Notes under the pieces: generated by a model
What the model was told of the DNA's origin: nothing
The model's database searches: none
The model's input: the letters and a program-made list of their open reading frames with translations, nothing else
Made by a program: the position numbers and the translations under genes
Assembly (NCBI RefSeq): GCF_014199535.1
Contig: NZ_JACHNV010000002.1
Span: 930,001-994,000 of the forward strand
Reading direction: 5' to 3'
Source: Hymenobacter latericoloratus
GTDB taxonomy: Bacteria; Bacteroidota; Bacteroidia; Cytophagales; Hymenobacteraceae
Length of the DNA: 64,000 nucleotides
Part shown: positions 1 through 64,000 of the stretch, piece by piece
Layout: the number at the start of each line of letters is the position of its first letter
Position numbering within the stretch: the first letter of the stretch is position 1

Positions 1-2008
1 TGTCGGTGATGGGCTGAGAGAAGTTGAAGTTCACGCCGGGGAAGCGGGCCAGCTTTTCCTTCATGTGCTCAATCAGGGCCTCGCGCTTGTCTTTGTGCTT
101 CATCTCGGCCTGCACCTCGGGCGTGTGCTTAAGCTGCACCAGAAACTCGTTGTTATAGAAGCCTGTCGGGTCGGTGCCGTCGTTGGGGCGACCGGTCTGG
201 CTGACCACGTCGCCTACCTGCGGAAATGAGAGAAACACCCGGCGCATTTCGTTGCAGAGCTTATTGCTCTCATCCAAGGAAATGCTCAGCGGCAGCTGGG
301 CCCGTACGTAAATGGAGCCTTCGTTCAGCTCGGGCAGAAACTCGGAGCCCAGGAAGTGGAAGCAGCCCAGCCCCAGCACCACCGTGACGGTGGCAAACAA
401 CAGACTGGCTGTTTTGCGGGCGTAGGTAAAAGAAAAGAACCGCTCGGAGCCACGGTTAATGCCGCGCACGAAGAAGTTGTCCTTCTCCACCACGTTCTTT
501 TTCAGCAGAATGCTCGTGAGCACCGGCACCAGCGTGAGCGTGAAGATGAGCGCGCCCAGCAGGGCAAAGCCCAGCGTCCAGGCCAGGGGCGAGAATACCT
601 TGCCTTCTACCTTTTCAAAGGAGAAGATGGGTAGCAGGGCCGTGATGATAATGGCCTTGGAGAAGAAAATGGCCTTGCCCATGTCGCGGCCGGTTTTCTT
701 AATCAGGCCCAGCTTGGCGAGTTTATTGAACCGCTCCATGCTCATTCGGTGGGCCTTATGGTCGAGGGCCACGAATAGCCCTTCCACCATCACCACAGCG
801 CCGTCGATGATGATGCCGAAGTCAATGGCCCCCATGCTCAGCAGGTTGGCCGACATGCCCTTCAGGCGCAGACAGATGAAGGCAAAGAGCAAAGCCAGCG
901 GAATAATCACCGACACGATAACCGTGGTGCGCCAGTCGGCCATGAACACGAACACGATAACCGTCACCAGAATAATGCCTTCCAGCAGGTTGTGAATGAC
1001 GGTTTCGGTGGAAAAATCAATGAGCTGCTGCCGGTCGTAGAAGCTCTGGATCTTCACATCGGAAGGCAGAATCTTATTATTGAGCAGGGCTACTTTCTCC
1101 TGGAGGCGGGTAATAACTTCCGAGGGGTTTTCGCCCTTGCGCATTACCACAATGCCTTCCAGCACGTCGTCGTTCAGGCCCCGGCCTACCTTGCCCAGGC
1201 GCGGCAACGCCGACTCATGCACCACGGCCACGTCCTTCACCAGAATCGGGGCGCCGTTCACGTTCTTGATGACCGTATTGTTGATGTCGTTGATGTTGTT
1301 GAGCAGGCCGATGCCGCGCACCACGTAGTTCTGCTGGCCCGCGTTTATCACGTCGCCGCCCACGTTGATGTTGCTGCGCTGAATGGCATTGTAGAGGTCC
1401 AGGGGGGTAAGGCTCAGGGCCTGGAGCTTGCCGGGGTTTACCGATATTTCGTAGTCCTTCACCTCGCCCCCGAAGCTATTCACGTCGGCCACGCCGGGCA
1501 CCGCCTTCAGGTTGCGCTCTACCACCCAATCCTGCAGGGTTTTCAGCTCGCGGGTGGTTTTGTTCTTGCTTTTAAGGGTGTAGCGAAAAATCTCGCCGGT
1601 GGGGCCGTAAGGCGGCTGCACGTCGGGGTCGGCGCCCTCGGGTAGGTCGGCCTGGTCCAGCAGGTTATTGACCTGCACGCGGGCAAAGGCATCGTCCACG
1701 CCGTCATCGAAAATCACCTTCACTACCGACAGCCCAAACAGGGTTGTGCTCCGGATGCTAGTTTTCTTCTGCACCGGGTTCAGGGCAATTTCAATGGGAG
1801 CCGTCACGAACTTCTCAATCTCCTCCGCCGAGCGGCCGGGCCACTGCGTGATGATGGTAATTTCGGTGTTCGTGACGTCGGGGAAGGCTTCAATGGGCGT
1901 GTTCCGATAGCTCATGACCCCGGCCACAATCACGACCAGCGTCATCAGGAACACAAAGCCCCGGTTCTTGAGGGAAAAGGCAATAATGCCCTGGATGAAT
2001 TTGTTCAT
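1..2008 (-). CDS. czcA: CzcA/CusA-type heavy-metal RND efflux pump, 3' end cut by window edge
   Basis: Inner-membrane proton-driven pump of a tripartite metal exporter. The visible 669 codons begin MNKFIQGIIAFSLKNRG at the ATG complementary to 2006-2008, followed by a first membrane helix. The hallmark HME-RND helix reads DFGIIIDGAVVMVE, carrying the acidic residues used for proton relay. The porter-domain segment FPDVTNTEITIITQWPG is typical of the family. Full members are near 1,030-1,050 residues, so roughly a third lies outside the window. It is last in the minus-strand order tolC-like, czcB, czcA. Metal specificity (Co/Zn/Cd or Cu/Ag) cannot be fixed from this part. Confidence 0.93.
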   Translation of the reverse strand, partial: MNKFIQGIIAFSLKNRGFVFLMTLVVIVAGVMSYRNTPIEAFPDVTNTEITIITQWPGRSAEEIEKFVTAPIEIALNPVQKKTSIRSTTLFGLSVVKVIFDDGVDDAFARVQVNNLLDQADLPEGADPDVQPPYGPTGEIFRYTLKSKNKTTRELKTLQDWVVERNLKAVPGVADVNSFGGEVKDYEISVNPGKLQALSLTPLDLYNAIQRSNINVGGDVINAGQQNYVVRGIGLLNNINDINNTVIKNVNGAPILVKDVAVVHESALPRLGKVGRGLNDDVLEGIVVMRKGENPSEVITRLQEKVALLNNKILPSDVKIQSFYDRQQLIDFSTETVIHNLLEGIILVTVIVFVFMADWRTTVIVSVIIPLALLFAFICLRLKGMSANLLSMGAIDFGIIIDGAVVMVEGLFVALDHKAHRMSMERFNKLAKLGLIKKTGRDMGKAIFFSKAIIITALLPIFSFEKVEGKVFSPLAWTLGFALLGALIFTLTLVPVLTSILLKKNVVEKDNFFVRGINRGSERFFSFTYARKTASLLFATVTVVLGLGCFHFLGSEFLPELNEGSIYVRAQLPLSISLDESNKLCNEMRRVFLSFPQVGDVVSQTGRPNDGTDPTGFYNNEFLVQLKHTPEVQAEMKHKDKREALIEHMKEKLARFPGVNFNFSQPITD

Positions 2009-2015
2009 TTTCTTG

Positions 2016-2146
2016 AGCTGTTAGCTGATGGCTATTAGCTGGGAACTTTTTCAGAAGGCAAAGCGCAGCCAATCGGCTGAAAAATCAGCCCGGTTATTCG
2101 GTAGGAAGAAGCGGAAAGAGCTAATAGCTAGCAGCCATCAGCCAGA
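2016..2146. repeat. Inverted pair of 4 x 7-base micro-arrays between czcB and czcA
   Basis: Left array at 2016-2043 has units AGCTGTT, AGCTGAT, GGCTATT, AGCTGGG. Right array at 2119-2146 has AGCTAAT, AGCTAGC, AGCCATC, AGCCAGA. The two are partly complementary, and a smaller hairpin (GGCTGA, four A, TCAGCC) lies at 2075-2090. The whole spacer could fold in the operon mRNA between the adaptor and pump genes. Function unknown. Confidence 0.7.
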
Positions 2147-2156
2147 AGCCAAAAGT

Positions 2157-3251
2157 CTAATCGTTCAGCTCGTCGTACACCAGCAGCTGGTTTTGGGAGA
2201 TGATGAGCTCTCCGTCGCGCAGACCTGAGGCCAAGTAGCTCACGTCGCCGACGGTTTTGGCCACCTGCACCTCGCGGGTTTCAATGTGCTGACGGTCCCG
2301 AAAAACCATCACAAAGTGCCGGTCTTTGGCAAACACCACGCTTTTGGCGGGCACGGCCAGCATCTTCTGGTCTTCGGTGTTCTGGATTTTGATTTGGGCG
2401 TACATCTCGGGCTTCAGCTGGTAGCCCGGGTTGGGCAGGCGCACCCGCACTTTCATTACCCGGCTTTCAGGGTCGAGTACATTGAAAATCTTGTCGATGC
2501 GGCCTTGGAAGTGCTTGTCGGGGTAGGAGAGGGTCGTCACATCGGCGGCGTAGCCTTCCTTCACCTTGCTGATATCGGACTCGAACACGTTGGCCAGTAT
2601 CCACACGTCTTCGAGGTTCGACACGGTAAACAGGTTGCCCACATTATCGGCGTTGAACTGCATGTGGTCAGTCACGTTTTTCTCCGTGATAAAGCCCGAA
2701 ATCGGGGCCCGCAATGTGTAGGTGCCATCAGCCGATACGCCGTACACGTTCATCTGCTTGCGGGTTTTGCCCACGTTGCCGGCGGCCTTCTGCAGCTCCT
2801 TGCGGGCCAGCGTTACGTCGCGCTCCGAGGCTAAGCCGGCGGCGTACTGGTCTTCCAGCACCTGCAGGTTCTTGCGGTCAATATCCAGGTCGGTGCCGGC
2901 GGCGCTGCTCTGGTTCTGCAGGTCGGCAATTTCCCCGCTCTTAATCACGGCCAGCACCTGGCCTTTGGTCACATGGTCGCCGAGCTCTACCGTAAGCTGT
3001 TCCACCACGCCGCCTACCAGTGGGTACACCTTCACGGTTTTGTCGCCGTTGGTGGCAATCTGGCCGGAAAGCGTCAGCTCATGGCGCACGGGCTCGTTGC
3101 GCACCGTGTCGATTTTCAGCTCCCGCATCATCTGATCGGAAAGTGAAAAGCCGGCCTTGGCTTTCTGGGGTTCAGCGGCGTCTTCTGATTTCGAGCAGCC
3201 CAGCAGGGTTGCGCTCAGGGCTAGGGGTAGGAAAGCGGCAATGCGGTTCAT
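2157..3251 (-). CDS. czcB: Periplasmic adaptor (CzcB/HlyD family) of the metal efflux system
   Basis: Membrane-fusion protein linking the RND pump to the outer-membrane channel. 364 residues, normal for the family. Lipoprotein signal peptide with lipobox LLGC, so Cys19 is the predicted lipidated residue. Then come a barrel-sandwich (biotinyl-lipoyl-like) half with the segment GDHVTKGQVLAVIKSGE, an alpha-hairpin around residues 95-150, the second sandwich half (TLRAPISGFI) and a beta-barrel region. It follows the tolC-like gene with a 122-base spacer and precedes czcA, from which it is separated by a micro-repeat spacer. Confidence 0.92.
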   Translation of the reverse strand: MNRIAAFLPLALSATLLGCSKSEDAAEPQKAKAGFSLSDQMMRELKIDTVRNEPVRHELTLSGQIATNGDKTVKVYPLVGGVVEQLTVELGDHVTKGQVLAVIKSGEIADLQNQSSAAGTDLDIDRKNLQVLEDQYAAGLASERDVTLARKELQKAAGNVGKTRKQMNVYGVSADGTYTLRAPISGFITEKNVTDHMQFNADNVGNLFTVSNLEDVWILANVFESDISKVKEGYAADVTTLSYPDKHFQGRIDKIFNVLDPESRVMKVRVRLPNPGYQLKPEMYAQIKIQNTEDQKMLAVPAKSVVFAKDRHFVMVFRDRQHIETREVQVAKTVGDVSYLASGLRDGELIISQNQLLVYDELND

Positions 3252-3373
3252 ATTGGTTGAGTGCGTAAAGGCTTAGGGAGGCCCAGGCAGCAGGCCAAGG
3301 CTAGGGTATTGGCTAAGAAAGAGAGCTTTAGGCTCCTGCAAGCTTCAGTTTGGCAGCAGGGGTAGCAGCTGAC

Positions 3374-4660
3374 TTATTCAGCGTTGAATACCGGGCGACC
3401 CACGGCGTAATTCAGCTGCTCGAAGGCACGTAGGCGGCTGGCGCGTAGGCTATTCAGCTGCACCAAATTGTTTTTGTAGCTCTCGTAGAAATCCAGGAAC
3501 TCTACTACCGTGAGGTTGCGCTTGGCGTAGCTCTCATCAATACCCTGCATCAGCCGGTCGAAATCGGAAGTGCTGCTGTCGGTGCTTTGGTAAAGAGCGT
3601 CGGTTTGGCCGGCCAGGCGCCAGGCTTCCTGCACGTCGTTCTGCACCAGCAGTTGCTGCTGGCCCAACTGCGCCTTGCTGACTTCTACCTGATTCTGGGC
3701 CGTGCGAATGTTGCCCTGGTTGCGGTTGAAGATGGGCACGGCAATACCCAACGTAACGGCATTGTAGTTCTGGATGTAGTTGCCGGCGCGGTCGTAGGTG
3801 TATCCCACGGCTAGGTCGGGGGTAGCCAGGGCCCGCTGCAGGCGCAGGTTCTGGGCCTGGGCCTGCACGGCCGCCTGGCGGGCTTTCAGGTCGGCGCGGT
3901 TGGCCTGTGCAGAGTCGATGAGCTGCTGCTCGGTGCGGCCGTTCAGGCTCAGGGCACGGAGGCGGTTAGGGTCGGCAGTGGGTAGGTAGTACGTGCCGGT
4001 GGTGTCACGCATGAGCGTGCGCAGGTCGGTCTGCTGAGCGGCAATGTCGCTGAGCAAGGCCTGGCGCTCGTTGCGCAGCTGAAACAGAAAAGCTTTCAGG
4101 CGGACTACCTCCTTCAGGGCAATGTTGCCGCGCTGGTACTGGCCCTGGTATGAGCTCACGGTGCGCTGGAAGCTGGCTACTTCCATATCATACACGCTCA
4201 CGCTCTGCTGTTTAAAGTAGAGGTCATAAAACGTGGTGCGAAGCTGGTAGCGCAGCGTGCGCAGCATGTCCTCGAAGGTAAATTGCTCTACCAGCGCATT
4301 CTGCCGGGCCGCATTGGTAGCCGCTTTGCGGCGGCCAGCCAGGGCAAACAGCTGCTCTACCTGCACAATGGAGTTGCCGGTTTTGGTTACATCCAGCACC
4401 TTGCGCGTGTATTGGTTATAGGCGTTCTGCTCCAGCGAAATGGTAGGGTTGTCCCAGAGGCGGGCCTGGGTAATCTGGGCCTCGGCCGCCGATACGTTGT
4501 AGCGCTGAGCCAGCAGGCTCAGGTTGTTGCTGACGAAGCGTTGTTCGGCTTCCGAAAGAGTCAGACGTACCGTATCGGCGCCAAGCGGGGCGGCCGAAGC
4601 GGTATGGGCAGAAAAGCTGAGCAGCCAGGTGGCCAGCAGCAGGAAAAAAGGACGTTGCAT
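3374..4660 (-). CDS. czcC: TolC-family outer-membrane channel (CzcC)
   Basis: 428 residues with a cleavable signal peptide ending near SAHTASAAP. The body is the alternating coiled-coil/beta pattern of outer-membrane efflux proteins (for example ISLEQNAYNQY and AIPIFNRNQGNIRTAQNQVE-like segments). It supplies the outer-membrane exit duct for the CzcBA pump. It is first in the operon; a regulated promoter with four phased operator repeats lies directly upstream at 4684-4740. Start chosen at the ATG complementary to 4658-4660, which gives the signal peptide. Confidence 0.92.
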   Translation of the reverse strand: MQRPFFLLLATWLLSFSAHTASAAPLGADTVRLTLSEAEQRFVSNNLSLLAQRYNVSAAEAQITQARLWDNPTISLEQNAYNQYTRKVLDVTKTGNSIVQVEQLFALAGRRKAATNAARQNALVEQFTFEDMLRTLRYQLRTTFYDLYFKQQSVSVYDMEVASFQRTVSSYQGQYQRGNIALKEVVRLKAFLFQLRNERQALLSDIAAQQTDLRTLMRDTTGTYYLPTADPNRLRALSLNGRTEQQLIDSAQANRADLKARQAAVQAQAQNLRLQRALATPDLAVGYTYDRAGNYIQNYNAVTLGIAVPIFNRNQGNIRTAQNQVEVSKAQLGQQQLLVQNDVQEAWRLAGQTDALYQSTDSSTSDFDRLMQGIDESYAKRNLTVVEFLDFYESYKNNLVQLNSLRASRLRAFEQLNYAVGRPVFNAE

Positions 4661-4683
4661 ATCCGGTGAGGGGTAAGGATATG

Positions 4684-4740
4684 CAAGAGTACGCCCCCCG
4701 TATTAGGCCTGAATTAGAGGTAGATTAGAAACGGATTAGA
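4684..4740 (-). promoter_or_regulatory. Operator-promoter of czcCBA: four phased TCTAAT repeats plus -7 box
   Basis: On the plus strand hexamers ATTAGG/ATTAGA start at 4702, 4713, 4724 and 4735, exactly 11 bases apart. Read on the minus strand these are TCTAAT direct repeats, followed after a 10-base spacer by TACTCTTG (4684-4691), a match to the Bacteroidetes -7 box TAnnTTTG in 7 of 8 positions. Transcription would start near 4677, 17 bases before the czcC start. Eleven-base phased direct repeats abutting the promoter are the pho-box layout used by OmpR/PhoB regulators, and such a regulator is encoded at 6615-7292. Confidence 0.8.
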
Positions 4741-4743
4741 GCG

Positions 4744-4993
4744 GAAATATTTCTCCAGAAAGGCTCTGCGGGGCCTTTGGCCGGCGCCCGGACCAAGGCA
4801 GGGGCTCGGGGCGGATGCTGCCGGCAGCTGCAGCTCGCGCACGGAGGTGGCCATGGCCAGGCGCATCCAGTAGCAGGTAGTTGAGGTAGGGAAGGGCATG
4901 GCGGAAGAGGTAGGAAAGAGGAGGGTTGGAGCCACTACCGGGGGTAGGCGGCCTACCCGAAAGCAGCAGGCACCTCCAGCAAGAACCTGTAGT
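4744..4993 (-). other. Possible short transcript without a convincing protein gene
   Basis: This 250-base GC-rich stretch lies between the two operator-promoter modules and would be transcribed leftward from the upstream one (5000-5056). Two overlapping minus frames stay open (88 and 73 codons), but neither has a recognisable domain. The longer starts at 5002, upstream of the predicted transcription start, and the other starts with GTG and runs into the operator repeats. It could be a small RNA, a long 5' leader of czcC or the remains of a lost small gene. Confidence 0.3.
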
Positions 4994-4999
4994 GTTTAG

Positions 5000-5056
5000 C
5001 AAGCCTACGCCATTCCTATTAGAGCGCAGTTAGAAACCCATTAGAAACGCATTAGA
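5000..5056 (-). promoter_or_regulatory. Second copy of the phased TCTAAT operator-promoter module
   Basis: Plus-strand hexamers ATTAGA, GTTAGA, ATTAGA, ATTAGA start at 5018, 5029, 5040 and 5051, again exactly 11 bases apart. On the minus strand they are followed after a 10-base spacer by TAGGCTTG (5000-5007), a -7-like box. Repeat number, phasing and spacer length are identical to the module in front of czcC, while the sequences between the hexamers differ. That argues for a functional constraint rather than a recent copy. Confidence 0.75.
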
Positions 5057-5152
5057 AAATGCGTTTTTCAGGGAAGGTTTTAGCGGCGGCTTCTATTGGG
5101 CGCTGGTTGCTACCCCCGTCGGCGGCTCAAACCCTCGCCGCAGGCAGCGTTC

Positions 5153-6502
5153 CTACAGAACAACTTCGGCCCGCGTGCCCTGGCCAAACTGGGAGGTGAT
5201 GTGCAGCTCGCCGCCGTGCAGCTGAATAATCTTGCGGGCCAGAGGCAGCCCAACGCCGTGGCCTACCACGTCGCGGGCATTATCGGCGCGGAAGAAAGGC
5301 TGAAAAATGTGGGGTAGCGCTTTGTCGCTGATGCCAATGCCGTGGTCCTGCACCCGTATGAGGCGGCGGCCTCGGTCATAATCCAAGCGTACTTCTACGG
5401 GCTGTTCGGGAGCGGAGTATTTCAGGGCGTTATCCAGCAGATTGGTCAGGGCCCTGCTGAGCAGTTGGCGGTTGCCCCTAATTTCTAACTGCTCTGCATC
5501 GTCGGGCAGGTTGCCCAAGATAATGTGCACGCGCGGCCGTTGGGCAGGCGCTACGGCTTCGCGGGCTTCCCACAGCAGCTCATCCAGCCGAACGTCGTCG
5601 GTGGCGCCGGGGTTGGTTTGGGTCAGCTCCAGGAGGTTGTTGATCAGGAGCTTGAGCTGTTGCAGCTCGTGCAGCACCGAGGCTACCCCCTCGCGGTAGG
5701 CGGCCGGGTCCCGCTCCCGGTTCAGGAGCACCTGCAGCTCCCCGATGGTGGCCGTAAGGGGCGTGCGTAGCTCGTGCGAGGCATTACTAACGAAAGTGCG
5801 CTGAGTCTCAAAGCCATCTTCGAGGCGCTCCAGCATGCGGTTGAAGGTGCGAGCCAGGCGGGTTATTTCATCCTGCTCGTGGCTGATGCCTTCGTTCACG
5901 CGCAGGTGCAGATCCTGGGTCGTAATGCGGTCCACCTGGTCGTTTACGGCGGCGATGGGCGCCAGGGCTTTGCCGGCAAACACCCGCCCAGCCACGTAAA
6001 TCAACAGCAGGCTTCCCACAAAAATGCAGACCAGAATCAGGCCCAGGTACTCCAGGCGAGCCGTGCCCGAGCGGTTCTGGGCGGCGGCCACAATGATGAA
6101 TTTGCCTTGGTTGTCGCTGTAGAAAATGCCTACCGCTTGGCGCGGTCCAATCTCAAAGTACACCTCCTTCTCCAGTAGAATCCGGGCCAGAATCTGGTCG
6201 GAAATCCGGACCCGCACGTCCTGCTCAATAAAGCGAGGCTGCAGGTCACTGTCATAAATCTGCAGCACTTCCTCTGCAAGTGTGCGCATATAGCGGCGCT
6301 GAAAGTCACGGAACGCTTCGGCCCGCAGCTCATCCTGCTCCAGAAATACGTAGCCCGTCACCTCGGCCCGGTCGCGCAGGCGCTGCCGGAATTCCTCATG
6401 GGTATAGTCGGTCTGCAGAATGTACACCGTCGTCATGGCCGCCAGCAGAATCACGGCTACCAGCCCCAGAAAAAGCCACGTCAGACGGTTGCGAATGGTC
6501 AT
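5153..6502 (-). CDS. Heavy-metal-type sensor histidine kinase
   Basis: Inner-membrane sensor for the metal response. 449 residues: membrane helix about 7-28, periplasmic sensor about 30-150, second helix about 152-174, HAMP to about 230, then HisKA with the H-box SNASHELRTPLT (His243). The ATPase domain has the N-box NLLDNALKYS, the G1 box DHGIGI and the G2 box GHGVGLPLA. It lies downstream of the response regulator and is separated from it by an inverted micro-repeat. By context it should phosphorylate the 6615-7292 regulator and so control czcCBA. The sensed metal is not deducible. Confidence 0.9.
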   Translation of the reverse strand: MTIRNRLTWLFLGLVAVILLAAMTTVYILQTDYTHEEFRQRLRDRAEVTGYVFLEQDELRAEAFRDFQRRYMRTLAEEVLQIYDSDLQPRFIEQDVRVRISDQILARILLEKEVYFEIGPRQAVGIFYSDNQGKFIIVAAAQNRSGTARLEYLGLILVCIFVGSLLLIYVAGRVFAGKALAPIAAVNDQVDRITTQDLHLRVNEGISHEQDEITRLARTFNRMLERLEDGFETQRTFVSNASHELRTPLTATIGELQVLLNRERDPAAYREGVASVLHELQQLKLLINNLLELTQTNPGATDDVRLDELLWEAREAVAPAQRPRVHIILGNLPDDAEQLEIRGNRQLLSRALTNLLDNALKYSAPEQPVEVRLDYDRGRRLIRVQDHGIGISDKALPHIFQPFFRADNARDVVGHGVGLPLARKIIQLHGGELHITSQFGQGTRAEVVL

Positions 6503-6510
6503 AGCAGGTG

Positions 6511-6618
6511 GTGAAGTTGTGAAAGGCGAAATGGTGAATCAGTGGGTAGAAGAAAAGCAAAGTGCCACTTACGCCTTATTGAAAGGCAGGCTCACAACTT
6601 CACCTTTCACAATTTCAC
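6511..6618. repeat. Inverted micro-repeat pair between response regulator and kinase
   Basis: Left arm 6511-6538 carries repeats of GTGAAnnn (GTGAAGTT, GTGAAAGG, CGAAATG, GTGAATC). Right arm 6591-6618, read on the minus strand, gives GTGAAATT, GTGAAAGG, TGAAGTT, GTGAG. The arms pair with only a few mismatches and could form a hairpin in the two-component mRNA. The right arm overlaps the stop codon of the response-regulator gene by three bases. Confidence 0.7.
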
Positions 6619-7292
6619 TCTTGTACCCGTAGCACATAACCCATGCCTACCACGGTATGAATCAGCTTCTGGGAGAAGGCCTTGTCCACCTTGTTGCGCA
6701 GGTAGTTGATGTACACGTCTACCACATTGGAGCCGGCATCAAAGGAGTCTTCCCACACGTCGGCGGCTAGCTCGGCGCGGCTAAGTACGCGGCCCGGGTG
6801 GCGCATCAGCAGCTCCAACAGGCCAAACTCCCGGGCCGTAAGCTTCACAGGCTGCCCGGCACGCGTCACGATTTTGGCGGCGGTATCCAGGGTCAAATCT
6901 TCGAATGAAAGCACGGCCCCTTTGGTCTGTTGGCCCCGGCGGCGGGTGAGGGCCCGCACCCGCGCTACCAGCTCCGGGAAGTCGAAGGGCTTCACCAGGT
7001 AGTCATCGGCCCCGCCCCCAAAGCCTTGCAGCTTATCTTGGGTGGTGCCCAGGGCCGTGAGCATGAGTACCGGCGTTTCATGATCCTGAGCTCTAAGGGC
7101 TTCCAACACCTCCAGGCCACTGAAATAGGGTAGGATGACGTCCAGAATGATCAGGTCGTAGGCGTGAGCCAGGGCCAGTTGTCGGCCAAAGCGCCCATCG
7201 TAGGCTACTTCCACCTCAAAGCCTTCCTCCTCCAGTCCCCGCCGAATAAAGGCCGACACCTTCGGTTCATCTTCTACCAGCAATATTTTCAT
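6615..7292 (-). CDS. OmpR/PhoB-family response regulator (CusR/CopR type)
   Basis: DNA-binding regulator, 225 residues. The receiver domain has acidic pocket ED near residue 8 and phospho-acceptor Asp51 in ILDVILPYFSG; Lys of the LVKPFDF motif lies near residue 102. The C-terminal winged helix contains the typical segment VDVYINYLRNKVD. It is first gene of the pair with the kinase downstream. The two arrays of 11-base phased TCTAAT repeats at 4702-4740 and 5018-5056 are the most likely binding sites, because PhoB-type regulators bind tandem direct repeats with that spacing. Confidence 0.93.
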   Translation of the reverse strand: MKILLVEDEPKVSAFIRRGLEEEGFEVEVAYDGRFGRQLALAHAYDLIILDVILPYFSGLEVLEALRAQDHETPVLMLTALGTTQDKLQGFGGGADDYLVKPFDFPELVARVRALTRRRGQQTKGAVLSFEDLTLDTAAKIVTRAGQPVKLTAREFGLLELLMRHPGRVLSRAELAADVWEDSFDAGSNVVDVYINYLRNKVDKAFSQKLIHTVVGMGYVLRVQE

Positions 7293-7366
7293 AACCGAAA
7301 GGGACTTAAGAATACGTAGCGCGAGGCGGGTGATTAATTACTTAGCCGAGGTTAGGCCGAAAAGAA

Positions 7367-7391
7367 GGGTAGTACGTTTATCGTACTACCC
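7367..7391 (-). terminator. Terminator after the TPR gene
   Basis: Perfect 10-base stem (GGGTAGTACG / CGTACTACCC) with a 5-base loop, followed on the minus strand by a T-rich run. It lies 6 bases beyond the stop of the 7397-7738 gene. Confidence 0.7.
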
Positions 7392-7396
7392 CCATT

Positions 7397-7738
7397 TTAG
7401 TCTTCGTCTTCGTAATCGAGGCCGAGTAACTGGTTGAGTGCCTGTTGAATCTCGCTGGCGGCGTGCAGCTGGCCGGCCCGGCGGGCTACGGTCAGGCCTG
7501 TGCGGTAAACCTTTTCAGCTTCTTCGGGCTTTTCAAGCTGCTGCAGCATCTTGCCGGCGTGGTAGTACGTACCCACGTACTCCGGATGCTCATTAAGTAG
7601 CTTCTGGTAATATTCCATAGCCCGCAGGGGTTCCGCGGTCCGGTATTCGGTGGCTAAGGCGTAAATCGTGAACGGATCCGTCGGATCATCCTGGTAGAAG
7701 GCCAGGAGTTGCTGTAAGCGGCTTGGTGCTGTTTCCAT
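7397..7738 (-). CDS. Small tetratricopeptide-repeat protein
   Basis: 113 residues without signal peptide, hence probably cytoplasmic. Helical pairs fit TPR spacing: DPFTIYALATEYR, AMEYYQKLLNEHPEYVGTYY and EEAEKVYRTGLTVARRAG. The C-terminus is acidic (DYEDED). It is divergent from etfB with about 75 bases between starts and is followed by its own terminator. TPR proteins mediate protein contacts; the partner is unknown. Confidence 0.8.
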   Translation of the reverse strand: METAPSRLQQLLAFYQDDPTDPFTIYALATEYRTAEPLRAMEYYQKLLNEHPEYVGTYYHAGKMLQQLEKPEEAEKVYRTGLTVARRAGQLHAASEIQQALNQLLGLDYEDED

Positions 7739-7755
7739 AGGGCGGCAGATTTAAG

Positions 7756-7763
7756 TATCTTCG
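7756..7763 (+). promoter_or_regulatory. Putative -7 box of etfB
   Basis: TATCTTCG, a near match to TAnnTTTG, about 50 bases before the etfB start and just upstream of the divergent TPR gene start. Confidence 0.45.
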
Positions 7764-7812
7764 CCCCAAATTTGGGACTTTCCCCGTGTTCTTCTCATAT
7801 AAGTAGCCGTAG

Positions 7813-8550
7813 ATGAAGTTTCTCGTTTGCATAAGTAACGTGCCCGACACGACCACCAAAATCACCTTCACTCCTGATAATAAGGAGTTTAACAAGGCTG
7901 GTGTCCAGTTCGTGATTAATCCCTGGGATGAGTATGCACTCACTCGCGCCATCGAATTAAAGGAAGCCCAGGGCGGCACCGTAACGGTATTGAACGTAGG
8001 CGAGGCGGATACCGAGCCTAATATCCGCAAGGCCCTGGCCATTGGCGCCGATGATGCCATCCGGGTTAATGCCTTCCCGAAGGACGCTTTCTTCGTGGCG
8101 CAGCAGATTGCCGCCATTGCCAAAGAAGGTAGCTACGATGTAATTCTGATGGGCAAGGAGAGCATCGACTACAACGGCTTTCAGGTGCACGGCATGGTAG
8201 GCGAGCTGCTCGGCATCCCGACGGTGGCTCCCGCTATGAAACTGGATATGAGCGGCAACACCGCTACCCTGGAGCGTGAAATTGAGGGTGGCAAGGAAAT
8301 CGTGGAGGTGAATGCGCCTTTCGTGGCTTCGTGCCAGCAGCCGATGTGCGAGCCCCGCATCCCGAACATGCGCGGCATCATGACGGCCCGCACCAAGCCC
8401 CTGAAAGTAGTTGAGCCCACCGGCGAAGGTGCCCGTACGGAGGTTGCTTCCTACGCCCTGCCCCCCGCCAAGCAAGGCGTGAAGCTCATTCCGGCCGAAA
8501 ACGCCGGCGAGCTGATCAAGCTGCTCCGCAACGAAGCCAAGGTCATCTAA
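7813..8550 (+). CDS. etfB: Electron transfer flavoprotein beta subunit
   Basis: 245 residues. Begins MKFLVCISNVPDTTTKI, the usual EtfB opening, and contains VNPWDEYALTRAIELKE and the segment LMGKESIDYNGFQVHGMVGE. With EtfA it forms the soluble FAD/AMP heterodimer that carries electrons from acyl-CoA dehydrogenases to the respiratory chain. The late segment CQQPMCEPRIPNMRGIM with its downstream TKPLK is the EtfB recognition-loop region. etfA follows after a 112-base spacer that holds an inverted micro-repeat. Confidence 0.95.
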   Translation: MKFLVCISNVPDTTTKITFTPDNKEFNKAGVQFVINPWDEYALTRAIELKEAQGGTVTVLNVGEADTEPNIRKALAIGADDAIRVNAFPKDAFFVAQQIAAIAKEGSYDVILMGKESIDYNGFQVHGMVGELLGIPTVAPAMKLDMSGNTATLEREIEGGKEIVEVNAPFVASCQQPMCEPRIPNMRGIMTARTKPLKVVEPTGEGARTEVASYALPPAKQGVKLIPAENAGELIKLLRNEAKVI

Positions 8551-8555
8551 ATATC

Positions 8556-8654
8556 AATTAAGAATTAACAATTAAGAATGAATAATTGCTCTCAACAGCG
8601 AGAGTAGCAGTTCCAATGCTCCATTTTTAATTGTTAATTCTTAATTCTTAATTG
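8556..8654. repeat. Inverted pair of 4 x 7-base micro-arrays between etfB and etfA
   Basis: Left array 8556-8583: AATTAAG, AATTAAC, AATTAAG, AATGAAT. Right array 8627-8654: TTAATTG, TTAATTC, TTAATTC, TTAATTG. Read on one strand the arms are complementary over most of their length, so the intergenic mRNA could form a long AU hairpin with about 43 bases between the arms. The right array ends 8 bases before the etfA start. Confidence 0.8.
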
Positions 8655-8662
8655 AAAAAATC

Positions 8663-9640
8663 ATGTCTGTACTGATAGTTGTTGAATGTGACGGTGGCGA
8701 GGTAAAGAAATCCTCGCTGGAAGTGGCTTCCTACGGCAGCCAGGTAGCCCAGCTGCTCGGCACCACGGCTACGGCCGTGGCTGTGGGCGAGGCTACCGAA
8801 GCCAACCTGGCCAAGCTGGGTGAACAGGGCGTTGCCAAAGTGCTCTACGACAAGGAGCCCCGCCTGAAAGATTTCGTGAACGGTGCCTACACCAAGCTGA
8901 TTGCCACCGCGGCCCAGCAGGAAGACGCCAAAGTAATTGTGCTGGCTAACTCCAACATTGGCGCCGCCGTAGGCTCGCGCCTGTCGGTGCGCCTGCAGGC
9001 TAGCTTGGCTACCAACGTAGTAGAGCTGCCCAAAACCGAGGGCGGTTCGTTCACGGTAAAGCGCGGTGCTTTCTCGGGCAAGGCGTTTGCCGATGTGAAG
9101 CTGGACGGCGAGCGGAAAATCATTGCCGTTAAAAAGAACTCCATCGAGGCCCTGCACGAGGCTGGCAAAACCGCTGAGGTGGTATCCTTCTCGGCCCAGC
9201 TAACTGACGCTGACTTTGCCGATGCTCCCAAGCAGGTAGTAATGCAGGATCAGGCTGGCGGCATTCTGCTGCCTGAGGCTGATAAGGTAGTATCGGGTGG
9301 CCGCGGCATGAAAGGCCCCGAAAACTGGAACCTCATCGAGGACCTGGCCCAGGCCCTGGGCGCGGCTACGGCCTGCTCTAAGCCGGTGTCGGACGTAGAC
9401 TGGCGCCCTCACCACGAGCACGTAGGCCAGACGGGCATCACTGTTTCGCCGAACCTCTACATTGCCTGCGGTATTTCGGGCGCTATTCAGCACCTGGCCG
9501 GCGTGAACTCGTCGAAGGTAATTGTGGTCATTAACAAAGACCCCGAGGCGCCGTTCTTCAAGGCTGCCGATTACGGCATCGTAGGCGACGTATTTGATGT
9601 GTTGCCCAAACTGACCCAGGCCGTTAAAGAACTCAGCTAG
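8663..9640 (+). CDS. etfA: Electron transfer flavoprotein alpha subunit
   Basis: 325 residues, usual length. The C-terminal FAD domain carries SGGRGMKGPENWNLIEDLA, the segment AACSKPVSD-like ATACSKPVSDVDW, and the FAD-contacting run VGQTGITVSPNLYIACGISGAIQH, ending with INKDPEAPFFKAADYGIVGD. Partner of the upstream etfB. The pair is transcribed together, and the strong hairpin directly after the stop ends the unit. Confidence 0.95.
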   Translation: MSVLIVVECDGGEVKKSSLEVASYGSQVAQLLGTTATAVAVGEATEANLAKLGEQGVAKVLYDKEPRLKDFVNGAYTKLIATAAQQEDAKVIVLANSNIGAAVGSRLSVRLQASLATNVVELPKTEGGSFTVKRGAFSGKAFADVKLDGERKIIAVKKNSIEALHEAGKTAEVVSFSAQLTDADFADAPKQVVMQDQAGGILLPEADKVVSGGRGMKGPENWNLIEDLAQALGAATACSKPVSDVDWRPHHEHVGQTGITVSPNLYIACGISGAIQHLAGVNSSKVIVVINKDPEAPFFKAADYGIVGDVFDVLPKLTQAVKELS

Positions 9641-9715
9641 GACTTAGGAGTTAGGGTCTCAGGAAATGACTCGGCTGCGGCCGACGAAAATTTCCTGAGA
9701 CCCTAAGTCTTTTTT
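9641..9715 (+). terminator. Terminator of etfBA
   Basis: Starts at the base after the etfA stop codon. Outer stem GGGTCTCAGGAAA (9654-9666) pairs perfectly with TTTCCTGAGACCC (9691-9703), with an inner TCGGC/GCCGA stem, followed by a T run (9710-9715). The left flank holds 7-base units ACTTAGG and AGTTAGG, like the micro-arrays elsewhere. Confidence 0.8.
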
Positions 9716-9840
9716 GGCCGTATGCAGACGGATACGCGGGCATTGGTTTCTTTTGCATCCAGTTCCCTTGCCTTCCTAACCCATTCATGCGGTCAGGTGC
9801 TACCTCTCCCGATCGTAAGACCCTAAGTCCCTTAGTTCCT

Positions 9841-10464
9841 TTGAAAAAGATACCGCTCGAAATTCTGGGCCTCTCGTCCAGCCAGTCGCAGTCGGGCTCC
9901 TTTGCCCTGATTCTGGGCGAAAAGACCGGCAACCGGCGCTTACCAATCATCATTGGTATGTTTGAGGCGCAGAGTATCGCCATCCAGATAGAGAAAATCA
10001 GCCCGAACCGGCCGCTTACCCACGACCTGTTCAAGTCCTTCGCCGAGCAGATGCACGTAGCCGTGCTGGAAGTCCTGATTTCGGATCTGAAGGAAGGCGT
10101 GTTCTACTCCAAAATCGTGTGTTCGGATGGCGCCAGCACCTTCGAGCTCGACGCTCGTCCTTCTGATGCCATTGCCATCGGCCTGCGTTTTGGAGTGCCC
10201 ATCTTTACGGTGGAAAGCGTGCTGAGCGAAGCCGGTATCATTCTTTCGGACCTCGACGAAAACGCCGATGAGGACGATGACGATACCGATGATGACGAAG
10301 ACGAGGACAACGACCAGCCGACGCCCAAGCCGGCCGAGCCGCGCGAACCCAGCGGACAGGTTTCTCTGGATGAGCTGACCAAAATGCTGGCCCAGGCCCT
10401 CGAACGTGAAGACTACGAGAAGGCCGCCAAAATCCGCGACGAACTCAATAAGCGCAACGGGTAA
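9841..10464 (+). CDS. DUF151 bifunctional-nuclease-family protein with UVR motif
   Basis: 207 residues from the TTG at 9841 (KKIPLEILGLSSSQSQ follows, the usual family start). An in-frame ATG at 9787 would add 18 residues with no family match and is less likely. Domains: DUF151 fold to about residue 130 (ALILGEKTGNRRLPIIIG, DARPSDAIAIGLRF); a very acidic Asp/Glu linker about 145-165; a C-terminal UvrB/UvrC-like motif EREDYEKAAKIRDELNKR. Plant and mycobacterial relatives are reported to have nuclease activity; the role in Bacteroidetes is not established. Followed by its own terminator. Confidence 0.88.
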   Translation: MKKIPLEILGLSSSQSQSGSFALILGEKTGNRRLPIIIGMFEAQSIAIQIEKISPNRPLTHDLFKSFAEQMHVAVLEVLISDLKEGVFYSKIVCSDGASTFELDARPSDAIAIGLRFGVPIFTVESVLSEAGIILSDLDENADEDDDDTDDDEDEDNDQPTPKPAEPREPSGQVSLDELTKMLAQALEREDYEKAAKIRDELNKRNG

Positions 10465-10485
10465 TACTACCTCCGCACTTTCAGA

Positions 10486-10515
10486 AAATGGCTTCCTGCA
10501 CCAGGAAGCCATTTT
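10486..10515 (+). terminator. Terminator after the DUF151 gene
   Basis: Stem AAATGGCTTCCTG / CAGGAAGCCATTT followed by TTGTTTT. Confidence 0.8.
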
Positions 10516-10567
10516 TGTTTTCCGTCGCCAACTCTTTATGCCTTCACCGGAAATAGAGGGGTAGGCG

Positions 10568-10575
10568 TACCTTGC
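10568..10575 (+). promoter_or_regulatory. Putative -7 box of the YfiT-like gene
   Basis: TACCTTGC, 7 of 8 to TAnnTTTG, 30 bases before the ATG at 10606. Confidence 0.45.
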
Positions 10576-10605
10576 ACCTTCTTTATTATCTCCTTTCTCC
10601 TGACG

Positions 10606-11148
10606 ATGAACACTGCTGCCCCCGACCTGAGCTACCCCATTGGTCACCCCGTACTGCCCGATGAACCCCTGGACCGCGGCGCCCGCACCGCCTACATGGC
10701 CCAGGTTGCTACCCTCCCTGATCTGGTAAGGTCGTCGGTATTGGGCCTGAGCCCCGAGCAGTTGAACACGCCGTATCGCCCGGAGGGCTGGACGGTGCGG
10801 CAGGTACTCCACCACCTGCCCGATTCGCACATGAATAGCTACACCCGCTTCCGCCTGGCCCTGACGGAGGATAACCCCACGATTCGGCCCTACGACGAGG
10901 CCGCCTGGGCCGAACTGCCCGACGTGGAGGCGACGCCCGTAGCCGTGTCGTTGGCTTTATTGGAGGCACTGCATATCCGGTGGGTGAAGCTGCTGCGCAA
11001 CCTGACCGATGAGCAGTGGCAGCGCACCTTCTTCCACCCCGAAACCAAGCGCAAGTTCACCCTCGACCAGGCTCTGGTTCTCTACGCCTGGCACGGCCGC
11101 CACCACCTGGCCCACATCACGGAACTGCGCAAACGGGAGCAGTGGTAG
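10606..11148 (+). CDS. YfiT/DinB-superfamily metal-dependent protein (bacillithiol transferase-like)
   Basis: 180 residues, the length of YfiT/BstA. A four-helix DinB fold is indicated by the opening LSYPIGHPVLPDEP and by GWTVRQVLHHLPDSHMNSYTR. The metal-binding histidines are supplied by LHHLPDSH near residue 67 and by the C-terminal WHGRHHLAHI. B. subtilis YfiT-type relatives act as thiol S-transferases using bacillithiol, a thiol that many Bacteroidetes make; substrate here is unknown. A 7-base micro-array begins 6 bases after the stop. Confidence 0.85.
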   Translation: MNTAAPDLSYPIGHPVLPDEPLDRGARTAYMAQVATLPDLVRSSVLGLSPEQLNTPYRPEGWTVRQVLHHLPDSHMNSYTRFRLALTEDNPTIRPYDEAAWAELPDVEATPVAVSLALLEALHIRWVKLLRNLTDEQWQRTFFHPETKRKFTLDQALVLYAWHGRHHLAHITELRKREQW

Positions 11149-11154
11149 AAAGCG

Positions 11155-11182
11155 AGTTGTCGGTTGCGAGTTGTCAGTTATC
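11155..11182. repeat. 4 x 7-base micro-array (AGTTGTC family)
   Basis: Units AGTTGTC, GGTTGCG, AGTTGTC, AGTTATC in exact 7-base register, starting 6 bases after the upstream stop codon. Same unit family as the arrays framing the 15417-15788 gene and the array at 32390-32417, but here with no inverted partner nearby and no associated gene. Confidence 0.75.
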
Positions 11183-11252
11183 AGAGGGGCGAAGCTATTA
11201 ATCCTGACCAGAGTGCTTCCCCAAAAGATACGACAAGCCTCTTACCAGCGGT

Positions 11253-11403
11253 CATGGCGAGGCACGACGCCATCCTTCCCGACTAACACCCTACCCCCTG
11301 AAATGTGACAAGCCCTTGACGCTACCATACGTCAAGGGCTTGTCTATTTACTAGGCTTGTCACTGAAGAGAGGAAGGATGGCGTCGCTCCGCTCGCTATG
11401 ACG
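11253..11403. repeat. Inverted copies of a GTCAT-type dispersed repeat around a terminator
   Basis: The segment at about 11252-11281 (GTCATGGCGAGG, then GACGCCATCCTTCC) recurs inverted at about 11370-11403 (GGAAGGATGGCGTC, then GCTCGCTATGAC). Together they bracket the 11307-11344 hairpin between two convergent genes. Related GTCAT...-GACG sequences lie at 21791-21832, 33980-34018 and 59610-59709. Confidence 0.65.
11307..11344. terminator. Bidirectional terminator between YfiT-like gene and mlaF
   Basis: Perfect 15-base stem GACAAGCCCTTGACG / CGTCAAGGGCTTGTC with an 8-base loop between two convergent genes. Confidence 0.75.
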
Positions 11404-11407
11404 GCAC

Positions 11408-12217
11408 TTAGATGTTGATAGCTTCGTCGGTAGTGGCGGCGGCGAGGCCGCCTTCGGTTTCGTCGTCCACTTTCTTGGCGGCGCGCACCAGACTGCTGCT
11501 GAAGATGAACTCCTTGAGCTCGGGCACCTGGGCATTCAGGATTTCATCCTTATTGCCGTCCCAGAGCTTTTGGCCCTTGTAGAGGAAGATGATATGGTCG
11601 CCGATTTCGATGACGGAGTTCATATCGTGGGTAACTACCACGGTGGTAATGTTGTACTCGTGCGTGATTTCGTAGATCAGCTCGTCGATTTTAATACTGG
11701 TGAGCGGGTCGAGGCCGGAGTTGGGTTCGTCGCAGAACAGGTAGGTGCAGTTAGGCGCAATGGCGCGGGCAATGCCCACGCGCTTTTTCATGCCCCCGGA
11801 AATTTCGGAAGGCATCTTGGTGCCCGCATTTTCTAGTCCTACGCGCTTGAGGCAGAACTCCACCCGGTCGCGGCGCTCTTCGCGGGTCATGTCGGGAGTC
11901 AGCATTTTCAGCGGAAACTCCACGTTTTCGTGCACCGTCATCGAGTCAAACAGAGCCGAGCCCTGGAAGAGCATCCCGATTTTGCGCCGGATTTCCTGGC
12001 GGATATTCACCTTGTTATTGGTGAACACGGTGCCATCGAAGGTAATGCTACCCAGGTCAGGCTTCATCAGGCCCACAATGCACTGCAGCAGCACCGATTT
12101 ACCCGTGCCCGAACCCCCCAGCAATAAGTTGCACTTACCCGTCTCGAAGCGGCAGGTAATGCCCTTGAGGACCTGGTTGCCATCAAAAGATTTTTGAACG
12201 TTATGAACTTCAATCAT
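11408..12217 (-). CDS. mlaF: MlaF-type ABC transporter ATP-binding protein
   Basis: Cytoplasmic ATPase of an MCE/Mla lipid transporter. 269 residues. Walker A GGSGTGKSVLLQ; signature EISGGMKKRVGIARAIA, the K-rich variant typical of Mla ATPases; Walker B YLFCDEPNSGLDP; H-loop VVTHDMNS. The C-terminus has about 30 extra residues rich in Ala and Thr after LVRAAKKVDDE. It follows the permease on the minus strand with a 66-base spacer containing a hairpin. No MCE-domain binding protein lies next to it in this window. Confidence 0.92.
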   Translation of the reverse strand: MIEVHNVQKSFDGNQVLKGITCRFETGKCNLLLGGSGTGKSVLLQCIVGLMKPDLGSITFDGTVFTNNKVNIRQEIRRKIGMLFQGSALFDSMTVHENVEFPLKMLTPDMTREERRDRVEFCLKRVGLENAGTKMPSEISGGMKKRVGIARAIAPNCTYLFCDEPNSGLDPLTSIKIDELIYEITHEYNITTVVVTHDMNSVIEIGDHIIFLYKGQKLWDGNKDEILNAQVPELKEFIFSSSLVRAAKKVDDETEGGLAAATTDEAINI

Positions 12218-12226
12218 CTGTGTAGA

Positions 12227-12269
12227 AGCTGAGAGCTGGGAGCCTGGCCCTATACCGTAGGGCCAGGCT
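12227..12269 (-). repeat. Micro-array plus hairpin in the mlaE-mlaF spacer
   Basis: Units AGCTGAG, AGCTGGG and AGCCTGG run in 7-base register from 12227 to 12247. The last unit leads into a stem AGCCTGGCCCTA / TAGGGCCAGGCT (12241-12268). It lies inside the operon and has no T run, so it is more likely an mRNA structure than a terminator. Confidence 0.5.
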
Positions 12270-12283
12270 TCCGGCGTCTGGAA

Positions 12284-13015
12284 TTAGAGGAGGAGAGCCG
12301 CCAGCGCGAAGTCGGCCACCAGAATGGCGATGATGGAGTTGTTCACGGCCGTGGTGCTGGCCGCGCCTACCTCCAGTGCCCCTCCCTGGGTGTAAAACCC
12401 TTTAAACGACGAAATGGCCGACACCAGGAAAGCAAATACCACCGATTTAATCAGGGCAAAGACGATGTTGTAGGGAATGAAATCGGTGCGAATGCCCTCA
12501 ATATATTCCTGAGCCGACAGCGCGCCCGTAAGGGAGCCGGCCAGGTAGCCGCCAATAATGGAAAGCGCCATGGCCAGAATCACCAGCAGCGGAAACATCA
12601 GCATAGAGGCCAGAATGCGGGGTAGTACCAGGTAAGAGGCAGAGTTGATGCCCATTACTTCCAGCGCCGATACCTGCTCCGTGATGCGCATGGTGCCTAG
12701 CCCGCCCGCAATGCTGGAGCCTACCTTACCGGCCAGCACAATGCTGGTAATGGTGGGGGCCAGCTCCAGAATGGTCATTTCGCGCACCATGTAGCCGATG
12801 GTGCTCTTGGGAATCAGCGGATTTGTAAGGTTGTACGCAATCTGAACGCAGGTTACAGCCCCGATAAACGCCGATACAATGGCGACGATGAAGATAGAGT
12901 TGATGCCGATGATAACGCACTCATCCAGTGTGCGTTGCCACAATACCACGGCCCGTTCTTTCCGCGTGAGCATGCTCTGCAGAAAGAGCAGGAATTCACC
13001 GAAGGATTTAACCAT
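12284..13015 (-). CDS. mlaE: MlaE-family ABC transporter permease
   Basis: Inner-membrane subunit, 243 residues with about five or six helices. It holds the family signature around EQVSALEVMGINSASYLVLPR and LELAPTITSIVLAGKVGSSIAGGLGTM. With MlaF it moves phospholipids between inner and outer membrane in characterised relatives. Minus-strand pair mlaE then mlaF. The start at the ATG complementary to 13013-13015 gives the usual amphipathic N-terminal helix (MVKSFGEFLLFLQSML). Confidence 0.92.
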   Translation of the reverse strand: MVKSFGEFLLFLQSMLTRKERAVVLWQRTLDECVIIGINSIFIVAIVSAFIGAVTCVQIAYNLTNPLIPKSTIGYMVREMTILELAPTITSIVLAGKVGSSIAGGLGTMRITEQVSALEVMGINSASYLVLPRILASMLMFPLLVILAMALSIIGGYLAGSLTGALSAQEYIEGIRTDFIPYNIVFALIKSVVFAFLVSAISSFKGFYTQGGALEVGAASTTAVNNSIIAILVADFALAALLL

Positions 13016-13117
13016 AAAGAGGAAAAAGAAAAGAAAAGCGGAAACTTGCGACGGTTAGCCGCCGGCCGAATGCTGAGCTGACTTGCTTACGTAAAAACCG
13101 TTTCAGGAATCAAAGGA

Positions 13118-13828
13118 ATGCAAAAAAATATCGTTGTTACCGGTGGCACCAAAGGAATTGGCCGGGCCCTGGTGTTGCGCTTTCTGCAGGCTGGCTACCC
13201 CGTGGTTACCTGCGCCCGCTCGGCCACGGACTTGCAGGAGCTGCAAGCCGCTGCTGCGGAGCAGGTTCCGGGCGCCGTGTTGCACACCCTACCCGCCGAT
13301 TTAAGTCAGCGCGAAGAAACCAGCCGCTTTACCGATTTCGTGCAAAGCGTAGGAGAGGTAGGCGTACTCATCAACAACACGGGTTCCTTTATTCCGGGCC
13401 GCCTGCAAGACGAGCCCCAGGACGGTAGTCAGTTGCGCAAGATGCTCGATGTGAACCTGCTGAGTGCTTACGATGTGACGCTCGCTTTGCTACCCGGCCT
13501 CTTGGCACAAGGGCAGGGCCACATCTTCAACATTTGCTCCACGGCCAGCCTGACTGCCTATCCTAACGGCGGCTCCTACGGCATTGCCAAGCATGCGCTG
13601 CTGGGTATGACCCGTAATCTGCGGGAAGAGCTGAAAACCTCCGGCATTCGGGTGACGGCCGTGCTGCCGGGGGCTACCCTCACCGCCAGCTGGGAAGGCG
13701 TGGACCTGCCCGCCGAGCGGTTCATCAAAGCCGAAGATGTAGCCGAAGCCATTTTTGCCACCTACAGCCTCTCGCCGCAAGCTGTGGTTGAAGAACTGCT
13801 GATCCGGCCCCAACTAGGCGACTTGTAG
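13118..13828 (+). CDS. Short-chain dehydrogenase/reductase
   Basis: 236 residues. Classical SDR: NAD(P)-binding TGGTKGIGRAL at the N-terminus, NNTGSF strand motif (usual NNAG with T for A), catalytic Ser in ICSTASL and the YGIAKHA catalytic Tyr-x3-Lys, followed by VLPGATLT. Substrate unknown. Divergent from mlaE, with about 100 bases between starts. A second SDR lies at 14626-15318, about 35 % similar by eye. Confidence 0.9.
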   Translation: MQKNIVVTGGTKGIGRALVLRFLQAGYPVVTCARSATDLQELQAAAAEQVPGAVLHTLPADLSQREETSRFTDFVQSVGEVGVLINNTGSFIPGRLQDEPQDGSQLRKMLDVNLLSAYDVTLALLPGLLAQGQGHIFNICSTASLTAYPNGGSYGIAKHALLGMTRNLREELKTSGIRVTAVLPGATLTASWEGVDLPAERFIKAEDVAEAIFATYSLSPQAVVEELLIRPQLGDL

Positions 13829-13835
13829 GGCTGGT

Positions 13836-14615
13836 TTATTCCCGCGTCAGCTTGCCCTTGCCCGTCACACGTAGCGTTACGGCGCTAGGAGTGCCATGGT
13901 AGTACACCGTGCCGGCGCCGGCGTGGTTGCCGGTGAGCAGGCGGGTAGGGGCAACATAACCTTTGCCGTTGCTGTCGGCGTTAGTTTGTAGGTATAGGTC
14001 CTGTAGGGCAAAGTCCTGGGCGTACATACTGCCGTTGCCGCCAATGGTGTGGTGCAATTCCTGGGTAGTGCCGCTAAGGTAGATGTCGCCTAGCTCATAC
14101 TGGCTCATACCCAGGTAGGTACTAGACAGCGTCAGGTGAAAGTCGCCGGAGCCGATGAGGTGAGCAAATAGGGTATCGGCCTTGAAAGTGCCCTGCGTTT
14201 GGATATCGGCCTGCCCACGCAGAAATATATCAGTGAGGCGGGGGGTGTGCAGGGTTACTTCGCGGGGTGTGTTGTAGCGGCGCACCCAGTTGCAGCGGCT
14301 GGTATTGCGGATGGTCAGGTGGCCATTCTGCACACCCAGCCGGATGTCTTCCTGCAGGTTTCTACCGGCCCTCACCTCGGCATAGGTTTCCGAGTCCTGC
14401 ACCAGGGTCACGCGCACGTTGTCGTTGGAGGTTAGCACACGGAAGGGGGGTAGGGCGCGCCGCTCCGTCACGATACTGCCCGTGCTGGTAAAGCAGCCAG
14501 CCTCGTTTTCCTTCTGGCAGGCAGATAATGTGAGGGTTACCGCCACTCCGGCCGCCACGACACGTAAAAGCCGCCAGGGGGCGCTAACTTGCGCCCAACT
14601 TTCAAACCAAGACAT
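13836..14615 (-). CDS. DUF2807 (GIN-domain) lipoprotein
   Basis: 259 residues. Signal peptide WRLLRVVAAGVAVTLTLSAC with a lipobox ending at the Cys before QKENE, so probably an outer-membrane lipoprotein. The rest is the right-handed beta-helix GIN/DUF2807 pattern: repeated short strands such as VTLHTPRLTDIFLRGQADI and LYLQTNADSNGKG. Start set at the ATG complementary to 14613-14615, just ahead of the signal peptide. A longer frame to 14738 would overlap the divergent SDR gene and adds no plausible signal. Function unknown. Confidence 0.82.
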   Translation of the reverse strand: MSWFESWAQVSAPWRLLRVVAAGVAVTLTLSACQKENEAGCFTSTGSIVTERRALPPFRVLTSNDNVRVTLVQDSETYAEVRAGRNLQEDIRLGVQNGHLTIRNTSRCNWVRRYNTPREVTLHTPRLTDIFLRGQADIQTQGTFKADTLFAHLIGSGDFHLTLSSTYLGMSQYELGDIYLSGTTQELHHTIGGNGSMYAQDFALQDLYLQTNADSNGKGYVAPTRLLTGNHAGAGTVYYHGTPSAVTLRVTGKGKLTRE

Positions 14616-14625
14616 CACAACAGCT

Positions 14626-15318
14626 ATGGACCTAAGCGGCAAGGTAGCCATTATCACAGGTGTCAGCAAAGGAATTGGGCTGGCTACGGCCGAGGCGCTG
14701 CTGGCGCGCGGAGCGGTGGTGGCAGGCTGGGGGCGCACCGCACCGCAAGGCCTGCAGCACGAGCGGTTTCAGTTTTTCGAGTGCGACATCCGCAACGAAA
14801 TTGCCGTGCAGGAAGCCTACATGAACACGCAGCGCGAGCTGGGCCAGGAAATCCATGTACTGGTCAATAATGCTGGTATTGGCAATTTTGGCCCCGTAGA
14901 TGGCTTTTCATCCGACGACTGGCACGCTATGTTTGACACGAACGTGCACGGCCTGTTCTATTGCACCAAAGCCGTGCTGCCCCAGATGAAAAAGCAGCGC
15001 GAGGGCCATGTTATTAACGTGGCTTCTCTGGCGGGCACGGCCGGCACGGCCAATCTGGCGGGGTACTGCGCTACCAAATATGCCGTCCGTGGCTTCTCCG
15101 ACGCCCTATTCAAGGAAGTGCGCCCCGATGGAGTACGGGTAACCTGCCTGATGCCGGGCTCGGTGGAAACCAACTTCAACGGGGCTACCCCCGGCCAGGA
15201 GCCCAACCCCCACAAGATGCAACCTCAGGACGTTGCCGCCGCCATTATCCATGCCCTGGAAGCTCCGCAAACCGTTATGATTTCGGAGCTGCAGATGCGG
15301 CCCACCCAACCTAAATGA
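14626..15318 (+). CDS. Short-chain dehydrogenase/reductase
   Basis: 230 residues from the ATG at 14626 (MDLSGKVAIITGVSKGIG). Glycine motif TGVSKGIG, NNAGIGNFG, catalytic Ser in NVASLAGTAG, YCATKYAVRGFSD with catalytic Tyr and Lys, then CLMPGSVETNF. Probably NADP-linked. A possible -7 box TAACTTGC lies at 14584-14591. Its start is only 10 bases from the divergent DUF2807 start. The stop codon directly abuts a 4 x 7-base micro-array. Confidence 0.9.
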   Translation: MDLSGKVAIITGVSKGIGLATAEALLARGAVVAGWGRTAPQGLQHERFQFFECDIRNEIAVQEAYMNTQRELGQEIHVLVNNAGIGNFGPVDGFSSDDWHAMFDTNVHGLFYCTKAVLPQMKKQREGHVINVASLAGTAGTANLAGYCATKYAVRGFSDALFKEVRPDGVRVTCLMPGSVETNFNGATPGQEPNPHKMQPQDVAAAIIHALEAPQTVMISELQMRPTQPK

Positions 15319-15833
15319 GTTGCCAGTTACCAGTTGTGAGTTGTCAGGAGCAGAGAGTGTATGGCTGTTGCGTTAAGAATCATTTGCCTTGAACCTGGGT
15401 TACTGACAACGCATAAATGAAGGATTATAAGCAACTCGGTGTTTGGCAGAAAGCCCGAGCGTTAGCGAATCTGGTTTATCAGCTCACGCGCGACTTTCCT
15501 CGGGAAGAAGTCTTTGGGTTAGCTAGCCAGATGCGGCGGTGTGCGGTTTCTGTTCCCTCTAACTTGGCAGAGGGATGTGGTCGTAACCATGCTCGTGATT
15601 CGCTGCAGTTGTTCTTCATAGCTCGCGGCTCCTTATATGAGTTGGAAACGCAGCTTTACATTTCTTTGGACCAACAATATCTTTCTCAGGCCGCCTTTGA
15701 TGATGCCGTAGCTCTGTTGGTGGAGTGCCGACGGATGCTCAGCGGATTCATTAATTACTTTCAAGAACTACCGCCGAGTACCCAGTAACCCTTGTCTCAA
15801 AAACCGGCAACTGAAAACTGGTAATTGGCAACT
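15318..15833. repeat. Inverted 4 x 7-base micro-arrays framing the four-helix-bundle gene
   Basis: Left array 15318-15345: AGTTGCC, AGTTACC, AGTTGTG, AGTTGTC. Right array 15806-15833, read on the minus strand: AGTTGCC, AATTACC, AGTTTTC, AGTTGCC. The arms match in 24 of 27 bases when aligned as an inverted repeat (15317-15343 against 15809-15835). The left one begins at the stop codon of the SDR gene and the right one ends 6 bases before the gldA start. Between them is only the 15417-15788 gene, so the framed piece looks like a discrete cassette. Confidence 0.8.
15417..15788 (+). CDS. Four-helix-bundle protein (23S rRNA intervening-sequence protein family)
   Basis: 123 residues. Matches the TIGR02436 four-helix-bundle family: opening KDYKQLGVWQKARALANLVY, then FPREEVFGLASQMRRCAVSVPSNLAEG-type core (here split by SVPSNLAEGCGRN) and LYELETQLYISLDQQYL. 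Relatives are found inside intervening sequences of 23S rRNA genes in spirochaetes and as the Avd accessory protein of diversity-generating retroelements; the fold forms a basic, ring-like pentamer that binds nucleic acid. Here it stands alone in a protein-coding region, framed by inverted micro-arrays. GC content is somewhat below that of its neighbours. Biological role unknown. Confidence 0.9.
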   Translation: MKDYKQLGVWQKARALANLVYQLTRDFPREEVFGLASQMRRCAVSVPSNLAEGCGRNHARDSLQLFFIARGSLYELETQLYISLDQQYLSQAAFDDAVALLVECRRMLSGFINYFQELPPSTQ

Positions 15834-15838
15834 CAACC

Positions 15839-16747
15839 ATGGTAGAAGTTCAACAGCTTACCAAAACCTTCGGCGCCCAGGCAGCCGTGAATAACATCAG
15901 CTTCACGGCGGGCAAGGGCGAAATCCTGGGCTTTCTGGGGCCGAACGGAGCAGGGAAATCCACGACCATGAAAATTGCCACCGGCTACCTGCCCCCCTCG
16001 GCGGGCACGGTGGTGGTGGATGGCTTCGATGTGCAGACGGCCCCCCTGGAAGTGCGCCGCCGCGTAGGCTACCTGCCCGAGCACAACCCACTTTACTTGG
16101 ATATGTACGTGCACGAGTACCTCGAATTCATCGGTTCCGTGCACGGCCTGAAAGGAAGCCAGCGCCGACAGCGGGTACAGCAGATGGTGGAGCGGGTAGG
16201 GCTGGGTCGTGAGCAAAACAAGCAGATCGGGGCCCTCTCCAAAGGGTACCGCCAGCGGGTAGGACTGGCTCAGGCTCTCATTCACGACCCCGGCGTGCTC
16301 ATCCTCGACGAGCCTACCACCGGCCTCGACCCCAACCAGATTGGCGAAATCCGCAACCTGATTCGGGAACTAGGTCAGGACAAAACGGTCATCTTCAGCA
16401 CCCACATCCTACCTGAAGTGGCGGCCCTCTGCAGCCGCGCCGTTATCATTAACCGCGGCCAGTTGGTGGCCGACTCGCCGGTAGCTGAGCTGGGTGCCCG
16501 CGCCGCTGGCGAAACTATTATTCGCGCTGAGTTTGAGCAGCCCATTGAGGTAGCCCCGCTGCAGGCTTTGCCGGGCATCAATAGGGTAGAAGCCGAAGCA
16601 GGCAACATCTACCGCATTCAGGCGAAAGGCGGCACCGACCAGCGCGGCGCCATTTCCCGCTTGGCGGCTCAGCAAGGCTGGGTGCTGCTGGGGCTGCGGC
16701 AGGAGGAGCAAAGCCTAGAGCAGGTCTTCCAGTCACTGACGAAATGA
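15839..16747 (+). CDS. gldA: Gliding-motility ABC transporter ATPase GldA
   Basis: 302 residues. Walker A GPNGAGKSTTMK, Q-loop region GYLPEHNPLYLDMYVHEYLEF, signature LSKGYRQRVGLAQAL, Walker B VLILDEPTTGLDPNQ, H-loop STHILPE. The sequence LPEHNPLY is characteristic of GldA-type ATPases. It should pair with GldF and GldG. Its start lies 6 bases after the right micro-array; one unrelated AT-rich gene separates it from gldF. Confidence 0.9.
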   Translation: MVEVQQLTKTFGAQAAVNNISFTAGKGEILGFLGPNGAGKSTTMKIATGYLPPSAGTVVVDGFDVQTAPLEVRRRVGYLPEHNPLYLDMYVHEYLEFIGSVHGLKGSQRRQRVQQMVERVGLGREQNKQIGALSKGYRQRVGLAQALIHDPGVLILDEPTTGLDPNQIGEIRNLIRELGQDKTVIFSTHILPEVAALCSRAVIINRGQLVADSPVAELGARAAGETIIRAEFEQPIEVAPLQALPGINRVEAEAGNIYRIQAKGGTDQRGAISRLAAQQGWVLLGLRQEEQSLEQVFQSLTK

Positions 16748-16771
16748 ATAATATGATAATATAAGTTTGAT

Positions 16772-17362
16772 ATGCAAAATTTAAAACTAATTCGCTACTT
16801 GTCTATTTCAATTCCTGTAGTGTTTGTATTTGTGTTCGTTATATTTTTTACTAGTAACAGAGCTGTATTTAACGAGTTAGGTGTGCTGAATTTGTTTCAA
16901 TATAATATTCATGGTATTAATTATCGTTTCATGCCTGTGCTATTTGGATATATTTTGTTAGGTGGTGCAATAATTGTCTTGTGGCAGCAAGTGCGTACGG
17001 TAGCTCCTAAAATCAAGCTAACTTCTTGGGTGTTTACTTTATCCGGTTTACTGCTGTTTGCACTCGGAGTTATTCCTGTGAATCAAAATTCATTTCTTGC
17101 AGAATGGGTTTCACTTGTATTTGTGTTCATCAATGTACTAGGTCTTTTATTTTTGCTTTCCAAAACTGATGCCTTCATAAATAAAATATTTATACTTTGT
17201 TTGATGGTGAGTATTTTGTATGAAGTAAGTGAAAGATTTATTTTTCTACACGGTGATATATTTGATTTTAATAAGTCACTTGTTATGTGCTTTCTGCAGT
17301 ATTTGTTACTGTATAAATATCTATGTAGTGAGTTTCGGCTAACAAAGGCTAATCTTCTTTAA
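16772..17362 (+). CDS. AT-rich six-helix membrane protein inserted in the gld operon
   Basis: 196 residues, not recognised. Hydrophobic segments at about 8-27, 50-72, 83-101, 108-128, 133-150 and 160-180 suggest about six membrane helices, with the charged tail KYLCSEFRLTKANLL inside or outside. Two sampled 60-base lines contain 17 G+C each (about 28 %), against about 60 % around it, and codons are strongly A/T-ending. It stops exactly where the gldF region begins and keeps the operon direction. The base composition argues for recent acquisition. No homologue can be named from sequence alone. Confidence 0.7.
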   Translation: MQNLKLIRYLSISIPVVFVFVFVIFFTSNRAVFNELGVLNLFQYNIHGINYRFMPVLFGYILLGGAIIVLWQQVRTVAPKIKLTSWVFTLSGLLLFALGVIPVNQNSFLAEWVSLVFVFINVLGLLFLLSKTDAFINKIFILCLMVSILYEVSERFIFLHGDIFDFNKSLVMCFLQYLLLYKYLCSEFRLTKANLL

Positions 17363-17377
17363 TTGTCACCTCCCCTG

Positions 17378-18103
17378 ATGCTGACTATTCTTCGCAAAGA
17401 ATTTAACTCCTTCCTTAACTCGCCGGTGGCTTACGTGGTCATTGGGGTGTTTTTGGTGGCTACCGGGCTGTTTGTGTGGGTATTCCCGGATAGCTCGGTG
17501 CTGGACTACGGGTATGCCGATCTGCAGACGCTGTTCAACATGGCGCCCTGGATTTTTCTGTTCCTGATTCCGGCCCTTACCATGCGCACTTTTGCCGAGG
17601 AGAAGAAGGCCGGCACTATGGAGCTGCTGCTCACCCGCCCGCTTACCGACGGGCAGATTATTGGCGGCAAGTACCTAGCCTGCCTGCTGCTAGCCCTACT
17701 GACCCTGCTGCCCACGTTGCTTTATTACTACTCAGTGTACCAACTGGGCAACCCTAAGGGCAACATCGACTCGGCAGCTACCGTGGGCTCCTACCTGGGC
17801 CTGACCCTGCTGGCGGCGGTGTTTGCGGCTATTGGCGTCTTTGCTTCGGCTCTTACCCGCGACCAGATTATTGCCTTTCTGGTAGCTGTAGTGGGCTGCT
17901 TTCTGGTGTACTCAGGCTTCGATTCGCTGGCTTCGGTGTTTGATGGTGCCCCGGCGTACTACATCGGGCAGCTGGGCATTGCGGCTCACTACCGCGACAT
18001 CAGCAAGGGCCTCATCGACTCCCGCGACCTGCTGTACTTCGGTAGCCTGATTGTAGGGTTATTGCTGGGTACTCGCTTGGTGCTGCAAAGCCGCAACTGG
18101 TAA
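17378..18103 (+). CDS. gldF: Gliding-motility ABC transporter permease GldF
   Basis: 241 residues from the ATG at 17378 (MLTILRKEFNSFLNSPVAYV). ABC-2 type permease with six helices; the segment FAEEKKAGTMELLLTRPLTDGQIIGGKYLA is the conserved coupling region of this family. With GldA and GldG it forms an ABC transporter needed for gliding in Flavobacterium johnsoniae. A TTG at 17363 would add five residues and is less likely. gldG follows after 75 bases. Confidence 0.9.
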   Translation: MLTILRKEFNSFLNSPVAYVVIGVFLVATGLFVWVFPDSSVLDYGYADLQTLFNMAPWIFLFLIPALTMRTFAEEKKAGTMELLLTRPLTDGQIIGGKYLACLLLALLTLLPTLLYYYSVYQLGNPKGNIDSAATVGSYLGLTLLAAVFAAIGVFASALTRDQIIAFLVAVVGCFLVYSGFDSLASVFDGAPAYYIGQLGIAAHYRDISKGLIDSRDLLYFGSLIVGLLLGTRLVLQSRNW

Positions 18104-18178
18104 TCCTTTCCCTACCCCCTCATTCGGCCCCAAACCGGGCGCTGAATTCTAACTATCTGATCTGCAATACGCCGCCTT

Positions 18179-19897
18179 ATGGCTTCACCTGCTCCCGAAC
18201 CTACTACCCCGGTAACCACCCGCAAACGCCGCGACCTGACGCGCTTTGGGGTGGCCGTGCTGGGGCTGCTGCTGCTCAACTTTCTGGGCGGGCTGTTTTT
18301 CTTCCGCCTCGATCTGACGGAGGAAAAGCGCTACACCATGGCCGGGGCCACCAAGCAGCTGCTGGAAAATCTGAAGCAGCCCGTAACCGTGACGGTGTAC
18401 CTGGAAGGCGACTTCCCGCCGGCCTTTCGCCGCCTGCAGCAGTCGGTGCGCGAAACCCTGAATGAAATGCAGGTGTACGGCGGAGCCAACTTGCACTACG
18501 TGTTCGTGGACCCTTCGGCCGCCGGCACCGAAAAGGCCCGCAACGAGTACTACACAACTCTGCTCAAGAAAGGCCTGCGCCCCACTAACCTCGGAGCCAA
18601 CGAAAACGGCAAACGAGTTGAGAAAATCATTTTCCCGTGGGCCACGGTAGCCGCCGGTGGCAAAGAGCAGCAGGTACTGCTGCTGCGCGGCAACCAGGCC
18701 GCCCCCTCCGATGTGCGCCTCAACCAAAGCATTGAAGGCCTGGAGTATGAGTTGGCCAGTGCCATCCGTAAGCTGAACCCCGGCCAGCGCAAGCGCATTG
18801 GGGTGCTGGAAGGTCACGGCGAGCTGTCGAACCAGGAAGCCGGCGACCTGATTGGCTCCCTCCAGCAGTTCTACGACGTGTTCCGGGTAAACCTGAACCA
18901 GGCCCGCCCCCAGGACCTGAAAACCCTCAGTGCCATTATTGTGGCCAAGCCTGCTACGGCTTACTCCGAGCCCGAGAAGTTCAAGCTCGATCAGTTCATT
19001 ACCCAGGGCGGCAACGCGCTGTTCTTCGTGGATGCCATGCGCGTCAACCTCGACAGCGCCAACCGGGGCGGCATGCTCTCATTTCCGCTCCAGCTGGGCC
19101 TGGAGGATATGCTGTTCAAGTACGGGGTGCGCGTGAACCCCGATCTGCTCCTGGACCTCAACTCCGGGGTTATTCCGCTCGTGACGGGTAGCCTCGGCGA
19201 CAAGCCCAAGGTAGAGCCCATGCCCTGGCAGTTCTATCCGCTCATCAACAACTTCAGCCAGCACCCCGTCACGCGCAACCTCGATGCGGTGTACACCAAG
19301 TTCGTGAGCAGCATGGACACGGTGAAGGCTGTCGGGATTCGGAAAACGCCCCTGCTGTTCACCTCGCGCTACTCCCGGGTGCTACCTGCCCCCGTGCCCG
19401 TCAACCTCAACGACGCCCGCCTGGAGCCCAATCCTAAGCTGTACACGGCGCAGTTTAAGCCGGTGGGCTACTTGCTGGAAGGTCAGTTCCGGTCCTTGTT
19501 TGCCAACCGCGCCGAGCCCGGCACTACCCGCTTCCAGCCCGAAACCTCGCCCCAGGCCCGTCCGGCCAAGGTGCTGGTCGTTTCCGATGGCGACTTCGTG
19601 CGCAACGACGTGGACCCCAAAACCGGCCGGCCCTTCCGCCTCGGCTTCGACCGCCTCGCTAACACCGAATTTGCCAACCGCGAGCTGGTCCTGAACGCCG
19701 TAGACTACATGCTGGATGAGTCAGGCCTGATTGCCGTGCGCGGCAAGCAAATCACCCTGCGCCCCCTCGACAAGCTGCGCGCCATTGCCGAGCGCCGCCA
19801 GTGGCAGCTGCTAAACCTGGGGGCGCCGCTGGTGCTGCTGGGCCTATTCGGGTTGGTGCGCGCCTGGCGCCGGAAGCGGCGGTACGCCTCCTTCTAG
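18179..19897 (+). CDS. gldG: Gliding-motility ABC transporter auxiliary protein GldG
   Basis: 572 residues. Short cytoplasmic N-terminus, a membrane helix about 25-45 (VLGLLLLNFLGGLFFF), the conserved LDLTEEKRYTM after it, a long periplasmic domain of the GldG/ABC-type uncharacterised family (VTVYLEGDFPPAFRRLQ, RIGVLEGHGELSN), and a C-terminal helix LLNLGAPLVLLGLFGLV followed by a basic tail. Third gene of the gld unit, closed by a terminator. Family length is about 550-570. Confidence 0.92.
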   Translation: MASPAPEPTTPVTTRKRRDLTRFGVAVLGLLLLNFLGGLFFFRLDLTEEKRYTMAGATKQLLENLKQPVTVTVYLEGDFPPAFRRLQQSVRETLNEMQVYGGANLHYVFVDPSAAGTEKARNEYYTTLLKKGLRPTNLGANENGKRVEKIIFPWATVAAGGKEQQVLLLRGNQAAPSDVRLNQSIEGLEYELASAIRKLNPGQRKRIGVLEGHGELSNQEAGDLIGSLQQFYDVFRVNLNQARPQDLKTLSAIIVAKPATAYSEPEKFKLDQFITQGGNALFFVDAMRVNLDSANRGGMLSFPLQLGLEDMLFKYGVRVNPDLLLDLNSGVIPLVTGSLGDKPKVEPMPWQFYPLINNFSQHPVTRNLDAVYTKFVSSMDTVKAVGIRKTPLLFTSRYSRVLPAPVPVNLNDARLEPNPKLYTAQFKPVGYLLEGQFRSLFANRAEPGTTRFQPETSPQARPAKVLVVSDGDFVRNDVDPKTGRPFRLGFDRLANTEFANRELVLNAVDYMLDESGLIAVRGKQITLRPLDKLRAIAERRQWQLLNLGAPLVLLGLFGLVRAWRRKRRYASF

Positions 19898-19899
19898 CC

Positions 19900-19940
19900 G
19901 CAACAAAAAAGGAGCCGTGATGCGGCTCCTTTTTTGTTGC
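19900..19940. terminator. Bidirectional terminator between gldG and the BLUF gene
   Basis: Stem GCAACAAAAAAGGAGCC / GGCTCCTTTTTTGTTGC, with A and T runs on both flanks between convergent genes. Confidence 0.85.
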
Positions 19941-19951
19941 AGTTACCGCAG

Positions 19952-20395
19952 TTACAGCCGAATTTCATCCTCCGTGACGAAGCTGGTGAGCAGGGCGTGC
20001 AGCGACTCGTTTTCGTTTTCGGAGTAGGTGGAGAGGTAGGAGGAACTGGTCAGGTTGCGGTAGCCGGTAAGCTGCTGGAAGGCGGCCGGATCAACAACTT
20101 TGAAGCCCATGGACCACTGCGAAAAGTTGCGGAAGCTGATGGGGCCGTCGGCCAGCTTCAACACGTTTTGGTGGCGCTGGTCGAGGCGGATGCGGCTGAA
20201 AATGTATTCCACCTCGTGCTCCGGGCCTTCCAGCACCTGCATAATATTGCCGTGGCTGTAGAGCAGCAGGCCGGTAAGATGGTGCGCCGTATTCCAATGC
20301 CGGGACTGCGCTAGCAAGTCAGCTAGTTCCTGTTCGCTCATGGGGGTAGTAGCCGAGCTGTGATAGACAAGATGATGCAGCCGCAGAGAAGACAT
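19952..20395 (-). CDS. BLUF-domain blue-light photoreceptor
   Basis: 147 residues from the ATG complementary to 20393-20395 (MSSLRLHHLVYHSSA). FAD-binding BLUF fold with the photochemical residues in place: Tyr11 (LVYHSS), Asn35 (HWNTAHHLTG), Gln53 (IMQVLEG), Trp94 and Met96 (SQWSMGF). Short C-terminal extension of two helices and no fused output domain, so signalling must go through a partner. An upstream in-frame start (20428) would add 11 residues. Cytoplasmic, monocistronic, convergent with gldG. Confidence 0.92.
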   Translation of the reverse strand: MSSLRLHHLVYHSSATTPMSEQELADLLAQSRHWNTAHHLTGLLLYSHGNIMQVLEGPEHEVEYIFSRIRLDQRHQNVLKLADGPISFRNFSQWSMGFKVVDPAAFQQLTGYRNLTSSSYLSTYSENENESLHALLTSFVTEDEIRL

Positions 20396-20589
20396 AGTGG
20401 GTAGTGGAAACAGGGGCGGAAAATACAACGACGCTAAATAGCAGCTATTCCGCGCTTAGTTCAATAGCTGAGTTTAACTATATTTTGTTTCGCGCCCGGA
20501 ATAAGCGGCAATAGAGGGCAGCAGTGCGCGACCGGCAAGGATTGTCGGTACTGCTTTCCTGCACCGTTTCCAAACCCGCCGCCGTTCCC

Positions 20590-20597
20590 TATCTTTG
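20590..20597 (+). promoter_or_regulatory. -7 box of dnaN
   Basis: TATCTTTG, a full match to TAnnTTTG, 39 bases before the dnaN ATG. The 240-base gap upstream holds nothing else I can identify. Confidence 0.7.
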
Positions 20598-20635
20598 TCC
20601 TCTTCGAAAAAACCGACCGAAACCCGCCCCGTTAT

Positions 20636-21760
20636 ATGAAATTTATCGTCTCGTCTTCCGCCCTGCTCAAGCAGCTTCAGGGCATCAATGGCGTGGTCAC
20701 GAACAACCCCGTGGTGCCGATTCTAGAGAACTTTCTCTTTGAAATCGAGGACGGCAAGCTGACGATTACGGCCTCCGATCTGGAGACCAGCATGATGACC
20801 GAGCTGCCCGTAGAAGCCCGCGAAAGTGGCCGCATTGCTGCCCCGGCCCGCATCCTGCTCGATACGCTGAAAAACCTGCCCGACCAGCCCGTGACCTTCA
20901 CCCTGGACGAGGAAACGTACACCATTGAAATTGCCAGCTCCAACGGCCGCTACAAGCTGGCCGGCGAAAACGCCACCGATTTCCCCCGCGTGCCGGTGGT
21001 AAAGGGCTCGGCTCCCGTGGAAATGCCGTCCTCCTCGTTGTCGCGAGCCATCAACAAAACCATTTTCGCGGTAAGCACCGACGAGCTGCGCCCCGCCATG
21101 ACGGGTATTCTGGTACAGTTGGCTGATAATCAGGTGACTTTCGTGGCTACCGATGGCCACCGCCTGCTGCGCTACCGCCGCTCCGATGTGGGTGCCGGCC
21201 AGACGGCCAACATCATCATTCCGCGCAAGGCCTTTAATCTGCTGAAAGGTGCCCTGCCTTCTGAGGCGACGACCGTGCGCGTGGAGTTCAACAACTCCAA
21301 TGCTTTCTTCAGCTTCAACCAGATGCGCCTGGTGTGCCGCCTGATTGATGAGCGCTACCCCGACTACGAGAACGTAATTCCGGTGAGCAACCCCAACAAG
21401 CTCATTATCAGCCGACAGGAGATTCTGAACTCGGTGAAGCGCATCAGCATCTACTCCAACAAAACCACCCACCAGGTGCGCCTGCGCCTGGCTGGCTCGG
21501 AGCTAACGGTTTCGGCCGAGGACCTGGATTTCAGCAACGAAGCCAACGAAAAGCTGGCCTGCCAGTACGACGGCGAGGACATGGAAATCGGCTTCAACGC
21601 TAAGTTTCTGACGGAAATGCTGAGCAACATCGACTCCGAAGAAATTACCCTGGAGCTGAGCACGCCCAACCGCGCCGGCCTGCTGATGCCTACTACCCCC
21701 GACGACAACGAAAGCATCCTGATGCTGGTAATGCCCGTGATGCTGAACAACTACGTTTAA
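20636..21760 (+). CDS. dnaN: DNA polymerase III beta sliding clamp
   Basis: 374 residues, typical length. Three repeated clamp domains; recognisable segments are FIVSSSALLKQLQGINGVV, LLDTLKNLPDQPVTF, FVATDGHRLLRYRR, EYPD-type RLIDERYPDYENVIP and the C-terminal LVMPVMLNNYV. Encircles DNA and tethers the replicative polymerase. Transcribed from its own promoter and followed by a GTCAT-type hairpin terminator, then gldC. Not next to dnaA here. Confidence 0.97.
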   Translation: MKFIVSSSALLKQLQGINGVVTNNPVVPILENFLFEIEDGKLTITASDLETSMMTELPVEARESGRIAAPARILLDTLKNLPDQPVTFTLDEETYTIEIASSNGRYKLAGENATDFPRVPVVKGSAPVEMPSSSLSRAINKTIFAVSTDELRPAMTGILVQLADNQVTFVATDGHRLLRYRRSDVGAGQTANIIIPRKAFNLLKGALPSEATTVRVEFNNSNAFFSFNQMRLVCRLIDERYPDYENVIPVSNPNKLIISRQEILNSVKRISIYSNKTTHQVRLRLAGSELTVSAEDLDFSNEANEKLACQYDGEDMEIGFNAKFLTEMLSNIDSEEITLELSTPNRAGLLMPTTPDDNESILMLVMPVMLNNYV

Positions 21761-21790
21761 TCACGGTTTGACTGAACAATCCAAGCAGTT

Positions 21791-21840
21791 CGTCATGCTG
21801 TGCGAAGCCTTAAAACTCGCGCAGCATGACGTTCTTTTTT
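21791..21840 (+). terminator. dnaN terminator built from a GTCAT-type repeat
   Basis: CGTCATGCTGTGCGA pairs with TCGCGCAGCATGACG (14 of 15) followed by TTCTTTTTT. The arms belong to the same dispersed family as 59610-59709. Confidence 0.75.
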
Positions 21841-21853
21841 AATTTTTCGCAGC

Positions 21854-22192
21854 ATGAAAAAATCTGAAATCCGCTTCAGCATTGCCCTCGACGATCAGAA
21901 GGTACCCGAGGCCATCAGCTGGTCGGCTACCGATGCGGGCCCCGATATTCACTTTGCCAAAGCCATCAACATTGCCCTTTGGGACCGGGACGAGCGTGGT
22001 ACCATGAAAATTGACCTCTGGACCAAGGAAATGCCCGTTGATGAAATGAAGCGCTTCTACGTGGACACCATGGGCGCCATGGCCGAAAGCATTGTAACCG
22101 CCACCAACGACTCGGTAATGGCCACCAAAATGCGCGACCTGTGCCGCCAGCTGATGGACCACATCGAAGAGGAAGAACGCAAACAGCGCTAG
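21854..22192 (+). CDS. gldC: Gliding-motility protein GldC
   Basis: 112 residues, the usual GldC length. Opening KKSEIRFSIALDDQKVPEAI, central IALWDRDERGTMKIDLWTKEM and C-terminal MRDLCRQLMDHIEEEE fit GldC. In F. johnsoniae GldC is a small cytoplasmic protein that helps gliding and secretion. No signal peptide. It stands alone between dnaN and a convergent gene. Confidence 0.9.
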   Translation: MKKSEIRFSIALDDQKVPEAISWSATDAGPDIHFAKAINIALWDRDERGTMKIDLWTKEMPVDEMKRFYVDTMGAMAESIVTATNDSVMATKMRDLCRQLMDHIEEEERKQR

Positions 22193-22210
22193 TTCTGGTA
22201 GCAATACTCA

Positions 22211-22250
22211 CCAAAAAGCCGCCCCCGGATATCCGAGGGCGGCTTTTTGG
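22211..22250. terminator. Bidirectional terminator after gldC
   Basis: CCAAAAAGCCGCCC and GGGCGGCTTTTTGG form the stem, with T/A runs on both sides, between convergent genes. Confidence 0.85.
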
Positions 22251-22276
22251 TTTGGACTTGGCTTCCGGGAAGGGTA

Positions 22277-22792
22277 CTACTTAGTGCCGGGGGTAGGGGC
22301 CGCGGAGCGGGCCGGCCCAATGGTGGTACCGTTACTGCTGGCCGGCAACGGGTTCTGCACCGAGTTTACAAAGATAGCATCGGCCGCCTTGTTGTAGTTC
22401 ATGCTAAACGCGTTGTACGTGGGGCGCGAGCCGTAGTAGTCGCTGTACTGGTCGGTGCTGAGCACGGCTTGCAGCTCCTTGTCGCGCTCCTTGCACACGG
22501 CGTCGCACTGCTGCTTGATCAGCTTGTCGTTGCCGGCGTTTCGCTGGTTGATAGCTACGATTTTAGCTTGCTTATCCTCGTTGATGGCTTGCAAACGATT
22601 TTTCTGGTAGCCATTCAGGCGCAGGTCGCGGGCCATCTGCTCCGAGAGCTTGCGGGCGTGGTCCTGCACTGGGTTGAGGCGGGCAGCGGCCGGAGTTGGT
22701 TTTTTCTGCGGGGCCTGGGCGGGCTTCTGCTGGGCATGCGCCCCCAGCGAAGCAACGAGTAAGGCAGCCGCAGCGGCAAGGTTCTTTTTCAT
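22277..22792 (-). CDS. Secreted small helical protein, unknown function
   Basis: 171 residues with signal peptide MKKNLAAAAALLVASLGAHA and cleavage near AQQ. A Pro/Ala/Lys linker is followed by a helical core LSEQMARDLRLNGYQKNRLQAINEDKQAK that resembles Spy/CpxP-like periplasmic helices with the L-x2-D-QY pattern LSTDQYSDYY. Two Cys (CDAVC) may form a disulfide. The C-terminus is low-complexity. Related in style to the gene at 55124-55555. No assigned function. Confidence 0.65.
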   Translation of the reverse strand: MKKNLAAAAALLVASLGAHAQQKPAQAPQKKPTPAAARLNPVQDHARKLSEQMARDLRLNGYQKNRLQAINEDKQAKIVAINQRNAGNDKLIKQQCDAVCKERDKELQAVLSTDQYSDYYGSRPTYNAFSMNYNKAADAIFVNSVQNPLPASSNGTTIGPARSAAPTPGTK

Positions 22793-22910
22793 CGGAAAGG
22801 ATGCTTAAGACAGGTCGAAGTCACAGAAAGACAGTGGATTCCGATTGCTCGAAACCTCACCGTATGTCTGTTCTTAACGAAAAACTGTGCCAGTGAGTTT
22901 AGTCACCCCA

Positions 22911-22976
22911 AAAAAAGCGTCTGGCCCGGAGCATTGCTACCCAGCGCTTTAGGTAGCAACGCCCCGGGCCAGACGC
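22911..22976 (-). terminator. dcd terminator
   Basis: Long stem GCGTCTGGCCCGG.../...CCGGGCCAGACGC with an inner GTTGCTACC-like stem. On the minus strand it is followed by TTTTTTGGGG just past the dcd stop. Confidence 0.8.
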
Positions 22977-22982
22977 GGGCTT

Positions 22983-23519
22983 CTAGAACTTGTTTTTCCA
23001 CATCATCGACTCCACGGGCTTTACCGTGCGGTCGTTGTACTTGGCGTTGGCTTTGCGGTTGTAGAAGGTTTCTACGTCGCCCTGCACGGCAAAGTAAATC
23101 AGCTGGCCCACGGGCATGCGGTGATACACGCGCACGGGCATGGACACGCTGATTTCCAGGGTCCAGGTGTTGCAGAACCCAATGTCGCCTTTGCCGGCCG
23201 TGGCGTGGATATCAATGCCCAGGCGGCCGACGCTGCTTTTGCCTTCCAGGAACGGCACATGGGCGTGGCTTTCGGTGTACTCCTCGGTTACGCCCAGGTA
23301 CAGGATGCCGGGCTGCAGCACGTAGCCTTCCTCGGGGATTTCAAACACGTCGATTTCGTTGTGCTTGCGGGCGTCCAGCACGGCGTCGCGGTAGGTAGCC
23401 AGGTAGCGGCCCAGGTGCACATCGTAGGAGTTGGTGCCGAGGCAACTCCGGTCGTAGGGCTCAATAACAATGTTGCCCCGCTCCATTTCGGCGAGAATCT
23501 GCTGGTCGGTAAGGATCAT
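22983..23519 (-). CDS. dcd: dCTP deaminase
   Basis: 178 residues. Opening MILTDQQILAEMERGNIVIEP-type (here ILTDQQILAEMERGNIVIE), NSYDVHLG, the catalytic region EGKSSVGRLGI...ATAGKGDIGF and TLEISVSMPVRVYH with the active-site Glu, and the C-terminal VGQLIYF. Converts dCTP to dUTP for thymidylate synthesis. Whether it is mono- or bifunctional cannot be decided by eye. Single gene with its own terminator. Confidence 0.92.
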   Translation of the reverse strand: MILTDQQILAEMERGNIVIEPYDRSCLGTNSYDVHLGRYLATYRDAVLDARKHNEIDVFEIPEEGYVLQPGILYLGVTEEYTESHAHVPFLEGKSSVGRLGIDIHATAGKGDIGFCNTWTLEISVSMPVRVYHRMPVGQLIYFAVQGDVETFYNRKANAKYNDRTVKPVESMMWKNKF

Positions 23520-23598
23520 GCGTTCAGTTAAAAATTTAGGAATTAAAAAGTGAGAACCGGGCCTAAACCGGGCGCCAGCAGGCCAGGCTTCTTACTCT

Positions 23599-24462
23599 TT
23601 AATTTTCATCCTCGTAGCGGTCCTCGGGCAGCGGGGCGGGCCTACGGGTACGGGGGGCAGGAAGTTCCTGGTCTTCGGTGAGGGCATCGAGGCGGCTGCG
23701 CAGGTCGGGCAAAACGCTGGTAACCAGGTAGAGCAGCAGCAGCAGGGAGCTACCCGAAAGCAATAGGTTCAGGTAATCCATCCAGTCGTGGCGCGGGGCC
23801 GTGTCGAGGGAGCGGGGCCCGGCATACCCCGTGGCGGGCGAGGCCAGCGCCACCTCCGGCTCGGGCTGCGGATCTTCGGCGGCTACGGCCTCCGGGGTTG
23901 TGTTGGCCGAGGACGCCGAGGCGGGGTCGATATCGGCGGGCGGCACGGCGGCGCCGTCGGCGGCCAGCTCCTCAGGGGCCGGGTCCTGGGAGGCGTTGAA
24001 CTGGGCGGCGCCCTGCTTAATGGCCCGCTGCAGGCTCCGGATCAGGGCAATGCGCTCGTCGCGGGGGAGCACCCGGATAAAGAACTCAAAGTTGCGGTCA
24101 ACCAGAATGGTATTCAGCTGCTTCTCGAACTCTACCAGGTCGGTACGGCCCTTGCCGAAGCGGCTTTTGAAGCGGTCCGAAACGCTGTTGTAGTTCTGGA
24201 ACAGCTTTTTCAGGTCGTCGCGACCGGGAAAGTTATCGAACTCCCGGCGGGCTTTGGCCGTGCGCAGCGACACCGGGAATTTGCCCCGCGCGAAGGACTT
24301 GTCGTACACGGTTTCCATGGTCCGGAAGTTCAACTCATCCACCGTGCGGTCGAAGAGGCGCTTATTGGCCGCGGCGGGCGTCTCGGTTTGTGCCAGCAAC
24401 ACGGCCGGCACGGCAAGCCACAGCAGCAGAAACAGCAGTAGCAACTGTCGGAATCGGGGCAT
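23599..24462 (-). CDS. Membrane-anchored envelope protein, unknown
   Basis: 287 residues from the ATG complementary to 24460-24462 (MPRFRQLLLLFLLLWLAVPAVLLAQ is the signal peptide, quoted here in part: LLLLFLLLWLAVPAVLLAQ). A helical domain about 25-160 has many charged residues (RTVDELNFRTMETVYDKSF). Then come an Ala/Pro/Asp/Glu-rich linker, a single membrane helix near 235-258 (LLLSGSSLLLLLYLVTS) and a basic-acidic cytoplasmic tail RRPAPLPEDRYEDEN. No recognised family. Lies between dcd and hemL on the same strand. Confidence 0.7.
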   Translation of the reverse strand: MPRFRQLLLLFLLLWLAVPAVLLAQTETPAAANKRLFDRTVDELNFRTMETVYDKSFARGKFPVSLRTAKARREFDNFPGRDDLKKLFQNYNSVSDRFKSRFGKGRTDLVEFEKQLNTILVDRNFEFFIRVLPRDERIALIRSLQRAIKQGAAQFNASQDPAPEELAADGAAVPPADIDPASASSANTTPEAVAAEDPQPEPEVALASPATGYAGPRSLDTAPRHDWMDYLNLLLSGSSLLLLLYLVTSVLPDLRSRLDALTEDQELPAPRTRRPAPLPEDRYEDEN

Positions 24463-24678
24463 AGGGCAAGAATGGTTTCGGGCAAAGGTCGGGAATTTGG
24501 GCATGTACTGCGGAAGGAAGTGCCGGGAAAGGCCAAAAATGTGCATAACCCCAGCTCAATCCCCCGTTTCCTACCCCCGATAAACGAGCAAACCCCTACC
24601 TCCGCGTTGGAAGTAAGGGTTTGTCAGGGAAGGAGAGGGTAGGGGCCCGCCGGCTTGTAACTCCAACCAGCCCCGGTG

Positions 24679-24709
24679 TTTCACACCTTCACCATTTCAC
24701 CAACTCACC
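24679..24709 (-). repeat. Micro-array next to the hemL stop
   Basis: Read on the minus strand: GGTGAGTT, GGTGAAAT, GGTGAAG, GTGTGAAA (8, 8, 7, 8 bases). The unit is the same as in the 6511-6618 pair. It begins immediately after the hemL stop codon and has no obvious inverted partner. Confidence 0.65.
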
Positions 24710-26037
24710 TACAAGCCGTGGGCTTCCTGCATGGATTCGCGGCAGGCCGTGAGGTAGTGGTCCACCAGGTCGTCGGTGATGGCCGTGCTCACGAACAGGG
24801 CCTCGTACTGAGCCGGCGCCAGGTAGATGCCCCGGTGCAGCATGGCCCGGAAGTAGCGGCCAAAAGCTTCCGTATCAGAAGTTTTGGCTGACTCCAGATC
24901 GGTAACGGGTTGGCTGGTAAAGAACACGCTGAACATAGAGCCCACCTGATTTACGGTGTAGTTCAGGCCCAGTTCCTGGCAAATCTGGCGGGTGCCGTCG
25001 GCAATGCGGGTAGTAATGCGGTTGAGCTCGTCGTAGAGTTCGGGGTGCTCGTTGAGGTAGGAAAGCTGGGCGATGCCCGCGGCCGTGGCAATGGGGTTGC
25101 CCGAAAGCGTGCCCGCCTGGTACACCTTGCCGGCGGGGGCCACGTTGTCCATAATGTCCTGGCGGCCGCCGTACGCGCCCACCGGCATGCCACCCCCAAT
25201 GATTTTGCCGAGCGTCGTCAGGTCCGGGGTGATGCCGTAGAGCTCCTGGGCACCACCGCGTGCTAGCCGGAAGCCGGTCATCACCTCATCAAAAATCAGC
25301 ACGATGCCGTGGCGGGTGCACAACTCGCGCAGGCCCTGCAGGTAGCCCGGCTGGGGCGCTACCAGGCCCATGTTGCCCACCACCGGCTCCAGAATCAGGG
25401 CGGCTACTTGGCCTTCGTTGGCCGAAATAACCGCTTCCACGGCGGCCAGGTCGTTGTAGGGGACCGTGAGCGTATCCTGGGCCACGCCCTGGGTAACGCC
25501 CGGCGAATCGGGGGCGCCCAGGGTGAGGGCCCCGGAGCCGGCCGCAATCAGGAAGGAGTCGCCGTGGCCGTGGTAGCAGCCCTCGAACTTGATGATTTTG
25601 TCGCGGCCCGTGAAGCCCCGCGCCACCCGGATGGCCGACATCGTAGCCTCGGTGCCGGAGTTGACCAGGCGTACTTTCTCGATGCTGGGCACCATCTGCT
25701 TGATGAGCTCGGCCATTTCCACCTCGCGGCGCGTGGGGGCTCCAAATGAGAGGGAGCCCTGCACGGCTTGCTGCACGGCCTCCAGCACCAGCTCCGGGGC
25801 GTGGCCCAGAATCATGGGGCCCCAGGAGTTAATAAAATCAAGGTAGCGATTCCCGTCCACGTCGGTCAGCCAGGCGCCCTTGGCCGACTGCATGAACACG
25901 GGGTGGCCGCCCACGGCCCGGAACGCGCGCACCGGCGAGTTTACCCCGCCCGGAATGTGGTTTTTGGCGCGGGTAAACAGAGCATCACTCGTGCTTAGGT
26001 GCAACTCGGGGGTAGTAGTGAGGTTGGAAGATTCCAT
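24709..26037 (-). CDS. hemL: Glutamate-1-semialdehyde 2,1-aminomutase
   Basis: 442 residues from the ATG complementary to 26035-26037 (MESSNLTTTPELHLSTSDALF). PLP enzyme that makes 5-aminolevulinate for tetrapyrroles. NHIPGGVNSPVRAF and SWGPMILGHA are family hallmarks; Schiff-base Lys278 in TTLGKIIGGGMPVGAYGG; Asp in FDEVMTGFR; substrate loop AGTLSGNPIA. A longer frame to 26127 adds 30 unlikely residues. Supplies precursors for the siroheme used by sulfite reductase at 59.7 kb, though not in the same operon. Confidence 0.96.
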   Translation of the reverse strand: MESSNLTTTPELHLSTSDALFTRAKNHIPGGVNSPVRAFRAVGGHPVFMQSAKGAWLTDVDGNRYLDFINSWGPMILGHAPELVLEAVQQAVQGSLSFGAPTRREVEMAELIKQMVPSIEKVRLVNSGTEATMSAIRVARGFTGRDKIIKFEGCYHGHGDSFLIAAGSGALTLGAPDSPGVTQGVAQDTLTVPYNDLAAVEAVISANEGQVAALILEPVVGNMGLVAPQPGYLQGLRELCTRHGIVLIFDEVMTGFRLARGGAQELYGITPDLTTLGKIIGGGMPVGAYGGRQDIMDNVAPAGKVYQAGTLSGNPIATAAGIAQLSYLNEHPELYDELNRITTRIADGTRQICQELGLNYTVNQVGSMFSVFFTSQPVTDLESAKTSDTEAFGRYFRAMLHRGIYLAPAQYEALFVSTAITDDLVDHYLTACRESMQEAHGL

Positions 26038-26153
26038 AAGTGGGGATGTAGCGCGAAGCGCCTGCTTCGTGAGTCGTGGATGATGCTGGATAAACGGCCC
26101 CGGTAGCTGCCCCGTGCCGGGGCACAACAGCAGCTTGAGACCAGAAGGTAAAC

Positions 26154-28145
26154 CTAACGGATGCCGACAGGGTTCAGCACTTCTACCTCCAGGCGCTCCA
26201 ATTTGGTCAGGGGCACGTACTGGTTGTCGTGGCTGCCGCCGGGGTAGCCGATGCCCTGGAATACGGTGCCCGAAACCGGGCCACCGGTGGCCAGCGGCTG
26301 CTGGAAGGCCGGGCCGTGCTGGTGAAGCTGACTGGCGAAGTAATACAGCAGCTCGAAGCCGGACAAGGCAAACACCGAAGGCGGCAGGTTCTGGCGCTGG
26401 GTGTAAAGCTGGCGCACCCGGCGCGCGCCGGGGCTGGTGCGGTCCACAAACTTGGGGTGCACGAAGTACACGTCGCGGGCATCCAGCTGGCCCAGACCAA
26501 TGCGGTTATTTTCCAGCCAGGAAGCGTACGTAATAAGGGGGGTGCGGGCATCCTGGGCTTTCAGTACCCCGAGGGTGTAGGGGCCGGCCTTTTTGGCGTC
26601 GGAAGCAACCACCAGGTGGCCCACCGTTTTCAGATCAACGCCCGCAAAGCCGCTGGCCAGGGATTCTTCCACGTCGGAGTTGATGCGGCGCAGCTGCAGC
26701 ACGCGCCCGCCCAGCGCCTCGTAGGCCTGTTTGTAGGCTTGCCCGAACGCGGCCTCGTCCTTGCTGTCTTCGTAGAGCACCACGGCCGTGCGCGCCCCGC
26801 CCAGGCGGGTAAAAGCAAACTGGGCCGCCAGCCGGGCCTGCGTAGCCGTGCTGGGCTCAAAGAGGTAGTGCCAGGGGTTATCCAGCACCAGGTCGCCGTC
26901 CTGGGAGAGGGGGTTAACCACCACAATCTGCTTTTGCTGGGCGTAGCGGGCCAGAATCTTGCTGCCCGATTTATACACCGGCCCGATAAGCATATCCATG
27001 CCCGCCAGTTCCGGCAGGGTCAGCACCTGCTTCAGCTGCAGGGTATCGGCGCCGGTATCATAGGCGAACAGCTGCACGGGCCGGCCCTCACGCTGCAAGG
27101 AATCCTGGGCCAGGCGCATGCCGGCGTACAGGTCCGTTACAAACTGGTTTTTGCGCCGCGTTTCCCAGCTGGGGTCGTCAAACTCGAAGGGCAGCAGCAC
27201 CCCAATGTTGTAGGTGCTCTTCTTCTGGGCCCGGGGGCGGGGCGTGTAGCGGGTACGGTCGAGGGTAAACTGGGCAATGAGTTGGTCGAGCTGGGGCTTG
27301 TCGGCCTCAGTGTACCACCCCCCGTTGGCAAGCTTATCGGCGTAGGCACGGGCCAGCGCAGCATCCTGAGGGTAGGCTTTTAGCAGCGTCTGGAAGGTAG
27401 CCTTGTCCTTGACGCGGGGCAGATAGACGGCCTTCATGTTCTCGCGCTCCGTCGTCAGCTGGTCGGGCGGAAGCTGGCTCAGCACGCGCAGGGCGTTGTC
27501 GAAGTCGCCCTGTTCGAAGGACACCTGACCTTGTAGAAAGAAGGCCTCGGGCAGGTTGGGCCACCGGGAGTACTCGGTGCGCAGCAGGTTCAGCATCTGC
27601 TCGGCTTCGGCCCATTTTTTAGCCCGGCTAGCCGCCACGGCGTAGAGGTAGGCCGCTTCCGGGGCCCGCTGAAACTGGCTGCCGGGGGCCGTAATGGGCT
27701 GCAGCTCCTGCAGGGCCAGCTCGTAGCGGGTTTGGTCGAGCAGGGTTTTGCCGTTGCGGTAGCGGGTGGCCGGGTCGGCGGAGCCCAGGTTGGCCGGTAA
27801 AGGTGGTCCCGTGGGGGCGGCCGGTTTCGGCGTGGCAACGGGGGTAGCCGGCCTGGCCGTGGTGGCCGGTTTGGTCGCGGCCGGTGCAGCCGGTTTGGCC
27901 GCTGGCTTGGCGGTGGTGGCCGGTTTAGCCGCGCCCGGTTTAGCAACCGCACCCTGACCGGGTTTGGCGGAGCCAGCTGGGGTAGCAGAAGCCGGGCGGG
28001 TAGTAGGCGCCGGAGCAGAGGGTTTGCCGGTAGCAGCAGGGGTAGGGGCCGGCTTCTTGGCGGGAGCCTGCTGGGCCCCCACGGGCCCCGACCAGGCAAG
28101 GCCGCCGCAGAGCACGGCAGCAGACAGGAGAGAGTAAAGCCTCAT
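26154..28145 (-). CDS. Secreted TPR plus periplasmic-binding-fold protein (LppC/LivK-like)
   Basis: 663 residues. Signal peptide to about residue 25 (GLAWSGPVGAQQ). Residues 28-115 are a low-complexity Pro/Ala/Thr/Lys stretch with repeated KPA, TAKPA and TKPATTA-like units. Then helical TPR-like repeats about 120-290 (ATRYRNGKTLLDQTRYELAL, SFEQGDFDNALRVL), and a type-1 periplasmic-binding domain 300-660 (YNIGVLLPFE, DMLIGPVYKSGSKI, VVNPLSQDGD, FALSGFELLYY). The arrangement resembles LpoA-type activators of penicillin-binding proteins, but ligand or partner is unproven. The repeat region may vary in length between strains. Confidence 0.8.
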   Translation of the reverse strand: MRLYSLLSAAVLCGGLAWSGPVGAQQAPAKKPAPTPAATGKPSAPAPTTRPASATPAGSAKPGQGAVAKPGAAKPATTAKPAAKPAAPAATKPATTARPATPVATPKPAAPTGPPLPANLGSADPATRYRNGKTLLDQTRYELALQELQPITAPGSQFQRAPEAAYLYAVAASRAKKWAEAEQMLNLLRTEYSRWPNLPEAFFLQGQVSFEQGDFDNALRVLSQLPPDQLTTERENMKAVYLPRVKDKATFQTLLKAYPQDAALARAYADKLANGGWYTEADKPQLDQLIAQFTLDRTRYTPRPRAQKKSTYNIGVLLPFEFDDPSWETRRKNQFVTDLYAGMRLAQDSLQREGRPVQLFAYDTGADTLQLKQVLTLPELAGMDMLIGPVYKSGSKILARYAQQKQIVVVNPLSQDGDLVLDNPWHYLFEPSTATQARLAAQFAFTRLGGARTAVVLYEDSKDEAAFGQAYKQAYEALGGRVLQLRRINSDVEESLASGFAGVDLKTVGHLVVASDAKKAGPYTLGVLKAQDARTPLITYASWLENNRIGLGQLDARDVYFVHPKFVDRTSPGARRVRQLYTQRQNLPPSVFALSGFELLYYFASQLHQHGPAFQQPLATGGPVSGTVFQGIGYPGGSHDNQYVPLTKLERLEVEVLNPVGIR

Positions 28146-28290
28146 ACGTGAGGAGCCAAATCAGGTAGGCAGGAGGAACCACGAGTTGCAACGCCGCAAC
28201 TCGCCGGGCAAAGGTACGCAGATACGCCGGGGAAGATGTACCAAGGGCTGGAAAGCGGAAAAAGCGACCGATCCGCGCATTTTTAATCGA

Positions 28291-28349
28291 AACTTAAGCT
28301 CCATTTAATTTGGTCTTAAGTTCAGCAGTAGGAGCAATACCTACCTTTG
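28291..28349 (+). promoter_or_regulatory. Palindromic operator and -7 box of the TetR-led export operon
   Basis: AACTTAAG (28291-28298) and CTTAAGTT (28315-28322) are perfect inverted half-sites 24 bases apart centre to centre. TACCTTTG (28342-28349) is a full -7 box, with its -33 region next to the right half-site. A repressor bound here would block the promoter, so autoregulation by the TetR protein is plausible. The remaining upstream gap from 28146 shows no gene. Confidence 0.55.
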
Positions 28350-28416
28350 CAGTGTAGAATCCGCCGCCAGCAAAACGGGACTCAACTGGTCCTGAGTGGC
28401 TGAATACTACCCTTAC

Positions 28417-28479
28417 ATGAAAGTAATACTATCAACGGCAATAGTAGCTTCCCTTTGGGCCAACTGCCTACCTGTATGA
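28417..28479 (+). CDS. Putative 20-residue leader peptide overlapping the TetR start
   Basis: ATG at 28417 opens the frame MKVILSTAIVASLWANCLPV and stops with TGA at 28477-28479. The stop overlaps the TetR start codon in the classic ATGA coupling arrangement. It begins about 60 bases after the predicted transcription start. The peptide is hydrophobic and signal-like. It might couple translation of the regulator or be chance; there is no independent support. Confidence 0.35.
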   Translation: MKVILSTAIVASLWANCLPV

Positions 28480-29162
28480 GTACCTCGCTGCGCATAGAAG
28501 TAAACTGCAGACTGTACCTGCGCGACCCCCAGGAAACGGAACTGGGGCGTCGGCTGATAGCGGAAAGCGTCCGGCTGATTGACGAAATCGGGCTGGAGCA
28601 GTTTACCTTCCGCAAGCTGGCCCAGCGCATGCAGTCCACGGAAGCCTCCTTGTACCGCTACTTCGAAAACAAGCATCGGCTGCTAGGCTACCTGGTGTCG
28701 TGGTACTGGGCCTGGCTGCGGTTTCAGATCCGGTTTCACACCCACAACGTACCGGCTGCCGCCCGGCGCCTGCGCCTGATTCTGGAAATTCTGACCCGCG
28801 CCCACCGCGACGACCCCACCACCACCGAGCTCGACGAGGCTGCCCTCTACCGCATCGTGGTCCGGGAGTCCTCGAAGGCTTACCTCACCCACGAGGTGGA
28901 TGAAGACAACCAGGCCGGGCTGTTCCGGGAGTACAAGTACCTGGTGGCCGATATTGCCCGCGTGGTGCAGGAGCTGAGTCCCGCCTACGCCTACCCCCAC
29001 GCCCTGATCAGTACCGTGGTGGAAGCCGCCCAGAAGCAGCTCTTCTTCGCCCGGCACCTGCCCTCCCTGACTGATACCTCGCCCGACGCTACCGAGCAGT
29101 GTATTTACTGCTTTCTGGAAGGACTGCTGTTCGGGGCGCTGCACCCGCCGGAGCCGGCCTGA
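28476..29162 (+). CDS. TetR/AcrR-family transcriptional regulator
   Basis: 228 residues from the ATG at 28476 (MSTSLRIEVNCRLYLRDPQET). N-terminal helix-turn-helix: LIAESVRLIDEIGLEQFTFRKLAQRMQSTEASLYRYFENKHRLLGYL (shown here as FTFRKLAQRMQ and TEASLYRYFENKHRL). The C-terminal ligand domain is unlike well-studied drug regulators. First gene of the export operon; the ABC transporter gene follows after about 50 bases. Likely represses its own operon through the 28291-28322 palindrome. Confidence 0.88.
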   Translation: MSTSLRIEVNCRLYLRDPQETELGRRLIAESVRLIDEIGLEQFTFRKLAQRMQSTEASLYRYFENKHRLLGYLVSWYWAWLRFQIRFHTHNVPAAARRLRLILEILTRAHRDDPTTTELDEAALYRIVVRESSKAYLTHEVDEDNQAGLFREYKYLVADIARVVQELSPAYAYPHALISTVVEAAQKQLFFARHLPSLTDTSPDATEQCIYCFLEGLLFGALHPPEPA

Positions 29163-29212
29163 CCCGCTTCGGTTCCTACCTCCTCCTTGCACCTCAACCC
29201 TTTTTTGCATTC

Positions 29213-30940
29213 ATGGCCGATCATTCTGAATCTACGCTTACGCCGGGCCAGCGCCTGCTGCGCCTGGTGTCTGCCGAGCGCCGCGACATTGTTTACCTCT
29301 ACGTGTACGCGGCCCTGGCGGGCCTCATCAGCCTCACCCTGCCCCTGGGCGTGCAGTCGGTAATTGGGTTTGTGAGCAGCGGCGACGTGAGCACCTCCCT
29401 GGTGGTGCTCATCGGCTTTATCGTGTTTGGTACGTTTGTGGTGGGGGCTCTGCAGGTGATGCAGCTCCACTTGGTCGAGTACATTCAGCAGCGCCTGTTC
29501 GCCCGCATCAGCTTCGATTTTGCCGTGCGCCTGCCCCGGGTCCGCACCGAGTCGTTGAACGGCCAGTATCTGCCGGAGCTGGTCAACCGCCTGCTCGACA
29601 CGCCCACCCTGCAGAAAGGCCTCTCCACGCTGCTGGTAGAGTTTACGGCCGCCGCCATCCAGATTCTGTTCGGCCTGATTCTGCTTTCCCTCTACCACTA
29701 CGTCTTCATCGCCTTCGGGCTGCTGCTGATTTTCCTGCTGGCCCTGATGGTGCGCTTCACCGGCCCCAACGGCCTGGAGTCCAGCCTGACGGAGTCGAAG
29801 TATAAGTATCGGGTGGTGGCCTGGCTGGAAGACGTGGCCCGCACGGTGCACACCTTCCGGCACGCCCCGCGCCAGCAGATGGCCATTAGCCGCACCGATA
29901 AGCTGGTGGAAGGCTACCTGACGGCCCGCCAGACCCACTTCCGGGTGCTGGTGACTCAGTTCTGGGGTTTCGTGGCCTTCAAAACCCTCATTACGGCCGC
30001 CCTGCTGATTCTGGGCTGCTGGCTGCTGATCAGCAAGCAAATCAACATTGGGCAGTTTGTGGCTGCTGAAATTGTGATTATTCTGACCATTTCGGCCGTG
30101 GAAAAAGTGCTGCTGAAGCTGGACGTGGTGTACGACGCCCTGACCTCGCTCGACAAAATCGGGCACGTACTGGATTTGCCGGCCTTGCCCGCCCGCCAGG
30201 GGGTAGCCCTGCCCCTGTCTGATACTCGTGTGGGGCTGCGCGTGGAAGTGCGCCACCTGTCCTACAGCTACCCCGGCAGCACCAAGCAACCCATTCAGGA
30301 GGTGACCCTGAGCCTGGAGCCGGGGCAGCACCTGGGCCTGGCCGGCTTCGATGGCTCGGGCAAAACCACCCTGCTGCGTATTATGGCCGGCTTGCTCGAT
30401 GACTACACGGGCGTCATTGCCTACGACGGCCTGCCCCTGCAGGACATTTCCAGCGAGGCCCTGGGCCTGCACGTCGGCGACAATATCTCCCACCAGCATC
30501 TGTTTGAGGGCACCCTGCTGCAGAACGTGACCCTCGACCAGGCCAGCATCAGCCCCGAGGACGTGGCCTGGGCCCTGGAGCTGGTGGGCCTGCGCGACGC
30601 CCTCTACACCCGCTCCCAGGGCCTGAACTCACACATCGGCATTGGCACGCCGCTCTCCGACAGTGTGCGCCAGAAGCTGCTGCTGGCCCGCGCTCTGGTG
30701 CGCCGCCCCCGCCTGCTGCTGCTCGATACCTTCCTGCCCGGCGTGGAACCCGGCGAGCGGCTACGCACCCTGGCCCGCCTCCTCGACCCGGTGCACCCCT
30801 GGACGGTGGTAGTGGCCTCCAACGACGTGCGGGCCCTGCAGCTGTGCCCCCGCCTGGCCGTACTGCGCGAAGGCCGCCTGGTAGCCGAGGGTCCGTTTGC
30901 TACCCTTTCGCAACACTCCGATTTGCAGGAGCTGATTTAA
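29213..30940 (+). CDS. ABC exporter with a degenerate ATPase domain
   Basis: 575 residues from the ATG at 29213 (MADHSESTLTPGQ). Six-helix exporter membrane domain to about 315, then an NBD. Walker A is intact (GFDGSGKTTLL), but three catalytic elements are altered: the signature is PLSDSVRQK instead of LSGGQ; Walker B ends LLLLDTF, without the catalytic Glu; the switch region reads VVASNDVRAL, with Asn where His is normal. It is followed by HlyD and TolC genes, the layout of a type I-like export system. No peptidase domain. It may be a slow or regulatory ATPase, or a lipid/peptide exporter of unusual mechanism. Confidence 0.88.
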   Translation: MADHSESTLTPGQRLLRLVSAERRDIVYLYVYAALAGLISLTLPLGVQSVIGFVSSGDVSTSLVVLIGFIVFGTFVVGALQVMQLHLVEYIQQRLFARISFDFAVRLPRVRTESLNGQYLPELVNRLLDTPTLQKGLSTLLVEFTAAAIQILFGLILLSLYHYVFIAFGLLLIFLLALMVRFTGPNGLESSLTESKYKYRVVAWLEDVARTVHTFRHAPRQQMAISRTDKLVEGYLTARQTHFRVLVTQFWGFVAFKTLITAALLILGCWLLISKQINIGQFVAAEIVIILTISAVEKVLLKLDVVYDALTSLDKIGHVLDLPALPARQGVALPLSDTRVGLRVEVRHLSYSYPGSTKQPIQEVTLSLEPGQHLGLAGFDGSGKTTLLRIMAGLLDDYTGVIAYDGLPLQDISSEALGLHVGDNISHQHLFEGTLLQNVTLDQASISPEDVAWALELVGLRDALYTRSQGLNSHIGIGTPLSDSVRQKLLLARALVRRPRLLLLDTFLPGVEPGERLRTLARLLDPVHPWTVVVASNDVRALQLCPRLAVLREGRLVAEGPFATLSQHSDLQELI

Positions 30941-30982
30941 GCGCCGCGTCTCACTCCCCCCGACTTCTCAGCACCCTTTGCT

Positions 30983-32383
30983 ATGCCTTTTGCTGAACAT
31001 CCGCTCGAAGAAACCAACCCCCTGACGGCGCAGTTTAACTCGTTTAAGCGCGTCCAGACGCCCAGCACCGGCCGCACCCTGGCCCGCTGGCTGGGCGGGC
31101 TGTTCGTCCTGCTTTTCCTGGCCGGCTTCCTGCCCTGGACCCAGAACATCCGCTCTACCGGCCGCCTCACCACCCTGCGCCCCCAGGACCGCCCCCAAAC
31201 CGTGCCCAGCACCATTGCCGGCCGTATTCAGCAGTGGCGGGTGCGCGAGGGCCAGCAGGTGAAAAAGGGCGACACGCTGGTTGAAATTGCCGAAATCAAG
31301 GAAAAATACTTTGACCCCGAGCTGCTGCAGCGCACCCGCGAGCAGCTGGAAGCCAAAATTGCGGCCCTGGAGGAAAACCGGGGTAAAACCGCAGCCTTGG
31401 GCATTCAGCAGGAAGCCCTACGCCAAGGCTTGAGCGTAAGCCTCGACAAGGCCCGCAACAAAGTAGCCCAGACCCGGCTGAAGGTGAACTCCGACGAGGC
31501 TGAGCTGCGCGCCGCCAACAACGACTTCGACATTGCCCGCCAGCAGCTGCAGCGCCAGGAAGCGCTGTATCAGCAGGGCCTCAAGAGCCTCACCGAGCTG
31601 GAGCAGCGCCGCCTGAAGTTTCAGGAAAGCACCGCCAAGCGCCAGGCCGTGGAAAACAAGCTGGGCGCCTCCCGCCAGGAGCTGGTGAACGCCCAGCTGG
31701 AGCTCTCCTCGCTGCAGGCCGAGTACCAGGACAAGCTGGCCAAGTCGGAATCGGACCGCCGCTCGGCCGTGGCGTATCAGTTTGATTCCGAGGGGCAGAT
31801 TGCCAAACTGCGCAACGAGCTGGCCAACCTCAGCATCCGCTCGGGCTACTACCACATCACAGCCCCCCAGGATGGCTACGTGGTGCGGGCCCTGAAAGAA
31901 GGCCTGGGCGAAATTGTGAAGGAAGGGGAGGCCGTGGTGACGGTAATGCCCAACACCCCGGCCCTGGCCGCCGAGCTGTACGTGCAGCCCATGGACATTC
32001 CGCTGCTGAGCGTGGGCCGCAAGGTGCGCCTGCAGTTTGATGGCTGGCCTGCCCTGGTATTCAGCGGCTGGCCCGGCACCAGCTTCGGCACGTTCGGGGG
32101 CCGCGTGGCCGTCATCGATAACATTGACTCCCAGGGGCAGTACCGCATTCTGGTTACCCCCGACCCCGGGCTGGAGCCCTGGCCCAAACCCCTGCGGGTG
32201 GGCTCCGGGGTGTACGGCTGGGCTCTGCTGGACGATGTGCCCATCTGGTACGAGCTCTGGCGCCAGCTCAACGGCTTCCCGCCCAACTTCGTGGGGTTGC
32301 CCACTGATAGCGGTAAGGGCGGAAAAGAAGCCAAGAAAGCCGATAAAACTGCCGACAGCGGCGGAGAGGAGGAAGCCAAATGA
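30983..32383 (+). CDS. HlyD-family membrane fusion protein
   Basis: 466 residues. Cytoplasmic N-terminus, one membrane helix about 38-55 (WLGGLFVLLFLAGFLPW), lipoyl-like half IAGRIQQWRVREGQQVKKGDTLVEI, long coiled-coil hairpin about 110-270, second half ITAPQDGYVVRALKEGLGEIVKEGE, and a beta-barrel domain. The C-terminus is Lys/Glu-rich (GGKEAKKADKTADSGGEEEAK). Bridges the inner-membrane ABC protein to the TolC-like channel. Its stop codon is fused to the start of a 4 x 7-base micro-array and overlaps the next frame. Confidence 0.92.
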   Translation: MPFAEHPLEETNPLTAQFNSFKRVQTPSTGRTLARWLGGLFVLLFLAGFLPWTQNIRSTGRLTTLRPQDRPQTVPSTIAGRIQQWRVREGQQVKKGDTLVEIAEIKEKYFDPELLQRTREQLEAKIAALEENRGKTAALGIQQEALRQGLSVSLDKARNKVAQTRLKVNSDEAELRAANNDFDIARQQLQRQEALYQQGLKSLTELEQRRLKFQESTAKRQAVENKLGASRQELVNAQLELSSLQAEYQDKLAKSESDRRSAVAYQFDSEGQIAKLRNELANLSIRSGYYHITAPQDGYVVRALKEGLGEIVKEGEAVVTVMPNTPALAAELYVQPMDIPLLSVGRKVRLQFDGWPALVFSGWPGTSFGTFGGRVAVIDNIDSQGQYRILVTPDPGLEPWPKPLRVGSGVYGWALLDDVPIWYELWRQLNGFPPNFVGLPTDSGKGGKEAKKADKTADSGGEEEAK

Positions 32384-33954
32384 GTCAGGAGTCGTCAGTT
32401 ATCAGTTGCCAGTTGCCAGGAGGGCACTGCCCGCCGGCCTGGGCACTTGCCACGGCGCGGCCTGGACGCGGCCGGCTAGCGTGCCTCAGCCGGTTTCTGC
32501 GCACCGTGGGGGTAGGAGCACTACTGCTATTGTGGCTGAGCGCGTCGGGGCAGGCCCAGCCTAGGGCTGCGGCTGCCTCGGCCCCGGTCGATTCCGGGCA
32601 GGTGTTCACCCTCACCGACCTACTGAACTATGTGGCCCTGCGCCACCCGGTGGCCCGGCAGGCCGGGCTGCTGCCCGAGCGGGCCCTGCAGGAAGTGCGC
32701 TACGCCCGCGGCCTGTTCGACCCCGCTGCCACCAGCAAGTACTACGGCAAAACCTTCAAGGGCAAGGAGTATTTCCACGACTGGGACACCCAGCTCCGGA
32801 TTCCGGTGTGGTACGGGCTGGATGTGAAGGCCGGCTTCGAGCGGGGGGTGGGCGCTTACGTCAACCCCGAAAACTACACCTCCCCGGCCGGCCTGAGCTA
32901 CATCGGGCTGTCGGTGCCGCTGGCCCAGGGGCTGCTGATTGACGAGCGGCGGGCGGCCGTGCGCCAGGCCCAGGCCCTGCAGGGCCTGGCCGAAGCCGAA
33001 CGACGCGGCGCCCTGAACAAGCTGCTGCTGCAGGCGGCCAAAGACTACTGGGAGTGGAGCCTGAACTACCAGCGCCTGCAGCTGCTGGACCGCAATGCCG
33101 GGCTGGCCAGTGTGCGCTTTCAGGCCGTGCGGCAGCGGGTGCTGCTCGGCGACCTGGCGGCCATCGACTCGGTGGAGGCCCTCACGGAAGTGCAGAACCG
33201 CCAGGCTACGCTCAGCCAGGCGCGGGTGCAGTTTCGCAACGCTACCCTGCTGCTGAGCAACTACCTCTGGAATGAGCAGCAGCAGCCGCTTGACTTGCCC
33301 CCGGCCGCCGTGCCCCAGCCTTTGCCCGGTCCCACCGACTGGCGCACCCTGCCCCCCGACTCGGTGGCTGTTCTGGCTCAGCAGGCCCAGCAGATTCATC
33401 CGGATTTGCAGAAAAGCCGCGCCAAAATCAGCCAGCTGAGCGTGGAGCGTCGGCTGTTGTCCAACAAGCTCCTGCCCAAGCTGACCCTCGATTACAACCT
33501 GCTGCAGGCTGGGCAGCCCTTCAACCCGGAAAAGGCCGCCAGCCTGAGCGGTAGTTACCTCGAAAACAATTACAAGCTGGGCGTGAGCTTTGCTTACCCC
33601 TTGCTGCTCCGCCAGGAGCGGGCCAAGCTGCAGCTTAACCGCCTGAAAACGCGCGAGGCCGAGCTGGACCTGCAGCAAGATTCCCGCGAAGTGCAAACCA
33701 CCGTGCGCAGCGTGGCCAATGACTGGGAGGCCCTGCGCGAGCAGCTAAGCCTGCAGGAGCGGGTGGTGCGCAACGCGGAACTACTGCGCAACGGCGAGCA
33801 AATCCGGTTTGAAAACGGGGAAAGCTCCGTGTTCCTGATCAACTCCCGGGAAGCCAGTCTGGTGTCGGCGCGGGTAAAGCTGGCCGAGCTGCAATCCAAG
33901 TACGCCCAAACCCAGGCCACCCTGCGCTGGGCCGCCGGGGGCGTGCCGGAATAG
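32380..33954 (+). CDS. TolC-family outer-membrane protein, 5' end uncertain
   Basis: Up to 524 residues. Outer-membrane efflux repeats run from about residue 75 (DLLNYVALRHPVARQAGLL; AARQAQAL-type coiled coils; FENGESSVFLINSREASLV at the end). The ATG at 32380 overlaps the HlyD stop (ATGA), but the first 40 codons translate a micro-repeat and a Pro/Arg-rich run that no signal peptide should contain. A credible signal peptide is VGVGALLLLWLSASGQAQ, so a GTG at 32506 is a candidate true start. The 3' end is closed by a terminator. Outer channel of the TetR-led exporter. Confidence 0.85.
   Translation: MSQESSVISCQLPGGHCPPAWALATARPGRGRLACLSRFLRTVGVGALLLLWLSASGQAQPRAAAASAPVDSGQVFTLTDLLNYVALRHPVARQAGLLPERALQEVRYARGLFDPAATSKYYGKTFKGKEYFHDWDTQLRIPVWYGLDVKAGFERGVGAYVNPENYTSPAGLSYIGLSVPLAQGLLIDERRAAVRQAQALQGLAEAERRGALNKLLLQAAKDYWEWSLNYQRLQLLDRNAGLASVRFQAVRQRVLLGDLAAIDSVEALTEVQNRQATLSQARVQFRNATLLLSNYLWNEQQQPLDLPPAAVPQPLPGPTDWRTLPPDSVAVLAQQAQQIHPDLQKSRAKISQLSVERRLLSNKLLPKLTLDYNLLQAGQPFNPEKAASLSGSYLENNYKLGVSFAYPLLLRQERAKLQLNRLKTREAELDLQQDSREVQTTVRSVANDWEALREQLSLQERVVRNAELLRNGEQIRFENGESSVFLINSREASLVSARVKLAELQSKYAQTQATLRWAAGGVPE
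32390..32417. repeat. 4 x 7-base micro-array at the HlyD-TolC junction
   Basis: Units AGTCGTC, AGTTATC, AGTTGCC, AGTTGCC, beginning 7 bases after the HlyD stop codon and lying inside the nominal 5' end of the TolC frame. Same unit family as 11155-11182 and the 15.3/15.8 kb pair. Confidence 0.75.
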
Positions 33955-33979
33955 AAGTGGGGTTGTTTGCGTAATTATT

Positions 33980-34018
33980 AAACCGTCATTCCTCAATCAG
34001 CTCGGAATGACGGTTTTT
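33980..34018 (+). terminator. Terminator of the export operon (GTCAT-type hairpin)
   Basis: AAACCGTCATTCC pairs with GGAATGACGGTTT, followed by TTGTTTCC. Confidence 0.8.
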
Positions 34019-34121
34019 GTTTCCTGTCAGAGCGTTTCTGGAAACTGTTTCCGGAGTGCAAGGCAATGAGGGCCCGTACCCTGCCGTTACTACCCCTGGT
34101 TAAAATTTCGTACATAGTGTT

Positions 34122-34817
34122 ATGTCAATGTTCGTAGCTACTTTATCTGTGCCCCAACTGCGGCAGCGTCTCAATCTGATGCTGGTGCTGGGGGCCTCGC
34201 TGGCCCTGAGCGTGGTACTGATTACGTTTCGGGTCTTTCTTACCCACAAGATTTCCTTTGTCTTTCTGCTCTGGAACCTGTTTCTGGCCCTGATTCCGTT
34301 CGGGCTAAGCACGATGCTGGGCCTCACGGCCGGCCGCCTGAAGGCCCGGGTGCTGCTGCCAGTGGGGGCCATGTGGCTGCTGTTCTTCCCTAACGCCCCC
34401 TACATCCTCACCGACTTGTTCCACCTGGAGCCCCGTCCCGAGGTACCCTACTGGTACGATCTGGCCCTGATCCTGAGCTGCGCCTGGAACGGGCTGATGC
34501 TGGCCTACGCCTCCCTCACCGATATGCAGCTGCTGGTTGCGCGCCGCCTGGGGTGGTGGGCCGGCTGGGCGTTTGCTACCGTAGCCCTGCTGCTGAGCAG
34601 CTTTGGGGTGTATCTGGGCCGCTACCTGCGCTTCAATAGCTGGGACATTTTCACCAACCCCATCACGCTGTTCTACGATATCGTGACGCGAATTCTGCAC
34701 CCCACCGCCTACCGCGACGCCTGGGGGGTAACTCTGCTTTACGGGGTGTTCCTGCTGCTGGGCTACGCCACCGTGCGGCTGCTGGGGCAGCAGCGGGAGC
34801 CACAGTCAGAATTATAG
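34122..34817 (+). CDS. DUF1361 integral membrane protein
   Basis: 231 residues, six or seven membrane helices. The family motif FFPNAPYILTDLFHL is present at about 88-102, followed by WYDLALILSCAWNGLMLAYASL and FGVYLGRYLRFNSWDI. Function of DUF1361 proteins is unknown. Its last 6 bases overlap the convergent Mrr gene. Confidence 0.9.
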   Translation: MSMFVATLSVPQLRQRLNLMLVLGASLALSVVLITFRVFLTHKISFVFLLWNLFLALIPFGLSTMLGLTAGRLKARVLLPVGAMWLLFFPNAPYILTDLFHLEPRPEVPYWYDLALILSCAWNGLMLAYASLTDMQLLVARRLGWWAGWAFATVALLLSSFGVYLGRYLRFNSWDIFTNPITLFYDIVTRILHPTAYRDAWGVTLLYGVFLLLGYATVRLLGQQREPQSEL

Positions 34818-35669
34818 ATTCAGGAACCAGTCGTTCTTTAATGTTACTGTTTCAATCAATTCTACTTCTATTCCAAGCCGTAACTCTTTAAGCTTTTCGC
34901 AAAGTAGGTCACCATCAATCAGGTCAATTGGTGGTGCACCGTCTCTTGTTGCTTCTCTGGCAGCATCTCTAGTAAAGCTTCCTGTTGTAATAAACAGGCC
35001 TTTGTCAGCTCTACCCTGCATTGCGCCCCGAAAGTCTCTTATCTGTCCGGCTGATATGGAGCCTTTATATCGTTTACACTGAAAAATAACGTGAAAGCTT
35101 AGAAATCCATTTATTCGGACGATGCCTTTTCCATCAATGCCTCCATCTCCTGTTTTACCCGTCACTTCGACCTGAACAAAGCCGCTTTCTCGCAAGATGC
35201 GCTGAGCTAATCGTTCAAAGGCATCAGGAGCAATGCCCTGCAGAGTTATGAGTAATTGCTCTTTCCAAGTGGCTATTTCCTCTGCTTCTGTTTGAGTAGA
35301 AGAGGATGGCCCAGGAGAGTCGAATTCTTGTGCCTTTTTGGATTCGGCACGCACATTCCGCACTATTTGCTTGACATCAATTGTCGCAATTTTGACGTCT
35401 GGAGAAGCCAATGACCAGACTTTACGGGCCGAATTTTCTATAAGACCAGACTTTCGAAGGTACGTTCTGGCCCAGGCAAGCCTGTACTCTATTTCACTAC
35501 GTCCAGTTTCCCCGTGTGGTACCTGTAAGATGGAATCTGTGAACCGCAGGTCATTATAAACACGCTCGTTTATTTCTTCAATTGTGCCGGACCCACCTAA
35601 AGAAAGAAGCGCCTGTAGTACTGGCTTCATGAGCTTGTCGTAGGTAGGAAGTTGAGGTTTTGAAGACAT
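34812..35669 (-). CDS. mrr: Mrr-type restriction endonuclease, orphan
   Basis: 285 residues. N-terminal winged-helix Mrr_N domain about 5-95 (DKLMKPVLQALLSLGGSGTI), then the PD-(D/E)XK catalytic domain: TGDGGIDGKG supplies Asp179 and FQCKRYKG supplies the QxK pair Gln197/Lys199, followed by ISAGQIRDFRGAM. Type IV enzymes of this family cut modified DNA. No methylase or specificity gene is nearby, as usual for Mrr. A sampled 60-base line has about 48 % G+C, below the surroundings, so it was probably acquired. Its 3' end overlaps DUF1361 by 6 bases. Confidence 0.93.
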   Translation of the reverse strand: MSSKPQLPTYDKLMKPVLQALLSLGGSGTIEEINERVYNDLRFTDSILQVPHGETGRSEIEYRLAWARTYLRKSGLIENSARKVWSLASPDVKIATIDVKQIVRNVRAESKKAQEFDSPGPSSSTQTEAEEIATWKEQLLITLQGIAPDAFERLAQRILRESGFVQVEVTGKTGDGGIDGKGIVRINGFLSFHVIFQCKRYKGSISAGQIRDFRGAMQGRADKGLFITTGSFTRDAAREATRDGAPPIDLIDGDLLCEKLKELRLGIEVELIETVTLKNDWFLNL

Positions 35670-35746
35670 AGGAGAACATTAAAAGCACTTGCAAGGTAGC
35701 GCATCATACAGGGATAAAATACCTTTTCGCCTACCTTGCCTTTCTG

Positions 35747-37168
35747 ATGATGCACCTCCAGCCCGACTCGCCCGATACCCCCACCATGACCTGGGAACGG
35801 CTCCTGAGCCGCCGCCGCTACCCCGAGCAGCCCCAGCTTCACCTCGTGACGGATGCCCCGCCCGTGCGCGGGGCCTTCGTGCAGGACTACGACCGGGTGG
35901 TGTTCAGCTCGCCGTTTCGGCGGCTGCAGCGCAAAACCCAGGTGATGCCCCTGCCCGAAACCGATTTCGTGCACACCCGCCTCACCCATTCCCTCGAAAC
36001 GGCTTGCGTGGGTCGCTCCCTGGGCCGGCTGGGCGGGCGCCTGCTGCTGGAGGAAACCCCCGACTTGGCCCGGCAGCTGCCCCACCTCGACAGCGACTTT
36101 GGCGATATTGTGGCCGCCGCCTGCCTGGCCCACGACATCGGCAACCCGCCCTTCGGGCATTCCGGCGAGGACGCCATTTCGGCCTACTTCCGCAGCCCGG
36201 CCGCCGAGCCCTTCGTGCGGGTGCTGAACGCCGCGCAGCGCGCCGATTTGCAGCAGTTTGAGGGCAACGCCGCTGGCTTCCGCACGCTGACGCACACCTA
36301 CGCGGCCCATAGCAGCGGCTCGGCCGGGCTGGGCCTTACCTATGCTACCCTCGGGGCGTTTACCAAGTATCCGCGGCCTTCCGTTGTGGAAGAAGCCTCG
36401 CTTACGCGCGGCACCAGCGAGAAAAAGTACGGCTACTTTCAGACTGAAGCCGACCGGTTTCAGGAGGTGGCCCGCGAGCTGGGGCTGCTGCCCAAGCCGC
36501 CCGGTACCCAGCTCGGGGGCTTCTTCCACCGCCATCCGCTGGCCTTCCTCGTGGAAGCCGCCGACGACCTCTGCTACCGCATCATCGACTTTGAGGATGG
36601 CCTGAAGCTGGGGCTGATTCCGTGCGAAACCGGACTGCGGGTGCTGCGCGAGCTGCTCGGCGACGCCCCCGGTCGCCGGGGCTCCCTGGAGTGGCGCGAC
36701 TGGCGCGAGGAACTGGGCTACCTGCGCGCCCGCCTCATCAACCGCCTCGTGCAGCAAACCGCCCGCCTGTTCGCCGACCGCGCCGACGACCTGCTGCGCG
36801 GCCGTTCCGACGAGCCCCTGGTGCAGCAGCTCGACTGCTGGGAGCAGCTCCAGCACATGCATCAGCTTACCATGGAGCACCTCTACCGCAGCCGGCCGGT
36901 GCTGGAAATTGAGGCGGCGGGCTTCGAGGTAATGGCCGGCCTGCTTGATGCCTTCCTGCACGCCACCTTCGACCCCCAGGAAAGCCCCCGGTCCCGGAAA
37001 GTGGTGCAACTGCTCCCCGAGCAGTTTCGCGGCATCGGGCACCAGCAGGGCGTTTCCGCCTACGAGCAGATTATTTTACTGACGGATTACATTGGGGGCC
37101 TCACGGACCAGAATGCCATCAGCCTGTTCCGTACCATTCGGGGGATTGATCTGCCAAAAGGATTCTAA
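35747..37168 (+). CDS. dgt: Deoxyguanosinetriphosphate triphosphohydrolase
   Basis: 473 residues. HD-domain dNTPase: DYDRVVFSSPFRRLQRKTQV, then HTRLTHSLET with the first metal His, and LAHDIGNPPFGHSGE with the HD pair and the second-shell His. Later FLVEAADDLCYRIIDFEDG provides the last metal Asp. Hydrolyses dGTP to deoxyguanosine and triphosphate. Start at 35747 fits a -7-like TACCTTTT at 35720-35727; an internal ATG at 35786 (MTWERLLSRRRYPEQ) is also possible. Divergent from mrr with under 80 bases between. Confidence 0.93.
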   Translation: MMHLQPDSPDTPTMTWERLLSRRRYPEQPQLHLVTDAPPVRGAFVQDYDRVVFSSPFRRLQRKTQVMPLPETDFVHTRLTHSLETACVGRSLGRLGGRLLLEETPDLARQLPHLDSDFGDIVAAACLAHDIGNPPFGHSGEDAISAYFRSPAAEPFVRVLNAAQRADLQQFEGNAAGFRTLTHTYAAHSSGSAGLGLTYATLGAFTKYPRPSVVEEASLTRGTSEKKYGYFQTEADRFQEVARELGLLPKPPGTQLGGFFHRHPLAFLVEAADDLCYRIIDFEDGLKLGLIPCETGLRVLRELLGDAPGRRGSLEWRDWREELGYLRARLINRLVQQTARLFADRADDLLRGRSDEPLVQQLDCWEQLQHMHQLTMEHLYRSRPVLEIEAAGFEVMAGLLDAFLHATFDPQESPRSRKVVQLLPEQFRGIGHQQGVSAYEQIILLTDYIGGLTDQNAISLFRTIRGIDLPKGF

Positions 37169-37183
37169 CGGCGGCGCTTCCGG

Positions 37184-40100
37184 CTATTGCAGCAGGCGCA
37201 GGGTAGTATCCAGGGGCTGGCGCCGCAGGAGCTGATGATACTCGCGGAGCAGCTCCTGCTGCTGCAACTGCTGTTCCTGCTTCTGGAAAGGGCGCACTTT
37301 GTAGGGCTGACCCGGCTCCCGGCGCAGGTTCAGATACACCAGCCCCCGACTCGGGCGCTGCTCAGCTTCGCCGCTCCGGATGCGGGCAATGCGCCTCTCA
37401 TTGTTGCCGAACAGGGCCTGCAGCGGGCTTAGCCCCACGTACAGGTTGGCTTGGCCCGTGAGGTAGTACTCGCCGGTAACACTCATGTCGGTCAGGTTAC
37501 TGCTCAGGCTCAGGCTCGGAATCAGCAGGCGGCTGCCATCCAGAACGAAGCGGGGCTGCACGGGCTCGAAGTAGAGGTGCCCGGTGCGTTTCTTGCTCAG
37601 AATCTTCATGGCCTGCATGGCCGCTTCTACTTCAATCAGTTCCAGCTCCTGCACATCGGTACGCAGAAAAGCCTGGGTTTTGGCCAGTCGGGGCAGGAAA
37701 GTGGCCCCCAACTCCGTGTGCACGTCGGCCTCGCAGTCCATACTGCCCCGGATATTCTCCGGGCCTAGCACATCAAACCCCAGCGCGGTGGCCAGCTCAA
37801 ATAGCTTGGGCAGATGGATATGGCGCAGCCGTACCTGGGTGTGCAGAGGGTAGCGGCCCGTGTCGGCGTCGGTGCGCAGGGTGCCGCGCAGGTGCACCGA
37901 GCCATCGAGGGCCTGCAGGCTGCATTCGGTTACCTGCACCTGCCCGGCCTGCAGGGTACTGAGCAGGCGAAACTGCCGCCCCCGCAGACTGCCGTACTGC
38001 ATCTGATTGGCGGTTACGCGCACCCGGCCGGTAACAGTGCCATCCAGAAACGGCGAGTCCTGGGGGTTGCCAGGGCGGGAGGGGGTAGGGGTATTAGGTT
38101 TAGCAGCCCCGGAGCTCAGCCCCGTCAGCAGTTGCAGCAGGTGCTGCACATTCAGGCTGGCATAGTGCAGGTTGATGTCGGTGTTCAGGTTGGTGAGCTG
38201 ACTGCCCCGCAGTTCGGCGCTGCCGCTGAGCCGCCCGCTCCCCCCATGACTGATGCCAAAGGTGAGGGCCGGAATCAGGAAGCGGGGCCCGGTCTTATCG
38301 AGCCGCAACCGCAGGTTGGTAAATTGCTCACTGTCAGAGAATACAAGCCGGTCGATAGTTATCAGGCCCTGGCCGTTGGCGGCCAGCAGCACTTCGCGCA
38401 GGGTAGGGGCGGCGGGCGCGGCCGGGTCGCGGCGCGAGGGGCGGGTGATGCGGGCCAGGAGCTCGTGGTAGCGCAGGGTACGGAAGTGCACGGCCAGCTG
38501 CGCCGCTACCGGCTGCAGATTCAGCGTATCCGTCGGCCAGCTGACGACCCCCTTCAGGTCGCCGCCCCACATGCGGCCCCGTAACTCCGTCAGCTGCACC
38601 CGTTGCCCGTCGTGGCGCACGGTGGCCGCCAGGTGCTGCAGGGTGTCGGAGGCCACCACCAGCTGCCCGCAGTGCAGCCGGATGTTCAGGTGCAGCCCGG
38701 GGGGTAGGAAATTCAGGACCTGCGCGGCCAGCTGCTGATTCGGCGTGTAGCCCGGCCGTCGGGCCTTGGCCAGTCGGGCCCGCCCGCCCGGCGCGGCCAG
38801 CAGGCGCCGCAGCTCCCGCAGGTCCAGGGCATCAACCCCAAACTCCCCCCGGATGGTAGTAACGGGCTGCTGCCCACTGAAGTAAGCCAGCAAATAAGTG
38901 GTAGTGGCATTGGCCCGCACCCGCATGCCATTGAGGCGCCCCGTCAGGTTTTCCAGCGCCCACATGCTGTCGTGCAGGCGCACCAGCACGTTGAGGTTGC
39001 TCATGGAGGCCTGCCGGCCCGGGATAGTAAAAGAAGCCCGCTCCAGCCGCACCGTGCCTTGGGCCCGCAGCAGGGGTAGGAGGGTATCGGGGCGGAGGGT
39101 GCGGCGGGCCTGGCGGTCCGGAATTTCGGGCACGGCGCCATCCAGGCGCAGGTCGAGCGCGGCTTCGCCCCGGCGGGCTTTCCAGAGGCGGGGCGCCACC
39201 ACGGCCGCCAGCGTTTGCAGCTCGGTGCGGCCCCGCACATGGCCTAGCAGGTGGGGCCGCGTGAAGTCGCGCACCGTCAGGGCCGCATCCAGCTGGCCCG
39301 CTTTAGAGTAGATCTTGCAGTGGCTGAAGGCAAGGGAAGTGGAGCGGGGCGAGTGCTCGGGGCCGTTGTCGAAGGTGCCGCGCGCATCCCAGCGCCGAAT
39401 CCGGCGGGCCGAGTCGGCCCACTGCACCTGGGCCCCGCGCAACGCAAACCGCAGCACCGTGCGCGGCCGGGTGGTGGGCCCGCTCACGCCCCGGATGGTG
39501 TACCAGATGCTGGCCCGACTGGGGCTGCGGGCGCCTTTCAGGTAGCGCTGCAGCCCGGCCGGCAAGGCCACGTGCAGCACCTCCAGCAAAGGCTGCGTAC
39601 CCTGAAAGCGCAGGTTCAGGCGGGTGCCGCGCGCCTCGCCGGGCCCGGCGCCCCGGTGCGTACCGGTTACCAGCACGGTGTCGCCGTTAAGCGTAGCCCG
39701 GGTCCGGAGGAAGGTGCCTTCGCGCCGGCGGAAATCGTAGCGGTAACGCATCAGGGCCACAATAGGCTCCTGGGTGAAGAGGTTGCCGCGCCCGCTGCGC
39801 AGGTACTCCAGCTGCCCATCCAGCCGGCCGCTGGTGTGGGCTACCCCCCGGCGGGCGCGCACCGTCAGGCGGCCAGCGCGCACGTAGGCCGAGAACCCGC
39901 TGCGGTGCAGCTCATTCCGGTCGGTGGCCCGCACATTCATCAGCACCAGGGAGTCCAGGTCGAAGTCGGGCGGGCCCTGGGGGGTAGCGCGGCGCGGCCC
40001 TTTTCCCCGCAGACCCCAGTCGTGGCCCCGGGCATCAGTAAACTGCCGAAACTCGCCGTCCTGCAGCGTCAGGTGGCTAACCCGGAGTTGCCCGCGCCAG

Positions 40101-40411
40101 ATTTGTGCCAGCTCCACGCGCGCGTCGGCCCGCCTGATGCGCAGCACCTGCACCGCCCGCCCGTAGGAAGTATCGGTAAGGGCCAGGTGGTGCACGGAGG
40201 CCGTCAGGTGCGGAAAGTGGCGCAGTACCGATAGCTCCACGGTAAACGGGGCCACCATCAAATCGGAGTGCTGGCGCAGCCGTTGCCGAATAAGCTGCTC
40301 CAGCTGGCGCTGCCCCCACCGCGTACCCAGTAGCCAAGCCCCCGTTACTACCCCCAGCAGCAACCCCAACGTCGTGAGGGCAAGTAGCTGGCGGATAGAG
40401 GGTCGTTTCAT
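37184..40411 (-). CDS. AsmA-like inner-membrane-anchored giant protein
   Basis: 1,075 residues from the ATG complementary to 40409-40411 (MKRPSIRQLLALTTLGLLLG). One N-terminal helix (LLALTTLGLLLGVVTGAWLLG), then a very long periplasmic domain with the AsmA start RQRLRQHSDLMVAPFTVELSVL and AsmA_2-type C-terminal segments (LSLSSNLTDMSVTGEYYLTGQANLY, split here as SSNLTDMSVTGEYYLTGQAN). The tail is Gln/Leu-rich coiled coil. Related proteins form long lipid-transfer bridges between membranes. Convergent with dgt, 15 bases between stops. Function here is inferred only. Confidence 0.83.
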   Translation of the reverse strand: MKRPSIRQLLALTTLGLLLGVVTGAWLLGTRWGQRQLEQLIRQRLRQHSDLMVAPFTVELSVLRHFPHLTASVHHLALTDTSYGRAVQVLRIRRADARVELAQIWRGQLRVSHLTLQDGEFRQFTDARGHDWGLRGKGPRRATPQGPPDFDLDSLVLMNVRATDRNELHRSGFSAYVRAGRLTVRARRGVAHTSGRLDGQLEYLRSGRGNLFTQEPIVALMRYRYDFRRREGTFLRTRATLNGDTVLVTGTHRGAGPGEARGTRLNLRFQGTQPLLEVLHVALPAGLQRYLKGARSPSRASIWYTIRGVSGPTTRPRTVLRFALRGAQVQWADSARRIRRWDARGTFDNGPEHSPRSTSLAFSHCKIYSKAGQLDAALTVRDFTRPHLLGHVRGRTELQTLAAVVAPRLWKARRGEAALDLRLDGAVPEIPDRQARRTLRPDTLLPLLRAQGTVRLERASFTIPGRQASMSNLNVLVRLHDSMWALENLTGRLNGMRVRANATTTYLLAYFSGQQPVTTIRGEFGVDALDLRELRRLLAAPGGRARLAKARRPGYTPNQQLAAQVLNFLPPGLHLNIRLHCGQLVVASDTLQHLAATVRHDGQRVQLTELRGRMWGGDLKGVVSWPTDTLNLQPVAAQLAVHFRTLRYHELLARITRPSRRDPAAPAAPTLREVLLAANGQGLITIDRLVFSDSEQFTNLRLRLDKTGPRFLIPALTFGISHGGSGRLSGSAELRGSQLTNLNTDINLHYASLNVQHLLQLLTGLSSGAAKPNTPTPSRPGNPQDSPFLDGTVTGRVRVTANQMQYGSLRGRQFRLLSTLQAGQVQVTECSLQALDGSVHLRGTLRTDADTGRYPLHTQVRLRHIHLPKLFELATALGFDVLGPENIRGSMDCEADVHTELGATFLPRLAKTQAFLRTDVQELELIEVEAAMQAMKILSKKRTGHLYFEPVQPRFVLDGSRLLIPSLSLSSNLTDMSVTGEYYLTGQANLYVGLSPLQALFGNNERRIARIRSGEAEQRPSRGLVYLNLRREPGQPYKVRPFQKQEQQLQQQELLREYHQLLRRQPLDTTLRLLQ

Positions 40412-40555
40412 AGAAGCAGGCGCAACAAGACAGGGGCAGAAGCCCATTCTACGCAGAAACCGGGTAGCACGGCCGCCTGACCAGTGCGCTGAGGCTGAAA
40501 GAAAAGGCCCACAAAAACCCGCCGCTATCCGAGCTCAACAAAACAAACTTCTTAT

Positions 40556-40584
40556 TTTAGAATTATTCTAAATAGTTATACTTG
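40556..40584 (+). promoter_or_regulatory. 17-base palindromic operator overlapping a promoter
   Basis: TTTAGAAT, T, ATTCTAAA is a perfect inverted repeat (40556-40572). A -7-like box TATACTTG sits at 40577-40584, so the palindrome covers the -33 region. Shape and composition resemble 7-1-7 or DtxR/Fur-type metal-repressor sites; which protein binds is not known. It controls the small gene starting at 40617. Confidence 0.6.
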
Positions 40585-40616
40585 CATCGCTAAATCACCT
40601 AGGCAACTGCTTTCCT

Positions 40617-40937
40617 ATGGCTCAGTTCTTTCATCACAACGAGTTTGGGTACTGCGCCCGCTGCCCGCGCACGCGCCACTTACACCTGTGCTTCGGCAAC
40701 GTAGCCATGGCCACCACGGGGGCCGAGTTTCAGGAGTTTCGGGGGGTAGTAAGCGCGGCCTGGGAGCAGCACTGCCTGTGCACCCACGACCCGGAGGCCC
40801 GGTGCATTGCCCTGCGCACGTCGGCCGCCAAGCTGGCGCTGGTGTTCACCCTGATTGAGCTGACCCAGCTGCGCGACATCCTGGAAAACACGGCGCTGCT
40901 GCTAGAGGTAGAAGCGCTACTGCAGCCAAACGAGTAA
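40617..40937 (+). CDS. Small Cys/His-rich protein, unknown (possibly DUF6686)
   Basis: 106 residues, no signal peptide. The N-terminus FFHHNEFGYCARCPRTRHLHLCFGN carries CxxC and a third Cys amid five His, which looks metal-binding; shown here in two parts FFHHNEFGYCARCPRT and RHLHLCFGN. A second half (LALVFTLIELTQLRDILENTALLLEVE) is helical. CLCTHDPEARC adds three more Cys. Family name is tentative. The palindromic operator directly upstream suggests control by a metal or redox repressor. Confidence 0.7.
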   Translation: MAQFFHHNEFGYCARCPRTRHLHLCFGNVAMATTGAEFQEFRGVVSAAWEQHCLCTHDPEARCIALRTSAAKLALVFTLIELTQLRDILENTALLLEVEALLQPNE

Positions 40938-41005
40938 GCCCGGCAGTAGGGGGTAGGCTGCTCAATAGAAAAACCGTTTCTTGGCGCACCTATTTCGTGT
41001 GACTC

Positions 41006-42889
41006 ATGAAACTTCCTTCCCTGCAGCACCTGGTATCCGAGGCAGCCACCGTGCTCCGGCGCTTCCCGCTCACCCTGCTCTGCGCCTTTGTTCTGGGCGG
41101 CGTGGGTATCTACCTGATTTACCTTTCCGACTCGGGAAAAGCTCAGCCGGAATGGACATTGCCGGTGCTGTCGGCAGCTGGCCTGGGGCTTAGCTTTAGT
41201 CTGGCGGTGGCGCTGGCGGCCGAGCGGTACCGCTGGCCGGCCTGGGGGAGGTTGGCCGCGGCGGTGGGGGTAGTGGCCTTGCTGGGGCTGTGGTACGCCG
41301 CGTGCCCCCCGGAGCTCAATCTGATCTGGGGGTTGCGGCTGTTTGTGCTGCTGGTTGCCCTGCACCTGCTGGTGGCGGTGGTGCCTTACCTGCCGGAACT
41401 GCGCCGCAACGCCGACACGCCCGGCTTCTGGCGCTACAACGAAACGTTGTTTCTGCGCATTCTCATCTCGGGTCTGTATTCCGGAGTGCTGTTTGCGGGG
41501 TGCGCGCTGGCGTTGGTCGCCATTGATAATCTGTTCGATGTCGAGCTGGATGAGCGCCTGTTTGGCTACCTGTTCACGGTACTGGCTACGGTGTTCAACA
41601 CCTGGTTTTTCCTGGCCGGCGTGCCCCAGAATTTTGCCGCCCTGGAGCAGGAGGCTACCTACCCCAAAGGCCTGAAGGTGTTCACGCAGTTTGTGCTGCT
41701 GCCGCTGGTGGTGCTGTACTTGGGCATTCTGTACGCCTACCTGGGGCGCATTCTGGTGCAGTGGGAGCTGCCAAAAGGCTGGGTTTCCATTCTGGTCCTG
41801 GCCCTGGCGGTGGCCGGCATTCTGGCTCTGCTGCTGATTCACCCCATTCGCAACGCCGCCGAAAACACCTGGATCCGGACGTTTGCGCGCTGGTTTTACC
41901 TGGCTTTGTTCCCGCTGCTGGGGCTGCTGGCCGTAGCCATTGGTACCCGCATCCGGGCCTACGGCATCACCGAAGAGCGCTACTTCGTGCTGGTGCTGGC
42001 TGCCTGGCTGCTGGTAATGGCTACTTACTTTTTGGTGCGCAAAGGCCAGGGTATCATCTGGATTCCGGCTTCATTAGCGGTGGTAGCCTTGCTGTCGGTC
42101 GCCGGGCCCTGGGGCGCGTTTGCTACGGCCGAGCGCAGCCAGCTCAGTCAGCTGCGCGAAATCAGTGCCCAGTACAAGCTGCTGAAGGATGGTAAGCTGG
42201 ACGGCGCCGGCCAGCGGGTGCCGGATTTGCCTTTTGTGGTGAGGCAGCGGCTGACGTCCATTTTCAATTTTTTCGCCAAGCGCGAGGCCGTCGATAAGCT
42301 ACAACCCCTGTTCGCCGCCTCCCTGCAACTACCCGATTCGCTGCTGCAGGATAATCCGTGGAGAAAAACATCCTGGCAAACCGACCGCCTGTTTGCACTG
42401 AGCAATCTGGAGCGCGTCAGCCGCTACGCCAGTGCTGCCGATGAGGAGGAAGTATCTGCCTCCTTCGGCGTCAAAAACCCTGATGTGCTACCTCTCGGTA
42501 ACGGCCGCTACCTGCTCACCAACCTGAATGTGTATCAGTTTAGGGAGCCCAACGAAGATGCATTGGCCGAGGTGAGTGTGCCGGAGGGCTCCTTCCGGCT
42601 CCGCACCCTGCGGCGCGGCCACCAGCTGCAGCTGGAGCAACAGCGCCCCGGCGGCAGCTGGCAGCCCCAGCTCAGCCTCGCACCCGGCGCCCTCGCCGAT
42701 TCCCTGGTGCGCATCCACGGCCGCAACCCCTCCGTCGGGGTCGATTTGCCCAACTCGGCTCTGACCCTGCATGCCGCCAACCAAAATCTGCGTTTGCAGC
42801 TGCTCCTGCGTGGCCTAAACCGCCACCAACGCCAGGATAGCGTCTGGTACAGCTTCGAGGGACAGGCAATAGTAGAGGTAAAGCGCTGA
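41006..42889 (+). CDS. DUF4153 multi-pass membrane protein
   Basis: 627 residues. About twelve membrane helices to residue 375, including ETLFLRILISGLYSGVLFAGCALAL and WILVPLLVL-like segments, then a soluble C-terminal domain of about 230 residues (RTLRRGHQLQLEQQRPGGSW). Matches the DUF4153 pattern seen widely in Bacteroidetes. Function unknown. Convergent with guaA; a large hairpin separates them. Confidence 0.88.
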   Translation: MKLPSLQHLVSEAATVLRRFPLTLLCAFVLGGVGIYLIYLSDSGKAQPEWTLPVLSAAGLGLSFSLAVALAAERYRWPAWGRLAAAVGVVALLGLWYAACPPELNLIWGLRLFVLLVALHLLVAVVPYLPELRRNADTPGFWRYNETLFLRILISGLYSGVLFAGCALALVAIDNLFDVELDERLFGYLFTVLATVFNTWFFLAGVPQNFAALEQEATYPKGLKVFTQFVLLPLVVLYLGILYAYLGRILVQWELPKGWVSILVLALAVAGILALLLIHPIRNAAENTWIRTFARWFYLALFPLLGLLAVAIGTRIRAYGITEERYFVLVLAAWLLVMATYFLVRKGQGIIWIPASLAVVALLSVAGPWGAFATAERSQLSQLREISAQYKLLKDGKLDGAGQRVPDLPFVVRQRLTSIFNFFAKREAVDKLQPLFAASLQLPDSLLQDNPWRKTSWQTDRLFALSNLERVSRYASAADEEEVSASFGVKNPDVLPLGNGRYLLTNLNVYQFREPNEDALAEVSVPEGSFRLRTLRRGHQLQLEQQRPGGSWQPQLSLAPGALADSLVRIHGRNPSVGVDLPNSALTLHAANQNLRLQLLLRGLNRHQRQDSVWYSFEGQAIVEVKR

Positions 42890-42954
42890 ACGAGCAAAGA
42901 ATAAAGTCCCGTCACGGCCGCACGCCGGCCGCCTTCCTACCCCCTTGCAACCCT

Positions 42955-43015
42955 CAAAGCCCCAACGGGGCGACATCCATCGTTCAACGATAGGTGTCGC
43001 CCTGCTGGGGCTTTG
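42955..43015. terminator. Large GGGGCGACA-type hairpin between DUF4153 gene and guaA
   Basis: CAAAGCCCC...GGCGACATC pairs with the mirror GTGTCGCC...GGGGCTTTG over about 26 bases with few mismatches, apex CGTTCAACG. This hairpin type looks like a dispersed Bacteroidetes intergenic repeat. It may serve as a terminator for both convergent genes, though no long T run is present. Confidence 0.6.
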
Positions 43016-43097
43016 GCACGATGTAGCCAGTGTTTGCTACCAGTGTGTCGATCCTCCGGGGATTTGGGCAGTTAGCAGGGGTAGGGGCCAGGTCACT

Positions 43098-43129
43098 TTA
43101 CTCAACTACTCCGTTACTCAGCTACTCTC
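43098..43129. repeat. 4 x 8-base micro-array at the guaA stop
   Basis: Units TTACTCAA, CTACTCCG, TTACTCAG, CTACTCTC in exact 8-base register, ending on the guaA stop codon. Unit sequence is unrelated to the 7-base arrays, but copy number and position relative to a stop codon are the same. Confidence 0.7.
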
Positions 43130-44661
43130 TATTCCCACTCAATGGTTGCTGGCGGCTTGGAGCTGATGTCGTACACCACGCGGTTGATGCCGCGCACCTG
43201 GTTGATGATGCGGTTCGAAACGTCAGCCAGGAACTCGTAGGGCAGGTGGGCCCAGTCGGCGGTCATGCCGTCCACGCTGGTTACAGCGCGCAGGGCCACT
43301 ACCCGCTCGTAGGTCCGCTCGTCGCCCATCACGCCCACGCTTTGCACGGGCAGCAGCATCACGCCGGCCTGCCACACCTTGTCGTAGAGGCCGTGGTCTT
43401 TGAGGCCATTGATGAAGATGGCATCGGCGCGCTGCAGCAGGTCCACTTTCTCGGGCGTAATGTCGCCGAGGATGCGGATGCCCAGGCCGGGGCCGGGGAA
43501 GGGGTGGCGGTGCAGAATGTTCTCGGGCAGCTCCAGGGTGTGGCCTACCTCGCGCACTTCGTCCTTAAACAAGGCCCGCAGCGGCTCCACAATCCGCAGG
43601 TTCATTTTCTCGGGCAGGCCACCCACGTTGTGGTGACTCTTAATAGTCACGGCCGGGCCTTTCACCGATACCGACTCAATCACGTCGGGGTAGATGGTGC
43701 CCTGGGCCAGCCAGCGGGCGCCTTCTACTTTCTGGGCTTCCCGGTCGAACACCTCAATAAAGGTGCGGCCAATGGCTTTGCGCTTCAGCTCGGGGTCGGT
43801 GAGGCCCACCAGCGCATCGTAGAACTCCTGGGAGGCATCCACGCCGCGCACGTTCAGCCCCAGGCCCTGGTAGGAGTGGAGCACGTCCTCGTACTCGTTC
43901 TTGCGCAGCAGGCCGTTATTCACGAAGATGCCGTGCAGGCGCTTGCCAATGGCCTTGTGCAGCAGCAGCGCCGCCACCGACGAATCGACGCCGCCCGAGA
44001 GGCCCAGAATCACCTGGTCTTCCTCGCCAATGGTGCGCTGCAGGGTTTCCACCATGCTGTCCACGAAGTGCTCGGGCGTCCAGCTCTGGTCCAGCCCGCA
44101 GATATTCACCACGAAGTTCTGGAGCAGGGTTTTGCCGTCGGTGGAGTGCGTCACCTCGGGGTGAAACTGAATGCCGTAGGTTTCCTGGCCCTGAATCTGG
44201 TAGGCGGCCACGGCTACTTCCGGGGTGCTGGCAATGATGTCGAAGCCGGCGGGCAGGGTCTTAATCGTGTCGCCGTGCGACATCCATACCTGCGACTCGG
44301 TGGGTACGCCGTGCAGCAGGGGCGAGCTGTGGTGGACGCGCGCGAGGCGGGCGCGGCCGTACTCCCGGATGGTGGCCGGCAGCACCTCGCCGCCCTGCTG
44401 GTGGGCCAGCAGCTGCGCGCCGTAGCACACGCCCAGCACGGGCACCTGGCCCAGGTAGCGGGAGAGGTCGGGGTTGGGCGAATCGGCGTCGCGCACGGAA
44501 CAGGGCGAGCCCGAAAGCACAACGCCCCGGATGTCCTCAGTGAGGTCCGGGGCGTGCGTATAAGGGTGAATTTCGCAGTAAACGTTCAGCTCCCGGATGC
44601 GCCGGGCAATGAGTTGGGTGTACTGCGACCCAAAATCGAGAATGAGAATCTGTTGAGGCAT
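43129..44661 (-). CDS. guaA: GMP synthase (glutamine-hydrolysing)
   Basis: 510 residues from the ATG complementary to 44659-44661 ([19 protein letters not shown]). Class I glutaminase domain with catalytic Cys79 in GVCYGAQLL and the His/Glu pair in [12 protein letters not shown]-pyrophosphatase P-loop [19 protein letters not shown]-terminal dimerisation domain ending [19 protein letters not shown]. Converts XMP to GMP. Start is not at the in-frame TTG two codons earlier. Monocistronic. Confidence 0.97.
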
Positions 44662-45075
44662 GGGCAAAAGTACGGCGCAGATTTCAGACCTGCCGCACCC
44701 CGCCGCCGCGGTAACCGCATTTTTCTTGCGGACCGGCCTTGGTAAGCCTGGGCGCTTCCGCCGGAGATGGCCGTAAAATCCGACAGGCTCCGGCTGGACT
44801 CCAGTTGGTTACAGTACCGCCCACGGAGCCCTTCGGTGCGGCGTGTAAATAACTTGTTTACCTGATTATAACGTCACAAATAAAGCCTGAAGTGAAACCG
44901 CTGAACTGCTGTAACCGCTGATAAACCCCGAAAACGTGCGAGTGTATGCCTATAATCCTATGGTTTTCTCTAACAAGTGCTAGTCACAATAAGGGCATGA
45001 TCTGCCTTTGTACCCCGCCGAGGCCGATAGTACTTTGTAGCAGTGTTATAGCCGTTAGCTTACCTGCTTTTTTTT
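44662..45075. other. Gene-free spacer
   Basis: About 410 bases between divergent genes. No tRNA, riboswitch or reading frame that I can support. A TACTTTG at 45031-45037 may be part of the promoter of the next gene. Confidence 0.4.
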
Positions 45076-45534
45076 ATGGATTCCGCTCTTCCTCTGCTGG
45101 CCTTGTCGCTGCTAGGTGCCCTCACCATTCCCCCACCGGCCGTGGCCCAGCGCCTGCCCGATGCTACCCCCGAGGCCTTGGCCAAAGCGGTGCAGCTGCC
45201 ACCTGCCCCGCCCCAGAGCGGAACGTCGGGTAAACCCAGTTCCCGAACCCTGACGGGCAGCGTGGTAGATGAGTGGGGAAAGCCCCTGATGGGGGCCACC
45301 GTGATGGTGGTGGGGGAAAAGGAGCACTCCGTCAGCACCAACTCCGAGGGCAACTACCTGCTCCCAACCACCGCCGCTACCCCCGTTATTCAGGTCAGCT
45401 TCGCGGGCTACCAGAGTGCCGAGCGGGTAGTACGCGGCCCCGCTGATTTGTTGTTCAAGCTGGAGCCTGTGCAGGGCTACAAGCGCGACCTGAAGAAGCG
45501 CAGCAAAGCTGCCACCAAAGCCTGGAAGCACTAA
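45076..45534 (+). CDS. Secreted carboxypeptidase-regulatory-like (CarboxypepD_reg) protein
   Basis: 152 residues. Signal peptide LPLLALSLLGALTIPPPAVA. A single beta-sandwich domain about 55-135: LTGSVVDEWGKPLMGATVMV, TNSEGNYLLP, IQVSFAGYQSAERVV, the pattern found at the N-terminus of SusC/TonB receptors. Here it is free-standing with a basic C-terminus (YKRDLKKRSKAATKAWKH). Role unknown. Confidence 0.82.
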   Translation: MDSALPLLALSLLGALTIPPPAVAQRLPDATPEALAKAVQLPPAPPQSGTSGKPSSRTLTGSVVDEWGKPLMGATVMVVGEKEHSVSTNSEGNYLLPTTAATPVIQVSFAGYQSAERVVRGPADLLFKLEPVQGYKRDLKKRSKAATKAWKH

Positions 45535-45647
45535 GCCGGTAGCTGAAACAAAGAGCTCAGAAATTTAAATAGGCTGATAATCTTGCTACTACTGCCCCGG
45601 GTGAAAAAATATCTGCTGGAAGTATGATTTCTGCCGCAATAGCTGCG

Positions 45648-45655
45648 TACCTTTG
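45648..45655 (+). promoter_or_regulatory. -7 box of the SRP RNA gene
   Basis: TACCTTTG, full match to TAnnTTTG, ending 6 bases before the RNA start, with TTTCTG about 20 bases further upstream as a possible -33 element. Confidence 0.65.
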
Positions 45656-45660
45656 CCCCG

Positions 45661-45755
45661 GCGAGTCAGAACGACCAGCTCCTGCTGAACTCCCCCAGGA
45701 CCGGAAGGTAGCAAGGGTAGGTGGTTGAGCGGTGCGATTTTGGCTCGCTTTTTTT
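45661..45755 (+). ncRNA. ffs: Signal recognition particle RNA (small 4.5S type)
   Basis: The apical hairpin carries the conserved SRP54/Ffh-binding core CAGGACCGGAAGGTAGCA (compare E. coli GGTCCGGAAGGAAGCAGC). The ends pair: GCGAGTCAGAA at 45661 with TTTTGGCTCGC ending at 45748, giving an 11-base terminal helix with G-U pairs, followed by seven T at 45749-45755 as terminator. Length about 88 bases, usual for Bacteroidetes. It binds Ffh to target membrane proteins. Confidence 0.88.
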
Positions 45756-45952
45756 ATCACGGATTCAGGTGAGCCGTCCGACTTTTACGGATGCTTCTGT
45801 ATCTGCTCAGTACCGGCAAGCGCCTCCCAGAGGGAGGCGCTTGCTGTGTTTAGGGGCCCTGGCAAGCGGCTGCGCTTCGGCAGAATAGCCCGGGATTCTC
45901 GCCGCCGCTGTACAAAATCCGCGCAATCCGAAAAATCCGTTTAATCCGTGAT
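45756..45952. repeat. Inverted repeat and 4 x 9-base micro-array between SRP RNA and fsa
   Basis: ATCACGGATT (45756-45765) is perfectly inverted at 45943-45952 (AATCCGTGAT). The right side is a 4 x 9 array with AATCCG at 45916, 45925, 45934 and 45943, each followed by three variable bases. The spacer also holds a short hairpin AGCGCCTCCC/GGGAGGCGCT near 45820-45842. Confidence 0.7.
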
Positions 45953-45960
45953 TAGCTTTG
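45953..45960 (+). promoter_or_regulatory. -7 box of fsa
   Basis: TAGCTTTG, full match to TAnnTTTG, 29 bases before the fsa start and directly abutting the 9-base micro-array. Confidence 0.6.
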
Positions 45961-45988
45961 CGCGCATCGTTGTTTCCAATCTACCCGC

Positions 45989-46645
45989 ATGAAATTTTTC
46001 ATTGATACCGCCAACCTGAAGGAAATTCAGGAAGCTGTTGAGCTTGGAGTGCTCGACGGCGTAACCACCAACCCTTCGCTGATGGCCAAGGAAGGCATCA
46101 AAGGCACCGATGCCGTGATGGCCCACTACCGGCAGATCTGCGAAATCGTGGACGGCGACGTGTCGGCGGAGGTAATTGCCACCGACTACGAGGGCATCAT
46201 CCGGGAGGGCGAGGCTCTGGCCGAGCTGCACCCCAACATTGTGGTGAAAGTGCCCATGATCCGCGACGGGGTAAAAGCCATCCGCTACTTCTCCGATAAG
46301 GGCATCAAAACCAACTGCACCCTGATTTTCTCGGCCGGACAGGCCCTGCTGGCAGCCAAAGCCGGCGCCACCTACGTGTCGCCGTTCGTAGGTCGCCTCG
46401 ATGATATCGGGCACGATGGCCTGCAGCTGATTCAGCAAATCGTGGATATCTTCTCCAACTACGGCTACCCCACCCAGGTGCTGGCCGCCTCGGTGCGCCA
46501 CGTGCCCCACCTGATTCAGTGCGCCGAGCTGGGCGCCGACGTGGTAACCTGCCCCCTGAACGTAATTACCGGCCTGCTCAACCACCCCCTCACCGACAAA
46601 GGCCTCGCTACCTTCCTGGCTGACCACAAGAAGGTGAATGGGTAA
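45989..46645 (+). CDS. fsa: Fructose-6-phosphate aldolase / transaldolase-like
   Basis: 218 residues, the short form of the transaldolase family. [16 protein letters not shown] start, DGVTTNPSL, Schiff-base Lys87 in [35 protein letters not shown]. By length and sequence it belongs to the FSA/TalC group; whether it acts as transaldolase or aldolase cannot be told by eye. Followed by a small conserved-looking gene after an inverted micro-repeat. Confidence 0.92.
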
Positions 46646-46650
46646 TTTAT

Positions 46651-46731
46651 AATGTGTGAAATGTGGAGAATGTGAAGAGTGTGCCGGAAGGCCATTTCCA
46701 CATTTTTCACATTTTCACATTTCCCACATTA
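46651..46731. repeat. Inverted 4 x 9-base micro-array pair after fsa
   Basis: Left 46651-46683: AATGTG at 46651, 46660 and 46669, then AGTGTG at 46678, each 9 bases apart. Right 46698-46731, read on the minus strand: AATGTGGGA, AATGTGAA, AATGTGAAA, AATGTGG. A small GCC/GGC stem forms the apex. The hairpin starts 6 bases after the fsa stop and ends 6 bases before the next start. Confidence 0.8.
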
Positions 46732-46736
46732 TCACC

Positions 46737-46940
46737 ATGTACATCATCAAAGTAAAAGGCAAGGCCAAGATTCCGGACTACATCCAGCTGCGCGATGAGC
46801 ACTTCGTGCTGATTGCCTACTTCCGCGCCGACCGCCCCCTGAAGGATTTGCACCGCTACGGGCTGGAAGGCAAGGAAGACGAGCTGGCCACGGTAATTGC
46901 AGGGCTTGAGTTCGGCAAACTGCAAAAGCTGGACCTCTAG
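46737..46940 (+). CDS. Small conserved-looking cytoplasmic protein, unknown
   Basis: 67 residues from the ATG at 46737 (MYIIKVKGKAKIPDYIQLRD). A longer frame from 46656 only translates the micro-array and is rejected. Predominantly beta then helix, no signal peptide, and codon use like its neighbours. No family recognised. It may be cotranscribed with fsa. Confidence 0.65.
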   Translation: MYIIKVKGKAKIPDYIQLRDEHFVLIAYFRADRPLKDLHRYGLEGKEDELATVIAGLEFGKLQKLDL

Positions 46941-47065
46941 CTGGCTGATTTGCTTGTTGTTCCGGGTAGTGCAGGAAACCTGTCGGCACCTCATGGGGGG
47001 CTGGGGTCTTGTGCTGCCCGGAACGCTATTTTGGGGATTTATCTGCCTCACCTACCTTCACTGCC

Positions 47066-47773
<708 letters not shown>

Positions 47774-47881
47774 ACCGGGCCCGGGGGCCGCCGCTACACT
47801 ACCTGCCGCAAAGAAGCGTTATGTACCGCCCCAGGGCGCGGGGGCGCGTCGCGGTATGCGGCTACTGCTCGGTCCCGGGAG

Positions 47882-47915
47882 AAAATGCCTGAAAATTCAA
47901 TGCTTTCGGCATTTT
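47882..47915 (+). terminator. Terminator after ftsE
   Basis: AAAATGCC and GGCATTTT form a stem around an 18-base loop, with TTTGCTTT after it. It overlaps the longest possible N-terminus of the next frame and so supports the 47942 start. Confidence 0.6.
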
Positions 47916-47941
47916 TGCTTTCCAATTCTTCTCTAGTAAGC

Positions 47942-48832
47942 ATGGCTGGCCTTTCAGTGCTGATTCCGGTGTACAACCACGATGTGCGGCCGCTGGTGCG
48001 CGCATTACTGGCGCAGACCGCGGGCTGGCCCGGCCCGGTAGAGGTTCGCTGCCTCGACGACGGCTCGGAGGAAGCCTGCCGGCGGCAAAATCGGGAAGTG
48101 GCCTGCCTGCCCGGCGTGCAATACCGCGAGCTGGAGCGTAACGTAGGCCGCGCCGCCATCCGCAACCAGTTGGCCGCCGAAGCCCGGCAGCCCTGGCTGC
48201 TGCTGCTCGATAACGACAGCCTGCTCCCCGATGCCCGCTTTTTGGCCCGCTACGCCGCCGCCCGAACCAAGGCCCCGGTGCTGTCTGGCGGAACGGCTTA
48301 CGAGGCGGTGCCGCCCCAGGAAGAAGCCCTGCGGCTCCGCTGGCTCTACGGCCGCCGGCGCGAGGCCCGGTCGGCTGCCGTGCGCCAGCGTGCGCCCCAC
48401 GGGCAGCTCACGCTCAATAACCTGCTCATCCGGGCGGAGGTGTTCCGCCAGTTGGGCCTCGATGAGAGCCTGACTCGCTACGGCCACGAAGACACAAAAT
48501 TCGGGTGGCTGTTGCGCCGCGCCGGGGCCCCGGTGGTGCACCTGGATAATCCGGTGCTGCACAACGGCCTGGACCCGGCGCCCATCTTCTTGCAAAAAAC
48601 CCATGATGCCGTGCGCAACCTAGTGCAGCTGTACCGCGCCGAGGGCCTGGGGGCCGACACCAAGCTGCTGCAGGCCGCCCTGCGCCTGCAACGCTGGGGA
48701 CTAAGCGAGGCCGTGCGCGCGGCCTTCAGTCTGCGCCGTGAGCAGGTGCGGCGTAATCTGCTCTCCAGTCGGCCCAGCCTGCGCCAACTGGATGCCCTGA
48801 AGCTGTACTGGCTGCTGACCGAGTTACGCTAG
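47942..48832 (+). CDS. Family 2 glycosyltransferase
   Basis: 296 residues from the ATG at 47942 (MAGLSVLIPVYNHDVRPLV). GT-A fold: SVLIPVYNHD, DDGSEEACRRQN, NVGRAAIRNQLA, LLLLDNDSLLPD as the metal-binding DxD-type loop, and YGHEDTKFGWLLRRAG as the acceptor ED motif. Adds a sugar to a cell-surface glycan or lipid; donor and acceptor unknown. A single gene, not in a polysaccharide cluster. Confidence 0.9.
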   Translation: MAGLSVLIPVYNHDVRPLVRALLAQTAGWPGPVEVRCLDDGSEEACRRQNREVACLPGVQYRELERNVGRAAIRNQLAAEARQPWLLLLDNDSLLPDARFLARYAAARTKAPVLSGGTAYEAVPPQEEALRLRWLYGRRREARSAAVRQRAPHGQLTLNNLLIRAEVFRQLGLDESLTRYGHEDTKFGWLLRRAGAPVVHLDNPVLHNGLDPAPIFLQKTHDAVRNLVQLYRAEGLGADTKLLQAALRLQRWGLSEAVRAAFSLRREQVRRNLLSSRPSLRQLDALKLYWLLTELR

Positions 48833-48865
48833 CGGCAGAAGCCCCAGCACTCCCTGAAACCAACA

Positions 48866-48896
48866 GCGCCGGCCCCTCAGAGAGAAGAGCCGGCGC
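48866..48896. terminator. Weak hairpin between convergent genes
   Basis: GCGCCGGC and GCCGGCGC with a 15-base loop; no T run, so function as terminator is uncertain. Confidence 0.4.
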
Positions 48897-48918
48897 CGTG
48901 CCCGAAAAAGAATGTTGG

Positions 48919-49845
48919 CTAGTCGTTATCGGTGTTTTTAACCTCCGATTTTACTTCTTTATAAGCACCTTTCACGGCGCTGCCTACCTTTTTGCCCACT
49001 TTCGCGGCCCCCTGGCCTACATCTTTGCCGGCCTCTTTTACATCGGCGGCGGTGTTGCTGGCAGCGCGGCCCACGGCCGAGCGCTCATCCTGGGTTTCGG
49101 CGGCGGCTTGTTCGACGCCGCGTTCCGTAGCGTCGGCGCCCTGGGCTACGCGGGCTTCCGCTTTGTCATAAGATTTGAAAGCCGCGTACTTCAGCTTTTC
49201 CTTCTGAATCTCGGCCAGGTCGCGGGCCGGAATATCTTTCTTTACCTGGTCGTAGGCCTCGTCGAGAGCCCGCCACTCGGCGTTAATGTTGCGCCAATCG
49301 TCAATGTCGTACTTGTTTTCATTGACCTTGATGTCGCGCACAAAAGCCTCGTAGGTCTGGCGGGCGTTGGCCGCCGTAAGCTGGGCTGCCGGGTTAGTAG
49401 GCTTGTAGTACTGGCCCATCTTCGTGCCGCTGCCGGCTGTGGTACTGGCCGAGCCCGACATGGCGCTGGTAGCGCCGGGACGGCTTTTCCAGGCCATTTC
49501 GCGCTTGTCGTAGGCCGTGGTATAGCGGGTGCGCAGTGCCTCAATTTCCTGCCGGCGGGCGTCATCGTAACGGTCCGCATATTTGTCAACGGCGGCTACT
49601 TTAGCGTCAAAATCGGCTTTGAGCTGAGCCGTTTCCTGGTTGTAGTCGGCTTCCGCTTCCGAGGCTACGGCGTCGGTTTTAGCTTCCGTATCCGACACGA
49701 AGGTTTTGAAGTCGTTATAGGCTTGGTCGGCTTCGGCCGAGGCTTCATTTTGCTGATTCTGGTTGCAGCCGGAGGTAGTAACTGCCGCGCCGCCCAGCAA
49801 AAGCAGGGCGGTGAGGGCGTGCAGGGAGAGGGTTTTCCTGAACAT
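48919..49845 (-). CDS. Coiled-coil lipoprotein with LEA-like tail
   Basis: 308 residues. Signal peptide with Cys at TTSGCNQNQQ, so lipidated. A helical core about 40-230 is rich in Asp, Lys, Ala and Tyr (ADQAYNDFKTFVSDTEAKTDAV). A C-terminal stretch carries late-embryogenesis-like repeats (AGKDVGQGAAKVGKKVGSAV). Predicted to be extended and flexible on the periplasmic side of the outer membrane. No function known; stress protection is a guess from the tail only. Confidence 0.72.
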   Translation of the reverse strand: MFRKTLSLHALTALLLLGGAAVTTSGCNQNQQNEASAEADQAYNDFKTFVSDTEAKTDAVASEAEADYNQETAQLKADFDAKVAAVDKYADRYDDARRQEIEALRTRYTTAYDKREMAWKSRPGATSAMSGSASTTAGSGTKMGQYYKPTNPAAQLTAANARQTYEAFVRDIKVNENKYDIDDWRNINAEWRALDEAYDQVKKDIPARDLAEIQKEKLKYAAFKSYDKAEARVAQGADATERGVEQAAAETQDERSAVGRAASNTAADVKEAGKDVGQGAAKVGKKVGSAVKGAYKEVKSEVKNTDND

Positions 49846-49956
49846 GGCGAATAGGTGAAGGGGAGAGAATATAGAACTACTACAATGTAGCCGTTAGCCC
49901 GCTTAACGCAACACGCGCTTGCCTGGTTGCGCCCCGGCGGGTTTGGGGTAGCCTTC

Positions 49957-49964
49957 TATCTTTG
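49957..49964 (+). promoter_or_regulatory. -7 box of the DegT-family gene
   Basis: TATCTTTG, full match, 33 bases before the start at 49997. Confidence 0.6.
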
Positions 49965-49996
49965 GTGCCTGCTTCTTTTACGCCAAGCCGTTTTCC

Positions 49997-51160
49997 GTGT
50001 CGTCACCTCCTGTTTCGCGCCCTTCCATTCAGATGCTGGACTTGGCCGCCCAGCATGCTCCCCTCCAGGCCGAGCTACAGGCGGCCCTGGCCGATACGTT
50101 GGAGGAAGCCGCCTTTATTCAGGGGCCGGCCGTGGCTGCGTTTGCCCGGGAGCTGGGTGCCTACCTGGGTGGCCCGCACGTAGTGCCCTGCGCCAATGGC
50201 ACCGATGCCCTGCAGCTGGCCCTGATGAGCCTGCAACTGCCGGCCGGGGCCGAGGTAATTGTGCCGGCCTTCACCTACGTGGCCACCCTGGAAGCTGCGG
50301 CCGTGCTAGGCCTGCGCCCGGTTCCGGCTGATGTGCTGCCCGGGACGTTCAACCTCGACCCGGCCGCGGTGGCGGCGGCTCTTACTGCCCGCACCGGAGC
50401 CATTGTAGTGGTCCACCTGTTCGGGCAGTGCGCCAACCTGGAGGCCCTGCGGACCCTCGCCGACCAGCATGGGGTAGCCCTGATTGAAGACAATGCCCAG
50501 GCCATCGGGGCGCAGTTTACGACCAGCGAAGGTGCAACCTGGTGGGCCGGCACGGTGGGGGAGGTAGGCACTACGTCGTTTTTTCCCAGCAAAAACCTGG
50601 GTGGCTTCGGCGACGGGGGGGCCTTATTCACCCCCGATGCGGCGCGGGCCGCTACCCTGCGCCAATTGGCCAACCACGGCCAGACCCGCAAATACCACCA
50701 CGAGCACATCGGCCTTAACTCCCGCCTCGATACCCTGCAGGCCGCCCTGCTACGGGTAAAGCTTCGCTACCTGCCCCAGTGGACCACCGCCCGCCAGCGC
50801 ATAGCGGCGCAGTACGATGCTGCCCTGGCCGCCGTGCCCGGCGTACAGGCGCCGGCCCGCGACCCGCACAGCACCCATGTGTTTCATCAGTACACTATCA
50901 CCCTGGCCGATGAGCCCGGCCGCCGCGACGCCCTGCAGCAGCACCTGGCGGCCCACGGCGTACCCAGCACCGTGTACTACCCGCTGCCGGTACACGCCCA
51001 GCCGGCCTACGCCTACCTGGGCTACCAGCAGGGGCAGTTTCCGGTGGCCGAGCGCCTGTGCCGGACGGTCTTGTCTTTACCTATTCACCCAACCCTGGCC
51101 CCCGAGCAGGTAGCGTACGTGGCGGAGGTAGTGCAGGAGTGGGCCCTGTCGGCGGGCTAG
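49997..51160 (+). CDS. DegT/DnrJ/EryC1/StrS sugar aminotransferase
   Basis: 387 residues. PLP fold with CANGTDALQLALM, FTYVATLEAAAVLGLRPVPADV, ALIEDNAQAIGA, and Schiff-base Lys199 in TTSFFPSKNLGGFGDGG, then the RQLANHGQTRKYHHEHIGLNSRLD-type loop (shown as NHGQTRKYHHEHIGLNSRLD). Transfers an amino group to a keto-sugar nucleotide in surface-glycan synthesis. A sugar-oxidoreductase-like gene sits 1 kb downstream, past the M48 gene and a terminator. Sugar unknown. Confidence 0.92.
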   Translation: MSSPPVSRPSIQMLDLAAQHAPLQAELQAALADTLEEAAFIQGPAVAAFARELGAYLGGPHVVPCANGTDALQLALMSLQLPAGAEVIVPAFTYVATLEAAAVLGLRPVPADVLPGTFNLDPAAVAAALTARTGAIVVVHLFGQCANLEALRTLADQHGVALIEDNAQAIGAQFTTSEGATWWAGTVGEVGTTSFFPSKNLGGFGDGGALFTPDAARAATLRQLANHGQTRKYHHEHIGLNSRLDTLQAALLRVKLRYLPQWTTARQRIAAQYDAALAAVPGVQAPARDPHSTHVFHQYTITLADEPGRRDALQQHLAAHGVPSTVYYPLPVHAQPAYAYLGYQQGQFPVAERLCRTVLSLPIHPTLAPEQVAYVAEVVQEWALSAG

Positions 51161-51252
51161 GCGCAGGCCACAGTTGAAAAGCTGCACGTACACTGGCACT
51201 GTTTTTTCTCTTCTGCGTAGTAGTTCCGTCCTGTTTCCCCTCTTTATTTCTC

Positions 51253-52062
51253 ATGCGTCGTACCATCCTGACCTTCTTTCTTCCGCTGGCCGCGGTGGCT
51301 GGCCTGACCACGGCCGCCGTGAACAAGCCCGCGCAGGGCCTTAATCTGTTCTCCATTAACCAGGATATTGCCCTGGGCGCGCAGGTGGCCAAGCAGACCG
51401 ACTCCCTGTACCGTGCCAAAGGCCAGCTCCTGGAACGCTCCCGCAACCCCCGGGCCTACCAGCTGCTCGATGGGGTAGTGAAACGCGTGCTCGACAACGG
51501 CAACATCAAGTACCGCAAGCAGTTTCCGTGGGATGTCCAGATCATCAAAGACGACCAGACCCAGAACGCCTTTGCTACCCCTGGCGGCCACATCTACGTG
51601 TTTTCGGGGTTGATTAAGTTCCTGGACGATGAAAACCAGCTGGCCGGGGTGCTCGGCCACGAAATTGCCCACGCCGACCGCCGCCACAGCACCCAGCAGC
51701 TGCAGCAGCAGTACGGCACCAGTCTGCTGCTGGGCCTGATTCTGGGCAACCGCTCCTCCAACCAGTTGGTGCAGATTGCGGCCGGCCTGGGGCAGCTCAA
51801 ATTCAGCCGCAGCTTTGAAACCGAGGCCGACAAGTACTCCACCATTTACCTCAACGGCACCCGCTACTACTCCTGCGACGGAGCCGCCGGCTTCTTTATC
51901 AAAGCCGAAAAACAGGGTGGGGCCGGCACGCCGGAGTTCCTGAGCACCCACCCTAACCCCGGCTCGCGCATCCAGAACATTCAGCGCAGCGCCCAGCAGC
52001 TGGGCTGCGCGGGTAAGAGTGTCAGCAACAGCAATTTCAATGAGCTGAAGCGGCTGTTGTAA
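51253..52062 (+). CDS. M48-family metallopeptidase
   Basis: 269 residues. Signal peptide FLPLAAVAGLTTAAVN with no lipobox. Zinc motif LGHEIAHADRRHS (HExxH) at about 133-141, followed by the third ligand in RSFETEADKYS. Resembles LoiP/BepA-type periplasmic proteases that clear misfolded envelope proteins. Single gene ended by a strong terminator. Confidence 0.9.
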   Translation: MRRTILTFFLPLAAVAGLTTAAVNKPAQGLNLFSINQDIALGAQVAKQTDSLYRAKGQLLERSRNPRAYQLLDGVVKRVLDNGNIKYRKQFPWDVQIIKDDQTQNAFATPGGHIYVFSGLIKFLDDENQLAGVLGHEIAHADRRHSTQQLQQQYGTSLLLGLILGNRSSNQLVQIAAGLGQLKFSRSFETEADKYSTIYLNGTRYYSCDGAAGFFIKAEKQGGAGTPEFLSTHPNPGSRIQNIQRSAQQLGCAGKSVSNSNFNELKRLL

Positions 52063-52098
52063 GCCTCCCCCGTAGTAGGCGCCATCCTTGGTCGAAGG

Positions 52099-52145
52099 AA
52101 AACAAAGCCCGGAGATACCAGAAATGGTGCTCCGGGCTTTGTTTT
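52099..52145 (+). terminator. Terminator after the M48 gene
   Basis: AAAACAAAGCCCGGAG pairs with CTCCGGGCTTTGTTTT. Confidence 0.85.
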
Positions 52146-52183
52146 GGCGGAATTAAACGCTGGTTTTTTCGCAGCTTGCGGCC

Positions 52184-53230
52184 GTGTTATCCCGAGCAGT
52201 ATCTGATTCTGGCGGCAGTGGAGCCGTTCGGTTTGTAATTTGTGGCGTGGGCCATATCGGGCGGCGGCATGCGGCCCTGGTGGCCCGGCATGCCCGCGCG
52301 CAGCTCGTGGCCCTGGTAGATTCCGACCCGGCCCTGGCCCCCGGGCTGGCCGCCGAGTTTCCTGGCGTGCCCTTGTATTCCTCCCTCAACGCCTACTTTG
52401 CTGCTGGCCCTGAGGCCGATGTGCTGACTATAGCTACACCAAATGACCAGCACGCGCCCCAGGCCATAGCCGGGCTGCGGCACGGTCTGCACGTCGTTAT
52501 CGAAAAACCGATAGCCCTACACACGGCCGATGCGGAAGCCATTGTGCGCACGGCGGCCCACACCCACCGCCTAGTGTTTGGGGTGATGCAAAACCGGTAT
52601 TCGCCCCCGGCGGCCTGGCTTAAGCAAATTTATGAGGAAGGGCGCCTGGGCCAGGTGTATCTGGTGCAGCTGACCTGCTTCTGGAACCGCGACGCCCGCT
52701 ACTACCGCCCCGGCGGCTGGCGCGGCACCCAGGCCCAGGACGGCGGTACCCTGTTCACGCAGTTCAGCCACTTCGTGGACTTGCTCTACTGGGTGTTCGG
52801 GGAGGTGACCAATCTGACGGCCCGCTTCCACAACTTCAATCACCAGGGGCTCACTGAGTTTGAGGATAGCGGCCTGGTAACCTTTGACCTCGTGCGCGGG
52901 GGCAGCGGCACGCTGCAGTACAGCACGGCCGTGTGGGACCGGAACCTGGAAAGCTCCCTGACGGTAGTGGCCGAGCGCGGCAGCCTGCGCATTGGGGGGC
53001 AGTACCTGGATAAGGTGGAGTACTGCCACCTGCACGAGTACCAGCTGCCCGCGCTGCCCCCCACCAACCCAGCCAACAGCTACGGCGCCTACCAGGGCAG
53101 CGCCGCCAACCACGTGCAGGTGATTGAGAATGTAATAGAAACCCTCCGCAACGGCGGTTACGCTACCACCAATGCCCTGGAGGGCCTGAAAGTGGTAGAG
53201 ATAATCGAGCGGATTTACAGCCTGCGGTAA
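52184..53230 (+). CDS. Gfo/Idh/MocA-family oxidoreductase
   Basis: 348 residues from a GTG at 52184; no ATG gives a better start, so the first few residues are uncertain. Rossmann VICGVGHIGRRHAALV, DSDPAL, and the EKPIALHTADAE motif with the family's catalytic Lys in VVIEKPIAL. C-terminal domain FTQFSHFVDLLYWVFGEV with the conserved His. NAD(P)-dependent sugar oxidoreductase, perhaps acting with the DegT enzyme upstream. Confidence 0.88.
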   Translation: MLSRAVSDSGGSGAVRFVICGVGHIGRRHAALVARHARAQLVALVDSDPALAPGLAAEFPGVPLYSSLNAYFAAGPEADVLTIATPNDQHAPQAIAGLRHGLHVVIEKPIALHTADAEAIVRTAAHTHRLVFGVMQNRYSPPAAWLKQIYEEGRLGQVYLVQLTCFWNRDARYYRPGGWRGTQAQDGGTLFTQFSHFVDLLYWVFGEVTNLTARFHNFNHQGLTEFEDSGLVTFDLVRGGSGTLQYSTAVWDRNLESSLTVVAERGSLRIGGQYLDKVEYCHLHEYQLPALPPTNPANSYGAYQGSAANHVQVIENVIETLRNGGYATTNALEGLKVVEIIERIYSLR

Positions 53231-53262
53231 GCGCGGCCCCCGCACCGGTGAGAGGACCCGGG

Positions 53263-54205
53263 TTACTTCCAGCGGCGCATGTACTGGTCGAAGGCCTCGC
53301 GGTAGCCCTCACTGATGGGGATAGTGGCCGCGCCAATTTGCACCAGGCCCCGGCCGACGGCGGTTATCTGGTGGAGAGCCACGATGTAGGAGCGGTGGAT
53401 GCGCATGAACTGCCGGGGCAAACGCTCTTCCAGGGCCTTCAGACTTTGCAGCGAAAGCAAGGGCCGCGGCTTGCTGCGGCGGTACACTTTACTATAGTCC
53501 TTGAGCCCTTCGATGTAGAGAATATCATCGTACGGCACGCGCACCAGCTGATATTCTACCTTCAGATACAGAAAATCTTCCGCCGGTTCCGGGGTTGGGG
53601 GCGTGGCGAGGGGTAGGGCCGGGGGGTGCTGCAGCTCGGCGTAGCGTTGCGCTTTCTGGGCGGCACGCAAAAATTCGTCGTAGGAAAACGGCTTGAGCAG
53701 GTAATCCAGCGCATCCACCTTGTAGCCTTCGAGGGCATAGTGGTTGAAGGCGGTGGTAAAGATGACGCGCGGCCGGTGGCCGGGCCCAGGGCCGCGGTCC
53801 AGGACCCGCGCCAGCTCCAGGCCGTTCAGGTCGGGCATCTGAATATCCAGAAACAGCAGGTCGATGGGCTGCGCGGCCTGCAGCCTCCCGCTGCCCCCGC
53901 TGCACGGCCGCTACACTGGTGCCCAGGCCCAGGGCCAGCAGCGTGACAAGAAAAACAGGTGGGTTAAACAGCCCAAACCGATGGGTGCCCCCGGGCCGTA
54001 GTGGCCCCATGCCGTGAGAAGCGGCCGGGGGCAACCCATTCGGGCGGGCTAGCGGAGGGCGCAACCCGGGGGGCGGGGGCAGGGCACGGGCGCCGGCGTC
54101 AGGTTGTGGCCTTAGTACCCGCTCCAGCTGGTGGTGCACCGCCAGCACCCCTACGACGGCCACCACCAGAAAAGCAGCGTAGCCGAGCCAGTACCGCCGG
54201 TACAA
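53263..54205 (-). pseudogene. Remnant of a LytS/LytTR two-component pair joined by an internal deletion
   Basis: Minus strand from 54205: a frame lacking an ATG (TTG start, TAG six codons earlier) encodes two membrane helices (YWLGYAAFLVVAVVGVLAV; VFLVTLLALGLGTSVAAV) of a LytS-like kinase, and the kinase domain never follows. Near 53880-53890 the sequence jumps, in another frame, to the middle of a receiver domain (QPIDLLFLDIQMPDLNGLELA), then LKPFSYDEFL and a complete LytTR DNA-binding domain (FMRIHRSYIVALHQI) to 53263. The first about 40 receiver residues are missing. The ATG at 53838 starts after the phospho-acceptor Asp. Frame and deletion indicate a decayed locus. Confidence 0.75.
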
Positions 54206-54278
54206 CAGGCGCGGTACGGCCTACCCCCGGCTTTTACCCAAAGATATTCGTACCTATGTCCACGCACTGCCCTGTACT

Positions 54279-55034
54279 ATGGCATCCCTCGACGAAGAAC
54301 CTCTGGCCGAACTGCGCGCCTGGCAGCGCCGCATGCAGCAGAAGCCCACCTTGCTGGGCAGCTTGACGCGGCGTATGCAAACGCGGCTGAACGCCCTGCT
54401 ACCCGAAAAGGTGCACACTGCCATTACCGCCGCCATTAAGCAGATGGTGCGCGGCGTGCTCTTTGGCTCTACCCATACTACCCGCCGCCCCGAGGCCAGG
54501 GCATCACTAGCCGAGCGGGAGGCCGCCGTCAGGACTACCTTGCGCTACTACCGCAACACGGCCGCGGCCGAAGGAGCCGTAACCGGGGCCGGAGGCTTTC
54601 TGCTGGGGCTGGCCGATTTTCCGCTGCTGCTGGGCCTCAAGCTCAAGTTCCTGTTCGACGTAGCCGCCCTCTACGGCCACGATGTGCGCGACTACACCGA
54701 GCGCCTGTTTGTGCTCCACATCTTTCAACTGGCCTTTAGCAGCCAGCATACCCGCAATAAGGTGTACCAGCGCGTAGCTGCCTGGGATACGTACCGCCAC
54801 ACTCTGCCCGCTGATGTGCAGGAGTTCGACTGGCGCACCTTTCAGCAGGAGTACCGCGACTACATCGACCTGGCCAAAATGGCCCAATTAGTACCCGTAA
54901 TTGGGGCCGCCGTGGGGGCCGTGGCCAATTACCGCCTGCTGGAGCAGCTCGGCGACGCGGCCATGAACTGCTACCGTTTGCGCTGGCTGAACGCGCCCGA
55001 GAAAGACGATAAAGCGCTACCCTCTTTCGCCTGA
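54279..55034 (+). CDS. EcsC-family protein
   Basis: 251 residues. EcsC-like features: VHTAITAAIKQMVRGVLFGS, AAAEGAVTGAGGFLLGLADFPLLLGLKLKFLFDVAALYG, and the late helix MAQLVPVIGAAVGAVANYRLLEQLGDAAMNCYRLRWL, each quoted here only in part (GGFLLGLADFPLLLG; VPVIGAAVGAVANYRLL). Hydrophobic helices suggest membrane association. Role of the family outside the Ecs transporter is unclear. Divergent from the LytS/LytTR remnant. Confidence 0.85.
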   Translation: MASLDEEPLAELRAWQRRMQQKPTLLGSLTRRMQTRLNALLPEKVHTAITAAIKQMVRGVLFGSTHTTRRPEARASLAEREAAVRTTLRYYRNTAAAEGAVTGAGGFLLGLADFPLLLGLKLKFLFDVAALYGHDVRDYTERLFVLHIFQLAFSSQHTRNKVYQRVAAWDTYRHTLPADVQEFDWRTFQQEYRDYIDLAKMAQLVPVIGAAVGAVANYRLLEQLGDAAMNCYRLRWLNAPEKDDKALPSFA

Positions 55035-55073
55035 GCGAAACAAACACGAACCCCGGCTTTACTAACAAAGCAA

Positions 55074-55101
55074 ACGCCTCGCTCCGGATGGAACGAGGCG
55101 T
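55074..55101. terminator. Bidirectional hairpin between EcsC gene and the next
   Basis: ACGCCTCG and CGAGGCGT around a 12-base loop, with TTTG on the minus-strand side. Confidence 0.55.
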
Positions 55102-55123
55102 GCAGTAGGCGGGGTGTGGCAAC

Positions 55124-55555
55124 TTAGCTTTTGGCTTTGCGCTGCTCCTGCCGGCCTTTGTGCTTGGCCTGCTTTTCGGCCTGCAGCTGGGCGTATTTCG
55201 TGTACTGCTCAGCGCTCAGAATCTGCTTGAGCTGGGCTTCGTAACGGTCCTTGCTGGCTTTCAGGGCCTGGTGACGCTGCTTTTTGTCGGCGGCGGTAGC
55301 AACCTGGGCCCGTTTGGCCTGCAGCTCCTGGAAGCGGGCGAGGTTCAGCTGGCGCACTTGCTCGGTCTGGGCAGCCGAGAGGCCCACCTTCCGGGCCAGG
55401 CTTTGGGCGGCGTGGTCAGCGCGCTGCTCGGGCGTTTTGGCGGACTTGCTGCCCTTTTGGTGCTGCTTGTGCGCGGCTTTTACGGGGGTAGTCTGGGCCG
55501 AAACAGCGGCAGTTGAGAAGGCGAAAGCGGCGAGAAGAACGAGAAGCTTTTTCAT
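55124..55555 (-). CDS. Small secreted helical protein (Spy/CpxP-like)
   Basis: 143 residues with signal peptide KLLVLLAAFAFSTAAVSA. Basic, helical: RADHAAQSLARKVGLSAAQTEQVRQLNLARF and LKQILSAEQYTKYAQLQAEK (LSxxQ and L-x2-EQY motifs). This is the pattern of small Bacteroidetes DUF4890/Spy-like periplasmic proteins. Highly Lys/Gln-rich tail. Function unknown. Confidence 0.7.
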   Translation of the reverse strand: MKKLLVLLAAFAFSTAAVSAQTTPVKAAHKQHQKGSKSAKTPEQRADHAAQSLARKVGLSAAQTEQVRQLNLARFQELQAKRAQVATAADKKQRHQALKASKDRYEAQLKQILSAEQYTKYAQLQAEKQAKHKGRQEQRKAKS

Positions 55556-55874
55556 GGCTATGTTGGAAGAGTTAAATTCGGGAAAACAGATGCCCGGCAG
55601 TGTCCACCAGGTTTTTTTGGGTTTCTGTATGATCAGTAGGCAACTCAGATGCCAACTTTTGCCAAATTCCGGACGCAGGCGCTCTGAAAATATTTAAATT
55701 TTCAGGTTAAACTTTGGGGCTCCCTTCTCATCGTGGATGATAAAGTGCTGTTTGCCTGCTGGTTGTACAGGGTAGCGGGGCGCGTACCGTGGGGCCTGGC
55801 AGCGTTGCGCGCCGTCCGCAACGCGCGGGAGGTGCGCTTCCGGTGGGCCGTTTGCAGCGGTAGATTTCCGGCCC
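55556..55874. other. Gene-free spacer with an AT palindrome
   Basis: Between divergent genes. CTGAAAAT (55684-55691) and ATTTTCAG (55698-55705) form a perfect inverted repeat. It is followed at 55709 by TAAACTTTG, which is one base too long to be a clean -7 box. No supported gene. Confidence 0.4.
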
Positions 55875-55882
55875 TACCTTTG
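55875..55882 (+). promoter_or_regulatory. -7 box ahead of the SAM riboswitch
   Basis: TACCTTTG, full match; transcription would begin about 20 bases before the aptamer. Confidence 0.65.
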
Positions 55883-55912
55883 CGCCATCAATTCTTTCTA
55901 GCCCAAAGGATT

Positions 55913-56007
55913 GTTTTTATACAGAGGCGCTGAGAGACAGGCTCACTGACGCGTCGGCAACCATCCGCAACTGCTGGAACGGTGCCAATTCCTGACCATA
56001 TAAAAAC
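55913..56007 (+). promoter_or_regulatory. SAM-I-type (S-box) riboswitch
   Basis: P1 is a perfect 9-base helix GTTTTTATA / TATAAAAAC closing the element. Within it: CAGAG, a kink-turn-like GCGCTGAGAGA...GGCTC...TGAC, then CGGCAACC and further on GGTGCCAATTCCTG. These last two are the most conserved S-box boxes, forming the SAM pocket. P4 seems very short, so a SAM-I/IV-like variant is possible. It lies about 360 bases before a permease gene on the same strand and should lower its expression when S-adenosylmethionine is plentiful. Confidence 0.85.
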
Positions 56008-56365
56008 AACAAGCCGTGGACTTTTGCCCCTGCCGTAATACCCGTTCCGTAGTTTCTGCTGCCCGCTTCCGGATGGCCTGGCCAGGGCCGGCCGGCTGTT
56101 GGAGCGGCTGTTGTTGCGACTGAGAGTACGCGGCTGGCCTGGGTACGCACCCGGGCGGCTACGGCCCCCGCTTTCCTTCTCCCTTTTCCGACGCGGCTCT
56201 CGCTCGGGAGCCGGCGGTATGCCACCTCTTTCTTCTTTCTCAAAGTAACGGTCTGCAGTGCTGCCCACCGGGCTCCGGGGACAGGCTTTCTGCCCCGAAT
56301 CTGGGGTAGCACCACGACCGGGCTTTTTACTTACCAGCCACCCCGGGGGTGGTACCTGCTTTTTT
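56008..56365 (+). other. Long leader between riboswitch and permease
   Basis: Contains several GC-rich hairpins. The last, CCACCCC / GGGGTGG at 56338-56352, is followed by a T run (TGCTTTTTT) that ends at the start codon. This could be the expression platform acting on termination or on access to the start. No reading frame is convincing; a frame from 56258 that runs into the permease lacks family similarity. Confidence 0.4.
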
Positions 56366-57934
56366 ATGCTAAAAAAATCATTGGAACTGCTGCGGCAGGA
56401 AGCCGCCGCCACCGGCGCCGGCACCCTGAAACGAACCCTGAACGGGTTTAACCTGATTGCCATTGGCATTGGGGTAATTATTGGCGCGGGCTTGTTTTCG
56501 CTCACGGGCCTAGCTGCCGCCAACAATGCCGGTCCGGCCGTAACGCTCTCGTTTGTGGTGGCGGCCATTGGGTGCGCCTTCTCAGCCCTGTGCTACGCCG
56601 AGTTTGCCGCCATGGTGCCCGTGGCCGGCTCGGCCTACACTTACGCCTACGCTACCATGGGCGAGCTGTTTGCCTGGATTATCGGCTGGGACCTGATTCT
56701 GGAATACTCGGTGGGCGCGGCGGCCGTGTCCATCAGCTGGTCGCAGTACCTGGTGAAGTTCCTGAGCAAGTATAACCTGCATATTCCGCCCCAGCTGGTG
56801 ATGTCGCCCTTCGAGACGGCCACCCTGGCCGATGGCAGCGTGGTGCGCGGGCTGGTCAATATTCCGGCCATGCTCATTGTGCTCGGCATTACGCTTGTTG
56901 TGGTGCGGGGTACCAAAAGCTCGGCCTGGTTTAATGCCCTGGTCGTGAGCCTGAAGGTGTCGGTGGTGCTCGTGTTCATTGCCCTGGGCTGGCAGTACAT
57001 CGACCCCACGAACTACCAACCCTACATCCCGGAGAATACGGGCGTATTCGGCGAGTTTGGCTGGAGCGGGATTCTGCGCGGAGCCGGCGTTGTGTTCTTC
57101 GTGTTCATTGGCTTTGATATTGTGGCGACCATGGCCCAGGAAACCAAAAATCCGCAGCGTAACATGCCCATCGGCATCATCGGCTCCCTGCTGATTTGCA
57201 CGGTGCTGTTCGTGCTGTTCGGGCACGTGCTCACGGGCCTGGCCAACTACACCGAGTTTAAGAACAGCGCCGCGCCCGTGGCCATTGCCATCGAAAAAAC
57301 CCCCTACGCCTGGCTGTCCTCGGCCGTCATACTGGCCATCATCGTGGGCTATACTTCCGTAATTCTGGTGGATTTGCTGGGCCAGACCCGCGTGTTCTTC
57401 GCCATGTCCAAGGATGGGCTGCTGCCCCCCGTGTTTGCCCGCGTCCACGAGCGGTTCGGCACGCCCCTGCAGTCGGGGCTACTGCTCGGGCTGTTCATTG
57501 CCCTGTTTGCCGGCTTCGTGCCCATTGCAGTGGTAGGCGAAATGACTTCTATTGGCACCCTGCTGGCCTTCGTGATGGTGTGCCTGGGTGTGCTCATCAT
57601 GCGCAAAAAGGAGCCCAACGCCCCCCGCGGCTTCCGCACCCCGCTCGTGCCGCTGGTGCCCATCCTGGGCATCCTGACCTGCCTGGTGATGATGGTGTCC
57701 TTGCCTTGGGAAACCTGGCTGCGGCTGTACGTGTGGCTGGTGTTGGGACTGCTCATCTATTACATCTACGGCCAACGCAACAGCAAGCTTCAGCTTAGCT
57801 TGACAGGTGCTGCCCAGCAACAGTTGTCGCTTGCCCGGTTATCAGTCTTTATTATCAGCCCCCTGGTATTGTACGGCCTGTATATGTTGTTGCAAACTTA
57901 TGTGTTAAGCTCATTTAACGGGGGGCACTACTAG
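56366..57934 (+). CDS. APC-family amino-acid permease under SAM riboswitch control
   Basis: 522 residues, twelve or more helices, close in pattern to the cationic-amino-acid transporter group. N-terminal FNLIAIGIGVIIGAGLFSLTG is the substrate-binding glycine-rich helix; FVFIGFDIVATMAQETKNPQR and RVFFAMSKDGLLPP are conserved APC motifs. Start set at the ATG at 56366 (MLKKSLELLRQEAAATGAG). The S-box in front argues that it imports methionine or a precursor, although by sequence a basic or branched-chain substrate would have been the default guess. Confidence 0.9.
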   Translation: MLKKSLELLRQEAAATGAGTLKRTLNGFNLIAIGIGVIIGAGLFSLTGLAAANNAGPAVTLSFVVAAIGCAFSALCYAEFAAMVPVAGSAYTYAYATMGELFAWIIGWDLILEYSVGAAAVSISWSQYLVKFLSKYNLHIPPQLVMSPFETATLADGSVVRGLVNIPAMLIVLGITLVVVRGTKSSAWFNALVVSLKVSVVLVFIALGWQYIDPTNYQPYIPENTGVFGEFGWSGILRGAGVVFFVFIGFDIVATMAQETKNPQRNMPIGIIGSLLICTVLFVLFGHVLTGLANYTEFKNSAAPVAIAIEKTPYAWLSSAVILAIIVGYTSVILVDLLGQTRVFFAMSKDGLLPPVFARVHERFGTPLQSGLLLGLFIALFAGFVPIAVVGEMTSIGTLLAFVMVCLGVLIMRKKEPNAPRGFRTPLVPLVPILGILTCLVMMVSLPWETWLRLYVWLVLGLLIYYIYGQRNSKLQLSLTGAAQQQLSLARLSVFIISPLVLYGLYMLLQTYVLSSFNGGHY

Positions 57935-57984
57935 GTAATCGGCAAAAAGGTCTCTACGGCAGAGAGGTACTTTCTAGGCCATAT

Positions 57985-58042
57985 AGCTACCACACGAACA
58001 AGCCCCGTTGAGCACTCAACGGGGCTTGTTCGTGTGGTAGCT
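57985..58042. terminator. 28-base perfect hairpin between convergent genes
   Basis: AGCTACCACACGAAC... reads identically on the opposite strand across a 2-base centre, giving a fully paired 28-base inverted repeat, with a T run after it on the plus strand. Confidence 0.85.
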
Positions 58043-58050
58043 TTTTAGAT

Positions 58051-59565
58051 TCACGTTAAAAACACCTTGCGCAGGGCCCACAGGCTCCAGACAATGACCA
58101 TCAGGCCCACGCCCACCAGCATCCAGCGCACCGGAATGCGGCCGGCCAGGCGGGCGGCCAGGGGCGAGGCGGCCACCCCGCCCACAATCAGCCCCAGAAT
58201 AATCTGCCAGTGCGAGATGCCCAGGGTGGCAAAAAACGTAACGGCGCTGGCAAACGTGACGAAGAATTCCGTGACGCTCACCGAGCCGATAACGTACTGC
58301 GGAGTGCGCCCGCCGGCAATGAGCGTGCTGGTCACGAGCGGCCCCCAGCCGCCCCCGCCGAACGAATCCAGAAAGCCCCCGGCGGCGGCCAGCAGCCCCA
58401 GTTTCTTGTGCTTTTTGCGGGCTGCTTGCTTCGTAAAAGCTTTGGAAATGATGCGAATACCAAGCAGCAGCAGGTAGGCGGCCAGCAGGGGCTTGACGTA
58501 GCCGGCGTAGGTTTCGCCGAACTTCGAGAGCAGGTAGGCCCCCGTAATGGCCCCGAGTACGCCCGGAATCAGCAGGACCTTAAACAGGCGCTTGTTCACG
58601 TTGCCGAAGCGGTAGTGATGGTAGCCCGAGGCCCCGCTGGCAAACATTTCGGCGGTATGAATGCTGGCACTCACGGCTGCCGGGGCAATGTTCAGGCTCA
58701 TCAGACTAATGGCCGTGACTACCCCGTAGCCCATGCCCAGCAGGCCATCAATCAGCTGGGCGCCAAAGCCGATAGCCACGAACAGCCAGAACATTTCGGC
58801 GTGCGTGGCGGCCCCCCACACTTGCTGCCAGGTGAAGTAATAGGAAAGAATATTAACTACCAGCATGGCCGCAAACGCCAGCAACGAGGCCGTGGCAATG
58901 CGCCGCCACCGCGCCGCCGCCGGCGACTCGTAGGCCGGGCCGCCGGTCAGCTCGGCCGTTACGGCGTTCAGGGACTTCACCTTGTGGGCAAAGTCGCCGC
59001 CTACCTTGTCCCGGATGATGGACATGCGCTGCAACACGTCGTGCAGCTCGTCGGGCAGGGCCTGGGTCAGCATTTCGCGCAGGCGCTTGGCAATGGTCGG
59101 CGACTTGCCGTTGGTGCTGATGGCAATTTTCAGGTCGCCTTTCTGCACAATGGAGCCCAGGTAAAAGTCGCAGGCTTCGGGCGTGTCGGCCACGTTGCAG
59201 AGCAGGCGCTGGCGGGTAGCATCGGCCTTGATGCGCAGGTTCAGGGCTTTGTCGTTGGTGGCCACAATCACCAGGTCGTGGCCCACGAGGTCGGTCGTTT
59301 GGTAGGGCTGCTCGCGCAGCTGCACGCCCGGGTGGCGGGCCGCCAAGGCTTTCAGCTCCGCCGAAAACCAGGTAGCTACCACCGTTACTGCGGCCCCCGG
59401 GCTGTTCGAGAGCAGAGCCGCGAGCTTTTCATGTCCTACGTAGCCGCCACCCACGAGTAGTACGTGCAGCTGCTCCAGCTTCAGAAAAACAGGAAACAGC
59501 CGGTTGCTATTCAAGTGCGGCGGCGGCTCCGGTTGGGGAAGAAGTTCGTTGGAAGGAAGAGGCAT
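58051..59565 (-). CDS. Fusion of siroheme-synthase dehydrogenase domain and TSUP permease
   Basis: 504 residues. Residues about 20-215 are a CysG/Met8-type precorrin-2 dehydrogenase/ferrochelatase: Rossmann VLLVGGGYVGHEKL, NVADTPEACDF, ISTNGKSPTIAKRLREML. Residues about 235-504 are a TSUP (TauE/SafE) permease with eight helices and its two repeated motifs (GAQLIDGLLGMGYGVV and DSFGGGGWGPLVTS). So one protein would finish the siroheme made for sulfite reductase and carry a sulfur anion across the membrane. The adjacent gene is that reductase. Transport direction and ion are inferred. Confidence 0.9.
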   Translation of the reverse strand: MPLPSNELLPQPEPPPHLNSNRLFPVFLKLEQLHVLLVGGGYVGHEKLAALLSNSPGAAVTVVATWFSAELKALAARHPGVQLREQPYQTTDLVGHDLVIVATNDKALNLRIKADATRQRLLCNVADTPEACDFYLGSIVQKGDLKIAISTNGKSPTIAKRLREMLTQALPDELHDVLQRMSIIRDKVGGDFAHKVKSLNAVTAELTGGPAYESPAAARWRRIATASLLAFAAMLVVNILSYYFTWQQVWGAATHAEMFWLFVAIGFGAQLIDGLLGMGYGVVTAISLMSLNIAPAAVSASIHTAEMFASGASGYHHYRFGNVNKRLFKVLLIPGVLGAITGAYLLSKFGETYAGYVKPLLAAYLLLLGIRIISKAFTKQAARKKHKKLGLLAAAGGFLDSFGGGGWGPLVTSTLIAGGRTPQYVIGSVSVTEFFVTFASAVTFFATLGISHWQIILGLIVGGVAASPLAARLAGRIPVRWMLVGVGLMVIVWSLWALRKVFLT

Positions 59566-59609
59566 GGGTTGGTGTTGGTTGAGGGCGGAAGGGTAGGAAG
59601 CGGTAAAAG

Positions 59610-59709
59610 AACGTCATGCTGACGAAGGAAGCATCTCGCTCGGATGACCCTCGAAACAGCACCACAATGTCAGCACGCGAGGTTCCTCGCACGCTCGGAA
59701 TGACGTTCT
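59610..59709. repeat. Inverted GTCAT-type dispersed repeat
   Basis: AACGTCATGCTGACGAAGGAAGC at 59610 (first 20: AACGTCATGCTGACGAAGGA) pairs with its mirror ending TCGGAATGACGTTCT at 59709. It sits in the spacer between the fusion gene and cysI on the minus strand. Same family as 11253-11403, 21791-21832 and 33980-34018. Confidence 0.65.
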
Positions 59710-59725
59710 AATTTAAGGCGAACAA

Positions 59726-61432
59726 CTACTCATGAAACGTCAGGCCGCTGGTGGTGGCCTGCACGTAGCCCTGGCGAATCATGAAGTCGCCGAAGCGCTC
59801 CTGGGGCTGGCGGTGTTGGGCGTAGTCGGCGAAGAGCGGGGTGAGTTCGGCCACGATGCCGTCTTCGTCCAACATTTCTTTGTAGAGCTTGTTCATCCGC
59901 TCCCCGTTGAAAGCGGCGCCGAGGTAGAGGTTGTAGCGGCCCACGGCCCGCCCCACCAGCCCGATTTCCCCGAGGTAGGGACGGGCGCAGCCGTTGGGGC
60001 AGCCCGTCATCCGAATCAGGATATCATCGTGGGTGAGGTGGTGAGCCGCCAGGATAGGCTCCAATCTATCAATAAGTTGCGGAATGTAGCGTTCCGCTTC
60101 GGCAAAAGCCAGCGAGCAGGTATTCAGGGCCACGCAGGCCAGCGCGCCCCGCCGCAGCCCCGAGGAAGTTGCCACGGCTACCCCGTACTTGGCCAGAATC
60201 GCCTCGATAGTAAGCCGGTCCGTGGGCGCTACGTTAGCCAGAATCAGGTTCTGGTTGCCGGTCAGGCGGAAGTCGCCGCGGTGGAAGGCCGCTATTTCGC
60301 GCAGGGCGGTTTTGAGCTGGTGGCCGGGCCGGTCGGCCACGCGGCCGCCTTCCACGAACAAGGTGAGGTGGTGGGCACCGTCGGGGCCCTGGCTCCACCC
60401 GAAGGCGTCGCCGGAGCTTTTGAACTCATAGGCCCGCACGGGCTCCAGGGCAAATCCCAGGCGGCGGTCCAGCTCGGCCTTGAACACGTCGAGGCCCACG
60501 CGGTCCAGGGTGTACTTGAGGCGGCTGAACTTGCGGTTTTCCCGGTTGCCCCAGTCGCGCTGAATGGTGACTACTTTCTCGCACACGTCCACTACTTTCT
60601 CCGCGGGCACAAACCCGATCAGGCTGGCCAGGCGGGGGTAGGTTTCGGGCATCCCGAAGGTCATGCCCATGCCGCCGCCCACGGCCACGTTGAAGCCCAG
60701 CAGGCGGCCGTTTTCCTCAATGGCAATCAGGCCCAGGTCGTTAGCGAAGATGTCGGTGTCGTTGTGGGGCGGCACGGCCAGCGCAATCTTGAACTTGCGG
60801 GGCAGGTAGGTTTTGCCGTAAATGGGCTCGGCGTCTTCCTCGCCCTCGTTCGGCGCGCTGCTGTACTTCGATTCCCCATCCAGCCACAGCTCCCAATAAG
60901 CCGAGGTGCGCGGGGTGAGGTGGGCACTGATTTGCCGGGACACCTCGTACACCTGCTCGTGCACGCGGCTTTGGTGCGGGTTGGGGTTGAACATCACGTT
61001 GCGGTTCACGTCGCCGCAGCCCGCAATGCTGTCCAGCAGGGCCTCGTTGAAGCCCTGAATGGTTTTTTTAAGGTTGCGCTTGAGCACGCCGTGCAGCTGA
61101 AAGGCCTGGCGGGTGGTGAGCTTGAGCGTGCCGTTGCCGTACTGGTCGGCCAGCTCATCCATGCGCGTCCATTGGGCCGCGGAGGCCACGCCGCCGGGCA
61201 CCCGCACCCGAATCATGAGCGAGTACAGGGGCTCCAGCTTCTGGCGCTTCCGCTCCGAGTCCAGGTCCCGGTCCGTTTGCTGGTAGGAGCCGTGGAACTT
61301 GATCAGGTGGGTATCGTCGGGGTAGAGGGCCCCGGTAATGGGGTTGACGAGGCTTTCGGCCAGGGTGCCACGCAGGTAGTTGCTGGCCTGCTTGACGTGC
61401 TCAACTTCGGACAGTTTTTGAATATCAGCCAT
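59726..61432 (-). CDS. cysI: Assimilatory sulfite reductase hemoprotein (CysI)
   Basis: 568 residues from the ATG complementary to 61430-61432 (MADIQKLSEVEHVKQASNY). Two ferredoxin-like/SiR repeats: KLTTRQAFQLHGVLK and FRLTGNQNLILANV. The siroheme-[4Fe-4S] ligands are ACVALNTCSLAF (C-x5-C) and TGCPNGCARPYLGEIG (C-x3-C). Reduces sulfite to sulfide. The upstream gene on the map and downstream in transcription makes siroheme. A frame of 64 further codons upstream is rejected. No flavoprotein CysJ adjacent, so the electron donor may be ferredoxin or encoded elsewhere. Confidence 0.93.
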   Translation of the reverse strand: MADIQKLSEVEHVKQASNYLRGTLAESLVNPITGALYPDDTHLIKFHGSYQQTDRDLDSERKRQKLEPLYSLMIRVRVPGGVASAAQWTRMDELADQYGNGTLKLTTRQAFQLHGVLKRNLKKTIQGFNEALLDSIAGCGDVNRNVMFNPNPHQSRVHEQVYEVSRQISAHLTPRTSAYWELWLDGESKYSSAPNEGEEDAEPIYGKTYLPRKFKIALAVPPHNDTDIFANDLGLIAIEENGRLLGFNVAVGGGMGMTFGMPETYPRLASLIGFVPAEKVVDVCEKVVTIQRDWGNRENRKFSRLKYTLDRVGLDVFKAELDRRLGFALEPVRAYEFKSSGDAFGWSQGPDGAHHLTLFVEGGRVADRPGHQLKTALREIAAFHRGDFRLTGNQNLILANVAPTDRLTIEAILAKYGVAVATSSGLRRGALACVALNTCSLAFAEAERYIPQLIDRLEPILAAHHLTHDDILIRMTGCPNGCARPYLGEIGLVGRAVGRYNLYLGAAFNGERMNKLYKEMLDEDGIVAELTPLFADYAQHRQPQERFGDFMIRQGYVQATTSGLTFHE

Positions 61433-61436
61433 GAGG

Positions 61437-62213
61437 TTACGGGGCAGTAGTAGGGGTAGGCGGGACCGGCGGCGGGGTCGGCCGCAGGTCGAAGTTGTGG
61501 AAGTAAAACAGCCGGATGGTGTGCTGATTGCGGTAGCTGCTACCCGTCGGCAGCTGCTGAAACAGGTGCATGTAGCCCCCGTGCAGCTGGGCGTGCGGGT
61601 TGAGCTGGTACACCAGGCCGGCAAACAGCCGGTTCTGGTCGAAGTAGTTGAGACGAATCTCCCGGCCGAAATTCATCATCACTTCGTTGTTGAGCAGAAA
61701 CTGCAGCCCGCCGGGCGTAAAGCCCTTGTTGGTCAGGGGCAGAAACAGGGCGGCGTTGTAGCGGGCGCGGTAGTTGAAGTTGAAGCCGTCGGTACGCTCA
61801 TTGCCCCCCTGAATCGTGCGCCGGAACCGTTCGTCTAGCCGTACCCACTGCATCAGGCGGGCCCGCGGAAACTTGGTAAACCACTGCACCTGCTGCCAGG
61901 GCCGGTGCTCCGCCTGACTGATGGTGCGGGTGCCTTCGGGAAAGTGGTGCACGTAGGCGTAGCCGGCCGTCAGGCGCACTTCATCGGTGAGGTAGTAAGT
62001 CAGGCCTACCCGCGCCAAGCCCTGGGCGAGGTCCCGCACGTAGTGGTCGTGCAGGCGCAGCTGCAGGTCGGTCCAGGTGCCCCAGCGGTCCGAGAAGCGC
62101 GTTTGGTTGAACACTCCCAGCCAGGTTTGCTGCTCGCGCACGTACTGCTTCTGGGCCGTTGCGTGCTGGCTCAGGAGCAGGAGGAAGCCCAGGAGAGGTA
62201 GGAGGTGTTTCAT
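61437..62213 (-). CDS. DUF2490 outer-membrane beta-barrel protein
   Basis: 258 residues from the ATG complementary to 62211-62213 (MKHLLPLLGFLLLLSQHATAQ is the signal region, shown in part: LLPLLGFLLLLSQHATAQ). Repeated amphipathic strands such as VRLTAGYAYVHHFPEGT and QFLLNNEVMMNFGREIRLNY, ending FYFHNFDLRP and a Pro-rich tail. Matches DUF2490. Its stop is 4 bases before the cysI start, so it is probably cotranscribed with cysI. A start at 62318 would overlap the hairpin and is unlikely. Confidence 0.85.
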   Translation of the reverse strand: MKHLLPLLGFLLLLSQHATAQKQYVREQQTWLGVFNQTRFSDRWGTWTDLQLRLHDHYVRDLAQGLARVGLTYYLTDEVRLTAGYAYVHHFPEGTRTISQAEHRPWQQVQWFTKFPRARLMQWVRLDERFRRTIQGGNERTDGFNFNYRARYNAALFLPLTNKGFTPGGLQFLLNNEVMMNFGREIRLNYFDQNRLFAGLVYQLNPHAQLHGGYMHLFQQLPTGSSYRNQHTIRLFYFHNFDLRPTPPPVPPTPTTAP

Positions 62214-62227
62214 GGCTAGTTCTAGTC

Positions 62228-62275
62228 GCCTCACCCCAACCCCTCTCCGGAAAAGGAGAGGGGTTGGGGTGAGGC
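62228..62275. repeat. 21-base perfect hairpin CCTCACCCC-type
   Basis: GCCTCACCCCAACCCCTCTCC pairs perfectly with its mirror around the loop GGAAAA, in the spacer between TonB receptor and DUF2490 gene. This hairpin is a common dispersed intergenic repeat and could also attenuate readthrough. Confidence 0.7.
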
Positions 62276-62295
62276 AACGAGGAAGGGTGAAGGAG

Positions 62296-64000
62296 CTACC
62301 GTAGCACGGTATTATCAAAAGTTAACGCCACGTAGTACAGCCCCCCAATGGTGGGGCCGGCGGCGTACTGGAAGTAGCGGTTGTTGAAGAGGTTGGCCCC
62401 GCCGACTTTGATGGTCGATTTCAGGCTGGGCACGCGCACGTTCACCTGGGCATCTACGGTTTGGTAGGCGGGCACCCGGCCGTTGGCCAGGGGGCTTTCC
62501 CAGGTGAAGGTGCTCTGGCGGCGCCACACCACGTTGAAACCCACGTTGCGCACGATTGCGCGGTTGCCGAAAGTCACGTTGGTTACCCAGTGCGGGGTGT
62601 TGAAGCCGGTCACGAAGATGTCGGCCTCCTGGTTGTCGGACAAAGCGTTGTAGTTCACGTTGCCGCCCAGGGTAAACTTCTGGTAGAAGTTGTAGGTCAG
62701 GCCCAGGGTAGCGCCGTAGCTGTGGTAGTTGTTGCGGGCGTTGGTGTACACGCGGTACCGGTCCTGGCGGGCGGCACGGTTGGCGGCCAGGGCGGCCAGC
62801 ACGGCCTCATCGGAGCCTACCGGCACCTGCTGGCCGCTGGCGTTCTTGGGCACGCTCACTTCCACCTGCCCCAGGAAGCCGGAGTAGATGTTGTAGTAGG
62901 CGTCGGCATCAATCGACAACCGATTGTCCAGCAGCACGCTGCGGTAGCCCACCTCGTAGGCGTTGATTTGCTCGGGCTGCTCGGTGGGCAGGTTGCCGAC
63001 TTGCAGCAGGCTGCGGATTTCAGGGCGCAGGGCGGCTTGCGAAGCTGTGGTACCGGTGTTGGCGGCCACGTAGGCATTCACAGCGGCGTTAAAAGTCGAA
63101 ATGGAAGCCAGGGTGTAGGAGTTGTCGAGGTAGTTGAGGCCTTCGTTCACGCGGGCTAGGCCGCCTACCCGGCGCACGTTGCCGTTGTTCACGAAAGACA
63201 AGGCCTCGAACAGGGACGGGAAGCGCCAGCCGTTCTGGTACGACGCCCGGAAGTTGTGCTTGGCCGCCAGGGTGTACACGGCCGCTACCCGCGGGTTCAG
63301 CTTGGGGTCGAACTCGGGGTTATAGTCGAGGCGCAGGGACGCGGTGAGCTTCAGGCGGTCCTGGAGCAGCCGCTTGGTAGCCTGCCCGAAGCCTCCGATT
63401 TTCTGGTAGTACTGGTTGCGGCCGCCGGGCTGGGTGCGTTCCGAGAGGGGCCGGCTGAAGTCCACGAAATTGTTGCCGTCGGGAATAACCTCGTAGAGGC
63501 GGGCATCGGCGCCCACCACCACATCCACGAACTTCACCCGCGGGCCCAGGTTCCAGAGGGCATCGGCGTGGTAGGTGCGGCTGCGCTGGGTGAGGGCGGC
63601 CCCGCCCGGAATGGGCGCGCCGGGCACGTTCACGCCGCTGTCCCAGTTGTTGGTGCTGGTAATCTGATTTTTAAGAGCATCAAAAGCGGCGGTGCCGGGC
63701 ACGGCGCGGCCGGCATCGGCCACGGTGCGGGCCTGGCGCATGGCCTCGGCCAGGGGGACGCCGGCACTCAACCGGCTCTGCAGTTCCGTGCGGAACTTGG
63801 CGCCCCAGGCCGCGTTCGAGCCGTTTTGCAGGTCCAGGTTCAGGGCCAGCGGGTTCAGGTTGTAAGAGTCGCCGGTGTTTTCGACCAGCAGGTAGGCGCG
63901 GGCCGTGAAATCCTGGCCGCGCAGCTCCAGCTTGTGGTTCTGCACCGTCACGCCATCCAGCTGAATCTTGTTGCCGCGCTGAAACACGCCATCCATGAGC
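62296..64000 (-). CDS. TonB-dependent outer-membrane receptor, 5' end beyond window
   Basis: At least 568 codons, 3' part only. Beta-barrel signatures: KFVDVVVGADARLYEVIPD, LRLDYNPEFDPKLNPRVAAVYTL (strand pairs), NSYEVGYRSVLLDNRLSIDADAY-like INAYEVGYRSVLLDNRLSID, and the terminal TIGGLYYVALTFDNTVLR. Plug domain and signal peptide lie outside. Follows no visible SusD. Substrate unknown; location before DUF2490 and cysI suggests a sulfur or metal compound but that is guesswork. Confidence 0.88.
   Translation of the reverse strand, partial: LMDGVFQRGNKIQLDGVTVQNHKLELRGQDFTARAYLLVENTGDSYNLNPLALNLDLQNGSNAAWGAKFRTELQSRLSAGVPLAEAMRQARTVADAGRAVPGTAAFDALKNQITSTNNWDSGVNVPGAPIPGGAALTQRSRTYHADALWNLGPRVKFVDVVVGADARLYEVIPDGNNFVDFSRPLSERTQPGGRNQYYQKIGGFGQATKRLLQDRLKLTASLRLDYNPEFDPKLNPRVAAVYTLAAKHNFRASYQNGWRFPSLFEALSFVNNGNVRRVGGLARVNEGLNYLDNSYTLASISTFNAAVNAYVAANTGTTASQAALRPEIRSLLQVGNLPTEQPEQINAYEVGYRSVLLDNRLSIDADAYYNIYSGFLGQVEVSVPKNASGQQVPVGSDEAVLAALAANRAARQDRYRVYTNARNNYHSYGATLGLTYNFYQKFTLGGNVNYNALSDNQEADIFVTGFNTPHWVTNVTFGNRAIVRNVGFNVVWRRQSTFTWESPLANGRVPAYQTVDAQVNVRVPSLKSTIKVGGANLFNNRYFQYAAGPTIGGLYYVALTFDNTVLR

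Follow-up and report, generated by a model that had tools for sequence, protein, structure and literature searches.

Dispersed arrays of heptamers are familiar from cyanobacteria, where they are known as STRRs. Arrays of this kind have been described with the words GGGAATC in Xanthomonas and GGGGA(C/T)T in Nostoc (PMC4692102), and with TAACTGA in Beggiatoaceae and others (PMC4679880). The first of these papers reports a preference for four units, inverted pairs of heptamer arrays in Xanthomonas and, generally, no association of the arrays with mobile elements (PMC4692102). A separate body of work concerns the intervening sequences of 23S rRNA, whose S23 ORF was proposed earlier to be needed for mobility (PMC4990558). 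Here we describe a locus at which a gene of the S23 protein family is framed by inverted arrays of a 7-base word, and we compare it with related loci in other genomes.

The locus lies in a stretch of 64,000 nucleotides from Hymenobacter latericoloratus (hereafter the window). Its gene (15417-15788, forward strand), recognised as an ORF with profile matches, encodes a four-helix-bundle protein of 123 aa that scores 119.4 bits against TIGR02436 (cut-off 24) and 123.2 bits against PF05635 (cut-off 33.8). The Avd model gives 33.4 bits, which is under its cut-off of 80; the family assignment of the initial annotation, to the 23S rRNA intervening-sequence protein and the DGR accessory protein Avd, stands for TIGR02436/PF05635 and falls short for Avd. 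In a profile search of the protein, PF05635 and bAvd were the sole models matched, and no catalytic domain was recognised in profile searches. The gene is the only coding content of an element situated in the interval from the end of an SDR gene (15318) to the start of gldA (15839). The left array (15316-15347, forward strand) is built of a word close to CAGTTGC with period 7 and, as had been noted before, starts at the SDR stop codon: it begins within the TGA at 15316-15318. The right array (15804-15835, reverse strand) is an inverted copy of the left one and ends 3 bp ahead of the gldA start codon. When the arms are compared in inverted orientation (15316-15343 against 15808-15835), 25 of 28 bases are equal, which bears out the framing by inverted arrays first described as matching in 24 of 27 bases; shuffling the dinucleotides of the flanks 300 times never gave a score as high as that of these arms. 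The best period is 7 on both sides of the gene, with a strong score in the left flank (11.5) and a weak one in the right flank (6.9).

The same window contains several further arrays. The CAGTTGC word, which the initial annotation had seen recurring at 11155 and 32390 without the gene, indeed forms one-armed arrays there (11152-11184 and 32382-32419, both on the forward strand), each directly after a stop codon; the second has no inverted partner within 900 bp and is missing in two relatives, G056 and G054, which were aligned over 101 kb at 88.9% identity and over 87 kb at 86.5% identity, respectively. Two complete gene-free inverted elements were absent from the initial annotation. One, with AATTAAG arms (8551-8662), fills the spacer between etfB and etfA, where relatives hold other words; the other, with AATGTG.. 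arms (46646-46737), lies behind a transaldolase gene, and a different word occupies this place in G056. An inverted element with AGCTGTT-type arms (2015-2160) is missing or degenerate in G056 and G054, and a one-armed 8-base array of TTCACCA.. (24680-24712) has no counterpart at the aligned place in either. We also found a one-armed 8-base array of TACTCAGC (43099-43127) and a weak 8-base array (9811-9841; arm score 11.5, partner score 13.2). Long single-strand hairpins are predicted for two of the window elements, with z-scores of -8.7 and -7.2. An Rfam scan of the window additionally located a Bacteroidales small SRP RNA (45652-45754, 72.8 bits) and a SAM riboswitch (55914-56006, 71.1 bits).

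The association of arrays with TIGR02436 genes is solid. In the window genome (G000) there are five PF05635 matches. Four of these loci lie within inverted arrays that use three words in all, an AATTAA-type word occurring at both L002 and L003; the fifth (L005) shows a clear 8-base array in a single flank. A PF05635 match (E ≤ 0.001) was present in 50 of the 61 genus genomes drawn, with 0-7 matches per genome, some of them broken or split. Two array tests were applied, one requiring a score of at least 15.5 for the left flank against the inverted right flank and the other a score of at least 10.5 for a period-7/8 array. Arrays proved to be enriched beside these genes, as 65 of 94 genus loci passed both tests compared with none of 296 control small ORFs (Fisher p about 1e-51), the controls coming from four genus genomes and 54 of them from the array-poor G032; the other 29 genus loci failed one or both tests. 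The 94 loci were assembled from sets of 5, 29 and 40 and a low-scoring batch of 20, the rest being best-scoring matches, and matches below the cut-off as well as most fragments were left out. The low-scoring batch was chosen because L004 and L005 suggested an 8-base class, an expectation that was recorded only afterwards; all 20 of its loci have inverted arms (scores 17.6-35.2), and in all except L229 period 8 is the best in at least one flank (19 of 20).

Among named loci, mainly from Bacteroidota, both tests were passed by 43 of the 79 that were usable out of 80 (L331, with a flank of 31 bp, was dropped). Eight usable records are titled as non-Bacteroidota groups, and five of these have clear arms (L298, Gracilibacteria; L307, Acidobacteriaceae; L318, Phycisphaerales; L328, Betaproteobacteria; L339, Planctomycetaceae), though such records are metagenome bins, to which contigs may have been wrongly assigned. 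The pattern is irregular in L319 (Desulfosarcina) and limited to the inverted match in L272 (Chlorobiota), and no arms were found in the flanks of L322 (Methanophagales). Just 9 of the 30 top-scoring phylum loci passed both tests. From 31 plasmid records 13 loci were taken (12 cyanobacterial and one from Gemmatirosa), of which eight passed, seven of them cyanobacterial; the words of the cyanobacterial plasmids include TAGGGAG, GGGAACA and GGTGACA, and the plasmid inserts include ones between nrdB and nrdA and between cas6 and cas4. The gene-bearing element between cas6 and cas4 was seen in plasmids of Pseudanabaena galeata and Anabaena sp. 90 (L347 and L356), and in the latter strain the gene after cas4 is annotated as type I-D cas1d.

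Two further ideas about the distribution of the gene were tried and rejected. Loci with weak arms or none might be rRNA inserts, and 12 such loci gave no Rfam match. Carriage by phages received no support from a tblastn search of the window protein against 50,697 phage records, which produced no match at E ≤ 0.01. A nucleotide search of the window gene in E. coli genomes also gave no match, which is weak evidence.

The words vary widely between elements and agree between the two arms of one element. At least one arm was above threshold in 82 of the 94 genus loci and both arms in 52; for these 52 the arm-to-arm k-mer cosine was 0.794 in inverted orientation versus 0.140 in direct orientation and 0.129 between loci. 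The more alike two proteins are, the more alike their words tend to be: in 2983 between-genome pairs with unlike flanks (pairs among the 265 with similar flanks were excluded) the Spearman coefficient was 0.176, a value unmatched by any of 999 permutations (p ≤ 0.001). This all-pairs correlation is weak because it is present only among fairly close proteins, the mean word cosine being 0.45 in 58 pairs at 60-80% protein identity versus about 0.10 under 40%. The words of solo arrays match the gene arms of their own genome above random sets of the same size in G000 (p 0.009, with three of the five genes having arms strong enough to enter) and in G009 (p 0.0015); in G003, one of the three genomes compared, they match no better than such sets (p 0.39). 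Solo arms of G000 and G003 fit the gene arms of G009 slightly better than those of their own genome (0.578 versus 0.545 and 0.524 versus 0.461, respectively).

Gene-free copies are far from rare. At an arm score of 11.5 we counted 17, 25 and 60 period-7/8 arms per 400 kb in G000, G003 and G009, of which 15, 22 and 60, respectively, lie outside the fetched gene-bearing elements; G032, with no PF05635 match, has one such arm per 400 kb, and it is not inverted. In a sample of 15 related genomes, seven had no match and a density of 0-2.5 inverted arms per 100 kb, and eight had 4-7 matches and a density of 4.8-22.5 (Spearman 0.86 between density and match count, Mann-Whitney p 6.5e-4, kinship being uncorrected), ten of the 15 genomes being sampled over 40 kb only and the match counts including gene fragments. 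Arrays do occur where PF05635 has no match: G056, G018 and G004 have one in the etf spacer, and G010, G042 and G056 have one inverted arm each. The gene-free elements examined measure 85-180 bp, with inspection reaching 160 bp past an arm. An inner stretch, GAGTTTGATGTTC, together with its variants, is common to gene-free and gene-bearing GGTGAAAT elements, and since this stretch is unique, the gene-free GGTGAAAT elements are taken to be relatives and not independent products of slippage. No target site duplication was obvious by eye in the gene-free elements examined. As regards the fixed terminal inverted repeats of classical IS elements and MITEs, the array elements do have inverted ends, but with a word that differs from element to element.

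Some larger arrangements were noticed as well. In the relative G296, opposite-strand pairs of matches to the L004-type arm GGGTAGGA stand about 220-440 bp apart in several places, with no PF05635 match in between. In the window genome some longer array-ended elements enclose a different long palindrome, rich in GC, which gives the impression of nested repeats (G000:C2:191273-191702, which is L114:11273-11702, and G000:C2:295995 onward, in L119).

The elements occupy a characteristic position with respect to genes. In 1.2 Mb from three genomes there are 43 paired elements, a few of them gene-bearing, and 31 are intergenic and 12 are not, while 11% of random windows are intergenic by the same ORF calls. 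The distance from element to flanking stop codon has a median of 1 bp, with 29 of the 31 within 30 bp (the others are at 220 and 881 bp), and the flanking genes are co-oriented in 19 of 28 cases. A second count, made with ATG-only ORFs and with neighbours more than 600 bp away dropped, so that the outliers at 220 and 881 bp were excluded by construction, placed 36 stop sides between -31 and +17 bp (median 1) and 30 start sides at a median of 9 with a tail to 384; in both distance counts, ORFs overlapping an arm by over 45 bp were disregarded. Because the arrays themselves contain stop codons, part of this closeness could be made by the arrays. At the sites 15316 and 32383, however, where G056 lacks the array, its upstream gene terminates at the same residue.

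Directly behind stop codons, the gene-free arrays turn over fast. In G056 and G054 the window arrays that were compared are absent, degenerate or replaced, and the etf spacer holds three different words in G000, G056 and G054. When this spacer was collected from G000 and 29 relatives (L125-L154), its inverted repeat beat the best of 20 shuffles in 26 of the 30 genomes, only marginally in some, including G056, G057 and G014; two of the 26 (G043 and G040) are REP-like palindromes, and at least seven word types can be told apart by eye among the 30 genomes. REP-like GC-rich palindromes were seen to fill stop-start junctions that are held by arrays in other species, upstream of gldA (L076-L104) and in L150 and L152.

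The gene itself also comes and goes. All 30 genomes compared keep the synteny of the SDR-gldA junction; of these, G000 and G009 alone have the gene there, and in G017 its place is taken by a gene-free inverted array. The closest relative among 120 genus genomes, G296, shares the whole window element at 94%, and seven others are without it. At the site of L002, where the gene is present in G054, four relatives have 119-123 bp in place of 445 bp, with 119 bp in G296 and 122 bp in G056; at that of L004, present in G268, three relatives have 93-97 bp in place of 541-558 bp, with 94 bp in G296 and 93 bp in G056, and the 546-bp insert of G310 is not alignable. The differences at L002 and L004 mean that the gene was gained or lost between species, with flanks that are 89-95% identical (G000 versus G296). 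Empty sites in close relatives were found at three places: SDR-gldA, L002 and L004. Of 166 protein pairs from different genomes with at least 70% identity, 152 share neighbours and 14, such as L033 and L058, do not, having no translated similarity in the 1150-bp flanks. Within genomes, two of 96 pairs of copies reach 60% identity or more, and the median best identity is 0.30 within a genome versus 0.79 to another genome. The gene thus looks mostly stationary, a resident partner with occasional relocation, and what multiplies seem to be the gene-free arrays. The mobile cassette suggested in the initial annotation is weakly supported, as relatives do have gene-less sites but most similar proteins share neighbours and close paralogues are few. 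The layout proposed along with it, an element with solo relatives comparable to REP/RAYT, fits, given gene-free arrays in the genome and gene copies that are rarely close relatives.

The AlphaFold model of the window protein consists of four helices (mean pLDDT 95.8). Its best PDB matches are 2GSC (XCC0516, five chains) and 2RLD (S23 family), both titled as hypothetical proteins of unknown function, and weaker matches include Avd (4DWL) and the DGR complexes 8UBE and 8UB7. Across 212 aligned proteins S45 is conserved in 212, E75 in 211, Q38 and N49 in 210 each and R41 in 205, with K in seven. The bundle protein is under purifying selection, with dN/dS of 0.03-0.23 in 11 of the 17 pairs tested, those with finite dS.

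Candidate enzymes were sought among the genus genomes. The reverse transcriptase profile PF00078 matches in 12 of the 61 (nine of the 50 with the gene and three of the 11 without it), with zero matches in the window genome and in the gene-rich G016, G035 and G038; reverse transcription is therefore unlikely, and as a natural context for this gene, as the initial annotation had it, it finds no support in these four genomes. Y1 transposase matches are commoner in gene-bearing genomes (39 of 50 versus 4 of 11, Fisher p 0.011), so the link between arrays and gene may owe something to general mobile load, although the array-rich G035 and G038 have arrays with no Y1 match; despite the overall enrichment, Y1/RAYT enzymes were for that reason rejected as a required mover.

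As an explanation we put forward, at what we judge to be about even chances, a two-part repeat system with a pairing like that of REPINs and RAYTs, in which a helical-bundle protein would replace the transposase; binding, strand and catalysis are the parts that we infer. The DNA part would be a hairpin element with a short array at either end, in which a single 7- or 8-base word is repeated head to tail, the two arrays being inverted with respect to each other. Many copies of the element would be gene-free, and a few per genome would hold a TIGR02436 gene between the arms. The protein part would be a resident bundle protein, usually with a single representative for each word family in a genome, that acts in trans on elements with the same word. 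An oligomer of this protein may bind its own word in a folded single strand, either DNA at the replication fork or a transcript, and such binding would promote spread and renewal of the elements at gene ends. Cutting and joining would fall to host enzymes or else to the bundle protein itself, through an activity so far unrecognised. The copying of elements at gene ends is suggested by analogy with RAYTs and REPINs (PMC3116915).

The strongest rival is a regulatory one, which we consider rather unlikely: the bundle protein would be an RNA-binding regulator and the hairpin arrays its binding sites at operon junctions and in the 3' ends of transcripts, in which case selection would maintain the arrays and ordinary recombination would copy them, with no movement by the protein. 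In its favour are the location of the elements, which follow stop codons immediately and have co-oriented neighbours in 19 of 28 cases, the purifying selection on the protein and the hairpin z-scores of -8.7 and -7.2; the coupling of word and protein fits binding, and in Beggiatoaceae heptamers located upstream of starts were interpreted as potential sites of translational control (PMC4679880). It is odd, however, that one and the same junction should hold different words or REP-like palindromes across species if these were the sites of one regulator, and a regulator has no need to be encoded inside such an element, as the gene is in most genus cases. A second rival, an autonomous transposable unit made of gene and arrays, with the arrays as terminal inverted repeats and the bundle protein as transposase, appears considerably less likely still. 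It would account for the alternation of gene-bearing and gene-free states at three sites and for the 14 of 166 pairs at 70% identity or more without similar flanks, but the other 152 share neighbours, paralogues within a genome are distant (two of 96 pairs at 60% or more) and no known catalytic domain was matched.

Slippage happens easily in short tandem units, and unit copy numbers vary here. Both points count for a reading in which replication slippage at gene ends creates the arrays and the gene is merely caught in some of the resulting palindromes. This reading is already disfavoured and in our judgement very improbable, given that none of the 296 other small ORFs has such arms on both tests, that the word follows protein similarity and that unique inner sequence is common to different elements. 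The least probable of the readings is that the bundle protein works together with a reverse transcriptase, as Avd does. The match of the modelled fold to Avd and to the complex with the DGR reverse transcriptase is consistent with it, and the distribution of PF00078 (nine of 50 gene-bearing versus three of 11 gene-less genomes, and none of G000, G016, G035 and G038) argues against it, so that it too is already disfavoured unless an unrecognised polymerase is involved.

If the two-part repeat system is the correct reading, two puzzles would meet in it, namely the role of the very common S23/four-helix-bundle proteins and the origin of dispersed 7-base arrays, and the coupling of word and protein makes the question directly testable. 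A match is present in 157 of the 198 genomes drawn from Bacteroidota, so any mechanism would shape operon junctions across the phylum and beyond. A broader proposal is possible, though on balance doubtful: TIGR02436/S23 proteins may represent a new class of mobile-element protein that recognises, spreads and rewrites short-word hairpin arrays at the ends of genes without a known transposase, integrase or reverse transcriptase. The intervening sequences of 23S rRNA, like the dispersed heptamer repeats of Xanthomonas, Beggiatoaceae and cyanobacteria, would then be footprints of this same system.

Among known systems REPINs and RAYTs share the most with these elements. As described in PMC3116915, their repeats are dispersed extragenic hairpin doublets, comparable to our 43 paired elements in 1.2 Mb; the cognate genes are distinct and single-copy with their own repeat nearby, comparable to the 65 of 94 flanked loci and to the two of 96 paralogue pairs at 60% identity or more; and co-evolution of repeat and protein was proposed, with a resident gene and multiplying repeats. 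They differ in that a tyrosine transposase stands in place of the four-helix bundle, for which no Y1 domain was matched; here, moreover, the ends are arrays of a 7- or 8-base word, and different words occur at the same site in close species. The intervening sequences of 23S rRNA have a protein of the same family, encoded by an ORF in a hairpin insert with terminal inverted repeats (PMC4990558). The window element, unlike these, lies between protein genes (SDR and gldA), and no rRNA family was matched in the window by Rfam. The dispersed heptamer arrays resemble ours in their 7-base words, in the shortness of the arrays and in a mostly intergenic location near ORF ends (PMC4692102, PMC4679880). 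No partner gene is reported with them in the main text of these two papers, in which the terms 'four helix', '23S' and 'intervening' are absent. Avd has a fold to which that predicted for the window protein is similar (4DWL, with the DGR complexes 8UBE and 8UB7 among the matches); the window protein is under the Avd cut-off, and PF00078 has no match in its genome. The Foldback transposons of Drosophila are like the array elements in having long inverted ends made of tandem repeats, and unlike them in being eukaryotic, with unrelated proteins and much longer units. Among open PMC papers we found none that joins heptamer arrays with S23 inserts. We rate the proposed system as new because each of the known repeat or mobile systems tested fails, or leaves unsettled, a defining feature; heptamer arrays and S23 inserts are each known separately, and the nearest working analogue is REPIN/RAYT.
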